Origin: an uncultured Faecalibacterium sp. | GTDB taxonomy: Bacteria; Bacillota; Clostridia; Oscillospirales; Ruminococcaceae | Direction: 5' to 3' | Length of the DNA stretch: 42,582 nucleotides | Assembly: GCA_944385995.1 (NCBI GenBank) | Contig: CALWZL010000013.1 | Span: 1 to 42,582 of the forward strand | Shown: positions 1 to 42,582 of the stretch, piece after piece | Position numbering within the stretch: the first letter of the stretch is position 1 | How the letters are laid out: the number at the start of each line of letters is the position of its first letter | Program-made: the position numbers and the translations under genes | Notes under the pieces: generated by a model | Database searches by the model: none | The model's input: the letters and a program-made list of their open reading frames with translations, nothing else | Told to the model about the DNA's origin: nothing

Positions 1-62
1 GCAAAGCAGATTATTATTCAGTTCTGAAGGCACGTCCTTCCAAAAGAGAATAGAGAGATGTC

Positions 63-91
63 TGGACAAAGCGACACAAATGTGTTACAAT
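63..91 (+). promoter_or_regulatory. Possible promoter directly in front of the 5S rRNA gene
   Basis: TGGACA (63-68) and TACAAT (86-91) are separated by exactly 17 bases, each one mismatch from the sigma-A consensus. Transcription would begin around 97-99, the first base of the 5S gene. The same stretch can also fold: TCTGGA (61-66) pairs with TCCAGA (91-96), so it may instead be a processing stem in a 23S-5S spacer. No recognisable 23S 3' end is present in the first 98 bases. Confidence 0.35.
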
Positions 92-98
92 CCAGACA

Positions 99-214
<116 letters not shown>

Positions 215-222
215 TTCTCTAA

Positions 223-255
223 AAACCCCCTGAGGATTTATTCCTCAGGGGGTTT
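223..255 (+). terminator. Intrinsic terminator of the 5S rRNA transcript
   Basis: A 14-base arm at 223-236 (AAACCCCCTGAGGA) pairs perfectly with 242-255, with a short AT-rich loop. The stem ends in a T run. It is symmetric enough to work on both strands and could also stop leakage from the leftward PBP gene ending at 381. Confidence 0.9.
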
Positions 256-380
256 CTCGTTGTACAGATTCCAGACAAAATGGACCAATTCCGGCACAAA
301 TGCCGCCGCCTTTTTGAGTCCATCCAGACAGAACAGACCCCCGGGTCCCCTTGCAAAGGGAGAGACGAGGGCCTGCCGTT

Positions 381-2252
381 TTATTCGCCGGTAAAACTGT
401 CCCCATCGGGAGGCAGCTCGGCAGAAGCGGGCTGGGCCGGCTCAGGAAGAGCGGTCCGGGGAACGCCCCGGTACACCAATGCCTGTTCCAGGACTTCGGC
501 GCAGACCGGCGCCGCAATGGTGCCGCCGGCAGTGGTCCAGCTGTGAGGCTCATCGATGCAGATCAGACAGAGCATTTGGGGGTCGTCGATGGGGGCCACC
601 GCCACAAAAGAAGCGATCCGGGCCTTGGGATCATCGCTGTCCAGTTTCTGGCTGGTGCCGCTCTTGCCGCCCACCCGGTACCCTGCAATCTGGGCGTTCT
701 GGCCGCCGCCGCTGGTCACCACAGCTTCCATCATCTGGCGCATGATGGCGGAGGTCTCAGGCTTGATGACCTGACGGGTGCAGGCGGGCTCGGTTTCGCG
801 AATCACCGAACCGTCGGCGTCCCGGATTTCTGCCACCACATAGGGCCGCATCAAACGCCCGCCGTTGACAATGGCGGCCACCGCCGCGGCCATCCCGATG
901 TAGCTGACTTTGCTGCTCTGGCCAAAGGAACAGGAGGCCAGCTCCACCGGACCCATCCGGTCGGCGGTGTAATAGAGGCTTTTGACGGGTTCTGCGGGCA
1001 GATCGATGCCGGTGGCACCCCGGAGTCCAAAGGCTGCAAAATAGTCGCAGAAGGCCTCTTTGCCCAGTCTGGCGCCGATCTGGATAAAGCTCTGGTTGCA
1101 GGAGTTCATCAGGGCTTCGGTGACGGTCTGGACACCGTGGCGGCGGCGGTTGGCGCAGTGAAATTTGGTCCCTGATACCGAGATGGATTTCCCGCAGACA
1201 AAGGTGTCGGTGGGGGAGATGGCCCCTGCATCCAGAGCTGCCGCGCAGGTGATGAGTTTGAAGACGCTTCCCGGCTCATAGAGGTCGCTGACCGCTTTGT
1301 TCCGCCACTGGGTCTGCTGGGCCAGCTGGAGGGCAGCGCTGCGCTGTTCCCCGGTGAGGGCGTCTACTGCGGCCCGGGCGGTGTCGTCGTAGATCACCCG
1401 GGGCTGATTGGGGTCATAGGCGGGGGTGGTGGCCATGGCCAGCACGGCCCCGGTGTTGACATCCAATACAATGCCCACCCCGCGGGCCGCTGCGCTGTGC
1501 TCCTGCACCGCATAGCCCAGGGCGTTCTCCAGATAGCGCTGGATGTTGGCGTCGATGGTCAGGACCAGGGAATCCCCTTCCTCGGGAGGCTGTTCCACGG
1601 CGTAACTTTGTTCCAGGGTGTAGCCCCAGGCATTGACCGCCGTCAGAACCAGCCCGTTTTCGCCGGTGAGGGTGTCGTTGTATTCCAGTTCCAGACCCGA
1701 AACGCCGGCGTTGTCCACGTTGGTAAAGCCCAGCACCGACGCCAGAAAGGTTCCCTCCGGGTACCACCGCTTGGTGTCCTGGTTGATACGGATGCCGGTG
1801 ACGCCGTTTTCTTCGCAGAAATCCCGGACCGCGTCGGCGGTGTCCCGGTCCACCCGATACCGCAAAAGGCAGTCGTTGGAAGCGCGGTCGCTGAATTTTT
1901 CCAGCAGGTCGGCGGCATCCAGATCCAGAATTTCAGCCAGGGACTGGGCTGCTAGCTCCAGTTTGTCCTCCGGCATCTCCCGGGGAGAGGCCCGCAGGGT
2001 CCAGCAGCTGGCATTGGAGGCCAGGACCATCCCGTCGGCGCTGTAGATTTTGCCCCGGTCGGCGGGGACTACGGTATCCTGTAACTGCTGGCCCAGGGCG
2101 CGCTGGGCATACCAGTCCTCGCTGACCAGCTGGAGCCAGGCCAGCCGTGCGGCCAGGCCGGTGAAACAGACGGCGCAAAAAACCGCCGCCACCACCCGGG
2201 CCCGCAGGCGGAAACTGCGGTCGGGCAGGCTGCGCTCCTGGGGCTGCGGCAT
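381..2252 (-). CDS. Class B penicillin-binding protein (FtsI/SpoVD-type peptidoglycan transpeptidase)
   Basis: Membrane-anchored D,D-transpeptidase that cross-links peptidoglycan; class B enzymes work with a SEDS glycosyltransferase such as the FtsW encoded next door. The 623-residue protein has a cytoplasmic Arg-rich start, one transmembrane segment (about residues 18-43), a dimerisation domain with the conserved RGKIY motif (66-70), and a C-terminal transpeptidase domain. The active-site motifs are complete: S329-V-F-K332 (nucleophile Ser329), S384-C-N386 and K530-S-G-T533. No PASTA domain follows; the tail is Pro/Glu-rich. A G-rich ribosome binding site (AAGGGGGG) precedes the ATG. The gene diverges from ftsW with 105 bases between them, whereas in most Firmicutes the homologue lies co-directionally upstream of the mur genes. 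Sequence alone does not say whether it is the vegetative (FtsI) or sporulation (SpoVD) enzyme. Confidence 0.93.
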   Translation of the reverse strand: MPQPQERSLPDRSFRLRARVVAAVFCAVCFTGLAARLAWLQLVSEDWYAQRALGQQLQDTVVPADRGKIYSADGMVLASNASCWTLRASPREMPEDKLELAAQSLAEILDLDAADLLEKFSDRASNDCLLRYRVDRDTADAVRDFCEENGVTGIRINQDTKRWYPEGTFLASVLGFTNVDNAGVSGLELEYNDTLTGENGLVLTAVNAWGYTLEQSYAVEQPPEEGDSLVLTIDANIQRYLENALGYAVQEHSAAARGVGIVLDVNTGAVLAMATTPAYDPNQPRVIYDDTARAAVDALTGEQRSAALQLAQQTQWRNKAVSDLYEPGSVFKLITCAAALDAGAISPTDTFVCGKSISVSGTKFHCANRRRHGVQTVTEALMNSCNQSFIQIGARLGKEAFCDYFAAFGLRGATGIDLPAEPVKSLYYTADRMGPVELASCSFGQSSKVSYIGMAAAVAAIVNGGRLMRPYVVAEIRDADGSVIRETEPACTRQVIKPETSAIMRQMMEAVVTSGGGQNAQIAGYRVGGKSGTSQKLDSDDPKARIASFVAVAPIDDPQMLCLICIDEPHSWTTAGGTIAAPVCAEVLEQALVYRGVPRTALPEPAQPASAELPPDGDSFTGE

Positions 2253-2357
2253 GAAAAATCCCCCCTTCTTCCCTCTACTGTATGCGGGCAGATGCCGCCG
2301 GCATGACTAAGCCGCCGCCGCCCTGCGTACAATATCCAGGAAGGGAGGCGGTGCGCT

Positions 2358-3515
2358 TTGGCAGAGGATAAAACGGCACGCTGGAGCCCGGCGGCCCTTG
2401 CCAGACGGCGGGGCCTGGCGGCCCAATATCCCCTGGACCTGCCGTTTCTGGTGCTGGTGCTGACCCTGGTAGCCTTCGGGCTGGTGATGCTGTTCAGTGC
2501 CAGCTATGCGGTGGCCCTCTACCGGCGGGGTGACGCCTATGCTTACATCCGGCCCCAGCTGTTGTATGCGGCCCTGGGATTGATCGCCATGTGGCTGGCC
2601 AGCCGGGTGGATTACCACATCTATCACAAGCTGGCATGGCCGGTGCTGGGGGTCTCCCTGGTGCTGCTGGTGGTCGTCCTGTTCATGCCGGAATACAACG
2701 GCTGCAAGCGCTGGCTGGTGATTCCCGGGGTGGGGACATTACAGCCCAGCGAAATCGCAAAGTTCGCGGTGGTGCTGGCTTTTTCCCACATCATTTCCCT
2801 GAATGCCAGCCGGATGAAGAGTTTTTCGGTGGGGGTGCTGCCCTTTGGCCTGGTGCTGGGAACGGTGGCAGTCCTGATGCTGCTGGAACCCCATCTGTCG
2901 GGCACCCTGCTGATTTTGGGGATTGGCGCCGTCCTGATGTTTGTGGGGGGCACCGGCCTGAAATGGTTCGTCCTGGCGGGCGCCGGCGCGGTGGGGGCGG
3001 TGGGGGCCGCGGTGGCCGTGATGCCCGACCTGGTGCCCTATGCGGCCAGCCGTCTGGCCTCCTGGCTGGACCCCTTTGCCGACCCGCTGGGAGACGGCCA
3101 CCAGACCATCCAGAGCCTGTACGCCATCGGCTCGGGGGGCGCCACCGGCCTGGGCCTGGGCAACAGCCGGCAGAAACATATGTTTGTGCCCGAGCCTCAG
3201 AACGACTTTATCTTTTCAATTGTCTGCGAGGAGCTGGGCTTTGTGGGGGCTCTGGCGGTGGTAACGCTGTTTGTGCTGCTCCTGCTGCGGGGGATTACCC
3301 TGGCAGTCCATGCCCCGGACCGCTTCGGCGGGCTGCTGGTGGTGGGCTTTGTGGTCCAGGTGGCCATGCAGGCCGCATTGAATATTGCAGTGGTCACCAA
3401 CACCATCCCCAATACCGGCATCAGCCTGCCTTTTTTCTCCTCGGGCGGCACCAGTCTGATGATGCTTCTGGGCGAGATGGGAATTGTCCTGTCAGTGTCC
3501 CGGCAGGAGAGTTAA
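2358..3515 (+). CDS. ftsW: FtsW/RodA/SpoVE family SEDS peptidoglycan glycosyltransferase
   Basis: Polymerises lipid II into glycan strands at the septum or elongation site, with a class B PBP as partner. The 385-residue protein shows the family's about ten transmembrane segments, the GLVMLFSAS segment in the first helix (residues about 39-47), the PSEIAKFA motif in the middle, the periplasmic EPQNDFIFS segment and the C-terminal GISLPFFSSGG signature. The start is a TTG at 2358 preceded by AGGGAGG at 2342-2348; no ATG in frame gives the correct N-terminus. It diverges from the PBP gene and is followed by murA after 134 bases containing a large hairpin. TACAAT at 2328-2333 could be its -10 box, but no good -35 is visible. 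FtsW, RodA and SpoVE are hard to separate by eye; the murA-ftsZ context favours division. Confidence 0.92.
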   Translation: MAEDKTARWSPAALARRRGLAAQYPLDLPFLVLVLTLVAFGLVMLFSASYAVALYRRGDAYAYIRPQLLYAALGLIAMWLASRVDYHIYHKLAWPVLGVSLVLLVVVLFMPEYNGCKRWLVIPGVGTLQPSEIAKFAVVLAFSHIISLNASRMKSFSVGVLPFGLVLGTVAVLMLLEPHLSGTLLILGIGAVLMFVGGTGLKWFVLAGAGAVGAVGAAVAVMPDLVPYAASRLASWLDPFADPLGDGHQTIQSLYAIGSGGATGLGLGNSRQKHMFVPEPQNDFIFSIVCEELGFVGALAVVTLFVLLLLRGITLAVHAPDRFGGLLVVGFVVQVAMQAALNIAVVTNTIPNTGISLPFFSSGGTSLMMLLGEMGIVLSVSRQES

Positions 3516-3598
3516 ATAACGACTTTTTTGGACAAATTCCGCGAGTAATTCCGGCCCGCACAAATCGGGATACAACACCCCCTGTTTTCTCACACAGA

Positions 3599-3643
3599 AC
3601 CCCCGTTTTGCATACCGTAGGGTATCTTTTGCGAAACGGGGGT
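3599..3643 (+). promoter_or_regulatory. Long hairpin that buries the murA ribosome binding site
   Basis: ACCCCCGTTT at 3599-3608 pairs with AAACGGGGGT at 3634-3643; the helix continues through a T-G wobble and two GC pairs (3609-3611 with 3631-3633). After a bulge, an inner stem ATACC/GGTAT (3612-3616 with 3621-3625) closes a GTAG loop. The GGGGG of the 3' arm (3638-3642) is the only Shine-Dalgarno-like sequence in front of the murA ATG at 3650. No T run follows the stem, so it is not a typical terminator. It looks like a translation-control or RNA-stability element. Confidence 0.7.
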
Positions 3644-3649
3644 ATTCTT

Positions 3650-4897
3650 ATGGGCGGGACAATGACGGTACAGGGCGGGTGTCCTTTGTATGGGACGGCG
3701 GAGGTCCCGGCAGCCAAAAACAGCGTGCTTCCTCTGCTGGCGGCCAGCGTGTTGTGCAGCGGGCCGGTGCGGCTGGAACAGGTGCCGCGGCTGTCCGATG
3801 TGGAGGACTGTCTGTCCATCCTGCGGGCGGTGGGCTGTGCCGCGGCCTGGGAGGGGGAAGATCTTGCGGTGAGCGGTCCGCCCTCCTGCTGCCGGATGCC
3901 GCTGGCCGAGACGGCCCGGATGCGGGCGTCGGTGCTGTTTGCGGCGCCCCTGCTGGCCCGCCTGGGCCGGGTGGAAACGGCCCTCCCCGGCGGCTGCCGA
4001 ATCGGGGCGCGGCCGGTGGATTGGCATCTGATGGCCCTGGAACAGATGGGGGCGCAGGTGGCCCAGGCGGGGGAACGGCTGGTGCTGACCGCCCCGGCGG
4101 GACTCCATGGGACGGAATTTTGCCTGCCGGGTCCCAGCGTGGGCGCCACCGAGACGGTGATGCTGGCCGGCTGCGCGGCCCGGGGAAAGACGCTGCTCCA
4201 CGGCGCCGCCCGGGAACCTGAAATTTTTGATCTGGCGCAATTTTTGAACCGGTGCGGAGGCAGAGTGCAGGGAGCCGGCACCGATGAAATCACCATCGAG
4301 GGCCCCTGTACCCTGCGGGGCATCTCCTACCGGCCCATGCCCGACCGGATCTGTGCTTCCACCCTGGCCTGTGCGGTGGCAGCGGCCCGGGGGTGGGTGA
4401 CCATCGCCGGATGCAGCCCGGTTCTCTATGCGCCGGTGCTGGACATTCTGGAGCGGGCGGGCTGTACCGTGGTCCGGGGACAGGACAGCGCCAGGGTGGG
4501 CCGGATGGGCACGCTGCGGGGCGCCGGCTATCTGGTGACCGGGGGATACCCGGACCTGGCCACCGACGCGGCGCCTCTGGTGGCGGCGGCGCTGCTGTCT
4601 GCCGAGGGGTCCACCCTCATCGAGGACCGGGTGTTTGAGGCCCGCTTTGGATGCGCCGAAGGCTTTGCGGCCATGGGGGCCGCGGTGAAGGCGTCGGGCC
4701 GGAAGCTGCGGGTGGAGGGCGGCGGACCGCTCCGGGGCGCGGCAGTCACAGCCCGGGACCTGCGGGGCGGGGCCGCCCTGGTGGTGGCGGCCCTGGGAGC
4801 CCAGGGGAAAACCCGGATTGCGGGATGCGAATATATAGCCCGCGGCTATGCCGGTTTGGGAGAAATGCTGGGGGGTCTCGGAGCACGAATTGAGTAG
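3650..4897 (+). CDS. murA: UDP-N-acetylglucosamine 1-carboxyvinyltransferase (MurA)
   Basis: Cytoplasmic enzyme that transfers enolpyruvate from phosphoenolpyruvate to UDP-GlcNAc, the first committed step of peptidoglycan synthesis. The 415-residue product matches the family length. Visible signatures are the substrate-binding Lys-Asn pair in PAAKNS (K23-N24), the loop PGGCRIGARP with the catalytic and fosfomycin-target Cys116, and the late DRI and TDAAP motifs. The reading frame stays open for about 1 kb upstream, through ftsW in another frame; the ATG at 3650 gives the family N-terminus and sits 7 bases after GGGGG. A second ATG at 3662 is possible. It lies between ftsW and ftsZ. The strong hairpin over its ribosome binding site suggests post-transcriptional control. 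Confidence 0.94.
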   Translation: MGGTMTVQGGCPLYGTAEVPAAKNSVLPLLAASVLCSGPVRLEQVPRLSDVEDCLSILRAVGCAAAWEGEDLAVSGPPSCCRMPLAETARMRASVLFAAPLLARLGRVETALPGGCRIGARPVDWHLMALEQMGAQVAQAGERLVLTAPAGLHGTEFCLPGPSVGATETVMLAGCAARGKTLLHGAAREPEIFDLAQFLNRCGGRVQGAGTDEITIEGPCTLRGISYRPMPDRICASTLACAVAAARGWVTIAGCSPVLYAPVLDILERAGCTVVRGQDSARVGRMGTLRGAGYLVTGGYPDLATDAAPLVAAALLSAEGSTLIEDRVFEARFGCAEGFAAMGAAVKASGRKLRVEGGGPLRGAAVTARDLRGGAALVVAALGAQGKTRIAGCEYIARGYAGLGEMLGGLGARIE

Positions 4898-4955
4898 GAA
4901 ATGCGGTCCCCGCAGCACAAATTATAAAAAAGCGCTTTGAAAAGAAAAAAACAAC

Positions 4956-4984
4956 TTGCAATCAAGGCCAAAAGATGATAGGAT
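4956..4984 (+). promoter_or_regulatory. Probable ftsZ promoter
   Basis: TTGCAA (4956-4961) and TAGGAT (4979-4984) are 17 bases apart. The start site would be near 4991, leaving a leader of about 90 bases before ftsZ. The same -35 hexamer recurs at the cysS, rubrerythrin and ydbC promoters in this window. Confidence 0.55.
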
Positions 4985-5082
4985 AAACTTGTGTAACTCA
5001 CTAGAGTATTATCTGTGCAGCCGGAGACAGGACCAGGGTTTGGCGGCACAGTGACCATATTGCCTGACGGAGGAACAAGACT

Positions 5083-6258
5083 ATGGCTTTGATGCTTGAC
5101 GAAGAATTGGACGAAAACGTTACCACGATCAAGGTGGTAGGCGTGGGCGGCGGCGGCGGCAACGCGGTGAACCGGATGGTGGCCGATGGGCTGCAGGGGG
5201 TCGAGTTCATCGCCCTGAATACCGATCAGCAGGCCCTGACCAAGAACCACGCGACGGTCAAGGTGCAGCTGGGCTCGAAACTGACCAAGGGCCGCGGCGC
5301 GGGCGCAGACCCCGAGGTGGGCCAGCGTGCCGCCGAGGAGAGCAAGGATGAAATCGCCAATGTGCTCAAGGGAGCGCAGATGGTTTTTATTACGGCCGGC
5401 ATGGGCGGCGGCACCGGCACGGGTGCGGCCCCTGTGGTGGCTGAGGTGGCCCACGATCTGGGCATCCTGACGGTAGGCATCGTCACCAAGCCCTTTGCCT
5501 TTGAGGGCAAGCGGAAGATGGGCCTGGCCGAGCAGGGCATCGCCAACCTGCTGATGCACGTGGACAGCCTGATTGTCATCCCCAACGAGCGCCTGAAGAT
5601 GATCAGCCAGGAAAAGATCACCCTGATGAACGCCTTCCAGGCCGCCGACAATGTGCTGCGCCAGGGCGTCGAGTCCATCTCGGCCCTGATCAATGTGCCG
5701 GCCTTCATCAACCTGGACTTCGCGGATGTCCGCTCCATCATGAAGGATGCAGGCTACGCCCACATGGGCACCGGCAGCGCCAAGGGCGCCGGCAAGGCCG
5801 AGAACGCCGCCAAGGCTGCCGTTTCCAGCCCCTTGCTGGAGACCAGCATTGCAGGCGCCCACGGCGTCATCATCAACATCACTTCCAGCCCCGACATCGG
5901 CCTGGAGGACATCGAGACCGCCGCCGGCCTCATCACCCAGAGCGCCCATCCCGACGCCAACATCATCTGGGGTACTGCCTTCGATGAGAACCTGTCGGAC
6001 GAGATGCGGATCACGGTGGTGGCCACCGGTTTTGAAAACCGGACCGGCGACGCCCTGCGCTCGGCTCTGGACAGCGCCAGCGCGGGCACTGCGGCGGCCA
6101 GCACGCCTTCGGTTTCTTCTTCCAGCACCAGCGGCGCCGTGTTCAGCGCCGACGGCACGGCTCCCGGCTCCACCAAGCCCGCCTCGTCGGTGGAGGAAGA
6201 GAACAGCGACAACCGCTATTATGATGAGCTGCTGGCTATCCTGAATAAGCGCAAGTAA
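5083..6258 (+). CDS. ftsZ: Cell division protein FtsZ
   Basis: Tubulin-like GTPase that forms the cytokinetic ring. The 391-residue protein begins with a short acidic N-terminus, then the GVGGGGGNAVNRM nucleotide-binding loop (about residues 20-32), the tubulin signature GGGTGTGAA (about 107-115), the NFDFADV-type T7 segment (here NLDFADVRS) and the conserved C-terminal domain ending near residue 320. A Ser/Thr/Ala-rich linker follows. The tail ELLAILNKRK is only loosely like the usual IPxFLRxR peptide that docks FtsA, SepF and ZapD-type partners, and no ftsA is in the window. The start has a clear GGAGGAAC ribosome binding site. Its own promoter lies at 4956-4984, and a coiled-coil gene follows after 31 bases. 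Confidence 0.97.
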   Translation: MALMLDEELDENVTTIKVVGVGGGGGNAVNRMVADGLQGVEFIALNTDQQALTKNHATVKVQLGSKLTKGRGAGADPEVGQRAAEESKDEIANVLKGAQMVFITAGMGGGTGTGAAPVVAEVAHDLGILTVGIVTKPFAFEGKRKMGLAEQGIANLLMHVDSLIVIPNERLKMISQEKITLMNAFQAADNVLRQGVESISALINVPAFINLDFADVRSIMKDAGYAHMGTGSAKGAGKAENAAKAAVSSPLLETSIAGAHGVIINITSSPDIGLEDIETAAGLITQSAHPDANIIWGTAFDENLSDEMRITVVATGFENRTGDALRSALDSASAGTAAASTPSVSSSSTSGAVFSADGTAPGSTKPASSVEEENSDNRYYDELLAILNKRK

Positions 6259-6289
6259 CACACAACGACACGAAAAAAGGGAAGCGGCT

Positions 6290-7012
6290 ATGACGGAGGA
6301 GATGCTTCGGCTTTTGGCGGCCCAGCGCCGCGAGAGAGAGGATCTTCTTTTGTGCATTGACCGCGCCTGGGGAATCTGTGCCCGGCAGGCACGACAGGCC
6401 CGCCGCAGGCTGCGCCGTTTGGAGGGGGTGCTGGCTTTGACGACAGAAGAGATCAAACTGCAGCCGGACGCATCCGCGGAGGAACCCCGCCAGGGCGAAA
6501 CCCAGCTGGAAGCTCTCAGCCGCCGGCTGGCGGCCGCCCAGCAGGAGATCCGGCAGTACGAGACCAAACTCTTTGCCTGTGACCGGGCGATCCTGGCTCT
6601 GAAGAAGGAGAACGCCGAACTGGCAGCCCTCTGCGCCAAAGCCCGGGAACGGGGATTCATCCAGGAGGAAGAGGAGGACCGGGGCCCCTTCTGGCCGGAC
6701 GGGCTGGGCCCTGCCCCCAGCGGAGAGCGCCCGCCTGCCCGGGAAGAGGAACCCGAGCCGGAAGAACCGGAGGACGAGCCCGCCTGGCTGGCCTCGCCGA
6801 TGGAACTGCTGGAGCCGCCGGAGCCCCGCCAGGCTCCCGCGCCCCAGCCGCAAGCCGCGCAGCCGGCCGCCCCGGCCAAAACGCCGCCGGCCCGGGCCCG
6901 GGGACCGCTGGACGATATGACCTCCCAGGTTCTGGGCCAGCTGGATCTGCTGATGCAGAAGGAGCATATCCCCCTCAAACAGTCCGCCTATCTGCGGGGA
7001 AAGATGGACTGA
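6290..7012 (+). CDS. Coiled-coil protein of unknown function downstream of ftsZ
   Basis: I do not recognise a named family. The 240-residue product has an N-terminal Arg/Leu/Gln-rich helical half (residues 1-125) with heptad-like patterning that suggests two coiled-coil stretches split near residue 65. An acidic, Pro/Glu-rich, probably disordered middle follows (125-205), then a compact C-terminal segment with LDDMTSQVLGQLDLLMQ and a basic end that may be a binding motif. It has no signal peptide or membrane helix, so it should be cytoplasmic. It starts 31 bases after ftsZ, probably in the same transcript, and is closed by a strong terminator. Position and architecture suggest a division-associated scaffold or Z-ring accessory protein, but that is inference. 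Confidence 0.75.
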   Translation: MTEEMLRLLAAQRREREDLLLCIDRAWGICARQARQARRRLRRLEGVLALTTEEIKLQPDASAEEPRQGETQLEALSRRLAAAQQEIRQYETKLFACDRAILALKKENAELAALCAKARERGFIQEEEEDRGPFWPDGLGPAPSGERPPAREEEPEPEEPEDEPAWLASPMELLEPPEPRQAPAPQPQAAQPAAPAKTPPARARGPLDDMTSQVLGQLDLLMQKEHIPLKQSAYLRGKMD

Positions 7013-7030
7013 CCCCGCCCACCATTTCAG

Positions 7031-7058
7031 GCCCTGCCGGCATCCGGCAGGGCTTTTT
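7031..7058 (+). terminator. Terminator of the ftsZ transcript
   Basis: GCCCTGCCGG (7031-7040) and CCGGCAGGGC (7044-7053) form a perfect 10-bp stem with a CAT loop followed by TTTTT. Confidence 0.93.
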
Positions 7059-7072
7059 GCGCAAAAAACAGG

Positions 7073-7117
7073 AAAACCCCATCTTCCCGGCCGAAACCGG
7101 CGGGAAGATGGGGTTTT
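7073..7117. terminator. Bidirectional terminator between convergent transcripts
   Basis: AAAACCCCATCTTCCCG at 7073-7089 pairs over 17 bases with 7101-7117, with A and T runs at the two ends. On the minus strand it is the terminator of the HD hydrolase transcript ending at 7183; on the plus strand it is a second stop after 7031-7058. Confidence 0.88.
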
Positions 7118-7182
7118 GTGCTGTGCAGGGGCCAGATGGGCCCGGCCTGTGGTGCGGGGATGCTCCCGGGGACAGATGCACG

Positions 7183-7764
7183 TTACCGGACACTGCTGGT
7201 GTGGTGCTCCATCAGATAGGTGGCCGTCAGGTCAGCGATGTGGAGCTTGATGGCCAGGGGATAGCGGTCGTAGGCTTCCGAGATGGCAAAACTGCCGCCC
7301 CGGGCCGAATCGTCAAAGCCGCCCATGTGCCAGCGGATGGCCACCGCCTCTTCGGTCTTGAGCCGGATGAACCGCTCGATCAAAAAGACGCTCTTTTCCC
7401 CGTGGCCGTAGGGAAACTGGTCCTCCACCGTGTAGTAAGGGACTTTTTCCCACTGGCCGGTGGCCTCGTTTTTCACATTGCGGGAGGAGACTTTGTAGTA
7501 GTTGGCCTTGCACAGATCGTGGAGCAGGGCGCAGATGGCAAAACTCTCCTCGCTTTCGCCCTCCTGGAAAAAGCTGTCGTGGAGGGCGTGGTAGACGTTG
7601 AGACTGTGCATGCACAGTCCGCCCTCACAGGCCCCGTGAAACCGGGTGGAGGCCGGACAGGTGAAGAAGTCGGTTTTGTTGTCCAGCCAGTCCAGCAGAC
7701 GCTCGGCGCCGGGCCGGGTCACATGCTGGCGGAAGATGGACAGGAATTCTTCCCGCTGGGTCAT
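7183..7764 (-). CDS. HD-domain metal-dependent hydrolase
   Basis: A 193-residue cytoplasmic protein with the HD-superfamily pattern. His53 lies in GGLCMHSL, and the paired His82-Asp83 in ALLHDLCK. Further candidate ligands are the His in HGEKS and the RWHMG segment. HD proteins are phosphohydrolases of nucleotides or signalling molecules; the substrate cannot be read from this sequence. The start has a very good ribosome binding site (GGAGGAG, 5 bases upstream) that overlaps the end of ydbC, whose stop codon is one base away, so the two are translationally linked. The expression unit begins at the promoter 8077-8105 and ends at the terminator 7073-7117. Confidence 0.85.
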   Translation of the reverse strand: MTQREEFLSIFRQHVTRPGAERLLDWLDNKTDFFTCPASTRFHGACEGGLCMHSLNVYHALHDSFFQEGESEESFAICALLHDLCKANYYKVSSRNVKNEATGQWEKVPYYTVEDQFPYGHGEKSVFLIERFIRLKTEEAVAIRWHMGGFDDSARGGSFAISEAYDRYPLAIKLHIADLTATYLMEHHTSSVR

Positions 7765-7765
7765 C

Positions 7766-8023
7766 TCACTCCTCCGGGAGCTCGGGCTCGTCGGGGACGG
7801 TGATTTCCTCCATGTCGGCGAGGATGCCCTTCAGAACGCCCAGCTCTTCGGCGCTGAGGGAAATGCCTTTTCCCATCCGGCTGCCGTCGGGAGACCAATC
7901 CCGGATATCATATTTGGGCTCGCCGTCGTTCCAGCTGATGAGGTTGAGCTGGCGCTCCCAGCCGCGGGGCCGCTGGGACAGGACTGCGATCTTCTGGATG
8001 ATGTCATACTTGATTTCTGCCAT
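7766..8023 (-). CDS. YdbC-like PC4/p15 family single-stranded nucleic-acid binding protein
   Basis: The 85-residue protein has the compact beta-sheet pattern of the bacterial PC4-like family: an N-terminal EIKYDIIQKIAVLS strand pair, the WERQLNLISWN core, and the KYDIRDWSPDGSRMGKG hairpin with basic and aromatic residues. A C-terminal helix and an acidic tail follow. Family members bind single-stranded DNA or RNA, and homologues in Lactococcus and Bacillus are called YdbC. It is the first gene of a two-gene unit with the HD hydrolase (one base between stop and start), driven by a TTGCAA/TATTAT promoter. Confidence 0.82.
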   Translation of the reverse strand: MAEIKYDIIQKIAVLSQRPRGWERQLNLISWNDGEPKYDIRDWSPDGSRMGKGISLSAEELGVLKGILADMEEITVPDEPELPEE

Positions 8024-8076
8024 GATGCCATTACCTGCTTTCTTCTAGATGGTGTTCGGTGAGAACCATACTAACC

Positions 8077-8105
8077 ATAATAAAGGAAGCGGGCCCGGAT
8101 TGCAA
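8077..8105 (-). promoter_or_regulatory. Promoter of ydbC and the HD hydrolase
   Basis: On the minus strand TTGCAA (8100-8105) and TATTAT (8077-8082) are separated by 17 bases. The start site would be near 8070, about 47 bases before the ydbC ATG. Confidence 0.7.
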
Positions 8106-8141
8106 CCGGTAAGGCAAAATCTTTCACATTTTTTCAAAAGG

Positions 8142-8483
8142 TCAGCCGTAGGGAGCCTCCTGCCGCCACTGGACCAGGTGCCGGACGGCCTCCTCGTTTT
8201 CCAAGGTGGGGATGGGGGACCCCGGCTCCCGCTGGCCGGCGTCATAGGAGGCCATGACGCCGGGCGTATTGCCCGCCAGAAAACCGGCGGCGTTCTTCTG
8301 ACGGCTGGGGGCAGGGGTGCCGTCGGTGACCGGAATCCCTCCCTGGGGCGTGCAGCTGGGGGAGGGATGGGGCGTCTGAGGGGCCGGCGTGGGCACCGGG
8401 GCGCCGGGTTGCTGGGGCTGGGCCGGGGGCGTTACAAGGGGCAGATCGCCCTCCCGGCCGGACTGTTTTGCAGGATGATCCAT
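8142..8483 (-). CDS. Small Pro-rich hypothetical protein
   Basis: I do not recognise a family. With the ATG at 8483, which has GGAGG nine bases upstream, the product is 113 residues. The reading frame is open further upstream to 8606, but that part overlaps the preceding terminator and has no ribosome binding site. Residues 17-60 are Pro/Gln/Thr-rich and look disordered. The C-terminal third (NTPGVMASYDAGQ, then ENEEAVRHLVQWRQEA) looks folded and may be the conserved part. No signal peptide or membrane helix is seen. It lies downstream of the peptidoglycan-binding gene but behind a terminator, so it may be expressed on its own. Confidence 0.6.
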   Translation of the reverse strand: MDHPAKQSGREGDLPLVTPPAQPQQPGAPVPTPAPQTPHPSPSCTPQGGIPVTDGTPAPSRQKNAAGFLAGNTPGVMASYDAGQREPGSPIPTLENEEAVRHLVQWRQEAPYG

Positions 8484-8540
8484 ACTGTTACACCTCCGGT
8501 GCCAGTGTGCCCGGCCCGGCAGGGGATTATGTACCGGCAG

Positions 8541-8574
8541 AAAAAGGCCCGCAGGCCGGGAGAGGTCTGCGGGC
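8541..8574 (-). terminator. Terminator of the spoIIR/peptidoglycan-binding transcript
   Basis: On the minus strand GGCCCGCAG and CTGCGGGCC form the stem, followed by TTTTT (8541-8545 on the plus strand are AAAAA). It lies ten bases past the stop codon at 8585. Confidence 0.85.
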
Positions 8575-8584
8575 CGGGACCGGC

Positions 8585-9058
8585 TTATTTGTAGAGCCTG
8601 GTCCATGTGGTGATGCCGATGACGCCGTCAGCGGTGAGCCCGCTGGCCTTCTGGAAGCTGACCACTGCGGAATAGGTCTTGCTGCCGAAATCGCCGTCGG
8701 CGGTGATACTGGCGCCCTTGGAGATCAGGCGCAGCTGGGCGCTCTTGACGGTGGCGCCCTTCTGACCGCTCTGGATGTTGATGCCGGGGTACTGCTCTGC
8801 GCCGCCGTGGATGGCTGCGTATTTGTCGTACAGGGCATTCCAGGTGTTCTGGCCCACCTTGCCGTCGGCGGTCAGGCTGTTCATCACCTGGAACTCCTGG
8901 ACCGCCTTGGCGGTCGAAGAACCATAGATGCCGTCCACCGTCAGAACGGGGTAGTGGGTACAGGTGCCGCGGACTCCGTTGAGCCAGGTCTGGATCAGAG
9001 CAACATCGGGGCCGCTGGAGCCGGTCTGAGACAGAGAATAGTATGCGGGTTTTGCCAT
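8585..9058 (-). CDS. Protein of two PG_binding_1 peptidoglycan-binding domains
   Basis: The 157-residue product consists almost entirely of two peptidoglycan-binding domain 1 repeats. Repeat one (about residues 8-80) carries DVALIQTWLN, VDGIYGSSTAKAVQEFQ and ADGKVGQNTW; repeat two (about 92-155) carries GATVKSAQLRL, ADGDFGSKTYSAVVSFQ and ADGVIGITTW. There is no catalytic domain and no obvious signal peptide, so how it would reach the wall is unclear; it may act inside the forespore or be released on mother-cell lysis. The ribosome binding site AGGAGGTGG is strong. It lies 49 bases behind spoIIR and is closed by the terminator 8541-8574, which suggests co-expression with spoIIR and a spore-wall role by inference. 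Confidence 0.88.
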   Translation of the reverse strand: MAKPAYYSLSQTGSSGPDVALIQTWLNGVRGTCTHYPVLTVDGIYGSSTAKAVQEFQVMNSLTADGKVGQNTWNALYDKYAAIHGGAEQYPGINIQSGQKGATVKSAQLRLISKGASITADGDFGSKTYSAVVSFQKASGLTADGVIGITTWTRLYK

Positions 9059-9107
9059 GGTGTAATTCCACCTCCTGGGCCACCATATGCAGGCGGGGGG
9101 CGATGTG

Positions 9108-9749
9108 TTACGAAATGGCCACCCAGGTCTTGTCCCGGCGGGAGGCGGTGAACCGCTGCCACAGCTCCACCACCCGCAGCCGGAGGATGTATTCCCCGCA
9201 GATCAGATCGTTTTCGGCGGGGTCGTCGTAACTGCCGCAGGCGGTGGTGCACAGGCCCGGATAGAGGACGCACCACCAGTTCCGGCCGTAGCTGCCGGGT
9301 TCGCCGATGTCCACCCGCACCGCGTCGTAGCGGCCGGCCGGCAGGGTAAAGCTGCCGTACTCGGTGGTATCGAAATACATATTCACCAGGCTGACCCGGA
9401 CCGTCCGGGGCGCGCCCAGCCGGGCCAGGGTCTGCTGGGCGGTCCGCTGGAAGTCCACCAGATGCCGGGCCGCCATGGCGCGGGCCTCGTCGGCGGTACC
9501 GGCGTCCTGATAAAGTTGTTCGGTCAGGTCCAGCAGCGCATCCCGGACGGCCAGTTTGCAGGTCTGGTCAAAGACCGAGTCGCTGTCGGCCCGGACGTGG
9601 AGCCGGAGGGTGTCGGCCCGGAGGGCCTCGCCGGTCTGCTGCTGGGTGCTCCACCACCCGGCGGCGCTCCAGAACAGCAGGCCGCCCAACAGGGCCAGAC
9701 AGAGGGTCAGCATCTGGGTTCGGGTAAGTAGGTTTTGAGAGGAATTCAT
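9108..9749 (-). CDS. spoIIR: Stage II sporulation protein R (SpoIIR)
   Basis: In sporulating Firmicutes SpoIIR is made in the forespore and exported to the intermembrane space, where it triggers SpoIIGA to process pro-sigma-E in the mother cell. The 213-residue product has an N-terminal hydrophobic signal anchor (about residues 13-32), then the family block LRLHVRADSDSVFDQ, the VRDALLD helix, and the diagnostic GRNWWCVLYPGLC block near the end. The ATG at 9749 is chosen because AAAGGAG lies upstream and the hydrophobic segment then sits at the right distance; the frame remains open to 9830, but that part overlaps the ispE terminator. I could not find a convincing sigma-F promoter. Confidence 0.9.
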   Translation of the reverse strand: MNSSQNLLTRTQMLTLCLALLGGLLFWSAAGWWSTQQQTGEALRADTLRLHVRADSDSVFDQTCKLAVRDALLDLTEQLYQDAGTADEARAMAARHLVDFQRTAQQTLARLGAPRTVRVSLVNMYFDTTEYGSFTLPAGRYDAVRVDIGEPGSYGRNWWCVLYPGLCTTACGSYDDPAENDLICGEYILRLRVVELWQRFTASRRDKTWVAIS

Positions 9750-9822
9750 AGGGCAGCGGGCTCCTTTCCGGTGGATTTGCCGGAAGTATGGGCCCGCCGC
9801 CGGTCCTTTATGCCAACAGAAA

Positions 9823-9853
9823 GGCGGCACAGGAATTTTTTTCCTGTGCCGCC
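9823..9853 (-). terminator. Terminator of the lrp-aminotransferase-ispE operon
   Basis: A perfect 13-bp stem (9823-9835 with 9841-9853) with an all-T (all-A on the minus strand) loop lies 14 bases beyond the ispE stop. The trailing T run on the minus strand is short (TTTCTGTT), so termination may be partial and allow some read-through into spoIIR. Confidence 0.75.
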
Positions 9854-9866
9854 GTGGGGATTGTTT

Positions 9867-10754
9867 TTACCGGGTGACCTTGACCACCCGGGCCCCGCCC
9901 CGGTCAGGGCGGAGGGTGTAGACCTGACGGCCCGCCGCTTCCAGTGCGGACGCGGCCTGCCGGGCTGCGTCCTCGGTCTCAAAAATCCCAAAGACCGCCG
10001 CGCCGCTGCCGGTCATCAGGGCAGCCCGGGCGCCGTGGGCGGTGAGGGCCTCTTTGAGGGCGGCGGTGTCGGCGCCGCCGGCACAGACTTCCAGGGCGTT
10101 GCCCGCAGCGCTGCACAGGCCATTCAGGTCCCCGGACCGGATGGCCGTTTCCTGGGCGGCACAGTCGGGATGGGTGGGGGAACCGATCTGGTCATAGGCC
10201 GCAAAGGCCGCCGGCGTCGAGATGCCGTACCCCGGCATGACGACGGTGAACCAGCAGTCGGGGCAGGGGGGCAGGGCCTTGATGAGGTCTCCCAGGCCCT
10301 GAACCCGGCAGGTCCCGCCCATCAGGGCAAAGGGGACATCCGCCCCCACCGACGCCCCCAGGGCGCACAGTTCGGTCATGGACAGATGGGCGCCGTAGAG
10401 GGTGTTGAGGCCCACCAGGACGGCGGCGGCGTCGGCCGAGCCGCCGCCCATCCCGGCCCGGACCGGGACGCTCTTGCGGATGGTGATGTCGGCCCCGGCC
10501 AGCAGGCCGGTATAGTAAAAGAATGCCAGAGCGGCCTTGTAGGCGGTGTTCTTGGGACCGGTGGGAATCCGGCTGCCCGGAATCCGCACCACCAGATCCA
10601 TGCTCCGCCGCAGGGTGACCTGCTCATACAGGCTCACCGCCTGCATGACCATGTCCAGGGCGTGATAGCCCCCCGGCAGGATGCCCACCACATCCAAAGA
10701 GAGGTTCAGTTTGGCGGGCGCGAGGAGATGGACGCTCTGTAAGGGTGATGCCAT
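9867..10754 (-). CDS. ispE: 4-diphosphocytidyl-2-C-methyl-D-erythritol kinase (IspE)
   Basis: GHMP-family kinase that phosphorylates CDP-methylerythritol in the non-mevalonate isoprenoid pathway in the cytoplasm. The 295-residue product has the N-terminal APAKLNLSLDV strand with the substrate Lys, the glycine-rich ATP loop VRAGMGGGSADAAAV, the VGADVPFALMGG motif and the C-terminal MTGSGAAVFG motif, all in the expected order and length. The ATG at 10754 follows AAGGAGG by nine bases; the frame is open upstream but lies inside the preceding gene. It is the third gene of an operon, 13 bases behind the aminotransferase. The pathway link to the two upstream amino acid genes is not obvious. Confidence 0.95.
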   Translation of the reverse strand: MASPLQSVHLLAPAKLNLSLDVVGILPGGYHALDMVMQAVSLYEQVTLRRSMDLVVRIPGSRIPTGPKNTAYKAALAFFYYTGLLAGADITIRKSVPVRAGMGGGSADAAAVLVGLNTLYGAHLSMTELCALGASVGADVPFALMGGTCRVQGLGDLIKALPPCPDCWFTVVMPGYGISTPAAFAAYDQIGSPTHPDCAAQETAIRSGDLNGLCSAAGNALEVCAGGADTAALKEALTAHGARAALMTGSGAAVFGIFETEDAARQAASALEAAGRQVYTLRPDRGGARVVKVTR

Positions 10755-10767
10755 GGTGCGGCCCTCC

Positions 10768-11937
10768 TTATTTGGCCCGGTCCTGCAGGAAAACGGCAAT
10801 CCGCCGCAGGGCTTCCCGCAGATGGTCCACCGAGTAGGCGTAGGAAACGCGGCAGTAGCCCTCGCCCGATGCGCCGAAGGCGTCGCCCGGCACCAGAGCC
10901 ACATGCTTTGCCTCCAGCAGGGAGGTACAGAATTCCTGGCTGCTCATGCCGGTGGACTTGATGCAGGGGAAGGTGTAGAAAGCGCCCTGGGGCTCGAAGC
11001 AGGTCAGGCCCAGATCGTTGAAGCCCTTGACCACCAGACGGCGGCGCATGTTGTACTCCTCCCGCATCCGCTCGATCTCGTTGTCGCACTCCTTCAGAGC
11101 CACGATGGCGGCATACTGGCTGGTGGTGGGGGCGCTCATGATGGCGCTCTGATGGATCTTGGTCATCACCTTGAGGATGGGCTCGGGGCCGCAGGCATAG
11201 CCCAGACGCCAGCCGGTCATGGCGTAGGTCTTGGAAAAGCCGTTGACCACCACCGTCCGCTCCCGCATCCCGGGCAGGGAGGCGATGGAGACATGGCGGG
11301 GACCGTAGGTCAGCTCGGCGTAAATCTCATCCGACAGGACGATGATGTCGGTGCCCCGCAGCACCTCGGCGACAGCCTCCAGATCTTCCCGGCCCATGAC
11401 GGCGCCGGTGGGGTTGTTGGGGAAGGGCATAATCAACAGTTTGGTCCGGGGGGTGATGGCCTTGCGGAGGGCCTCGGCGTTGAGCCGGAACTGATCCTCC
11501 TGCCGGCAGGGCAGATGGACCGGCACGCCCCCCGACAGGGTGGTGATGGGGTCATAGCAGACAAAGCAGGGCTCGGGGATGATGACCTCATCGCCGGGGG
11601 AGACCAGGGTGCGGATGCACATGTCGATGGCCTCGCTGCCGCCCACCGTCACCAGAATCTCGTGCATGGGGTCGTAGTGGAGATCCATCCGGCGCTCCAG
11701 GTAGCGGGAAATTTCCACCCGCAGCTCCTTCAGGCCGGCGTTGGAGGTGTATTTGGTGTGGCCCATCTCCAGGGACTCAATGCCGGCCTCCCGGATGGCC
11801 CAGGGGGTTTTGAAGTCGGGCTCGCCCACGCCCAGACTGATGCACTCGGGCATCTCGGCGGCCAGGTCGAAAAATTTGCGGATGCCGGACGGACGCATGG
11901 CCGCGGCGGCAGGCGCAATCAGCTTATCATAGTCCAT
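10768..11937 (-). CDS. PLP-dependent class I/II aminotransferase
   Basis: Fold-type I aminotransferase of 389 residues. Signatures in order are the GVGEPDF loop, the NAGLKELR helix, the GGSEAID phosphate-cup segment, MPFPNNPTGA (Asn contacting PLP), LSDEIYAEL (Asp/Tyr) and NGFSKTYAMTGWRLGY with the PLP Schiff-base Lys. It most resembles the AspC/PatA group that moves amino groups between Ala, Asp, Glu or aromatic acids and keto acids; the exact substrate cannot be told. The start ATG at 11937 overlaps the stop of the upstream lrp gene (TGATG), the usual arrangement for translational coupling; a GTG four codons upstream is an alternative. The pairing with an Lrp regulator suggests that amino acid levels control the enzyme. 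Confidence 0.92.
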   Translation of the reverse strand: MDYDKLIAPAAAAMRPSGIRKFFDLAAEMPECISLGVGEPDFKTPWAIREAGIESLEMGHTKYTSNAGLKELRVEISRYLERRMDLHYDPMHEILVTVGGSEAIDMCIRTLVSPGDEVIIPEPCFVCYDPITTLSGGVPVHLPCRQEDQFRLNAEALRKAITPRTKLLIMPFPNNPTGAVMGREDLEAVAEVLRGTDIIVLSDEIYAELTYGPRHVSIASLPGMRERTVVVNGFSKTYAMTGWRLGYACGPEPILKVMTKIHQSAIMSAPTTSQYAAIVALKECDNEIERMREEYNMRRRLVVKGFNDLGLTCFEPQGAFYTFPCIKSTGMSSQEFCTSLLEAKHVALVPGDAFGASGEGYCRVSYAYSVDHLREALRRIAVFLQDRAK

Positions 11938-12413
11938 CACAGCACGCACTCTCTTTCGTCGATCTCTTCCAGCTGGTAGAGCTTGCCCTCCCGCTTGTAG
12001 ATGCGGAGGACGAAATGGGTGGCGGTGGACAGCACGTCATCCAGCGGAGACAGCCGCTTTGCCACAAACAGGGCCACTTCCTGGAAGGTCTTGCCCTTGA
12101 TGATGAGCTGCAGGTCGTAGCCGCCGCTCATCAGCAGGACGCTCTCCACCTCGTCGAAGGAGGCGATGGTGGTGGCGATCTCATCAAAACCGCGGCTCTT
12201 TTTGGGGGAGACGTGGAGCTCGATGACGGCTTCCACCTGGTCGACCCCTACCTTTTCCCAGTCCACCAGGGTCTTGTACCCCTTGATGTAGCCCTTGGCG
12301 GTGGCCTCGTCCATCAGGGCGGCCACTTCCTCCACCGGCTTGTCCAGCATGGCGGCGATGTCCTCCAGGGGGAGGCGGGCGTTGTTTTCCAGTAATTTCA
12401 AAAGCTGTTCCAT
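11937..12413 (-). CDS. Lrp/AsnC family transcriptional regulator
   Basis: Amino-acid-responsive DNA-binding regulator of 158 residues. The N-terminal half (about 1-60) is a winged helix-turn-helix (LLKLLENNARLPLEDIAAML, then VAALMDEATAKGYI). The C-terminal half is the RAM ligand domain with strands around VEAVIELHV, the FDEVESVLLMSGGYDLQLII core and a final helix-strand. The ATG at 12413 is preferred because a more upstream GTG lies inside the -10 box of the promoter at 12449-12457. Its stop overlaps the start of the aminotransferase gene. Local and autogenous control of this operon is typical for the family but is inferred here. Confidence 0.9.
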   Translation of the reverse strand: MEQLLKLLENNARLPLEDIAAMLDKPVEEVAALMDEATAKGYIKGYKTLVDWEKVGVDQVEAVIELHVSPKKSRGFDEIATTIASFDEVESVLLMSGGYDLQLIIKGKTFQEVALFVAKRLSPLDDVLSTATHFVLRIYKREGKLYQLEEIDERECVL

Positions 12414-12448
12414 ATCCTTGCACTCCTTCTCTTCAACAGAATAAAATA

Positions 12449-12457
12449 AGTATAACA
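12449..12457 (-). promoter_or_regulatory. Extended -10 promoter of the lrp operon
   Basis: On the minus strand TGTTATACT is a TGn-extended -10 box (hexamer TATACT at 12449-12454). No good -35 is seen at 17 bases, as is common for extended -10 promoters. It rules out the longer lrp open frame. Confidence 0.6.
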
Positions 12458-12556
12458 CAGCCCCGGCCGGATTGCACCTGCTTTTGGGGCATTTGGAGCC
12501 AGGGTGGCGGCGGTTTGCCTTTTTTTCTAAAAGGAGTGTTCAAAATTCGTCAAATC

Positions 12557-12565
12557 TGCTATACT
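12557..12565 (+). promoter_or_regulatory. Extended -10 promoter of the ACT/UPF0210 genes
   Basis: TGCTATACT is a TGn-extended -10 box with TATACT at 12560-12565. The start site would be near 12572, leaving a 55-base leader. The same nonamer occurs in front of the CDF exporter at 40249-40257. Confidence 0.6.
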
Positions 12566-12626
12566 AAAGACGACCAGGGGCCGGCCGGCCCCGCCATTTG
12601 CCTGCAAGTGAGAAGAGGGACGGAAT

Positions 12627-12896
12627 ATGAAAGCGTTTATTACAGTCGTCGGCAAAGACACCGTGGGCGTGGTTGCCCGTGTGTCGGGCCTGTGCAGCGA
12701 GCTGGGCATCAACATCGAGGACATCACCCAGAGCATCCTGCAGGGGATGTTTGCGATGATTATGCTGGTGGACATTGCAGGGTGCAATGTCAGCCACGAG
12801 GAGCTGCGCAGCCGGATTGACGCCCTGGCCGGTGAGATGGACATGCAGATCACCCTGACCCGGCAGGAAGTTTTTGACGCCATGCACACCATCTGA
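12627..12896 (+). CDS. ACT-domain protein, UPF0237 family
   Basis: An 89-residue single ACT domain. The pattern is strand-helix-strand-strand-helix-strand with the ligand turn [19 protein letters not shown] and the following [13 protein letters not shown] domains bind small ligands, usually amino acids, and regulate a partner. UPF0237 genes are regularly found directly before UPF0210 genes, as here with a 19-base gap, so the two products probably act together. The ligand and target are unknown. The start has a purine-rich ribosome binding site (GAGGGACGG). Confidence 0.9.
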
Positions 12897-12915
12897 CGGG
12901 AGGGGAGTACATCAC

Positions 12916-14283
12916 ATGAGTATGTTCAACACGGGGGATATCCTCGAGACCATCGAGATGTTCACCCAGGAGAACCTGGACGTTCGGACCGTGACCATGG
13001 GCATCAGCCTGCTGGACTGCATCGATCCCGACCCGGCCAAAGCCTGTGAAAAGGTCTACCGCAAGATCACCACCCGGGCAGCCAAGCTGGTGCCCACCGT
13101 GGACGCCATTGCGGCCGAGTACGGGATTCCCATCATCAACAAGCGGATCAGCGTCACCCCCATCGCCATGCTGCTGGGGGCCTGCCCCGACGCCGACCCG
13201 GTGGACTTTGCCAAGGCCCTGGACGCCGCCGGCAAGGCGGTGGGGGTCAACTTTGTGGGCGGCTACACCGCTTTGGTGCACAAGGGCTTTTCGGCCGGCG
13301 ACAAGCGGCTGATTGAATCGATCCCCCGGGCCCTGGCCCAGACCGACATTGTGTGCAGCTCGGTGAACATCGGCGCCACCAAGGCAGGCCTGAACATGGA
13401 CGCCGTCAAGATGATGGGTCAGGCCGTCCGCAAGACCGCCGAGATGACCGCCGACCGCCAGTGCATCGGCGCGGCCAAGCTGGTGATTTTCTGCAACGCC
13501 CCCGAGGACAACCCCTTTATGGCCGGCGCCTTCCACGGCGCGGGCGAGCCCGACTGTGAGATTCACGTGGGCGTTTCGGGCCCCGGCGCGGTCCGGGCTG
13601 CCCTGGCCCGGCTGCCCAAGGACGCCCCCATCGACGAGGTGGCCAGCCTGGTCAAGCGGACCGCCTTCAAGATCACCCGGGTGGGCCAGCTGGTGGCCAA
13701 CCTGGTCTCCCGGGAACTGGGAGTCCCCGCCGGCATCATTGATCTGTCCCTGGCCCCCACCCCCGCCATCGGGGACAGCGTGGCCAACATTCTGGAGGAG
13801 ATGGGCCTGGAGACCTGCGGCTGCTGCGGCACCACCGCCTGCCTGGCCCTGCTGAACGACGCCGTCAAGAAAGGCGGCGTTATGGCCTCCAACCACGTGG
13901 GCGGCCTGTCAGGCGCTTTCATCCCGGTCAGCGAGGACGCCGGCATGATTCATGCCGCTGAGACCGGCTGTCTGACCATCGAGAAGCTGGAAGCCATGAC
14001 CGCGGTGTGCAGCGTCGGCATTGATATGGTCATCATCCCCGGCGACACTCCCGCCTCGGTCATCAGCGGCCTGATCGCCGACGAGGCCGCCATCGGCATG
14101 GTCAACTCCAAGACCACCGCGGTCCGCGTCATCCCGGCCATCGGCCGGAAGGCCGGCGAGGTGCTGGACTTCGGCGGCCTGCTGGGCTATGGCCCCATCA
14201 TGCCCATCAACCAGAAGGACCCCTCGGTGTTCATCAACCGCGGCGGCCGTCTGCCCGCCCCCATGCAGTCCCTGAAGAACTAA
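12916..14283 (+). CDS. UPF0210 (PFL family, DUF711) protein
   Basis: A 455-residue cytoplasmic protein of the UPF0210/PFL family, named for a fold related to glycyl-radical enzymes; no reaction has been assigned that I know of. Signatures include the N-terminal [11 protein letters not shown], the [12 protein letters not shown] segment, [19 protein letters not shown], the [15 protein letters not shown] Cys cluster (about residue 300) and the C-terminal [13 protein letters not shown]. There is no glycyl-radical RVxG loop of the PFL type and no activating enzyme nearby. The ATG at 12916 follows GGGAGGGGAG. It forms a two-gene unit with the ACT protein. Confidence 0.93.
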
Positions 14284-14318
14284 AGAGAACGGGCCTTTGG
14301 GCCCCGGCTCTGCATAAA

Positions 14319-14363
14319 ACCCCCTTTCCCCGGGCAAGCTACCGGCAGGAAGGGGGGCTTTTT
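14319..14363 (+). promoter_or_regulatory. Terminator-like hairpin that abuts the DUF378 start
   Basis: ACCCCCTTTCC (14319-14329) pairs with GGAAGGGGGG around 14348-14357, with an inner CCGG pair, and is followed by CTTTTT (14358-14363). The next base begins the GTG start codon of the DUF378 gene. The 3' arm is both the terminator arm and the only ribosome binding site of that gene, so termination and translation initiation compete. A smaller GGGCC/GGCCC stem at 14291-14304 precedes it. Confidence 0.75.
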
Positions 14364-14567
14364 GTGCAGACCTTTTATAAAATATGCCTGTGTCTGATGA
14401 TTGTGGGCGGCATCAACTGGGGATTGATCGGACTGTTCCAGTTCGACTTCGTCGGCTGGCTGCTGGGCGGCAGCACCTCGCTGTGGTCCCGCATCGTGTT
14501 CACCCTGGTGGGCGCGGCCGCCCTCTGCGGCATTCCGGGCCTGTTCACCAACACGGCAGAAGAATAA
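14364..14567 (+). CDS. DUF378 small membrane protein
   Basis: A 67-residue protein of two hydrophobic helices (about residues 5-27 and 38-60) joined by a short loop. The first helix ends in the family signature GGINWGLIGLFQFD, and the second carries RIVFTLVGAAAL. DUF378 proteins are widespread small integral membrane proteins of unknown role. The start is GTG at 14364 with GGAAGGGGG about six bases upstream; an internal ATG at codon 12 would cut the first helix. The ribosome binding site is part of a terminator-like hairpin. A bidirectional terminator follows. Confidence 0.85.
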   Translation: MQTFYKICLCLMIVGGINWGLIGLFQFDFVGWLLGGSTSLWSRIVFTLVGAAALCGIPGLFTNTAEE

Positions 14568-14572
14568 CACGG

Positions 14573-14616
14573 AAAAAGGGCCTGCCCGGCCGCAGATGCG
14601 GAGGGGCAGGCCCTTT
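14573..14616. terminator. Bidirectional terminator between DUF378 and asnA
   Basis: AAAAAGGGCCTGCCC (14573-14587) pairs with GGGCAGGCCCTTTG (about 14604-14617). A runs on one side and T runs on the other let it stop both convergent transcripts. Confidence 0.88.
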
Positions 14617-14629
14617 GTTTGGGTCAGGT

Positions 14630-15643
14630 TTACAGCAGGGGGATGCCGGCCTTGGCGCAGGCTTCCCGGGTCTGGGCGTCCCAGACGGTGGCCTGGACCT
14701 CGCCGATGTGGGCGCTGCCCAGCAGCAGCATGCACAGCCGGCTCTGGCCGATGCCGCCGCCGATGGTGTAGGGCAGCTCGCCGGCCAGCAGGGCCTTGTG
14801 GAAAGGCAGATTGCGGCGGTCGTCGCAGCCGGCCTCGGTGAGCTGGCGGTCCAGGCTCTCGGGGCTGACCCGGATGCCCATGCTGCTCAGCTCATAGCTG
14901 CAGGCCAGCGGGTCGTTCCAGAACAGCAGGTCGCCGTTCAGGTCCCAGTCGTCGTAGTCGGGGGCCCGGCCGTCGTGGGGCTTGCCGCTGCGCAGTTTCC
15001 GGCCGATCTGCATCAGGAAGGTGGTGCCGTGCTCCTTGACAAAGGCGTTTTCGCGCTCTTTGGGGGTCAGGTCGGGGTAGAGGTCCTCCAGCTCCTGGCT
15101 GGTGATAAAGACCACGTTGGGGCTGTGGAGGGGCAGCTCCTGCAGCTGGGGGAACATGGCGTGCAGGTTCATCTCGGTGGCGCAGACCGCCGACACGATG
15201 GCACGGACCACGTTCTTGAGGTACTCCAGATTCCGGTCCTCCTCCCGGATGACCTTCTCCCAGTCCCACTGGTCCACATAGACCGAGTGGAGGTTGTCCA
15301 GCTCCTCATCCCGGCGGATGGCGTTCATGTCGCAGTACAGGCCCTTGCCCACATGGAAATCATAGTCCTTCAGGGCCTTGCGCTTCCACTTGGCCAGGGA
15401 CTGGACCACCTCGGCGGTGACGCCGGTGTCCCGGATCTCAAAGGACACCTTCCGCTCGACGCCGTTCAGGTCGTCGTTCAAGCCGGTGGCAGCCTCCACA
15501 AACAGGGGGGCCGAGACACGGCGGAGGTTGAGGGTGGCGCACAGGGTGTCGGCAAACAGCCGCTTGATGGTGCCGATGGCCCTCTGGGTGTCGTAGAGGT
15601 TGAGGGCGGGCTTGTAGCCCGCAGGCAGGATGATGTTGCTCAT
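14630..15643 (-). CDS. asnA: Aspartate-ammonia ligase (asparagine synthetase A)
   Basis: Makes asparagine from aspartate, ammonia and ATP in the cytoplasm; it is structurally related to class II aminoacyl-tRNA synthetases. The 337-residue product has the expected length and segments: the YDTQRAIGTIKRLF N-terminus, RRVSAPLFVEAATGLNDDLNGVERKVSF, the WDWEKVI aspartate-site helix, and the C-terminal PYTIGGGIGQSRLCMLLL motif 3-like segment. It is monocistronic with a clear promoter (15704-15732) and a leader hairpin (15668-15690). It diverges from cysS and converges on DUF378. Confidence 0.96.
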   Translation of the reverse strand: MSNIILPAGYKPALNLYDTQRAIGTIKRLFADTLCATLNLRRVSAPLFVEAATGLNDDLNGVERKVSFEIRDTGVTAEVVQSLAKWKRKALKDYDFHVGKGLYCDMNAIRRDEELDNLHSVYVDQWDWEKVIREEDRNLEYLKNVVRAIVSAVCATEMNLHAMFPQLQELPLHSPNVVFITSQELEDLYPDLTPKERENAFVKEHGTTFLMQIGRKLRSGKPHDGRAPDYDDWDLNGDLLFWNDPLACSYELSSMGIRVSPESLDRQLTEAGCDDRRNLPFHKALLAGELPYTIGGGIGQSRLCMLLLGSAHIGEVQATVWDAQTREACAKAGIPLL

Positions 15644-15667
15644 AATACTTTCCCCTTTTTCACAAGC

Positions 15668-15690
15668 GGTGCGCCGCGCGCCGGCGCACC
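15668..15690 (-). promoter_or_regulatory. GC-rich hairpin in the asnA leader
   Basis: GGTGCGCCG (15668-15676) and CGGCGCACC (15682-15690) form a perfect 9-bp stem with a five-base loop. It lies just downstream of the expected asnA start site (near 15697) and about 25 bases before the ATG. There is no T run after it. It could stabilise the mRNA or be a regulator binding site. Confidence 0.65.
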
Positions 15691-15703
15691 ATGGATATTA
15701 CAA

Positions 15704-15732
15704 ATTATCGCACAAGAAGGGACGATTGTAAA
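15704..15732 (-). promoter_or_regulatory. asnA promoter
   Basis: On the minus strand TTTACA (15727-15732) and GATAAT (15704-15709) are 17 bases apart, and the -10 box is TG-extended (TGCGATAAT). Confidence 0.75.
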
Positions 15733-15741
15733 GGGGCAGGG

Positions 15742-15770
15742 TTGCAACAAAGCCCGCGCGGCGGTATAAT
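15742..15770 (+). promoter_or_regulatory. cysS promoter
   Basis: TTGCAA (15742-15747) and a perfect TATAAT (15765-15770) with 17 bases between. The start would be near 15777, giving a leader of about 37 bases. Confidence 0.85.
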
Positions 15771-15813
15771 GAGAGCAACACGCCCAGCGCAACGAAAAAA
15801 GGAGAGAGCTGCC

Positions 15814-17211
15814 ATGCAGATTTTTAATACCCTCACCCGGCAAAAGGAAGAATTCATCCCCCAGGAACCGGGGGTCTACCGCATCTATGTCTGCGGCCCG
15901 ACGGTGTACAATTACATTCATATCGGCAATGCCCGGCCCCTGATTGTCTTTGACACCCTGCGCCGCTACCTGGAGTACCGGGGCAACAAGGTGCTGTATG
16001 TGTCCAATATCACCGACATCGATGACAAACTGATTACCCGTGCCCAGGAGGAGGGCACCACCATGCAGGCGGTGGCCCAGCGGTTCGAGGCCGAGTACAA
16101 GAAGGACGCCGCCGGCCTCAACTGCCTGCCCCCCACCGTCCAGCCCCGGGCCACCGAGCACATCCAGCAGATTCTGGACATCGTGGCCGACCTGGTGGCC
16201 AGCGGCCACGCCTATGTGGCCCGGAACGGGGACGTGTATTTCCGGGTCCGCAGCGATGCCGAATACGGCAAACTGAGCCACCTGAATCTGGACGACCTGG
16301 AGAGCGGCAACCGCGCCCTCCGCAGCCAGATGGACGACGACCTGAAGGAGGACCCCGCCGACTTCGCGGTCTGGAAGGCCGCCAAGCCCGGCGAGCCCGC
16401 CTGGGAGAGCCCCTACGGCATGGGCCGTCCCGGCTGGCACATTGAATGCAGCGCCATGAGCCGGACCCACCTGGGCAAGACCATCGACCTCCACTGCGGC
16501 GGTCAGGACCTGATTTTCCCCCACCACGAGAACGAGATTGCACAGAGCGAGTGCGCCAACGGCTGCACCTTTGCCCGGTACTGGATGCACAACGGCTTCA
16601 TCAATGTGGACAACCAGAAGATGTCCAAGAGCCTCCACAACTTCTTCACGGTGCGGGACGTGGCCAACGTCTACGGCTATGAGCCCATCCGGTATTTCAT
16701 GCTGACCGCCGGCTACCGGATGCCCCTGAACTACACCGTGGACCTGATCGAGAGCTGCAAGAACAGCCTGGAGCGGCTGTACACCTGCCGGGAGAATCTG
16801 GACTTTGTCCTGGGCCAGGGCAGCTTCGGCACCGATGAGACCTTGAAGGAGAAGGCCGCCGCCGCCCGCCAGAAGTTCTGCACCGCCATGGATGACGATC
16901 TGAATACCCCCGACGCCCTGGCCGCCCTGTTCGACCTGGTGAAGGAGATCAACACCCTGTCGGCTTCCTCCACCAGGGAGGCCCTGGAGACCGCCGCCGG
17001 CGTCTTTGACGAGCTGGCCGGGGTGCTGGGCCTGCTGTACAACCGGAAGAAGGACGAGGTCCCCGCCGACGTGATGGAACTGGTGGAGAAGCGTGCCGCC
17101 GCCAAGAAGGCCAAAGACTGGGCCACCGCCGACGCGCTGCGGGCCGAGATCACCGCCAAGGGCTGGGCCGTCAAGGACACCGCCCAGGGTCCCCAGCTGA
17201 GCCGGATCTGA
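15814..17211 (+). CDS. cysS: Cysteinyl-tRNA synthetase
   Basis: Class I aminoacyl-tRNA synthetase that charges tRNA-Cys in the cytoplasm. The 465-residue product carries the zinc ligand Cys27 in YVCGPTVYN, the HIGH-type motif HIGN (36-39), the GWHIECSAM zinc/substrate segment, GGQDLIFPHHENE and the KMSKS loop (269-273), then the DALR anticodon-binding domain ending in the family's short C-terminus. The ATG at 15814 follows AAAAGGAGAGAG. It is transcribed alone from the promoter 15742-15770 and diverges from asnA. No T-box leader fits in the short upstream region. Confidence 0.97.
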   Translation: MQIFNTLTRQKEEFIPQEPGVYRIYVCGPTVYNYIHIGNARPLIVFDTLRRYLEYRGNKVLYVSNITDIDDKLITRAQEEGTTMQAVAQRFEAEYKKDAAGLNCLPPTVQPRATEHIQQILDIVADLVASGHAYVARNGDVYFRVRSDAEYGKLSHLNLDDLESGNRALRSQMDDDLKEDPADFAVWKAAKPGEPAWESPYGMGRPGWHIECSAMSRTHLGKTIDLHCGGQDLIFPHHENEIAQSECANGCTFARYWMHNGFINVDNQKMSKSLHNFFTVRDVANVYGYEPIRYFMLTAGYRMPLNYTVDLIESCKNSLERLYTCRENLDFVLGQGSFGTDETLKEKAAAARQKFCTAMDDDLNTPDALAALFDLVKEINTLSASSTREALETAAGVFDELAGVLGLLYNRKKDEVPADVMELVEKRAAAKKAKDWATADALRAEITAKGWAVKDTAQGPQLSRI

Positions 17212-17243
17212 GCTGGAAAAGGAAGGACGGTATAATCCCGTCA

Positions 17244-17272
17244 TTGACCGAATCTGCGCTTTGCTGTAGAAT
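17244..17272 (+). promoter_or_regulatory. Promoter of the secreted protein gene
   Basis: TTGACC (17244-17249) and TAGAAT (17267-17272) with 17 bases between. Just upstream, TATAAT at 17231-17236 is framed by the inverted pair GACGG/CCGTC (17226-17242). Downstream, GGGGCATGCCCC at 17279-17290 is a perfect 12-base palindrome at the expected start of the transcript. The latter two look like operator or leader elements. Confidence 0.6.
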
Positions 17273-17321
17273 AAGAGCGGGGCATGCCCCTACATCACCT
17301 GCTTTTGTAAGGAGGGACATT

Positions 17322-18263
17322 ATGCTGAGAAAACGGATCGCCGCACTGGCGCTTGCAGCCGTTATGGCCTGCACAGCGGTTGTGCCGGCAGTTGCAGCGG
17401 GCACCTCTGCGCCTGCTGCCCAGGCTCTGGCGGAGGACAACGCACTGGTTGCCATCCGCATCGAGGCCACCGACAATGCCGTCTATGGCTCGCCGGTCAA
17501 TGTGACCATCCGCGCCACCCCCGAGGACACCCAGTATATTGCTGTGGTGCTGGGCGTCAGCGGCGAAGCCAAGGGCTTTGTCACCCTGCTCCTGCCCGAA
17601 AAAGTTCGGATCCTGCTGGAGCTGATTCCGCTGCCCAATTCGATGGCGGCAGACCCCGCCAACACCACCAACTTCAACCTCTACCGCTACCTGAAACAGC
17701 TGATCGACGGCAACGATGTCAGCGTTTTGATCCGGGTGGCGGAGGAGCTGACCGCCCTGATGGCCGTGCTGCAATACTATGTGCCGGCCCTGCAAAATGT
17801 GGTCACCGGCATGAACAGCGCCCTGGAGCTGATCCGGCGCTACCTGCCCGAAGGCCTGGTCACCCATATCTATATGGATGAGCAGCCGGTGGATTCCGGC
17901 AGCTATGTGGCCGGCGCGGTCACCCTGAACAAGGGGGATGTCAACACCGGCGGCCTGGCCATCTTCAAGGTGGCCCGGAAGAGCGAGGGCGTCCGGCAGT
18001 ACTGGAGCCAGCAGACCCCCGCTGCCATGACGGTGGAAGAAGCGCAGAACTTCGACTTCTCGGCCGTGGTGGAAGTGGACGGCGCCATCCTCCAGAACCC
18101 CAGGGTCAGCTACACCTACAAGAAGAAGGGTGGTTTCCTGGGCCTGGGCGGCCAGACCACCAGTGAGCCGCCCACCGAGCCGGGCGAATACACCCAGACT
18201 GCGGTGGTGGAGGGCAACTACACCACCCAGAACATCAGCCGGAGCTTTACCATCACCGGCTGA
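17322..18263 (+). CDS. Secreted protein of unknown function
   Basis: I do not recognise a family. The 313-residue product starts with a clear signal peptide (basic MLRKR, hydrophobic core to about residue 24, then Ala-rich AVAAG as a likely cleavage site). The mature part begins with a beta-rich region (EIAT-like strands, VNVTIRATPEDTQYIAVVLGVSG), continues with a helical middle (about 85-185: LLELIPL, YRYLKQLIDG, AEELTALMAVLQYYV, MNSALELIRRYL) and ends in a beta-rich C-terminus with PGEYTQTAVVEGNY that resembles an immunoglobulin-like strand. No LPXTG sorting signal or cell-wall repeat is seen, so it is likely free or weakly wall-bound. The ATG follows AAGGAGGGAC. It has its own promoter and terminator. 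Confidence 0.8.
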   Translation: MLRKRIAALALAAVMACTAVVPAVAAGTSAPAAQALAEDNALVAIRIEATDNAVYGSPVNVTIRATPEDTQYIAVVLGVSGEAKGFVTLLLPEKVRILLELIPLPNSMAADPANTTNFNLYRYLKQLIDGNDVSVLIRVAEELTALMAVLQYYVPALQNVVTGMNSALELIRRYLPEGLVTHIYMDEQPVDSGSYVAGAVTLNKGDVNTGGLAIFKVARKSEGVRQYWSQQTPAAMTVEEAQNFDFSAVVEVDGAILQNPRVSYTYKKKGGFLGLGGQTTSEPPTEPGEYTQTAVVEGNYTTQNISRSFTITG

Positions 18264-18279
18264 CGGCCCACCCCGAAAC

Positions 18280-18321
18280 AAAAGCCCCGCTGCACCGGAA
18301 AACCGGTCAGCGGGGCTTTTT
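18280..18321 (+). terminator. Terminator of the secreted protein gene
   Basis: AAAAGCCCCGCTG (18280-18292) with CAGCGGGGCTTTT (18308-18320), plus an inner ACCGG/CCGGT pair, forms a long stem followed by T. Confidence 0.9.
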
Positions 18322-18342
18322 CTGTGGAGCAGGAGCAGCAAA

Positions 18343-18380
18343 GAAGCCCCGCCGCACCGGGGATACCGGCGCGGCGGGGC
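18343..18380 (-). terminator. Terminator of fba
   Basis: GCCCCGCCGC (18346-18355) pairs with GCGGCGGGGC (18371-18380). On the minus strand it is followed by TTCTTTGCT. Its 5' arm and inner part (GCCCCGCYGCACCGG) are nearly the same as in the adjacent terminator at 18280-18321. Confidence 0.78.
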
Positions 18381-18409
18381 ATTTGACTGCTTTTCAGTTC
18401 AGGAGGGAA

Positions 18410-19273
18410 TCAGCCCTTGCCGGCGCAGCCGAACAGCTCGATCTTCTCCTTGCACTTGTCGATGATGGCCTGTGCGCCGGGAGCCAGCAGCTTGCGGGGG
18501 TCGAAGCCCTTGCCCTGCTGATCCTTGCCAGCCTCGATGTACTTGCGGGTGGCCTCAGCAAAGACCAGCTGGCACTCGGTGTTGATGTTGATCTTGCAGA
18601 CGCCCAGGCTGATGGCCTTTGCGATCATCTCGTCGGGGATGCCGGTGCCGCCGTGCAGGACCAGAGGAATGTTGTTGGTGGCCTTGTGGATGCGGTCCAG
18701 AGCCTCGAAGTCCAGGCCCTTCCAGTTGGCCGGGTAGACACCGTGGATGTTGCCGATGCCGGCTGCCAGGAAGTCGATGCCCAGCTCGGTGATGCGGGCG
18801 CACTCAGCGGGATCAGCGATCTCGCCGGAGCCCACGACGCCGTCCTCGACGCCGCCGATGGAGCCGACCTCAGCCTCGATGGACATGCCGTTGGCATGAG
18901 CCAGGGCCACCAGCTCCTTGGTCTTTTCGACGTTCTCCTCGATGGGGTAGTGGCTGCCGTCGAACATGATGGACGAGAAGCCAGCCTCTACGCAGGCCTT
19001 GCAGCCCTCGTAGGTGCCGTGATCCAGGTGCAGAGCCACGGGCACGGTGATGCCCATGGAATCCACCATGGCCTTGACCATGGCAGCGACGGTCTTGAAG
19101 CCGGTCATATACTTGCCGGCGCCCTCAGACACACCCAGGATGACGGGGCTCTTGGTCTCCTCGCAGGCAGTCAGAACAGCCTTGGTCCACTCCAGGTTGT
19201 TGATGTTAAACTGGGGCACGCCATAGTGGCCGTCCCGTGCTTTCAGAAGCATTTCAGTTGCATTTACCAGCAT
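18410..19273 (-). CDS. fba: Class II fructose-1,6-bisphosphate aldolase
   Basis: Zinc-dependent cleavage of fructose 1,6-bisphosphate to dihydroxyacetone phosphate and glyceraldehyde 3-phosphate in glycolysis. The 287-residue product has the AFNINN-like start (here PQFNINNLEW), the metal site HLDHGTYEGC, the catalytic/metal Glu segment EAEVGSIGG, the IGNIHGVYP zinc His, and the phosphate-binding VLHGGTGIP and ININTE motifs. The size fits the short class IIA/IIB group. Its own promoter (19359-19387) and terminator frame it; codon use is strongly biased, as expected for a highly expressed gene. Confidence 0.96.
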   Translation of the reverse strand: MLVNATEMLLKARDGHYGVPQFNINNLEWTKAVLTACEETKSPVILGVSEGAGKYMTGFKTVAAMVKAMVDSMGITVPVALHLDHGTYEGCKACVEAGFSSIMFDGSHYPIEENVEKTKELVALAHANGMSIEAEVGSIGGVEDGVVGSGEIADPAECARITELGIDFLAAGIGNIHGVYPANWKGLDFEALDRIHKATNNIPLVLHGGTGIPDEMIAKAISLGVCKININTECQLVFAEATRKYIEAGKDQQGKGFDPRKLLAPGAQAIIDKCKEKIELFGCAGKG

Positions 19274-19326
19274 TGTTTCTTACCTCCAAGCATCTATTTT
19301 CCTATGGAAAAACATGGAATCAGCTT

Positions 19327-19345
19327 GTCCGCCGTTCTGGCGGAC
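19327..19345 (-). promoter_or_regulatory. Hairpin in the fba leader
   Basis: GTCCGCC (19327-19333) and GGCGGAC (19339-19345) form a perfect 7-bp stem with a five-base loop. It begins about seven bases after the predicted fba start site and may stabilise the 5' end of this mRNA. Confidence 0.55.
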
Positions 19346-19358
19346 CCCTGCTTTCACA

Positions 19359-19387
19359 AGTATAACCGAAATAGAAAGTAAAATCAA
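19359..19387 (-). promoter_or_regulatory. fba promoter
   Basis: On the minus strand TTGATT (19382-19387) and TATACT (19359-19364) are 17 bases apart. The -35 element overlaps the last codons of the upstream glycosylase gene. Confidence 0.72.
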
Positions 19388-20247
19388 TCGCAAGCCGGGT
19401 TTTTATGTGGTTTTTTTGTCAAACCCGTGCTGCGGGCCCAGGCAAAGATGTATTGCTGGGCGATGCCGGCGTGTCCGCCGGTCTTTCGATTCAGGTAGGC
19501 GGCGGGGTCTTTGACCCGGCCGGTGAACAGGGTCTGATCGGCCCGGCGGACCCAGACATCGATGGGATAGGCCTCCCAGCGGCCCAGCCCGTACAGCAGG
19601 GTGCAGTCGGCGACTTTGGGCCCCACCCCTTTGATTTCCATCAGCCGGGCCCTGGCCTCGGCCAGGGGCAGGGCCTGGAGCTGCGGCTGGGTGAGGGCGC
19701 CGGATGCCACCCGGCGGGCGGCGTCCAGAATGTAGCTGCTCCGCCATCCCGCCCGCAGAAAGGCGAGATCCGCCTCGGTGAGCGGGGCCAGACGCCGGGC
19801 GGAGGGGAAGGCGTAGAAGTTCCCGCCGTCGTCCAGCGGCTGGCCCAATCCCCGGCACAGCCGGTCCACAATCCCCCTGATCCGGGGGATGTTGTTGTTC
19901 TGGCTGATGAGGAAGGTGATGAGGGCTTCAAAGAAGGGCTGCCGCAGCACCCGGATGCCGGGGGCGCAGTCGATGCAGTTGGCCAGACCCGGATGGGCGG
20001 CCCGCATCCGGTCCAGCAGGGCGGGATAATCCAGGTCCAGGGCGAAATAGCCGGACCAGAAAGCCGGGTCGGGGTCGGGCCCGGCCAGGCCGGTGAGTTC
20101 CAGGCCGTCCCCGGGGACTTCCTGGACCCGGACCGCCTGTCCCTCCACAATGCCGGTCCAGCTGCCGTCGGGCTGGGACTGCCAGCGGAAACACTGGCCG
20201 CAGTCCAGGGTCTGGGCCAGCGACAGGCCCTTTGCCTTGAGATACAA
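19384..20247 (-). CDS. 8-oxoguanine DNA glycosylase of the OGG1 family
   Basis: Base-excision repair glycosylase/lyase for oxidised guanine. With the TTG start at 20247 the product is 287 residues. The N-terminal TBP-like domain contains LAQTLDCGQCFRW, as in OGG1, and the C-terminal half has the helix-hairpin-helix MEIKGVGPKVADC with the catalytic Lys211, followed by the conserved PIDVWVRR with Asp230. The TTG is chosen because a near-perfect AAGGAGG lies eight bases upstream; an upstream TTG at 20331 in the same frame would lie at the transcription start of the promoter 20333-20341. It probably protects DNA from oxidative damage alongside rubrerythrin in this anaerobe. Confidence 0.88.
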   Translation of the reverse strand: MYLKAKGLSLAQTLDCGQCFRWQSQPDGSWTGIVEGQAVRVQEVPGDGLELTGLAGPDPDPAFWSGYFALDLDYPALLDRMRAAHPGLANCIDCAPGIRVLRQPFFEALITFLISQNNNIPRIRGIVDRLCRGLGQPLDDGGNFYAFPSARRLAPLTEADLAFLRAGWRSSYILDAARRVASGALTQPQLQALPLAEARARLMEIKGVGPKVADCTLLYGLGRWEAYPIDVWVRRADQTLFTGRVKDPAAYLNRKTGGHAGIAQQYIFAWARSTGLTKKPHKNPACD

Positions 20248-20332
20248 ATGGATGACCTCCTTGGGGCAAAAGCCGCCCCTGTGGAAAGGGGAAAGAGGGC
20301 TCTGCCGCAGAATTTTACACAGTCTTTTCAAC

Positions 20333-20341
20333 AGTATATCA
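20333..20341 (-). promoter_or_regulatory. Extended -10 promoter of the glycosylase gene
   Basis: On the minus strand TGATATACT is a TGn-extended -10 box. The predicted start near 20326 leaves an 80-base leader to the TTG start at 20247. No matching -35 is seen. Confidence 0.5.
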
Positions 20342-20408
20342 CATCCGTCAAAGGGATGTCGGCATTTTCTGCAAACCAGGCCAGAATTCGGGCTCGAAAA
20401 TAGTCAGC

Positions 20409-20704
20409 TTTCCAACTTGAAAAATACAAATTGTAGCCGGAGTCCAAACGCAGGAATTTGTGCAATGGTTGAAAAGTCAGTGGAAAGCGTTGAATTCCAC
20501 ACCGGAAAGAGGCTTTGAAGCTGAAGTTTTACACTTTTTCCACCGGGTTTTCAACTTGTGGAAAAAACAGGACCCGTTTACAACTCGTATATGGGCCCAA
20601 ATGTTGAAAACTTTTCCAGTCCCGGCGGGGCCGGGTATGGGGCCGAAAGGGCCGGTCCATACTCTTCCAGAGGGGTCAAAAGCCGCCGCAAAACCGGTGG
20701 AAAG
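20409..20704. repeat. Gene-free cluster of DnaA-box-like TTTTC(C/A)AC motifs
   Basis: The interval 20342-20795 has no plausible gene. It holds about nine copies of TTTTCMAC or one-mismatch forms in both orientations: 20409-20416 (TTTCCAAC), 20468-20475 (GTTGAAAA), 20480-20487 (GTGGAAAG), 20494-20501 (ATTCCACA), 20536-20543 (TTTTCCAC), 20548-20555 (TTTTCAAC), 20558-20565 (GTGGAAAA), 20603-20610 (GTTGAAAA), 20612-20619 (TTTTCCAG) and 20697-20704 (GTGGAAAG). The best spot, 20536-20565, is a TTTTCCAC/GTGGAAAA inverted pair around TTTTCAAC. The core reads TTTTCCACAA, close to the DnaA box TTATCCACA. The base composition is more AT-rich than the flanking genes. Confidence 0.6.
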
Positions 20705-20795
20705 AGCAGGAAAAAAGCTGATTTTCGTCGATTTTTGGAGCGCGGTTTGGGATTGTTAACTTTTCCGATATACCCTAGCAATACCGCGCGGCTTA

Positions 20796-20804
20796 TGTTA
20801 TAAT
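20796..20804 (+). promoter_or_regulatory. Extended -10 promoter of rlmB
   Basis: TGTTATAAT is a perfect TGn-extended -10 box (TATAAT at 20799-20804). TAGCAA at 20776-20781, 17 bases upstream, is one base from the TTGCAA seen at other promoters here. Confidence 0.75.
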
Positions 20805-20867
20805 TTACCGTAGACTATCATTGTGCCGCCGCTTTTGACAGGTGCGGCAGATACAGGAGGACATACC

Positions 20868-21695
20868 ATGCAAGAGAATAAACCGCGCAGCCTCCGCCCG
20901 GGAAGCAGGGCTGACAAGACCGAACAGGGTCAGGAGATGCAGCCCAACGAACGCCTGGTCTATGGAAAAAATCCGGTGGCCGAGCTGCTCAAGAGCGGTT
21001 CCGGCGTGGATACCGTCATGCTGGCCGAGGGGATGGCCCCGGCCGTTGCATCGTATTATACCGCCCTGGCCAAGGAAGCCGGGGCCGCCGTCAAACGGGT
21101 ACATCCCAACAAGCTTCGCCTTCTGACCGGCACCGAGAGCCACCAGGGCGTGGCGGCCTTTGCCAGCGAGATTGCCTATGTGGAAGTGGATGACATGCTG
21201 GCCGCCGCCCGCGAGAAGGGGGAGCCCCCCTTTCTGGTCATCAGCGATGGAATTGAGGACCCCCACAACCTGGGCGCCGTGATGCGTTCGGCCCTGCTGT
21301 GCGGGGCCCATGGCATCATCATTCCCAAGCGGGGAGGCGCCTCGGTGACCCCCACCGTCATCAAGGCCAGCGCCGGCGCCGCCGAGCGGCTGCCGGTGGC
21401 CCGGGTGGTCAACATCAGCGAGACCATCCGCCGGCTGAAGGAGGAGGGCATTTTTGTCTATTGCGCCGACATGGACGGGGTGTCCCTGCGGAGCAACAAC
21501 CTGACCGGGCCCATTGCCCTGGTGCTGGGCAGCGAGGGCGGCGGCGTGTCGCAGCTGGTGAAAAAGCGGTGCGACGGGGTGCTGCGGCTGGAGATGGCAG
21601 CATCGGGCACCGGCGTGGACAGTTATAACGTCTCGGTGGCAGCCGGGATCATTCTCTACGAGATCCAGGCACAGCGCGCCGGAACGATGAAATGA
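20868..21695 (+). CDS. rlmB: 23S rRNA (guanosine-2'-O-)methyltransferase RlmB / TrmH family
   Basis: SPOUT-class SAM-dependent 2'-O-methyltransferase acting on a guanosine of 23S rRNA. The 275-residue product has an N-terminal substrate-binding domain (about 33-110: LVYGKNPVAELL, SHQGVAAFAS) and the knotted catalytic domain with the three family motifs: DGIEDPHNLGAVMRSA (motif 1, catalytic Arg), PIALVLGSEGGGVS (motif 2) and LRLEMAASGTGVDSYNVSVAAGI (motif 3). The ATG follows CAGGAGGAC. It has its own promoter and is followed after 37 bases by the pseudo-ATPase gene, probably in the same transcript. It could be another TrmH-family enzyme with a different target position. Confidence 0.92.
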   Translation: MQENKPRSLRPGSRADKTEQGQEMQPNERLVYGKNPVAELLKSGSGVDTVMLAEGMAPAVASYYTALAKEAGAAVKRVHPNKLRLLTGTESHQGVAAFASEIAYVEVDDMLAAAREKGEPPFLVISDGIEDPHNLGAVMRSALLCGAHGIIIPKRGGASVTPTVIKASAGAAERLPVARVVNISETIRRLKEEGIFVYCADMDGVSLRSNNLTGPIALVLGSEGGGVSQLVKKRCDGVLRLEMAASGTGVDSYNVSVAAGIILYEIQAQRAGTMK

Positions 21696-21732
21696 CCGGG
21701 GCGCAGAGAGCCTCGGGATGGGAGGGACAAGG

Positions 21733-24588
21733 ATGCCAAAGGATTCCGATCACCGGGAACTGACCCGGGAGGAACTCGAGCAGAAACAGCGAGAGAAGTT
21801 CAACACGTTTTTCACCACCAGTGTGGCGCAGGTGCCGGAAGAGATGATGAATCCCACCCGGGCCGCCAGCCAGCCCGACCGCAAGCATGGGCTGCTGGCC
21901 CGGTTTTTCGGCAAGCGGGCAAAGGCCAGAGGCACCCCGCCTCCCGACCAGGAGGAAGAGGAAGAACTCTTTTGGGCCGAGACCCCCATTGCGCCGGGCC
22001 CCACCGGCGAAATCATGCTGGACAGCGCAGACCCCCAGACAGAGCCTGTCACAGGTCCCTCTCTGGAGGAATTGACCCTGGAGCTGGAAGGGGTCCGGTC
22101 CAAACCGGAGCAGGCCCGGAAGGAAGAGCCGGCGCCCCAGCCCGAACAGCCCCCCAAACAGGAGGCCGGTCTGGCCGCGGCAAAGCTGGCCGCCGAGCTG
22201 GAAAAGCCCCGGCCCTCGGCCGCCGCCCGGGCAGAGGCCCGGCGGGCGGCCGCCCGTCAGGCCTCCCAGACCCCGGCGGTGAAAGTCTCGACGGCCCGGC
22301 CCGCCAAGACGGCGGCTGCGGTGAAAGTGGCCGCCCCGTCCAAACCGGCGGCGGCCCCGGTCCAGAATCCCACAGCGGCCCAGGCCACACCCGCCGCAGC
22401 AGCGGAAGCCTCGGCGCAGGATACGCCCCCGGCCCCCGAGAAAAAGCCCGTCCAGGCGAACCCCGAGCGGGAAAAACTCCAAAAGATTCTGGACGGCGGC
22501 AAAGGCACCCCCAGCCCCCGGAAAAAGAAGGTGGTTTCCAAGCCGGAAGAGGACAAGGAGATCACCCAGCAGGTGGGCGGGTTCCACTTTTTCGGGGTAG
22601 GGGAGGATGAAGCTCCCCGGGGAGAGCAAGCCCCGGCCCTGACCATGGACGACACCATGAGTCTGGAACTCCACGAAGAGGAGGAGGGGACGGAAACCCC
22701 GCTGGAGACTCCCAAACCTGCCGCCCCGGAACACGCGGCCAAAGGCTGGCGGCCGGGCAAAAAGGGAAAGACCGAGACAGCCCCCGAACATGCGGCGGCC
22801 AGCCCGGACAACTCCGAAGAGGAACCCAAGCCCGCCTCCAAACCCGAGGAGGAGCCGGACCAGCCCGAAGAGCCCCAGACCGCCGAAGATGCGGCCCGGG
22901 CCTTGAACCAGACGGTGGCGGCCATGAACCTCCGGTGTGCCCTCAGCGGCATTCTGGCGGCGGCCCTGCTCTGGGCCGGATTCATCTATGAGGGATATCT
23001 GCCCGGGATGGATGGCCTTGCACCCGACACCGCCCCGGCGGCCTTTTTGGGGGCCAACCTGCTGTTGCTGGCGGGGGTCCTGGCGGTTTCCCGCCATACC
23101 ATGCGGGATGGTCTGCTGGGGCTTTTGAAAACGCCTTCCTATGACACCATGCCGGCACTGGCCGGCGCGGCGGCCCTGCTGCAATCGGTGGTGGCCCTGC
23201 TGAATCCCCAAGCGTATCAGGGCACCACCCTGACCCTGATGAGCGGCGCGGCAGCCCTGGCCCTCTTTCTGAACAATCTGGGCAGCCGTTTTCTGGCGGT
23301 TTCGGTCCGGGACGGCTACAAGATTGCCACCAGCGGGGTGGCCCATGAGGGGGCCTATCGGGCCCAGGACAAGGAGTTGATCCGCGGTCTGGTCCCCGCC
23401 CTGGAAAAGAAGGACCCCTGGATTCTGCTCAGCCGGCCCATGGAGGGAGACGGCTCCTTCCTGTCCCAGAGCTTCAGCCCCCGGGCCGGGGAAAAGAAGG
23501 TCCAGCTGCTGGCCCGGATTTTGCTGGGCTGCGCAGCGGTGGGCGGCATCCTGATGCTGCTGACCGGCAAGGGGATAAACGGCGCCGTCGCGGCCATTGC
23601 CTCGATCCTCTGCCTGGGCGCTCCTCTCTCCTCCACCCTGATTGCGGGCCTGACGGCCCTGCAAACCGAGCGGACCGCCGGCGCAGTGGGGGCTGTGATT
23701 CCGGGATGGGCCGGCATCGAGGAACTGAACGGCATCGACACCGTCCAGGTGGACGCCGGGGAACTGTTCACCCCCGAGAGCGCCCAGCTGGAGGACATCC
23801 GCATCTTCAAGGGCGGCCGGATTGACCGGGCCATCCTCTATACGGCCAGCGTTTTGAATCAGGGCTGCAACACCCTCAGCCGGTTGTTCCGCACCATCAT
23901 CGCGGACCGCACCGACATCCTTCCCCCGGTGAAAGATCTGGAACGCCACACCGGTTTGGGTTTCTCGGGCTGGTGCGAAAACAACCGGATTCTGATCGGC
24001 ACCCGGGCCTATATGGAACAGGAGGGAATCGCCCTGCCCGATCTGAGCTATGAAGCCCAGCATTCCCGGGACGGGGAAATGCAGATCCTGTATCTGGCTG
24101 TGTCGGGCAATATGTACGCCATGTTTGTGCTGCGGTATATCGGCGGCAAGCATGCCGCCCGCTGCCTGTCCATCCTCCACCGGGAAAACATCCGTCTGCT
24201 GGTCACCTGCCAGGACCCCTCTTTGACGGCGGAAAAAATCGCGGCCGCCTACCATATGCCCGAGGGCCTGATTACGGTGCTGGGTGAGTCCCAGTGCAAG
24301 GCGCTGGCCCCCGCCATCACCGCCATCCAGGACGCCCCCTGCTGCATGCTCCATCTCAAGGGCTTCACCAGTCTCACCGGCGGCCTCCGGGCCGCCCAGC
24401 GGGCCCAGGCGGCCGAGAGCGCCGGCGTCGCCATCCAGCTGGTGTCGGCGGGATTCTCGGCGCTCATCGGGCTTCTGCTGAGCTATTCGGGCAGCGTGGG
24501 CACCCTGTCGCTGCTGGTGGTTTTGATGTATCAGGCGGCCTGGAGCGGCCTGGGCATTGCGGTGGCCGCCATGAAACAGCACAGCTGA
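21733..24588 (+). CDS. Degenerate P1B-type ATPase-like membrane protein with long disordered N-terminus
   Basis: A 951-residue protein. Residues 1-390 are Pro/Ala/Glu/Lys-rich and look disordered. The rest has P1B-ATPase topology: four helices (about 399-421, 436-454, 473-491, 500-520), a shrunken actuator-like loop (520-590), two helices (591-640), a cytoplasmic region (645-890) and two last helices (900-918, 923-947). The sixth helix reads CLGAPLSS (Cys627) where transporters have CPC/CPH, followed by the A-x-G-x-VI-x-G-x-x-x-IEEL pattern. The phosphorylation motif DKTGTLT is replaced by D674-AGELFT, TGD by T825-CQD, and GDGxND is absent. A nucleotide-binding-like HTGLGFSGW...IGTRAYM segment (739 on) remains. 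I infer a pseudoenzyme. The start at 21733 has GGAGGG six bases upstream. It is probably co-transcribed with rlmB. Confidence 0.75.
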   Translation: MPKDSDHRELTREELEQKQREKFNTFFTTSVAQVPEEMMNPTRAASQPDRKHGLLARFFGKRAKARGTPPPDQEEEEELFWAETPIAPGPTGEIMLDSADPQTEPVTGPSLEELTLELEGVRSKPEQARKEEPAPQPEQPPKQEAGLAAAKLAAELEKPRPSAAARAEARRAAARQASQTPAVKVSTARPAKTAAAVKVAAPSKPAAAPVQNPTAAQATPAAAAEASAQDTPPAPEKKPVQANPEREKLQKILDGGKGTPSPRKKKVVSKPEEDKEITQQVGGFHFFGVGEDEAPRGEQAPALTMDDTMSLELHEEEEGTETPLETPKPAAPEHAAKGWRPGKKGKTETAPEHAAASPDNSEEEPKPASKPEEEPDQPEEPQTAEDAARALNQTVAAMNLRCALSGILAAALLWAGFIYEGYLPGMDGLAPDTAPAAFLGANLLLLAGVLAVSRHTMRDGLLGLLKTPSYDTMPALAGAAALLQSVVALLNPQAYQGTTLTLMSGAAALALFLNNLGSRFLAVSVRDGYKIATSGVAHEGAYRAQDKELIRGLVPALEKKDPWILLSRPMEGDGSFLSQSFSPRAGEKKVQLLARILLGCAAVGGILMLLTGKGINGAVAAIASILCLGAPLSSTLIAGLTALQTERTAGAVGAVIPGWAGIEELNGIDTVQVDAGELFTPESAQLEDIRIFKGGRIDRAILYTASVLNQGCNTLSRLFRTIIADRTDILPPVKDLERHTGLGFSGWCENNRILIGTRAYMEQEGIALPDLSYEAQHSRDGEMQILYLAVSGNMYAMFVLRYIGGKHAARCLSILHRENIRLLVTCQDPSLTAEKIAAAYHMPEGLITVLGESQCKALAPAITAIQDAPCCMLHLKGFTSLTGGLRAAQRAQAAESAGVAIQLVSAGFSALIGLLLSYSGSVGTLSLLVVLMYQAAWSGLGIAVAAMKQHS

Positions 24589-24607
24589 GGCGGTTGTGTG
24601 AAATAAA

Positions 24608-24622
24608 TAAGAATAATTCTTA
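24608..24622. promoter_or_regulatory. PerR/Fur-type 7-1-7 palindrome upstream of rubrerythrin
   Basis: TAAGAATAATTCTTA is a perfect palindrome with one central base, the 7-1-7 layout of PerR and Fur boxes. It matches 10 of 14 positions of the PerR consensus TTATAATNATTATAA. It ends 18 bases before the -35 box of the rubrerythrin promoter. Rubrerythrin genes are classic PerR targets. No perR gene is in the window. Confidence 0.55.
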
Positions 24623-24640
24623 AAAACTGCCGATGCCCTC

Positions 24641-24675
24641 TTGCAATCCGGGATTGTATGAAGTATAATACAATC
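24641..24675 (+). promoter_or_regulatory. Rubrerythrin promoter with overlapping dyad
   Basis: TTGCAA (24641-24646) and TATAAT (24664-24669) are 17 bases apart. A second perfect inverted repeat, GATTGTAT (24652-24659) and ATACAATC (24668-24675) with an 8-base centre, covers the spacer and the -10 box and looks like an operator. Confidence 0.8.
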
Positions 24676-24761
24676 ACAGCCTGGATACAGGCAGCAAGTG
24701 AACGAATCCAACGCAAACCAAGCGATCAACAAAGAAATCAACGACAAAGGAGAGACGATTT

Positions 24762-25301
24762 ATGGAACTGAAGGGCAGCAAGACCGAGAAAAACCTGATG
24801 GAAGCTTTTGCCGGCGAGAGCCAGGCCCGCAATAAGTACACCTACTTTGCCAGCAAGGCAAAGAAGGAAGGCTATGTCCAGATGGCCAAGATCTTCGAGG
24901 AGACCGCCAACAACGAGAAGGAGCACGCCAAGATCTGGTTCAAGCTGCTGAACGGCGGCGAGATCCCCGACACCGCCACCTGCCTGCAGATGGCAGCCGG
25001 CGGCGAGCACGACGAGTGGACCGAGATGTATCCCCGGATGGCCAAGGAGGCCAAGGAGGAGGGCTTCAACCAGATCGCCGCTCTGTTCACCATGGTGGCC
25101 GGCATCGAGAAGGAGCACGAGGAGCGCTATCTGGCTCTGGCCGAGAACCTGGCCAAGAATCAGGTCTTTGCACGTGAGGAGCAGCAGGTTTGGCAGTGCT
25201 CCAACTGCGGCTACACCTATATCGGCAAGTCCGCTCCTCTGAAGTGCCCGGTCTGCGCACATCCCCAGGATTACTTTGAGCTGAAGGTCAAGAACTACTA
25301 A
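24762..25301 (+). CDS. rbr: Rubrerythrin
   Basis: Non-haem di-iron peroxidase that reduces hydrogen peroxide in anaerobes, with electrons passing through its rubredoxin domain. The 179-residue product has the ferritin-like four-helix part (residues 1-140) with the iron ligands in EAFAGESQARNKY, EETANNEKEHAK and GIEKEHEERY, then a rubredoxin-like C-terminus with two CxxC knuckles (CSNCG and CPVCA). The ATG follows AAAGGAGAG. It is monocistronic with a strong, apparently regulated promoter and a strong terminator. Codon bias is that of a highly expressed gene. Confidence 0.97.
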   Translation: MELKGSKTEKNLMEAFAGESQARNKYTYFASKAKKEGYVQMAKIFEETANNEKEHAKIWFKLLNGGEIPDTATCLQMAAGGEHDEWTEMYPRMAKEAKEEGFNQIAALFTMVAGIEKEHEERYLALAENLAKNQVFAREEQQVWQCSNCGYTYIGKSAPLKCPVCAHPQDYFELKVKNY

Positions 25302-25329
25302 GCTTCTGACCGGCTCCGGTTTCAACGAC

Positions 25330-25368
25330 AAAAGCTCCCCGATGCCCTTGGGCGTCGGGGAGCTTTTT
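25330..25368. terminator. Terminator after rubrerythrin, usable on both strands
   Basis: AAAAGCTCCCCGA (25330-25342) pairs with TCGGGGAGCTTTTT (25355-25368). It stops rbr and probably also the DUF6465 gene arriving from the right. Confidence 0.92.
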
Positions 25369-25418
25369 GGTGGAAAAAGAAAAACGGGGACCCGCCGCGG
25401 CGGGCCCCTGCGAAGCAG

Positions 25419-25742
25419 TTACAGATCCAGTTTGCCTTCCACTTTGTTGACGACATAGTAGGCGGCGCCATCCTCCGGCTTGATATAGATCTTGCAGGAC
25501 TGGACACCCACCTTGTGGGTCAGACGGTAATCGGCTTTGGCCCGCTCGACAATGTCGGTCACGTTGTACTGATGGCCGCCGGTTTCGATATAAATCTCGG
25601 GAGAAAGAGGCGGGCGGCCCCGGCGCGGGGTCGATTTTGCGGACTTTTGGGTTTTGCGCTTGGGCTCAGAAGCCGGAGCATCTTGCGCCGGAACTTCAGG
25701 CAGGGGCGTATCGACGGATGCGGCAGCTTTCTTTGCGGACAT
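25419..25742 (-). CDS. DUF6465-type small protein with AT-hook-like motif
   Basis: A 107-residue product. The first half is Ala/Pro/Lys-rich and basic, with RRGRPPL (about residues 40-46), the core of an AT-hook for minor-groove DNA binding. The second half is a small alpha/beta unit with IYIETGGHQYNVTDIVERAKADY and KIYIKPEDGAAYYVVN, which I believe is the DUF6465 pattern common in Clostridia. The function is unknown; nucleic-acid or nucleoid binding is a guess from the motif. The start at 25742 is preferred over an ATG at 25748 because AAAGGTGG then lies at a normal distance. It has its own promoter at 25826-25854. Confidence 0.75.
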   Translation of the reverse strand: MSAKKAAASVDTPLPEVPAQDAPASEPKRKTQKSAKSTPRRGRPPLSPEIYIETGGHQYNVTDIVERAKADYRLTHKVGVQSCKIYIKPEDGAAYYVVNKVEGKLDL

Positions 25743-25825
25743 TTCCATCCACCTTTCTTTCGTTCTTTTTTATGGGGAACCGCCGCAGCGCCGGAGGCTG
25801 CGGGGCATAAAAACTGACTATTTAT

Positions 25826-25854
25826 ATAATATAAAGTTGTGATTCATTTGTAAA
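25826..25854 (-). promoter_or_regulatory. Promoter of the DUF6465 gene
   Basis: On the minus strand TTTACA (25849-25854) and TATTAT (25826-25831) are 17 bases apart, about 84 bases before the start codon. The palindrome CTTTTTTGAAAAAAG lies directly upstream of the -35 box (25857-25871). Confidence 0.7.
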
Positions 25855-25871
25855 GTCTTTTTTGAAAAAAG

Positions 25872-26190
25872 ATGCCCCATCCGGTCCAGAAATAACACCA
25901 TAAATGCAGGCCTGCCAAAAAGACCCGGGTCCCGCCGTCGTGGCACTGTCTGCCTGTGGGAAACAAAAAGAGGCTGCCGGCCCGGCCCGAACCCTTCCCA
26001 ATGCTACAAACAAAAAGGCCGTTCCGGCTTGCGCGGCGCGGCTGAAAGCCGGTCCCATTTGTGAAAATCCGGCCCCTGCCGCCGACGCTGCCGCGGGGGA
26101 GGAAAAGGGACAAATGAGGTTTGCAGGCGAGCGCCGGGGGCCGGTCCGGCGGCCGCCCCGTAGGAAAAAGCCAAATGAGAAACTTTCCGC
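25872..26190. other. Gene-free GC-rich interval with several hairpins
   Basis: No credible gene is seen. On the minus strand three GC-rich hairpins are each followed by CTTTTTG: GACCCGGGTC at 25922-25931, a GCCGGGCCGGC-type stem ending near 25970, and a stem with CCGGCTT/AAGCCGG (26024-26030 with 26046-26052) ending near 26011. The octamer CAAATGAG occurs twice (near 26110 and 26172). This could be a minus-strand non-coding RNA region, remnants of old terminators, or a transcription barrier before the tRNA gene. Confidence 0.4.
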
Positions 26191-26219
26191 TTGATTTTGC
26201 CGTTCAAATACGCTATAAT
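26191..26219 (+). promoter_or_regulatory. tRNA-Leu promoter
   Basis: TTGATT (26191-26196) and a perfect TATAAT (26214-26219) are 17 bases apart; the start is about 8 bases before the tRNA. Confidence 0.85.
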
Positions 26220-26233
26220 AACGTATACGATAA

Positions 26234-26320
26234 GCCGGTGTGTCGGAATGGCAGACGAGGGGGACTCAAAATCCCTTGTGCTAATCACACGTGTGGGTTC
26301 GACCCCCACCACCGGCACCA
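26234..26320 (+). tRNA. tRNA-Leu (anticodon CAA)
   Basis: An 87-base class II tRNA with encoded CCA. The acceptor stem is GCCGGTG (26234-26240) with CACCGGC (26310-26316), discriminator A, CCA at 26318-26320. The anticodon loop CTCAAAA gives CAA, which reads UUG leucine codons. A long variable arm (TTGTGCTAATCACA region) and the T loop GTTCGAC are present. It is flanked by its own promoter and terminator. A 12-residue-type leader is absent. Confidence 0.97.
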
Positions 26321-26324
26321 GACA

Positions 26325-26358
26325 ACAGCTCGGAATCCTGCATTCCGGGCTGTTTTTG
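26325..26358 (+). terminator. Terminator of tRNA-Leu
   Basis: A 12-bp stem (26325-26336 with 26342-26353, one GU pair) with a CCTGC loop is followed by a T-rich tract (TTTTGTTT). Confidence 0.93.
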
Positions 26359-26400
26359 TTTGGCGGCCGGGCGGCGAGAGGGGCTGTTGGGCCCGGCGGT

Positions 26401-26429
26401 TTGCCATTTTGTGCCGCCCGTGATACAAT
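26401..26429 (+). promoter_or_regulatory. Promoter of the ftsK-ygiQ-MBL operon
   Basis: TTGCCA (26401-26406) and TACAAT (26424-26429) are 17 bases apart, about 43 bases before the ftsK ATG. Confidence 0.72.
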
Positions 26430-26471
26430 AAAAGAACCTATGAGATTTTTGCTGATGAGGTACTGGGATTC

Positions 26472-29324
26472 ATGGCGAGAAAAAAACGAAAATCCAGCGC
26501 CCGGGGCAAAAGCGCCCGGGCCAGGCAGCAGACCCAGCGCCGTCTGCTGGCCAGCAGCATCACCCTGTTTGTGGGAATTCTGCTGGTGCTTTTGGCGTTT
26601 GTGGACGGACAGTCGGTCTGGCATTCCGTCCACGATATTCTGTTCGGTTTGTTCGGGGCGGGCAGCTTTGTGCTGGGTCCGGCGGTCTGTTATATGGCCG
26701 TCCTCACCGCCCGGGATGAACCGGTCCTGGGAAGCGCCGTCAAGCTGGCGCTGGGGCTGGTGTTCCTGAGCGGGGCGGCGGTGGTCTTTTCAGACATTCC
26801 GGCCCAGGGGCTGACGGCCTCCCAGATGGGCGTTGCCTGCTACGACAACGGCGTCAACGCCTGGTTCGGCGGCGGGTCGCTGGGCGGCCTGCTGGGCGGC
26901 ACCCTGCTCTTGTTCTGCGGGCGTCCGGCGGCCAATCTGATTGTGGTGGCGCTGGCCATCTGTGTCAGCTGCTATATCTTCGATGTCACCCCCGCCGACA
27001 TCTGGCAGTGGCTGACCGGCCTGCTGGGAGATGCCAGGGAAAAGGGCCTGGAGGTCTATGCGGACAGCCGGGCCGCGCACCAGGAGCGGCGGGCCGCCCG
27101 GCTGGCAGCCAAAGCCCAGGCGGAGGCCGAAGCCGAGGCAGAGGAAGAATGGGAGGAGGGCGATGACTACCTGATCGACGACGGGCCGGAGGATGACTTG
27201 GATCTGGACCCCGGCTTCCACATCGGGATGCCGGCCTGGCTGTCCAACATCCTGGGCCGGGGCCGCCTGCCCAATCAGGACGGCAGCGTTGAGGAGCCCC
27301 AGCCCAGGCCCGAGACCCCCCTCCAGTCGGCGGCGGTCAGCCATCCCCGGGCCCCCTTTGACATCGATTTGGGGCCCGATCCGGGAGCGGTGTCGGACGG
27401 AGGCAGCGAGCCCATTGAACCCATCATCGCCGGGCCGGGAGGCATGTTCGGACTGAATCCCCTGCGGCCGTCGGAGGCGGAGGACCCGCCGGCCCAGACG
27501 GCTCCCCACGGGGTCTTTTATGACCAGGACAAGGACGAGGGGACCGCTTCGGGGGATATCCCCTTCCAGGCGTCGGTGACACCCAAGGTGGCGCCCACCG
27601 TGACGCCCACCGTGCCCCCTGTGGCGCCGGCGGCGCCTGCCGCCCCGTCCGCCCCCCAGACGGAGGCCGCGGCGTCTGCCGACTCCTCTGCTTCCGCCCC
27701 GGAGGAGGACGACGGATGGATTCAGGTCGAGGAGGAGCCGGCCGGGGAATCCGGCGATATCGCCACCCTGGCGGCAGCGGCCATGGAGAAACCGGCCGAC
27801 GCGGAACAGGCAGCGGCCGCCTCGGCCCCAGCCGGCGAGGAAGCCGCGGCCCCGGCGGCCTACGAGTACCCGCCCATCGAGCTGTTTGACAAGCCCGCCG
27901 AGGAAACGGACGAGGGGGCCCAGAGCGAGCTCCAGGCCAACGCCCAGAAACTGGTGGACACCCTGGAGAGCTTCGGCGTCAAGACCCGGGTTCTGGATAT
28001 CTCCCGGGGCCCGGCCGTCACCCGGTACGAGGTGCAGCCCATGGCAGGCGTCAAGATCAGCCGGATCACCTCCCTGGCCGACGACCTGGCCCTGAATCTG
28101 GCGGTGGCGGATATCCGCATGGAGGCCCCCATCCCCGGCAAGCCGGCAGTGGGCATTGAGGTGCCCAACCGGAAGCGGGCGGCGGTCAGCATCCGCAGCA
28201 TCTTCGAGAGCCAGAGCTTCCGCCATATGACCAGCCCCCTGACCATTGCCCTGGGCAAGGACATTGCCGGCGTGGCCCAGGTGGCCGACCTGTGCAAGAT
28301 GCCCCATCTGCTGATCGCCGGCAGCACCGGCAGCGGCAAATCGGTCTGCGTCAACAGCATCATCATGAGCCTGGTGTTCCGGTCGGGCCCCGAGGATGTC
28401 AAGCTGATTTTGATTGACCCCAAGGTGGTGGAGCTGGCCGAATACAACGGCATTCCCCACCTGCTGATGCCGGTCATCACCGAGCCCAAAAAAGCCGCCG
28501 GCGCCCTGAGCTCGGCGGTGGCCGAGATGGAGCGGCGGTACCGGCTCTTTGCGGACAACAACGTCCGCGACATCAAGACCTTCAACAAGCTGGCGGCCAC
28601 CGATCCCATGCTGGAGAAGCTGCCCTATATTGCCATCATCATCGACGAGCTGGCCGACCTGATGATGGTGGTGGGCAAGGACGTGGAAGATTCCATCTGC
28701 CGCATTGCCCAGAAAGCCCGCGCCGCCGGCATGCACCTGATTGTGGCCACCCAGCGTCCCAGCGTGGATGTCATCACCGGCCTGATTAAGGCCAACATCC
28801 CCAGCCGGATCGCCTTTGCGGTGTCCAGCCAGGTGGACAGCCGAACCATTCTGGACGGTGCCGGCGCCGAGAAACTGCTGGGCATGGGCGATATGCTGTT
28901 CATGCCGGTGGGCGCGCCCAAGCCCATCCGCATCCAGGGCACCTACGTCAAGGATGAGGAGATCAGCCGGGTGCTGACCTTCATCAAGGCCTCGGGCACC
29001 GTCCAGTACGACGAGGCCATGATTAAGGCCATGGAGGAACACACCATCCAGGACAAGGGCGGCAAGGACCACGATGACGAGGGCGGAGAGACCGACGATC
29101 CCATGCTGAAGGCTGCCGTCGAGGTGGTCATTGATGCGGGTCAGGCCTCCACCAGCCTGTTGCAGCGGCGGTGCAAGCTGGGCTATGCCCGGGCGGCCCG
29201 GATCATGGACGAGATGGAACAGAAGGGAATCATCGGCCCTTACGAGGGCGCCAAGCCCCGCGCCGTCCTCATCAGCCGGCAGCAGTGGCTTGAAATGAAC
29301 CTGAACCAGCCCGACAACCAATAA
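26472..29324 (+). CDS. ftsK: FtsK/SpoIIIE family DNA translocase
   Basis: Membrane-anchored ATPase that pumps chromosomal DNA through the division or sporulation septum. The 950-residue protein has a basic N-terminus, four transmembrane helices (about residues 25-180), a long Pro/Ala/Glu-rich linker (about 195-475), the alpha/beta motor with Walker A GSTGSGKS (about 617) and Walker B IIIDELADLMMV (about 720-730), and the C-terminal gamma winged-helix GQASTSLLQRRCKLGYARAA that reads KOPS/SRS sequences. Whether it serves division (FtsK/SftA) or sporulation (SpoIIIE) cannot be told from sequence; spoIIR elsewhere in the window allows the latter. It heads a three-gene unit: the ygiQ ATG follows its stop after 15 bases. 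Confidence 0.95.
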   Translation: MARKKRKSSARGKSARARQQTQRRLLASSITLFVGILLVLLAFVDGQSVWHSVHDILFGLFGAGSFVLGPAVCYMAVLTARDEPVLGSAVKLALGLVFLSGAAVVFSDIPAQGLTASQMGVACYDNGVNAWFGGGSLGGLLGGTLLLFCGRPAANLIVVALAICVSCYIFDVTPADIWQWLTGLLGDAREKGLEVYADSRAAHQERRAARLAAKAQAEAEAEAEEEWEEGDDYLIDDGPEDDLDLDPGFHIGMPAWLSNILGRGRLPNQDGSVEEPQPRPETPLQSAAVSHPRAPFDIDLGPDPGAVSDGGSEPIEPIIAGPGGMFGLNPLRPSEAEDPPAQTAPHGVFYDQDKDEGTASGDIPFQASVTPKVAPTVTPTVPPVAPAAPAAPSAPQTEAAASADSSASAPEEDDGWIQVEEEPAGESGDIATLAAAAMEKPADAEQAAAASAPAGEEAAAPAAYEYPPIELFDKPAEETDEGAQSELQANAQKLVDTLESFGVKTRVLDISRGPAVTRYEVQPMAGVKISRITSLADDLALNLAVADIRMEAPIPGKPAVGIEVPNRKRAAVSIRSIFESQSFRHMTSPLTIALGKDIAGVAQVADLCKMPHLLIAGSTGSGKSVCVNSIIMSLVFRSGPEDVKLILIDPKVVELAEYNGIPHLLMPVITEPKKAAGALSSAVAEMERRYRLFADNNVRDIKTFNKLAATDPMLEKLPYIAIIIDELADLMMVVGKDVEDSICRIAQKARAAGMHLIVATQRPSVDVITGLIKANIPSRIAFAVSSQVDSRTILDGAGAEKLLGMGDMLFMPVGAPKPIRIQGTYVKDEEISRVLTFIKASGTVQYDEAMIKAMEEHTIQDKGGKDHDDEGGETDDPMLKAAVEVVIDAGQASTSLLQRRCKLGYARAARIMDEMEQKGIIGPYEGAKPRAVLISRQQWLEMNLNQPDNQ

Positions 29325-29339
29325 CCAGTGAGGAAAACT

Positions 29340-31373
29340 ATGAGCAATGCGACGACTGCCGGGTATCCGGCGTACACCGAATTTCTGCCCATCTGCCGGG
29401 AGGACATGGACCAGCGCGGCTGGGACCAGCTGGATTTTGTGGTGGTGGGCGGCGACGCCTATGTGGACCACCCCAGCTTCGGCACCGCCATCATCAGCCG
29501 GCTGCTGGAGGCGGAAGGCTACCGGGTGGGGGTTCTGGCCCAGCCCCGGTACACCGACTGCGAGGACTTCAAGCGGTTCGGAAAACCCAAGTACGGCTTT
29601 TTCATCGGGGGCGGCAACGTGGACAGCATGGTCAGCCACTATTCGGTGGCCAAGATCCCCCGGGCCGAGGACGAGTATTCCCCCGGCGGCAAGGCTGGCG
29701 GCCGTCCCGACCGCAGCGCCACCGTCTACACCCGCCTGGCCAAGGAGGCCTATCCCGACCTGCCGGTGATTCTGGGGGGCCTGGAGGCCTCCCTCCGGCG
29801 GTTCGCCCATTACGACTACTGGCTGGACACCGTCCTGCCCAGCATCGCCGAGGACTCGGGGGCCGACCTCATCAGCTTCGGGATGGGGGAGCACCAGACG
29901 GTGGAGATTGCCCGCCGCCTGGCGGCCGGGGAGTCCATCGACACCATCACCGATGTGGACGGCACCTGCTATCTGACCGACTTTGACCACCTGCCCGCCC
30001 ACTATGTGGAGTGCGCCGGCTACAAAAAGGTGGCGTCGGACAAGGTGGCCTACGCCAAAGCCTGCCGGATTCAGATGGACAATCAGGATGTGGTCAGCGG
30101 CCAGATCATCGTCCAGAAACAGAGCGAAAAATACCTGGTCCAGAACCTCCCCGCCAAGCCCCTGGTCCGGTGGGAGCTGGACAAGGTCTACGCCCTGCCC
30201 TACACCCGCCGCTATCACCCCATCTATGAGGCCATGGGCGGAGTGCCCGCCATCCGGGAGGTCCAGTTCTCCATCATCCAGAACCGGGGCTGTTTCGGCG
30301 GATGCAATTTCTGCGCCATCCAGCTGCACCAGGGCCGGCGGGTCACCAGCCGCAGCGCCGACAGCATTGTGGCCGAGGCCGAGCGGATGACCCACGAGCC
30401 CGATTTCAAGGGCTATATCCACGACATCGGCGGCCCCACCGCCAACTTCCGGTTCCCCTCCTGCGGCCAGCAGATGAAAAAGGGGATGTGCACCGGCGGC
30501 AAACACTGCTTGGCGCCCCAGCCCTGCCCCCATCTGATTGTGGACCACAAGGACTACCTGAACATTCTCCGCCGGGTGCGGGAGCTGCCGGGGGTCAAGA
30601 AGGTCTTTGTCCGCAGCGGCATCCGGTTTGACTACCTGATGGCCGACCCCGACGACACCTTCTTCCAGGAACTGGTGGAATACCATGTGTCGGGCCAGCT
30701 GAAGGTGGCCCCCGAGCACTGCGCCCCCAACACCCTGGCCTATATGGGCAAGCCCCCCATTGAGGTGTTCAACAAGTTCAAGGATAAATTCTACGAGCTG
30801 AGCAAAAAGGCGGGGAAAAAGCAGTACCTGGTGCCCTATCTGATGTCCAGCCATCCCGGCAGCACCCTGAAGGATGCGGTCTACCTGGCCGAGTACCTGT
30901 ACAAAAACCACATGCGCCCCGAGCAGGTCCAGGACTTCTATCCCACCCCGGGCACCGTCAGCACCTGCATGTTCTACACCGGCCTGGACCCCTACACCCT
31001 CAAGCCGGTCTTTGTGGAAAAGACCGCCGAGGGCAAGGCCCTCCAGCGGGCCCTGCTCCAGTATTATGAGCCCCGGAACGCCGAGAAGGTGGTCAAGGCC
31101 CTCAAGATGACCCATCGGGAGGATTTGATCCCCCTGCTGGTGCCGGCGGCGGGACGCCGGGCGGTCCAGCGGGGTGCCAAACGGGCCGAAGCCCGGGACG
31201 TGACCATCCATCCCGACGGCAGCTATACCGTGCATCCCAGGGGCGCCGGCCGGGAGGAAAAGCCCGCCAGCCGCAAGCCGGTGCCGGGGGCCCGGTTTGC
31301 ACCCCGGACCGCACCCAAAAAGACCAACCGGAAGGAGGGCGGGGGACAGTCTCCCCGCAAGGGCAAGAAATGA
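29340..31373 (+). CDS. YgiQ family radical SAM protein
   Basis: A 677-residue radical SAM enzyme of the UPF0313/YgiQ family, reaction unknown. The N-terminal part (EFLPICREDMDQRGWDQLDFVVVGGDAYVDHPSFG) is a B12-binding-like domain typical of the family. The [4Fe-4S] motif is C318-FGG-C322-NF-C325. The family's HDIGGPTANF and RSGIRFDYL motifs follow. The C-terminus is a basic Pro/Arg/Lys-rich tail (about 605-677), probably disordered. ATG at 29340 is chosen over a GTG at 29328 because of GTGAGG upstream. Its stop overlaps the start of the MBL lipoprotein gene (ATGA). Confidence 0.92.
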   Translation: MSNATTAGYPAYTEFLPICREDMDQRGWDQLDFVVVGGDAYVDHPSFGTAIISRLLEAEGYRVGVLAQPRYTDCEDFKRFGKPKYGFFIGGGNVDSMVSHYSVAKIPRAEDEYSPGGKAGGRPDRSATVYTRLAKEAYPDLPVILGGLEASLRRFAHYDYWLDTVLPSIAEDSGADLISFGMGEHQTVEIARRLAAGESIDTITDVDGTCYLTDFDHLPAHYVECAGYKKVASDKVAYAKACRIQMDNQDVVSGQIIVQKQSEKYLVQNLPAKPLVRWELDKVYALPYTRRYHPIYEAMGGVPAIREVQFSIIQNRGCFGGCNFCAIQLHQGRRVTSRSADSIVAEAERMTHEPDFKGYIHDIGGPTANFRFPSCGQQMKKGMCTGGKHCLAPQPCPHLIVDHKDYLNILRRVRELPGVKKVFVRSGIRFDYLMADPDDTFFQELVEYHVSGQLKVAPEHCAPNTLAYMGKPPIEVFNKFKDKFYELSKKAGKKQYLVPYLMSSHPGSTLKDAVYLAEYLYKNHMRPEQVQDFYPTPGTVSTCMFYTGLDPYTLKPVFVEKTAEGKALQRALLQYYEPRNAEKVVKALKMTHREDLIPLLVPAAGRRAVQRGAKRAEARDVTIHPDGSYTVHPRGAGREEKPASRKPVPGARFAPRTAPKKTNRKEGGGQSPRKGKK

Positions 31374-32503
31374 AGAAACCAAACAACACCATCACCGGGC
31401 GGCTGCTGCGCCGGCTGACCGCCCTGGTCCTGGCGGCGGCCGTGGCGTTGAGTCTGGCCGGCTGCGGGGACATGACATTTCTCCATGGCGATGGCGGCGT
31501 CTATCAGGTCTCCGACACGCCGCCGGCAGAGACCCATTTCACCGTCAATTTCATCGACGTAGGGCAGGCGCTCAGCGTTTTGGTGACCTGCGACGGACAG
31601 AGTATGCTCTATGACGGCGGCAACGTGGCCGACGGCAGTCTGGTGGTCTCTTACCTCCAGAACGCCGGCGTGTCCCGGCTGGAATATGTGATTTGCAGCC
31701 ACGCCCACGAGGACCATGTGGGCGGTCTGGCGGCGGTTCTGGCCAAGTTCCCGGCGGGGCATGTCTACGCCCCCGTGACCCAGAACGACACCCAGTGTTT
31801 CCAGGATTTTGTCAAGTACACCCAGGAACAGGGACTGTCCGTCGAGGTCCCGGCGGTGGGCACCAGCTGGCAGCTGGGCAGCGCCACCGTCCAGGTCCTG
31901 GGACCGGTGGCCCAGTACGACGACGCCAACGACACCTCCCTGGTGCTGCGGATTGATTACGGGGACACCAGCGTTTTGCTGACCGGCGACATGGAACAAA
32001 AGGCCGAAGATGACCTGGTGGCCTCGGGGGCGAATCTGGATGTGGATGTCCTCCAGGTGGGCCACCACGGCAGCGAGACTTCCACCGGCTATGTCTTTTT
32101 GAATGCCGTTTTGCCCGAAGTGGGCGTGATCTCGGTGGGGGAGGGGAACAGCTACGGCCACCCCAGCGAGGACACCCTCAGCCGTCTCCGTGATGCCGGC
32201 GTGGATGTCTGGCGCACCGACCTGGCGGGGAATGTCACCGTCACCAGCGACGGCACCAACTACACGGTGTTCAGCGAGTTCTACGTCACCCCCGAAGAGC
32301 AGAACCCCACCATGACCGATGGCAGCGGCCAGCAGAGCAGTTCCACCCAGACCATCCAGGCCTACATCGGCAATGTCAACTCCAAAAAGTTCCATCTGCC
32401 CAGCTGTTCCAATCTGCCGGACCCGGTCAATCAGGTCCTCTTCTCCAGCTATGAGGAGGCCATCGAGGCGGGCTACACCCCCTGCGGCAACTGCCTGGGC
32501 TAA
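31370..32503 (+). CDS. Secreted MBL-fold lipoprotein (ComEC C-terminal-like) with Cys-rich tail domain
   Basis: A 377-residue exported lipoprotein. The N-terminus has a basic start, a hydrophobic helix and the lipobox SLAGC (Cys near residue 32). The body is a metallo-beta-lactamase domain with S-H111-A-H113-E-D115-H116 and later LTGDM and VGHHGS, the pattern of the nuclease-like domain of ComEC/Rec2. Residues about 330-377 are a separate small module (YIGNVNSKKFHLPSC, then CGNC) resembling the Ada-type zinc/methyl-transfer fold seen at the end of several secreted nucleases. It may therefore degrade or bind DNA outside the cell, by inference. It overlaps the end of ygiQ by four bases. Confidence 0.88.
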   Translation: MKKPNNTITGRLLRRLTALVLAAAVALSLAGCGDMTFLHGDGGVYQVSDTPPAETHFTVNFIDVGQALSVLVTCDGQSMLYDGGNVADGSLVVSYLQNAGVSRLEYVICSHAHEDHVGGLAAVLAKFPAGHVYAPVTQNDTQCFQDFVKYTQEQGLSVEVPAVGTSWQLGSATVQVLGPVAQYDDANDTSLVLRIDYGDTSVLLTGDMEQKAEDDLVASGANLDVDVLQVGHHGSETSTGYVFLNAVLPEVGVISVGEGNSYGHPSEDTLSRLRDAGVDVWRTDLAGNVTVTSDGTNYTVFSEFYVTPEEQNPTMTDGSGQQSSSTQTIQAYIGNVNSKKFHLPSCSNLPDPVNQVLFSSYEEAIEAGYTPCGNCLG

Positions 32504-32524
32504 AAACTGCATCTCTTTGATCCG

Positions 32525-32554
32525 GCCCACCCGTTCGGCCCTGAGCGGGTGGGC
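32525..32554 (+). terminator. Hairpin after the ftsK operon
   Basis: GCCCACCCG (32525-32533) and CGGGTGGGC (32546-32554) form a perfect 9-bp stem. Only TT follows, so it is a weak terminator or a 3'-end protecting hairpin. Confidence 0.5.
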
Positions 32555-32606
32555 TTGGATATCAGTCCATGCCCTAGAAGTATGGTAGGATATACGGCAC
32601 AGGTAT

Positions 32607-32635
32607 TTGCCTTTGGGCCGGTTTGGTGCTATGCT
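32607..32635 (+). promoter_or_regulatory. Promoter of the amino acid ABC importer
   Basis: TTGCCT (32607-32612) and TATGCT (32630-32635) are 17 bases apart. A small ATGTCC/GGACAT hairpin (32650-32666) lies in the leader just after the expected start. Confidence 0.6.
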
Positions 32636-32695
32636 ATGAAAGCCATCGAATGTCCCTGCCGGACATCCATTTCCTGAAAGAAAAGGTTTCGATCC

Positions 32696-33379
32696 ATGTT
32701 TGAAACACTGTTGCAAAACCGCACCGTACAGGTGCTGATTGAATCGTTCCCCCGCATTCTGCTGCCGGGCCTGGCGGTGACCATCCCCCTGACGGTCCTG
32801 TCCTTCGCCCTGGCTCTGGTCATCGCGGCGGCGGTGGCCCTGGTCCAGTTCGCCCGGGTGCCGGTCCTCCGCCAGCTGGCCCGGGTCTATATCTGGGTGG
32901 TCCGGGGCACCCCGCTGCTGGTCCAGCTGTTTGTCATCTTTTATGGCCTGCCCAGCATGGGGATTGTGCTGGACGCCTTCCCCACGGCGGTCATCGCCTT
33001 TTCCATCAACGAGGGCGCCTACTGCGCCGAGACCATCCGGGCGGCGCTGGAGTCGGTGCCCGCGGGCCAGCTGGAGGCCGGCTACTGCGTCGGCATGTCC
33101 TGGTGGCAGGTGATGCGGCGGATCATCCTGCCCCAGGCCCTGCGGACCGCCTTCCCGCCCCTGTCCAACTCCCTGATCGGGATGGTGAAGGATACCTCTC
33201 TGGCCTCCAATATCACGGTGGCTGAAATGTTTATGGCGACCCAGCGGGTGGCCTCCTATACCTATCAGTTCCTCCCGGTCTATTGCGAGCTGGCGGTGGT
33301 CTATCTGCTCTTCTGCACCGTCCTGACCTGGGTGCAGAAACAGGGCGAAAAGTACCTCAACGCCCACGGATTCAACTGA
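32696..33379 (+). CDS. Polar amino acid ABC transporter, permease
   Basis: Membrane subunit of a His/Glu/Arg/cystine-type (PAAT) importer. The 227-residue protein has about five transmembrane helices, the family block VVRGTPLLVQLFVIFYGLP (about 68-86) and the EAA loop AETIRAALESVPAGQLEAGYCVGMS...ILPQALR (about 110-148) that docks the ATPase. It is the first gene of a permease-ATPase-binding protein operon and follows the promoter at 32607-32635. A single permease implies a homodimer. The transported amino acid cannot be told from sequence. Confidence 0.93.
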   Translation: MFETLLQNRTVQVLIESFPRILLPGLAVTIPLTVLSFALALVIAAAVALVQFARVPVLRQLARVYIWVVRGTPLLVQLFVIFYGLPSMGIVLDAFPTAVIAFSINEGAYCAETIRAALESVPAGQLEAGYCVGMSWWQVMRRIILPQALRTAFPPLSNSLIGMVKDTSLASNITVAEMFMATQRVASYTYQFLPVYCELAVVYLLFCTVLTWVQKQGEKYLNAHGFN

Positions 33380-33393
33380 GGGAGGAATGTTCC

Positions 33394-34137
33394 ATGCCGA
33401 TGCTGGAAGTACATCAAATTCATAAATCCTTCGGGGACCGGGAGGTCCTCAAGGGGGTCGATTTGTCGGTGGAAAAGGGCGAGGTGGTGGCCATTCTGGG
33501 CCCCTCCGGTTCGGGCAAAACCACCCTGCTGCGCTGCATCAACTTTCTGGAAAAGGCCGACAGCGGCAGCCTGGTCTTTGACGGGGAGAGCTTCGACCTG
33601 GCCCGGATCTCCCACGCCGAGATTGCCCGTCTCCGCCGCAAGACCGCCTTTGTGTTCCAGAGCTACAACCTGTTCCGCAACAAGACCGTCCTGCAAAATG
33701 TCACCGAGGGTCTGATTGTGGCCCGCCGGATGCCCAGGGCCCAGGCCGGGGAAATCGCGGTGCGGATGCTGGAAAAGGTGGGGATGGCGGACCGGTGCAG
33801 CCAGTACCCGCACCAGCTGTCCGGCGGCCAGCAGCAGCGGGTGGCCATTGCCCGGGCCCTGGCCACCAATCCCGAGATCATCTATTTCGACGAGCCCACT
33901 TCAGCCCTGGACCCCGAATTGACCGGGGAAGTGCTGGGCGTCATGCGCCAGCTGGCCGCCGAGGGAATGACCATGCTGGTGGTGACCCACGAGATGGCCT
34001 TTGCCCGGGAGGTGTCCAGCCAGGTGATTTTCATGGAGGACGGGCATGTGATTGAGAGCGCCCCCTCCGCCGAGTTCTTTGCCAATCCGCGGCAGGAGCG
34101 CACCCGCGCCTTCCTGAGCCGCATTGCCAGCCGATAA
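33394..34137 (+). CDS. Polar amino acid ABC transporter, ATP-binding protein
   Basis: Cytoplasmic ATPase subunit, 247 residues, the usual size for GlnQ/TcyC-type proteins. Motifs: Walker A GPSGSGKT (about 37-44), the Q-loop in [14 protein letters not shown], the ABC signature [15 protein letters not shown], Walker [14 protein letters not shown] and the H-loop VVTHEM. GGGAGGAAT lies before the ATG, 15 bases behind the permease stop. Confidence 0.96.
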
Positions 34138-34165
34138 CGCAACCCAGAGAGAAAGGGGAAAGATC

Positions 34166-35041
34166 ATGAAACGAAAAACATTTATCTCGCTGATGGCGGT
34201 CATGGCCGCCGCCGGTGTCCTGGAGCTGACCGGATGCTCCTCGGACGCTTCTTCCACGGCTGCCGGCAGCGCAGCCTCTTCGGGGGCTGCCTCGGCTGCC
34301 TCCGGCGCTGCATCGGGTGAGGCCGCCGACCGTCTGGAGGCAGTCCGCCAGCGGGGCACCCTGATCGTGGCCATGGAGGGCGCCTGGTCCCCCTGGACCT
34401 ACCACGACGACACCGACACCCTGGTGGGCTATGACGTGGAGGTTTCCCGGGCCATTGCCGAGTACCTGGGTGTGGAGCCCGAGTATGTGGAGGGCGAATG
34501 GGACGGCCTCTTTGCGGGCCTGGATGCCGGCCGCTACGACATCGTCTGCAACGGCGTCGAGGTGACCGAGGAGCGGGCCAAGAGCTATGACTTCTCCGAG
34601 CCCTACGCCTACATTCACACCGCCCTGGCAGTCCGGTCGGACAACACCGACATCACCAGTTTTGAGGACCTGGCCGGCAAGACCACCGCCAATTCCATCG
34701 CCAGCACCTACATGACCCTGGCCGAGAGCTACGGCGCCGAAGTCCTGGGGGTGGACACCCTGGATGAAACCATCCAGATGCTGCTGGCCGGCCGGGTGGA
34801 TGCCACCCTCAACGCCGATGTCTCTTTCTACGACTATCTGAACGTCCATCCCGACGCCGGCTTTAAGATTGTGGCCCAGACCGAGGACGCCAGCCACGTC
34901 TGCATTCCGGTGAAGAACGACGGCAATTCCGACACCCTGCTGGCCGCCATCAATGAGGCCATCGAGGCCCTGCGCGCCGACGGCACCCTGACCGAAATTT
35001 CCGAGAAGTATTTCGGCAGCGACATCTCCTCCGAGGCATAA
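34166..35041 (+). CDS. Polar amino acid ABC transporter, substrate-binding lipoprotein
   Basis: Extracellular solute-binding protein family 3, 291 residues. A signal peptide ends in the lipobox ELTGC (Cys24), so the protein is lipid-anchored to the outer face. A Ser/Ala-rich linker (25-52) follows, then the two-lobed domain with GTLIVAMEGAWSPWTY, LVGYDVEVSRAIAEYLG, EWDGLFAGLDAGRYDIV and the DFSEPYAY hinge segment. The ATG at 34166 follows GAAAGGGG. It closes the importer operon, followed by a terminator. Confidence 0.95.
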   Translation: MKRKTFISLMAVMAAAGVLELTGCSSDASSTAAGSAASSGAASAASGAASGEAADRLEAVRQRGTLIVAMEGAWSPWTYHDDTDTLVGYDVEVSRAIAEYLGVEPEYVEGEWDGLFAGLDAGRYDIVCNGVEVTEERAKSYDFSEPYAYIHTALAVRSDNTDITSFEDLAGKTTANSIASTYMTLAESYGAEVLGVDTLDETIQMLLAGRVDATLNADVSFYDYLNVHPDAGFKIVAQTEDASHVCIPVKNDGNSDTLLAAINEAIEALRADGTLTEISEKYFGSDISSEA

Positions 35042-35056
35042 AGCATTGCCCGGCCC

Positions 35057-35089
35057 CTCCTCTGCCTCCGTGCAGCGGAGGAGCTTTTT
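35057..35089 (+). terminator. Terminator of the ABC importer operon
   Basis: CTCCTCTGC (35057-35065) pairs with GCGGAGGAG (35075-35083, one GU pair), followed by CTTTTTG. Confidence 0.85.
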
Positions 35090-35091
35090 GT

Positions 35092-35121
35092 TTGACATAG
35101 CTTTCGCATCTGCCGCATACA
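35092..35121 (+). promoter_or_regulatory. Promoter of the DUF4830 gene
   Basis: A perfect -35 TTGACA (35092-35097) and a weaker -10 CATACA (35116-35121) with 18 bases between. Confidence 0.5.
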
Positions 35122-35200
35122 CTGTTCCAGACTGAGGGTGCATCTCAGTACATTGCATCTTGTCAGATACACCCTGGCAGAGGGTAGGGGAGGCGGAACT

Positions 35201-35824
35201 ATGTTTGTAGTGACATTGAACCGGACGCGGCTGCGCCATATCGGCGTGGGCGTCATGTGCTGCGCGGTGGTGGTGTGCAGCGCCCTGCTGGGGCGGTACA
35301 TCAGCAACCAGACGGTGGAGGCGGCCGCCGGCGCCGTGGGCAAAATCGAGTCGGCCCAGGATATTCAGACCTGGTTCACCGGCTATGGCATCGAGGTGGA
35401 CGGGGCGTCCATCACCGCCGACAAGGTCAAGATCCCCCGCAAGTGGGACGACAGTTTCTCGGCCTTCAATGAGGTGGTGGGCCAGAGCGGGCTGGACCTG
35501 TCCCGCTACAAGGGCAAGACGGTGGAAAAATGGCAGGCCCTGATTCCCTCCGCCTCCAGCGGCGGGGAAACCAGTTACGGCGTCCTGCTGGTGTACAAGA
35601 AAAAGCCGGTGGGCGCGTATCTGCTGTCAAAGCCCTCCGGTGTGGTCACCGGTCTGGGGGATGCCCAGGCTGCCATGGCGGCCGCCCAGGAGGAGGCGGA
35701 AGCCGCCGCCGCGCTGGATGACACCGCCCAGGAGACCTCGGGAGACCCGGGGCTCTATGCGGAGGAGAGCACCGCTTTGTATACCGACCTTCCCCTCGAC
35801 GCCGAGGGGTATCCGGTGGAATAA
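35201..35824 (+). CDS. DUF4830 membrane-anchored protein
   Basis: A 207-residue product with a basic start and one N-terminal membrane helix (about residues 12-32), so the rest is outside the membrane. Residues about 48-130 match the DUF4830 pattern: IQTWFTGYGIEVDG, KIPRKWDDSFSAFNEVVGQSGLDLSRYKGK, then YGVLLVYKKKPVGAYL. The C-terminal third is Ala/Glu-rich and likely disordered, ending in EGYPVE. The family has no established role; it occurs in spore-forming and gut Clostridia. The ATG follows GGGGAGGCGG. It is a single-gene unit with promoter and terminator. Confidence 0.85.
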   Translation: MFVVTLNRTRLRHIGVGVMCCAVVVCSALLGRYISNQTVEAAAGAVGKIESAQDIQTWFTGYGIEVDGASITADKVKIPRKWDDSFSAFNEVVGQSGLDLSRYKGKTVEKWQALIPSASSGGETSYGVLLVYKKKPVGAYLLSKPSGVVTGLGDAQAAMAAAQEEAEAAAALDDTAQETSGDPGLYAEESTALYTDLPLDAEGYPVE

Positions 35825-35834
35825 TTTGTTTGAA

Positions 35835-35875
35835 CCCGTCAGAAATGCCAAGTGCACGTTCTGACGGGATTTTTT
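35835..35875 (+). terminator. Terminator of the DUF4830 gene
   Basis: CCCGTCAGAA (35835-35844) and TTCTGACGGG (35859-35868) form a perfect 10-bp stem followed by ATTTTTT. Confidence 0.93.
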
Positions 35876-35997
35876 GGTATTTTTTGGCGTATCGGGCGGA
35901 TGCGCCGAGGGGTTGAATCGGGAATTTGTTCAATAATCACAAAAATCGTCATGAAAAATTGGCAAAATCAAAGGGTGAAAAATTTCTGTGCAGGGTT

Positions 35998-36059
35998 TAT
36001 AATAATGTTATCGAAAAATGTGCGCACCTGTATGCACATGATTTGAAGCGCAGCTGCGC
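35998..36059 (+). promoter_or_regulatory. ptsH promoter and structured leader
   Basis: A perfect TATAAT (35998-36003) has no good -35 at 17 bases. The leader holds two dyads: ATGTGC/GCACAT (36018-36023 with 36034-36039) and the palindrome GCGCAGCTGCGC (36048-36059). The upstream stretch 35930-35990 is unusually AT-rich for this chromosome, which may act as an UP element. Confidence 0.55.
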
Positions 36060-36097
36060 GGCTGCAAGTTTACGCCAGATGTAAGGAGAAATGATCT

Positions 36098-36355
36098 ATG
36101 AAGGAATTCCAGTATACCATTAAGGATGCCTGCGGCATCCACGCACGTCCCGCCGGTCTGCTTGTCAAGGTTGTCAAGAGCCATGCAAGCACTGCCACCC
36201 TGGAGAAGGATGGCAAGAGCTGCGATATGCGCAAGCTGATGGCTCTGATGGGTATGGGCGTCAAGCAGGGCGACACCGTTACCGTCAAGGTTGAGGGCGA
36301 CGATGAGGACGCTACTGCGGCCGATATTGAGAAGTTCATGACTGAGAACCTCTGA
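36098..36355 (+). CDS. ptsH: PTS phosphocarrier protein HPr
   Basis: Small cytoplasmic carrier passing phosphate from Enzyme I to sugar-specific EIIA domains. The 85-residue product has the active-site GIHARPAG with His15 and the family fold. The usual regulatory Ser46, target of HPr kinase in Firmicutes, is replaced: position 46 is Lys in DMRKLMALMGMG, and no other Ser lies in this helix. So the P-Ser-HPr branch that feeds CcpA repression is probably missing or rewired for this protein. The ATG follows AAGGAGAAA. A terminator lies between it and ptsI. The codon use is that of a highly expressed gene. Confidence 0.95.
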   Translation: MKEFQYTIKDACGIHARPAGLLVKVVKSHASTATLEKDGKSCDMRKLMALMGMGVKQGDTVTVKVEGDDEDATAADIEKFMTENL

Positions 36356-36379
36356 TTCCTGAGAAGAAACAGTTGCTGA

Positions 36380-36410
36380 GCCCTCGCGGTAACCCTGCGG
36401 GGGCTTTTTT
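36380..36410 (+). terminator. Intrinsic terminator or attenuator between ptsH and ptsI
   Basis: GCCCTCGC (36380-36387) pairs with GCGGGGGC (36397-36404), followed by TTTTTT. No promoter is obvious between this and ptsI, so ptsI probably depends on partial read-through. Confidence 0.8.
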
Positions 36411-36470
36411 GGAGGCAGCCGCCCGGCGGCCTCGCACAGAGGCCTGCCTGGACGGAGAAAGGATAGAACT

Positions 36471-38213
36471 ATGCAGGTAGGTACCGGCAAAAGCGTTTTG
36501 AACGGCATTGCCATCGGCAAGATCAAGATCTACAAGAAAAAAGATACCACCATTTCCACCAAGCCTGTCACCGACACCGGCGCGGAACTGCTCCGCTTTG
36601 AGGACGCCCAGCAGAAGGCCATCCAGCAGCAGACCGCCCTGTATGAAAAGGCGCTGGACGAAGCCGGCGAGGACATCGCCGAGGTGTTCAACATCCACGC
36701 CATGATGCTGGAGGACGACGACTTTGTCGACGCCATCCGGGAGATCATCACCAAACAGAAGATGTGCGCCGAGTACGCCATCAAGACCGCAGGCACCAAC
36801 CAGGCCGCCGTCTTTGCGGCCATGGATGACCCCTATCTCCAGGCCCGGAGCGCGGATGTCATGGACATCGCCCAGGCCATGCTGGATATCCTCCAGGGCA
36901 CCGATGTGGACAGCATGCAGGGCACCGAGCCCTCCATCCTGGTGGCTGAGGACCTGGCCCCCTCTGAGACGGTCCGGCTGGACAAGAGCCTGCTGCTGGG
37001 CTTTGTGACCCGGGAAGGCAGCACCAACAGCCACACCGCCATCCTGGCCCGCAGCATGAACATCCCGGCCCTGATCCAGTGCAAGGAGATCGACGACACA
37101 TGGGACGGCAAGATGGCTGTCATCGACGGCTACAACGCCTGCGTCTATGTGGACCCCACCCCCGACCTGCTCAAGAGCCTCCAGAAGCGCCAGCAGGAGG
37201 ACAAGAAAAAGCAGGCCCTGCTCCAGGAGCTGAAGGGCAAGCCCAACACCACCCTGGACGGCACCACCATCAATGTCTACGCCAACATCGGCGGCATCGG
37301 CGATGTGGGTGCTGTGCAGCAGAATGACGCCGGCGGCGTGGGCCTGTTCCGCTCCGAGTTCGTCTACCTGAACAGCAAGGATTACCCCACCGAGGAGTAC
37401 CAGTTCGAGGCCTACAAGCAGGTGGTGGAGACCCTGGCCCCCAAGAAGGTCATCATCCGCACCTGCGACATCGGCGCCGACAAGACGGTGGATTACATGA
37501 AGCTGGACCACGAGGAGAACCCCGCCCTGGGCTACCGCGCCATCCGCATCTGCCTGACCCGGAAGGACTTCTTCAAGACCCAGCTGCGGGCTCTGCTGCG
37601 GGCTTCGGCCTACGGCAACCTGGGCATCATGTTCCCCATGATTACCAGCCTGCGGGAGCTGCACGACGCCAAGAACATCCTGGACGAGTGCAAGGTGGAG
37701 CTGGCCGCTGAGGGCAAGAAGATCGGCGACATCGAGGTGGGCACCATGATCGAGACCCCCGCCGCCGTCCTGATTGCCGACGACCTGGCCAAGGAGTGTG
37801 ACTTCTTCTCCATCGGCACCAACGACCTGACCCAGTACACCTGTGCACTGGACCGCCAGAATGCCAAGCTGGAGCCCTTTGCCAATCCCCATCACCCCGC
37901 CGTCCTGCGTGAAATCAAGATGACGGTGGACGCAGGCCACCGCCATGGCATTTGGGTGGGCATCTGCGGCGAACTGGGCGCAGATACCTCTCTGACCGAG
38001 ACCTTCCTGCGGATGGGCGTGGACGAGCTGTCGGTCAACCCCAAGAGCATCCTGCCGGTCCGCAAGAAGATCCGCAGCCTGGACCTGACCAAGCCGGCCA
38101 CTGTGGATGGAGAGGACAAGCCCGAGGACGCCAAGCCCGAGGCAAAGCCGGACGCCAAGGCCGACGCCAAAGCCGACACCAAGACCAAAGCCAAGGACAA
38201 GGCCAAGGCCTGA
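36471..38213 (+). CDS. ptsI: PTS Enzyme I (phosphoenolpyruvate-protein phosphotransferase)
   Basis: Takes phosphate from phosphoenolpyruvate and passes it to HPr. The 580-residue product has the HPr-binding N-domain, the active His188 in REGSTNSHTAILAR, the VGLFRSEF/IIRTCDIGADK PEP-binding barrel segments, and the catalytic Cys499 in GICGELGAD. The body matches the usual length near 545 residues, but an unusual low-complexity tail of Lys, Ala, Asp and Pro follows (about 546-580, KADAKADTKTKAKDKAKA). The ATG follows GGAGAAAGG. It lies 115 bases downstream of ptsH, behind an intrinsic terminator. Confidence 0.95.
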   Translation: MQVGTGKSVLNGIAIGKIKIYKKKDTTISTKPVTDTGAELLRFEDAQQKAIQQQTALYEKALDEAGEDIAEVFNIHAMMLEDDDFVDAIREIITKQKMCAEYAIKTAGTNQAAVFAAMDDPYLQARSADVMDIAQAMLDILQGTDVDSMQGTEPSILVAEDLAPSETVRLDKSLLLGFVTREGSTNSHTAILARSMNIPALIQCKEIDDTWDGKMAVIDGYNACVYVDPTPDLLKSLQKRQQEDKKKQALLQELKGKPNTTLDGTTINVYANIGGIGDVGAVQQNDAGGVGLFRSEFVYLNSKDYPTEEYQFEAYKQVVETLAPKKVIIRTCDIGADKTVDYMKLDHEENPALGYRAIRICLTRKDFFKTQLRALLRASAYGNLGIMFPMITSLRELHDAKNILDECKVELAAEGKKIGDIEVGTMIETPAAVLIADDLAKECDFFSIGTNDLTQYTCALDRQNAKLEPFANPHHPAVLREIKMTVDAGHRHGIWVGICGELGADTSLTETFLRMGVDELSVNPKSILPVRKKIRSLDLTKPATVDGEDKPEDAKPEAKPDAKADAKADTKTKAKDKAKA

Positions 38214-38243
38214 AATAAAATAAGCCTGTTCCCGTCCGGCTGA

Positions 38244-39773
<1,530 letters not shown>

Positions 39774-39821
39774 GCCGGAAATCTATTATAAAACCAAGAT
39801 AGTATCCAATTTGTAAAGAAA

Positions 39822-39855
39822 GAGGGCGCCCGGCTTCTGGCCGGGCGCTCTTTTT
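39822..39855 (+). terminator. Terminator of the GH1 gene
   Basis: GAGGGCGCCCGGC and GGCCGGGCGCTC form a long stem with a TTCT loop (stem about 39822-39850), followed by TTTTT. Confidence 0.93.
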
Positions 39856-39922
39856 CTGTCCCGCGGTGAAACACGGAGACCCTGTGGTACGTCTTACAGA
39901 CAGAACCGACGATAAAAGAAAA

Positions 39923-39956
39923 GGCCGGACAGGGGAGCGCGCCGCCTGTCCCGGCC
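39923..39956 (+). promoter_or_regulatory. Hairpin in the leader of the 54-residue membrane peptide gene
   Basis: GGCCGGACAGG (39923-39933) pairs with CCTGTCCCGGCC (39945-39956) with one bulged C. There is no T run after it; the ribosome binding site AGGAGG follows 11 bases later. Confidence 0.6.
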
Positions 39957-39980
39957 AGTGACAACAGGAGGAATCGGAAA

Positions 39981-40145
39981 ATGTTGTACCTTTATGTTCT
40001 TGGCTGTGAAATGGCGTGCCTGGTTCTGATGGGCGTCAGCAGTATGGAAACGGTGAATGTCCGCCCGGCTCAGGTGGCGGCACAGATTGTTTTCTGGCCG
40101 ATCGCGGTGGTGTGCTGGCTGGGGAGCCGGTGGAACAAGCGGTGA
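39981..40145 (+). CDS. Small hydrophobic membrane protein (54 residues), unknown function
   Basis: A short open frame between the GH1 and CDF genes. It begins with ATG at 39981 behind a strong AGGAGG (39966-39971) and ends TGA at 40145. The product is MLYLYVLGCEMACLVLMG, then a polar loop (SSMETVNVRPAQ), then a second hydrophobic stretch AQIVFWPIAVVCWLG and a basic end SRWNKR. Two membrane helices with a basic C-terminus are likely, as in many small membrane proteins. It has its own terminator (40171-40196) and a leader hairpin, which supports it being real. I recognise no family. The role is unknown. Confidence 0.65.
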   Translation: MLYLYVLGCEMACLVLMGVSSMETVNVRPAQVAAQIVFWPIAVVCWLGSRWNKR

Positions 40146-40170
40146 TAAGAGACAAGCAGAAAAAGACGGT

Positions 40171-40196
40171 CCGGGGGCGAAAGCCTCCGGCTTTTT
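40171..40196 (+). terminator. Terminator of the small membrane protein gene
   Basis: CCGGGGGC and GCCTCCGG close a GAAA tetraloop (40171-40190, one GU pair), followed by CTTTTT. Confidence 0.9.
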
Positions 40197-40248
40197 GGAT
40201 GCGGGGGAGGAAAATTTCCCAAAAGCACTTTCCTTTAGTAAAGCAACA

Positions 40249-40257
40249 TGCTATACT
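40249..40257 (+). promoter_or_regulatory. Extended -10 promoter of the CDF exporter gene
   Basis: TGCTATACT is a TGn-extended -10 box (TATACT at 40252-40257), the same nonamer as at 12557-12565. The start would be near 40264, about 76 bases before the TTG start. Confidence 0.6.
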
Positions 40258-40339
40258 AAGGGGGTGCAGCTGCGGAAATGTGCCAAAGCTGCCAACAAAA
40301 GACAGCCTGCCCTGTCTGTAGAGAAGGGAGATCTCTTTT

Positions 40340-41548
40340 TTGACACAGCTGCTGATACGCGCTTTCGTCAAAGATTATAAGAACCGTCAGGACCCGGTGG
40401 TCCGGGAACGGTATGGCCGTCTGGCCAGTATTGTAGGGGTCATCTGCAACCTGCTGCTGTTTGCCGGCAAGCTGACGGTGGGCACCCTGTTCGGGTCCAT
40501 CGCCATCACCGCCGACGCCATCAACAACCTGTCCGACGCCTCCTCCAACGTGGTGAGTCTGATCGGCTTCAAGCTGGCTTCCAAGGCCCCGGATGCCGAA
40601 CACCCCTATGGCCACGCCCGCTATGAGTATGTGGCCGGTTTGGCGGTGAGCACCATGATTATGGCCATCGGCCTGAGCCTGCTGAAGGAGTCGGCGGGCA
40701 AAATCCTTCACCCTGAGGCGGTGGGCTTCAGCCTGTTGACGGTGGGGGTCCTCTGCGCCTCCATTCTGGTGAAGTTCTGGATGAGCTTTTTCAACCGCCG
40801 GGTGGGCCTCATCATTGAGTCGGAAACCCTGATCGCCACCGCCGCCGACAGCCGCAACGATGTGATTTCCACCAGCGCCGTCCTGATTTCGGCGGTTCTG
40901 TGCAAGGTCACCGGCCTGGATATCATCGATGGCATCATGGGCGTCGGCGTGGCTATTTTCATCCTGTGGTCGGGCTGGGGCCTGGTCCAGGACACGCTGA
41001 GCCCCCTGCTGGGGGAGAGCCCGTCGCCGGAACTGGTGGAAAAACTGGAAAAGAAGGTCCTGTCCTATCCCCGGGTGCTGGGGGTCCACGACATGATGGT
41101 CCATGATTATGGCCCCGGCCGGCAGTTCGCCTCCCTCCATGTGGAATTTCCCACCGAGGTGGACCCCCTGGAGGCCCACGACCTGATCGACAACATCGAA
41201 CGGGATGTCCGGGAGGAAATGCACATCCTGCTGACCATCCACTATGACCCGATTGTGACATCGGATGCCCGGGTGGGGGTGCTGCGGGCCCGGCTGGTGG
41301 AGGAAATCCACAAGATGGACCCCGCCCTGTCCATGCACGACCTGCGGCTGGTGCCCGGTCCCACCCACACCAATGTGCTGTTTGACCTGGTGTTCCCGGC
41401 GGGCTATGCCGGGGACAAACAGGCTGTCCGGGAGAAGCTGGAAGCGTTTGTCACCGGACAGGACCCGTCGTATATCTGCAAAATCAAGGTGGAGCAGAGC
41501 TACATTGCGGCCCCGCCCGCCCAAACCGCCAAGAAGGGGGAATCCTGA
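40340..41548 (+). CDS. Cation diffusion facilitator (CDF) metal exporter
   Basis: Proton-driven exporter of divalent cations (zinc, manganese, iron or cobalt) in the cytoplasmic membrane. The 402-residue protein has six transmembrane helices (about 28-220), the metal-site aspartates in ADAINNLSDA (helix 2) and ADSRNDVIST (helix 5), the HPYGHARYEY motif typical of the family, and a cytoplasmic C-terminal domain (about 225-395) of ferredoxin-like fold with several His. The start is TTG at 40340 with GAAGGGAG upstream, giving the family N-terminus MTQLLIRAFVKDY. The next gene begins one base after its stop. The metal cannot be told by eye. Confidence 0.93.
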   Translation: MTQLLIRAFVKDYKNRQDPVVRERYGRLASIVGVICNLLLFAGKLTVGTLFGSIAITADAINNLSDASSNVVSLIGFKLASKAPDAEHPYGHARYEYVAGLAVSTMIMAIGLSLLKESAGKILHPEAVGFSLLTVGVLCASILVKFWMSFFNRRVGLIIESETLIATAADSRNDVISTSAVLISAVLCKVTGLDIIDGIMGVGVAIFILWSGWGLVQDTLSPLLGESPSPELVEKLEKKVLSYPRVLGVHDMMVHDYGPGRQFASLHVEFPTEVDPLEAHDLIDNIERDVREEMHILLTIHYDPIVTSDARVGVLRARLVEEIHKMDPALSMHDLRLVPGPTHTNVLFDLVFPAGYAGDKQAVREKLEAFVTGQDPSYICKIKVEQSYIAAPPAQTAKKGES

Positions 41549-42582
41549 GTGCTGAATGAGATGTACCGCCGGATGCTGGCCAACAAGAGCGTCATCCGGG
41601 AAACAGCCGCCTACGGCCACCAGCGGGCCGCCGAGATCGGCTATAAGAATGTGTTTGACTACTCCCTGGGCAATCCCAGCGTGCCCTGTCCGCCGGCCTT
41701 TACCCAGGCCATGCAGGACCTGCTGGCCAACGAGGACCCGGTGGCCCTCCACGGCTATTGCCCCAACCAGGGGGACCCGGGGTTCCGCACCGCGGTGGCG
41801 GCCCATCTGGAAAAGACGTTTGGCCTGCCCTATGGGCAGAAGGATATCTTCCCCACCACCGGCGCCGCCGGCGCCATTGCCCACGCTTTGCGGGTGGTGA
41901 CCGTCCCCGACGATGACGTCCTGACCTTTGCGCCCTACTTCCCCGAGTACGGGCCCTATGTAGAGGGCACCGGCGCCCATCTCAAGGTGGTGCCGCCCCA
42001 GGCGCCGGCCTTCCAGCCCAATCTGGACGCCTTTGAGGCCATGCTGACCCCCAGCGTGACCGCCGTCCTCATCAACACCCCCAACAACCCCACCGGCGTG
42101 GTCTATTCCGCCGAGACCCTGACCCGGATGGCCGCCATCCTCACCGAAAAGAGCCAGGCCTACGGCCATGTGATCTACCTGGTCAGCGACGAGCCCTACC
42201 GGGACATCGTCTTTGACGGCAAGACGGTGCCCTATCCGGCGGCCTTCTATCCCCACACCCTGACCTGCTTCTCCTTCTCCAAGAGCCTGAGCCTGCCCGG
42301 CGAACGGCTGGGCTATGTGGCGGTCCGGCCCGGCTGTGAGGGGGAGGATGTGCTGGTGGATATGATGGCCCAGGTGTCCCGCTTCACCGGCCACAACTGC
42401 CCTCCCAGCATCATCCAGAAAGCCGCCGCCCGCTGCCTGGAAGTGACCAGCGACTTGGCCGTCTATGAGACCAACATGAACATCCTCTACGACGCCCTCA
42501 CCGGTCTGGGCTTTGAGGTGGAGCGCCCCGGCGGCACCTTCTACATCTTCCCCAAGGCCCTGGAGGCCGACGCCAACGCCTT
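41549..42582 (+). CDS. PLP-dependent aminotransferase, class I/II (cut by window end)
   Basis: Fold-type I PLP enzyme, first 344 codons present with no stop before the window ends. Motifs in order are SLGNPSVPCP, NQGDPGFR, TTGAAGAIAHAL, NTPNNPTGVV (Asn contacting PLP), LVSDEPYRDI (Asp/Tyr) and FSFSKSLSLPGERLGY with the PLP Lys. The PNNPTG/SDEPYR combination suggests the aspartate/alanine group; the substrate is unknown. The GTG start at 41549 lies directly after the CDF stop and has AAGGGGG about nine bases upstream; an ATG at 41561 is an alternative. It is co-transcribed with the CDF gene. It is distinct from the aminotransferase at 10768-11937. Confidence 0.9.
   Translation, partial: MLNEMYRRMLANKSVIRETAAYGHQRAAEIGYKNVFDYSLGNPSVPCPPAFTQAMQDLLANEDPVALHGYCPNQGDPGFRTAVAAHLEKTFGLPYGQKDIFPTTGAAGAIAHALRVVTVPDDDVLTFAPYFPEYGPYVEGTGAHLKVVPPQAPAFQPNLDAFEAMLTPSVTAVLINTPNNPTGVVYSAETLTRMAAILTEKSQAYGHVIYLVSDEPYRDIVFDGKTVPYPAAFYPHTLTCFSFSKSLSLPGERLGYVAVRPGCEGEDVLVDMMAQVSRFTGHNCPPSIIQKAAARCLEVTSDLAVYETNMNILYDALTGLGFEVERPGGTFYIFPKALEADANA

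Follow-up and report, generated by a model that had tools for sequence, protein, structure and literature searches.

Can a transport ATPase that has lost the residues for pumping be kept by selection, and what would it then do in the membrane? The question is raised by a gene in the window, as we call the whole stretch of 42,582 nucleotides analysed here, which derives from an uncultured member of Faecalibacterium, a major human gut commensal. On the basis of its open reading frame, AlphaFold and Foldseek, this gene (21733–24588, + strand) encodes a pseudo-P1B-ATPase of 951 residues, referred to as the pseudo-pump in the following. The original prediction, made from the letters of the window, had delimited the reading frame correctly: it runs from an ATG at 21733 to a stop ending at 24588, and its start is backed by a Shine-Dalgarno-like GGAGGG (21721–21726, +) 6 nt 5' of the ATG. 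On balance, we lean towards the view that a dead pump here has found a new use as a docking platform anchored in the membrane.

Fold and catalytic motifs

The curated family cut-offs for a functional P1B-type ATPase are not reached by the window protein. Pfam gave zero matches to it, and the NCBIfam scores stay far below: the CopA model matches residues 623–858 (E 6.1e-14) but scores 51 bits where the cut-off asks for 1316, and a further score is 32 bits instead of 346. LpCopA matches the protein by phmmer at E 1.2e-5. Across the family, Pfam matched HAD Hydrolase in one of 34 members (E 0.0045).

The resemblance to P1B pumps exceeds chance, as judged from the CopA match and from the predicted fold. 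An AlphaFold2 model of the core (residues 376–951) was built on an alignment of the window protein with 64 of its relatives, 76 named loci having been aligned, and has a pLDDT of 88.3 and a pTM of 0.81. Its best match in the PDB is the copper pump LpCopA (4bbj; Foldseek E 2.4e-18, TM-score 0.59 by query length). Copper P1B pumps take ranks 1–9, the top two at sequence identities of 15 and 16%, and a zinc P1B pump takes rank 10. A P-type fold is thus predicted with high confidence. The full-length model shows eight long helices grouped 4-2-2, the head being inserted between the sixth and the seventh; since their sequence is hydrophobic, and by homology, these helices are predicted to span the membrane.

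The protein begins with an extension (residues 1–376; 21733–22860, +) that is rich in A, E, P and K and disordered in the AlphaFold model. In the full-length model, pLDDT falls below 50 in 294 of 951 residues, the listed segments all lying inside residues 1–376, and the disorder is broken by a few short helices, of which residues 12–29 are the most confident. The first four membrane helices (residues 384–532; 22882–23328, +), delimited with AlphaFold, are named MA, MB, M1 and M2 by analogy. They are followed by a remnant actuator domain (residues 533–584; 23329–23484, +), placed by AlphaFold and alignment, which at about 52 residues is roughly half-size and contains no TGES; the aligned control P1B pumps carry a longer insert bearing this motif. 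In the next helix pair, M3/M4 (residues 585–651; 23485–23685, +), CLGAP (627–631) stands where CPC is expected, its GAP aligning with the CPC of the control pumps; the CPx metal site is missing from M4. Within the head, DAGELFT (residues 674–680; 23752–23772, +) aligns at the DKTGTLT position and is followed by a nucleotide-domain-like segment (residues 684–802; 23782–24138, +) that has lost HP in the window protein but keeps Gly743 and Gly756. TCQD (residues 825–828; 24205–24216, +) retains in Asp828 the aspartate derived from TGD. Finally, the GDGxND segment is missing ahead of helix 7, the first of the last two membrane helices (residues 878–950; 24364–24582, +).

The layout that had been read from the window sequence is therefore borne out in most respects by the models and alignments: the eight helices in 4-2-2 order, the shrunken actuator, the CPx remnant in M4, the P/N-domain fold and the absence of GDGxND. 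The disorder of the N-terminus likewise stands, while its length, put at 390 residues, comes to about 376.

Motif counts were made in 122 distinct (deduplicated) family members and compared with six control P1B pumps from the window's genome and its relatives, which were chosen for having DKTGT, so that its presence in them is no result. TGES, TGD and GDGIND occur in all six controls and CPC in four. Among the 122 members, none has DKTGT and none GDGxND, while TGE[SNAHP] occurs anywhere in the core of six. A replacement signature, [DE]LFP or [DE]LFT, is found across the family at the DKTGTLT position. The original prediction had recognised the ruined motif in DAGELFT rightly, but its aspartate does not represent a retained phosphorylation site, as this column holds D in 48/122 members, G in 27/122 and other residues in the rest. 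TCQD had also been read correctly as a former TGD, and its aspartate proves near-invariant (121/122), as do Gly743 (121/122) and Gly756 (122/122). Given the loss of the catalytic motifs and what is established about P-type pumps, it follows that the window protein would be unable to run the P-type catalytic cycle.

In a rival reading, the protein would have become a passive conduit. It would be an ungated or ligand-gated ion or metal channel or a lipid scramblase, with the head as its gate; the 4-2-2 membrane domain, kept at high model confidence, and the proline of the kinked M4, present in 112/122 members, would fit such a function. We consider it unlikely, since the CPx site is without conserved metal-binding residues (C627 is Cys in 79/122 members and aligns off the CPC cysteines of the controls) and since the long N-terminal tail would be left unexplained.

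Distribution and pairing with rlmB

A profile search (E<=1e-45) found one family copy per genome in 109 of 117 sampled genomes of the GTDB order to which Faecalibacterium belongs, and none in 279 sampled genomes from other orders of the class. The best match outside the order (E 4.6e-36) covers model positions 212–486 only, that is, M4-P-N, as true pumps would. Within the genus, 29 of 30 other genomes carry the gene at 38–85% identity. The first reading had had a single bacterial family in view, Oscillospiraceae; the range turned out to be wider, extending over the order.

In the window, the gene lies 37 nt behind the stop of rlmB (20868–21695, +), which encodes the 23S rRNA (guanosine2251-2'-O)-methyltransferase (TIGR00186, E 5.4e-63, above cut-off); a consensus scan, whose matches are weak evidence, gave no promoter-like site in this interval. 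We collected 149 loci, 126 of them distinct by their last 300 residues and six of these too short to judge. In 119 of the 120 testable loci, rlmB is directly upstream on the same strand, with a median gap of 23 nt; the gap is at most 50 nt in 109 of the 119, and the longest measures 1,106 nt (L033). This position directly downstream on a shared strand, with a gap that is mostly short, is what a putative transcription unit with rlmB would show. The exception (L035/G031) has no rlmB within 1,093 bp upstream of the pseudo-pump gene. This order-wide pairing had escaped the first reading of the window.

A separate search of whole genomes, some of which had also contributed to the 149-locus set, found RlmB (TIGR00186) likewise in 109/117 order genomes. 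Both genes occur together in 107; they are adjacent and co-oriented in 102 of these and on different contigs in the other five, for instance in G037, where the pseudo-pump gene lies 36 kb inside its contig. Two genomes hold the pseudo-pump without an RlmB match, two hold RlmB only, and in six neither was found, although completeness is at least 97% in three of these. For the co-occurrence, Fisher's test gives p 2.4e-7, a value inflated by missing contigs and shared ancestry.

From this adjacency, joint absence and co-occurrence one might conclude that the pseudo-pump is a direct partner of RlmB and would tether this enzyme, or intermediates of 50S assembly, to the membrane. We regard this as distinctly unlikely. 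The joint absence is confounded by missing contigs and phylogeny, each gene is found alone in two genomes, the pair is separated in G037 and not seen at the L035/G031 locus, and RlmB is present in 10 of 14 control genomes, where the pseudo-pump is expected in none. The link may instead reflect inherited gene order without functional coupling.

The neighbourhood also bears on another alternative, in which the protein would be the dead subunit of a heteromer and regulate a genuine P1B pump. A real P1B pump match (E<=1e-90) was found in 115/117 order genomes, but pumps that are so nearly universal make co-occurrence uninformative. Moreover, two genomes, G415 (94% complete) and G368 (87%), hold the pseudo-pump without such a match, and the window gene adjoins rlmB with no pump beside it. 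A pump regulator thus appears very unlikely to us, and the docking platform remains the reading that we favour.

On the 3' side, a rubrerythrin gene follows the pseudo-pump in most Faecalibacterium loci and in some relatives; in the window, it is preceded by a promoter-like match at 24641–24669 (consensus scan, weak evidence). A conserved downstream partner was rejected, as EF-G-like, chromate-transporter-like and other genes take this place elsewhere (17 loci, named by eye). In Bacillus, YacP/Rae1 stands behind rlmB. Its replacement by the pseudo-pump was unsupported, given that PF05991 is found in 16/59 order genomes, the window's own included.

Descent and selection

In a phylogenetic tree, all 30 family rows form one clade with 100/100 support against 14 true P1B rows, which were picked by DKTG[TE]; long branches are present. 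Rows were dropped before counting: the first alignment was made without L026, L028 and L033 (partial or stop-bearing) and the second without L067, L069 and L124 (contig-edge fragments), alignment A1 containing 34 of 47 members and alignment A3 the window protein with 64 of 76. The family is a pseudoenzyme lineage from P1B ATPases, with a single origin, conserved, and with catalytic motifs lost in the examined members. Descent from a copper-type P1B pump, followed by catalytic death with loss of the phosphorylation motif, of the phosphatase loop together with a full actuator, of GDGxND and of the metal-binding CPC, is the best explanation for it.

Ten pairs were compared for purifying selection. 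Among the eight closest, dN/dS of the core is 0.140–0.231, with 0.085–0.154 for rlmB across the same pairs; in the two most distant pairs, where synonymous change is high, the core reaches 0.37–0.42. Of the 109 matches in the order, 108 are free of internal stops, some of them being partial. As the motifs are gone and dN/dS is low, we are highly confident that selection maintains a protein expected to form no phosphoenzyme, in other words a pseudoenzyme. With no orthologue among the 122 retaining an intact DKTGT or GDGxND, the window gene belongs to a conserved pseudoenzyme family and is not simply a decayed copy of a pump. That the gene is a pseudogene or a functionless, decaying pump, as the lost motifs and a few broken or partial copies (an in-frame TGA in G058, an apparent split in two in G047) might suggest, has a negligible probability in view of its order-wide single-copy presence, its stop-free frames, a core dN/dS well below 1 and near-invariant residues outside the catalytic motifs.

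Given its presence in 109/117 sampled genomes of Faecalibacterium's order, the pseudo-pump probably does something important that family libraries leave unnamed. Since the parts of the pump are lost, yet most related genomes examined keep the gene, almost always beside rlmB, a new and still unnamed job in the membrane is very likely.

N-terminal peptides, proposed role and related systems

The N-terminal tail is acidic and Pro/Ala-rich; its median length is 311 residues, measured on 120 N-termini that are each 60 residues or longer. Two types of short peptide recur in it: an FxxFF motif in 66/120 N-termini, against 1.0 in shuffles, and a DDIL-type peptide in 47/120, against 0.8. The window protein has the FxxFF type only, in a docking-type helix with motif (residues 12–35; 21766–21837, +) that contains KFNTFFTTSVAQVP and that AlphaFold models as a helix over residues 12–29. 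The DDIL type, absent here, occurs in 1/29 Faecalibacterium N-termini and in 46/91 outside the genus. Because L027, a Faecalibacterium locus, and members from Gemmiger/Fournierella show, by eye, both peptide types or an apparent relict of both, one type was probably lost in the clade of the window protein. By regular expressions, neither type is found in 32/122 members.

The DDIL type extends beyond the family. At the DNA level, the pattern [FY]-x-x-[DE]-D-I-L-A-E has 38 matches in 36 of 394 genomes of the order, and its reversed control has none. Family N-termini account for 35 of the matches, 29 identified by profile and six as fragments, which were assigned by a neighbouring rlmB (two) or by resemblance (four); the remaining three are one LspA and two permeases. 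In LspA (PF01252, E 1.7e-38), the peptide lies at the extreme C-terminus of a long tail. Among the best 30 of 57 genomes, LspA tails of at least 60 residues occur in 14 of 30 loci, and a DDILAEF-type peptide ends 11 of these 14 (shuffles: mean 0.003, maximum 1); the loci come from one bacterial family and the query was itself tailed, so the sample leans towards tailed LspA. In the two permeases, which are ABC-2 proteins and come closest, below its cut-off, to a Wzm-type galactan exporter, the DDILAEF-type peptide stands at the beginning. We assume that all these tails are cytoplasmic. A peptide kept at the tip of hypervariable tails on unrelated membrane proteins suggests a docking motif. A possible loose resemblance to the FtsZ C-terminal peptide offers a lead.

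Wider patterns proved less specific. A search for a genome-wide partner with the loose DDIL.E pattern in eight genomes returned ten matches, which were the pseudo-pump gene and unrelated proteins, and several matches of a looser peptide pattern lie inside EF-Ts, an ABC1-like kinase and others, recognised by eye. The claim of a shared peptide is based solely on the narrower DDILAE pattern.

A membrane scaffold or sensor had been proposed from the architecture of the protein, and the conserved docking-type peptides support this proposal. In the docking platform that we favour, the eight-helix core would act as membrane anchor. The P/N-like head, conserved near Asp828, Gly743/756 and the ELFP loop, would offer a surface for binding that is either static or gated by a ligand; perhaps a ligand is sensed close to Asp828 and the glycines of the N domain. 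The N-terminal tail would recruit a cytosolic partner via its docking peptides, so that proteins might be gathered at the membrane without pumping, as in pseudokinase-type scaffolds, and co-expression with rlmB would tie the dose to translation capacity. Several points count against such a platform: the window protein lacks the DDIL peptide found on LspA and on the permeases, the 32 members noted above have neither motif, the link to rlmB may be no more than inherited gene order, and in seven genomes of the bacterial family f10 the frames are only 550–554 aa long and hence have no N-terminal extension (sequence inspected: L130).

The shared peptide also permits a more specific, tentative extension, which we think possible but doubtful: a peptide assembly peculiar to the order, in which a cytosolic hub would read the acidic, amphipathic DDILAEF-type peptide on the variable tails of the dead pump, LspA and a polysaccharide-export permease and cluster these at the membrane; the standing anchor would be the dead pump, produced jointly with RlmB. 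Owing to the pairing with rlmB and to the docking peptides, an 'unknown protein' now raises testable questions about partners, the ribosome, the envelope and metals.

A classification of uncharacterised P-type families has reportedly been published. In the literature searched, outside which most subscription journals lie, we found no description of a catalytically dead P-type ATPase family, nor, by title or abstract, of the rlmB pairing and the docking peptide; in the passages of a P-type ATPase review (PMC10654040) found by term, such a family is absent. This pseudoenzyme branch of the P1B ATPases may therefore be the first dead P-type ATPase family to be described.

Its closest known counterpart is the P1B-1 pump CopA (LpCopA, 4bbj/3rfu; NCBIfam NF007952), with which it shares the eight-helix 4-2-2 arrangement, the HAD-type P domain and the N domain, along with a local sequence match in M4-P-N; by eye, its M1 region resembles that of CopA-like control pumps as well. 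Unlike CopA, the window protein has no metal-binding domains, CPC, TGES, DKTGT, HP or GDGxND, but an actuator of about half the size and a long disordered N-terminal tail. With the tailed LspA and the N-termini of the Wzm-like permeases, the pseudo-pump family shares a disordered tail that bears the [FY]SxDDILAEF-type peptide, whereas their membrane domains and functions are unrelated. Lastly, a parallel in kind is provided by the pseudokinases, a class of pseudoenzyme scaffolds, which likewise combine a conserved fold and lost catalysis with purifying selection and docking peptides; they differ in their fold, the pseudo-pump being a multi-spanning membrane protein.

A TGE[IV]x[LF] motif in the disordered tail

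The long disordered N-terminus of the pseudo-pump, a catalytically dead P1B-type ATPase, carries a TGE[IV]x[LF] motif at residues 91-96 (window 22003-22020, + strand). Among 120 N-termini of this family with at least 60 residues, the motif occurs in 35, against 0.07 expected from shuffles; it is present at 28 of 29 Faecalibacterium loci (for example L015, L024 and L027, besides the window protein), but at only 7 of 91 others.

Other genes

Upstream, genes for fructose-bisphosphate aldolase and an OGG-type 8-oxoguanine glycosylase (18413-20403, - strand) lie on the strand opposite to rlmB and the pseudo-pump gene directly downstream of it. A small DUF6465 protein (25419-25748, - strand) is encoded near the rubrerythrin gene. 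In another genome (G043:C2, ~95896-98700, - strand; L151), an EF-G/ribosome-protection-like GTPase immediately precedes, on its 5' side, a YacP/Rae1-type NYN domain match, perhaps within a single open frame; in other genomes, too, the YacP matches are located within long open frames.

DDILAEF-type peptides on LspA and export permeases

In one bacterial family of the order, the lipoprotein signal peptidase LspA frequently bears a tail of 103-247 residues with an [FY]SxDDILAEF-like peptide at its end. This peptide ends 11 of 14 long tails (L242-L250, L252 and L255; L193 and L212 are the same protein as L242) among 30 loci, the best-scoring of 57 genomes, a sample leaning towards tailed LspA as it was fetched with a tail-bearing query. 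No description of such a tail was found in the literature searched, whose coverage excluded most subscription journals.

The same peptide opens the long N-terminus of two Wzm-like polysaccharide export permeases (L209:427-1749 and L238:73-1566, both - strand). In both, a second short stretch follows (SATMILNSIDEKKK in L238), which, judged by eye, resembles one in the N-termini of congeneric pseudo-pumps.
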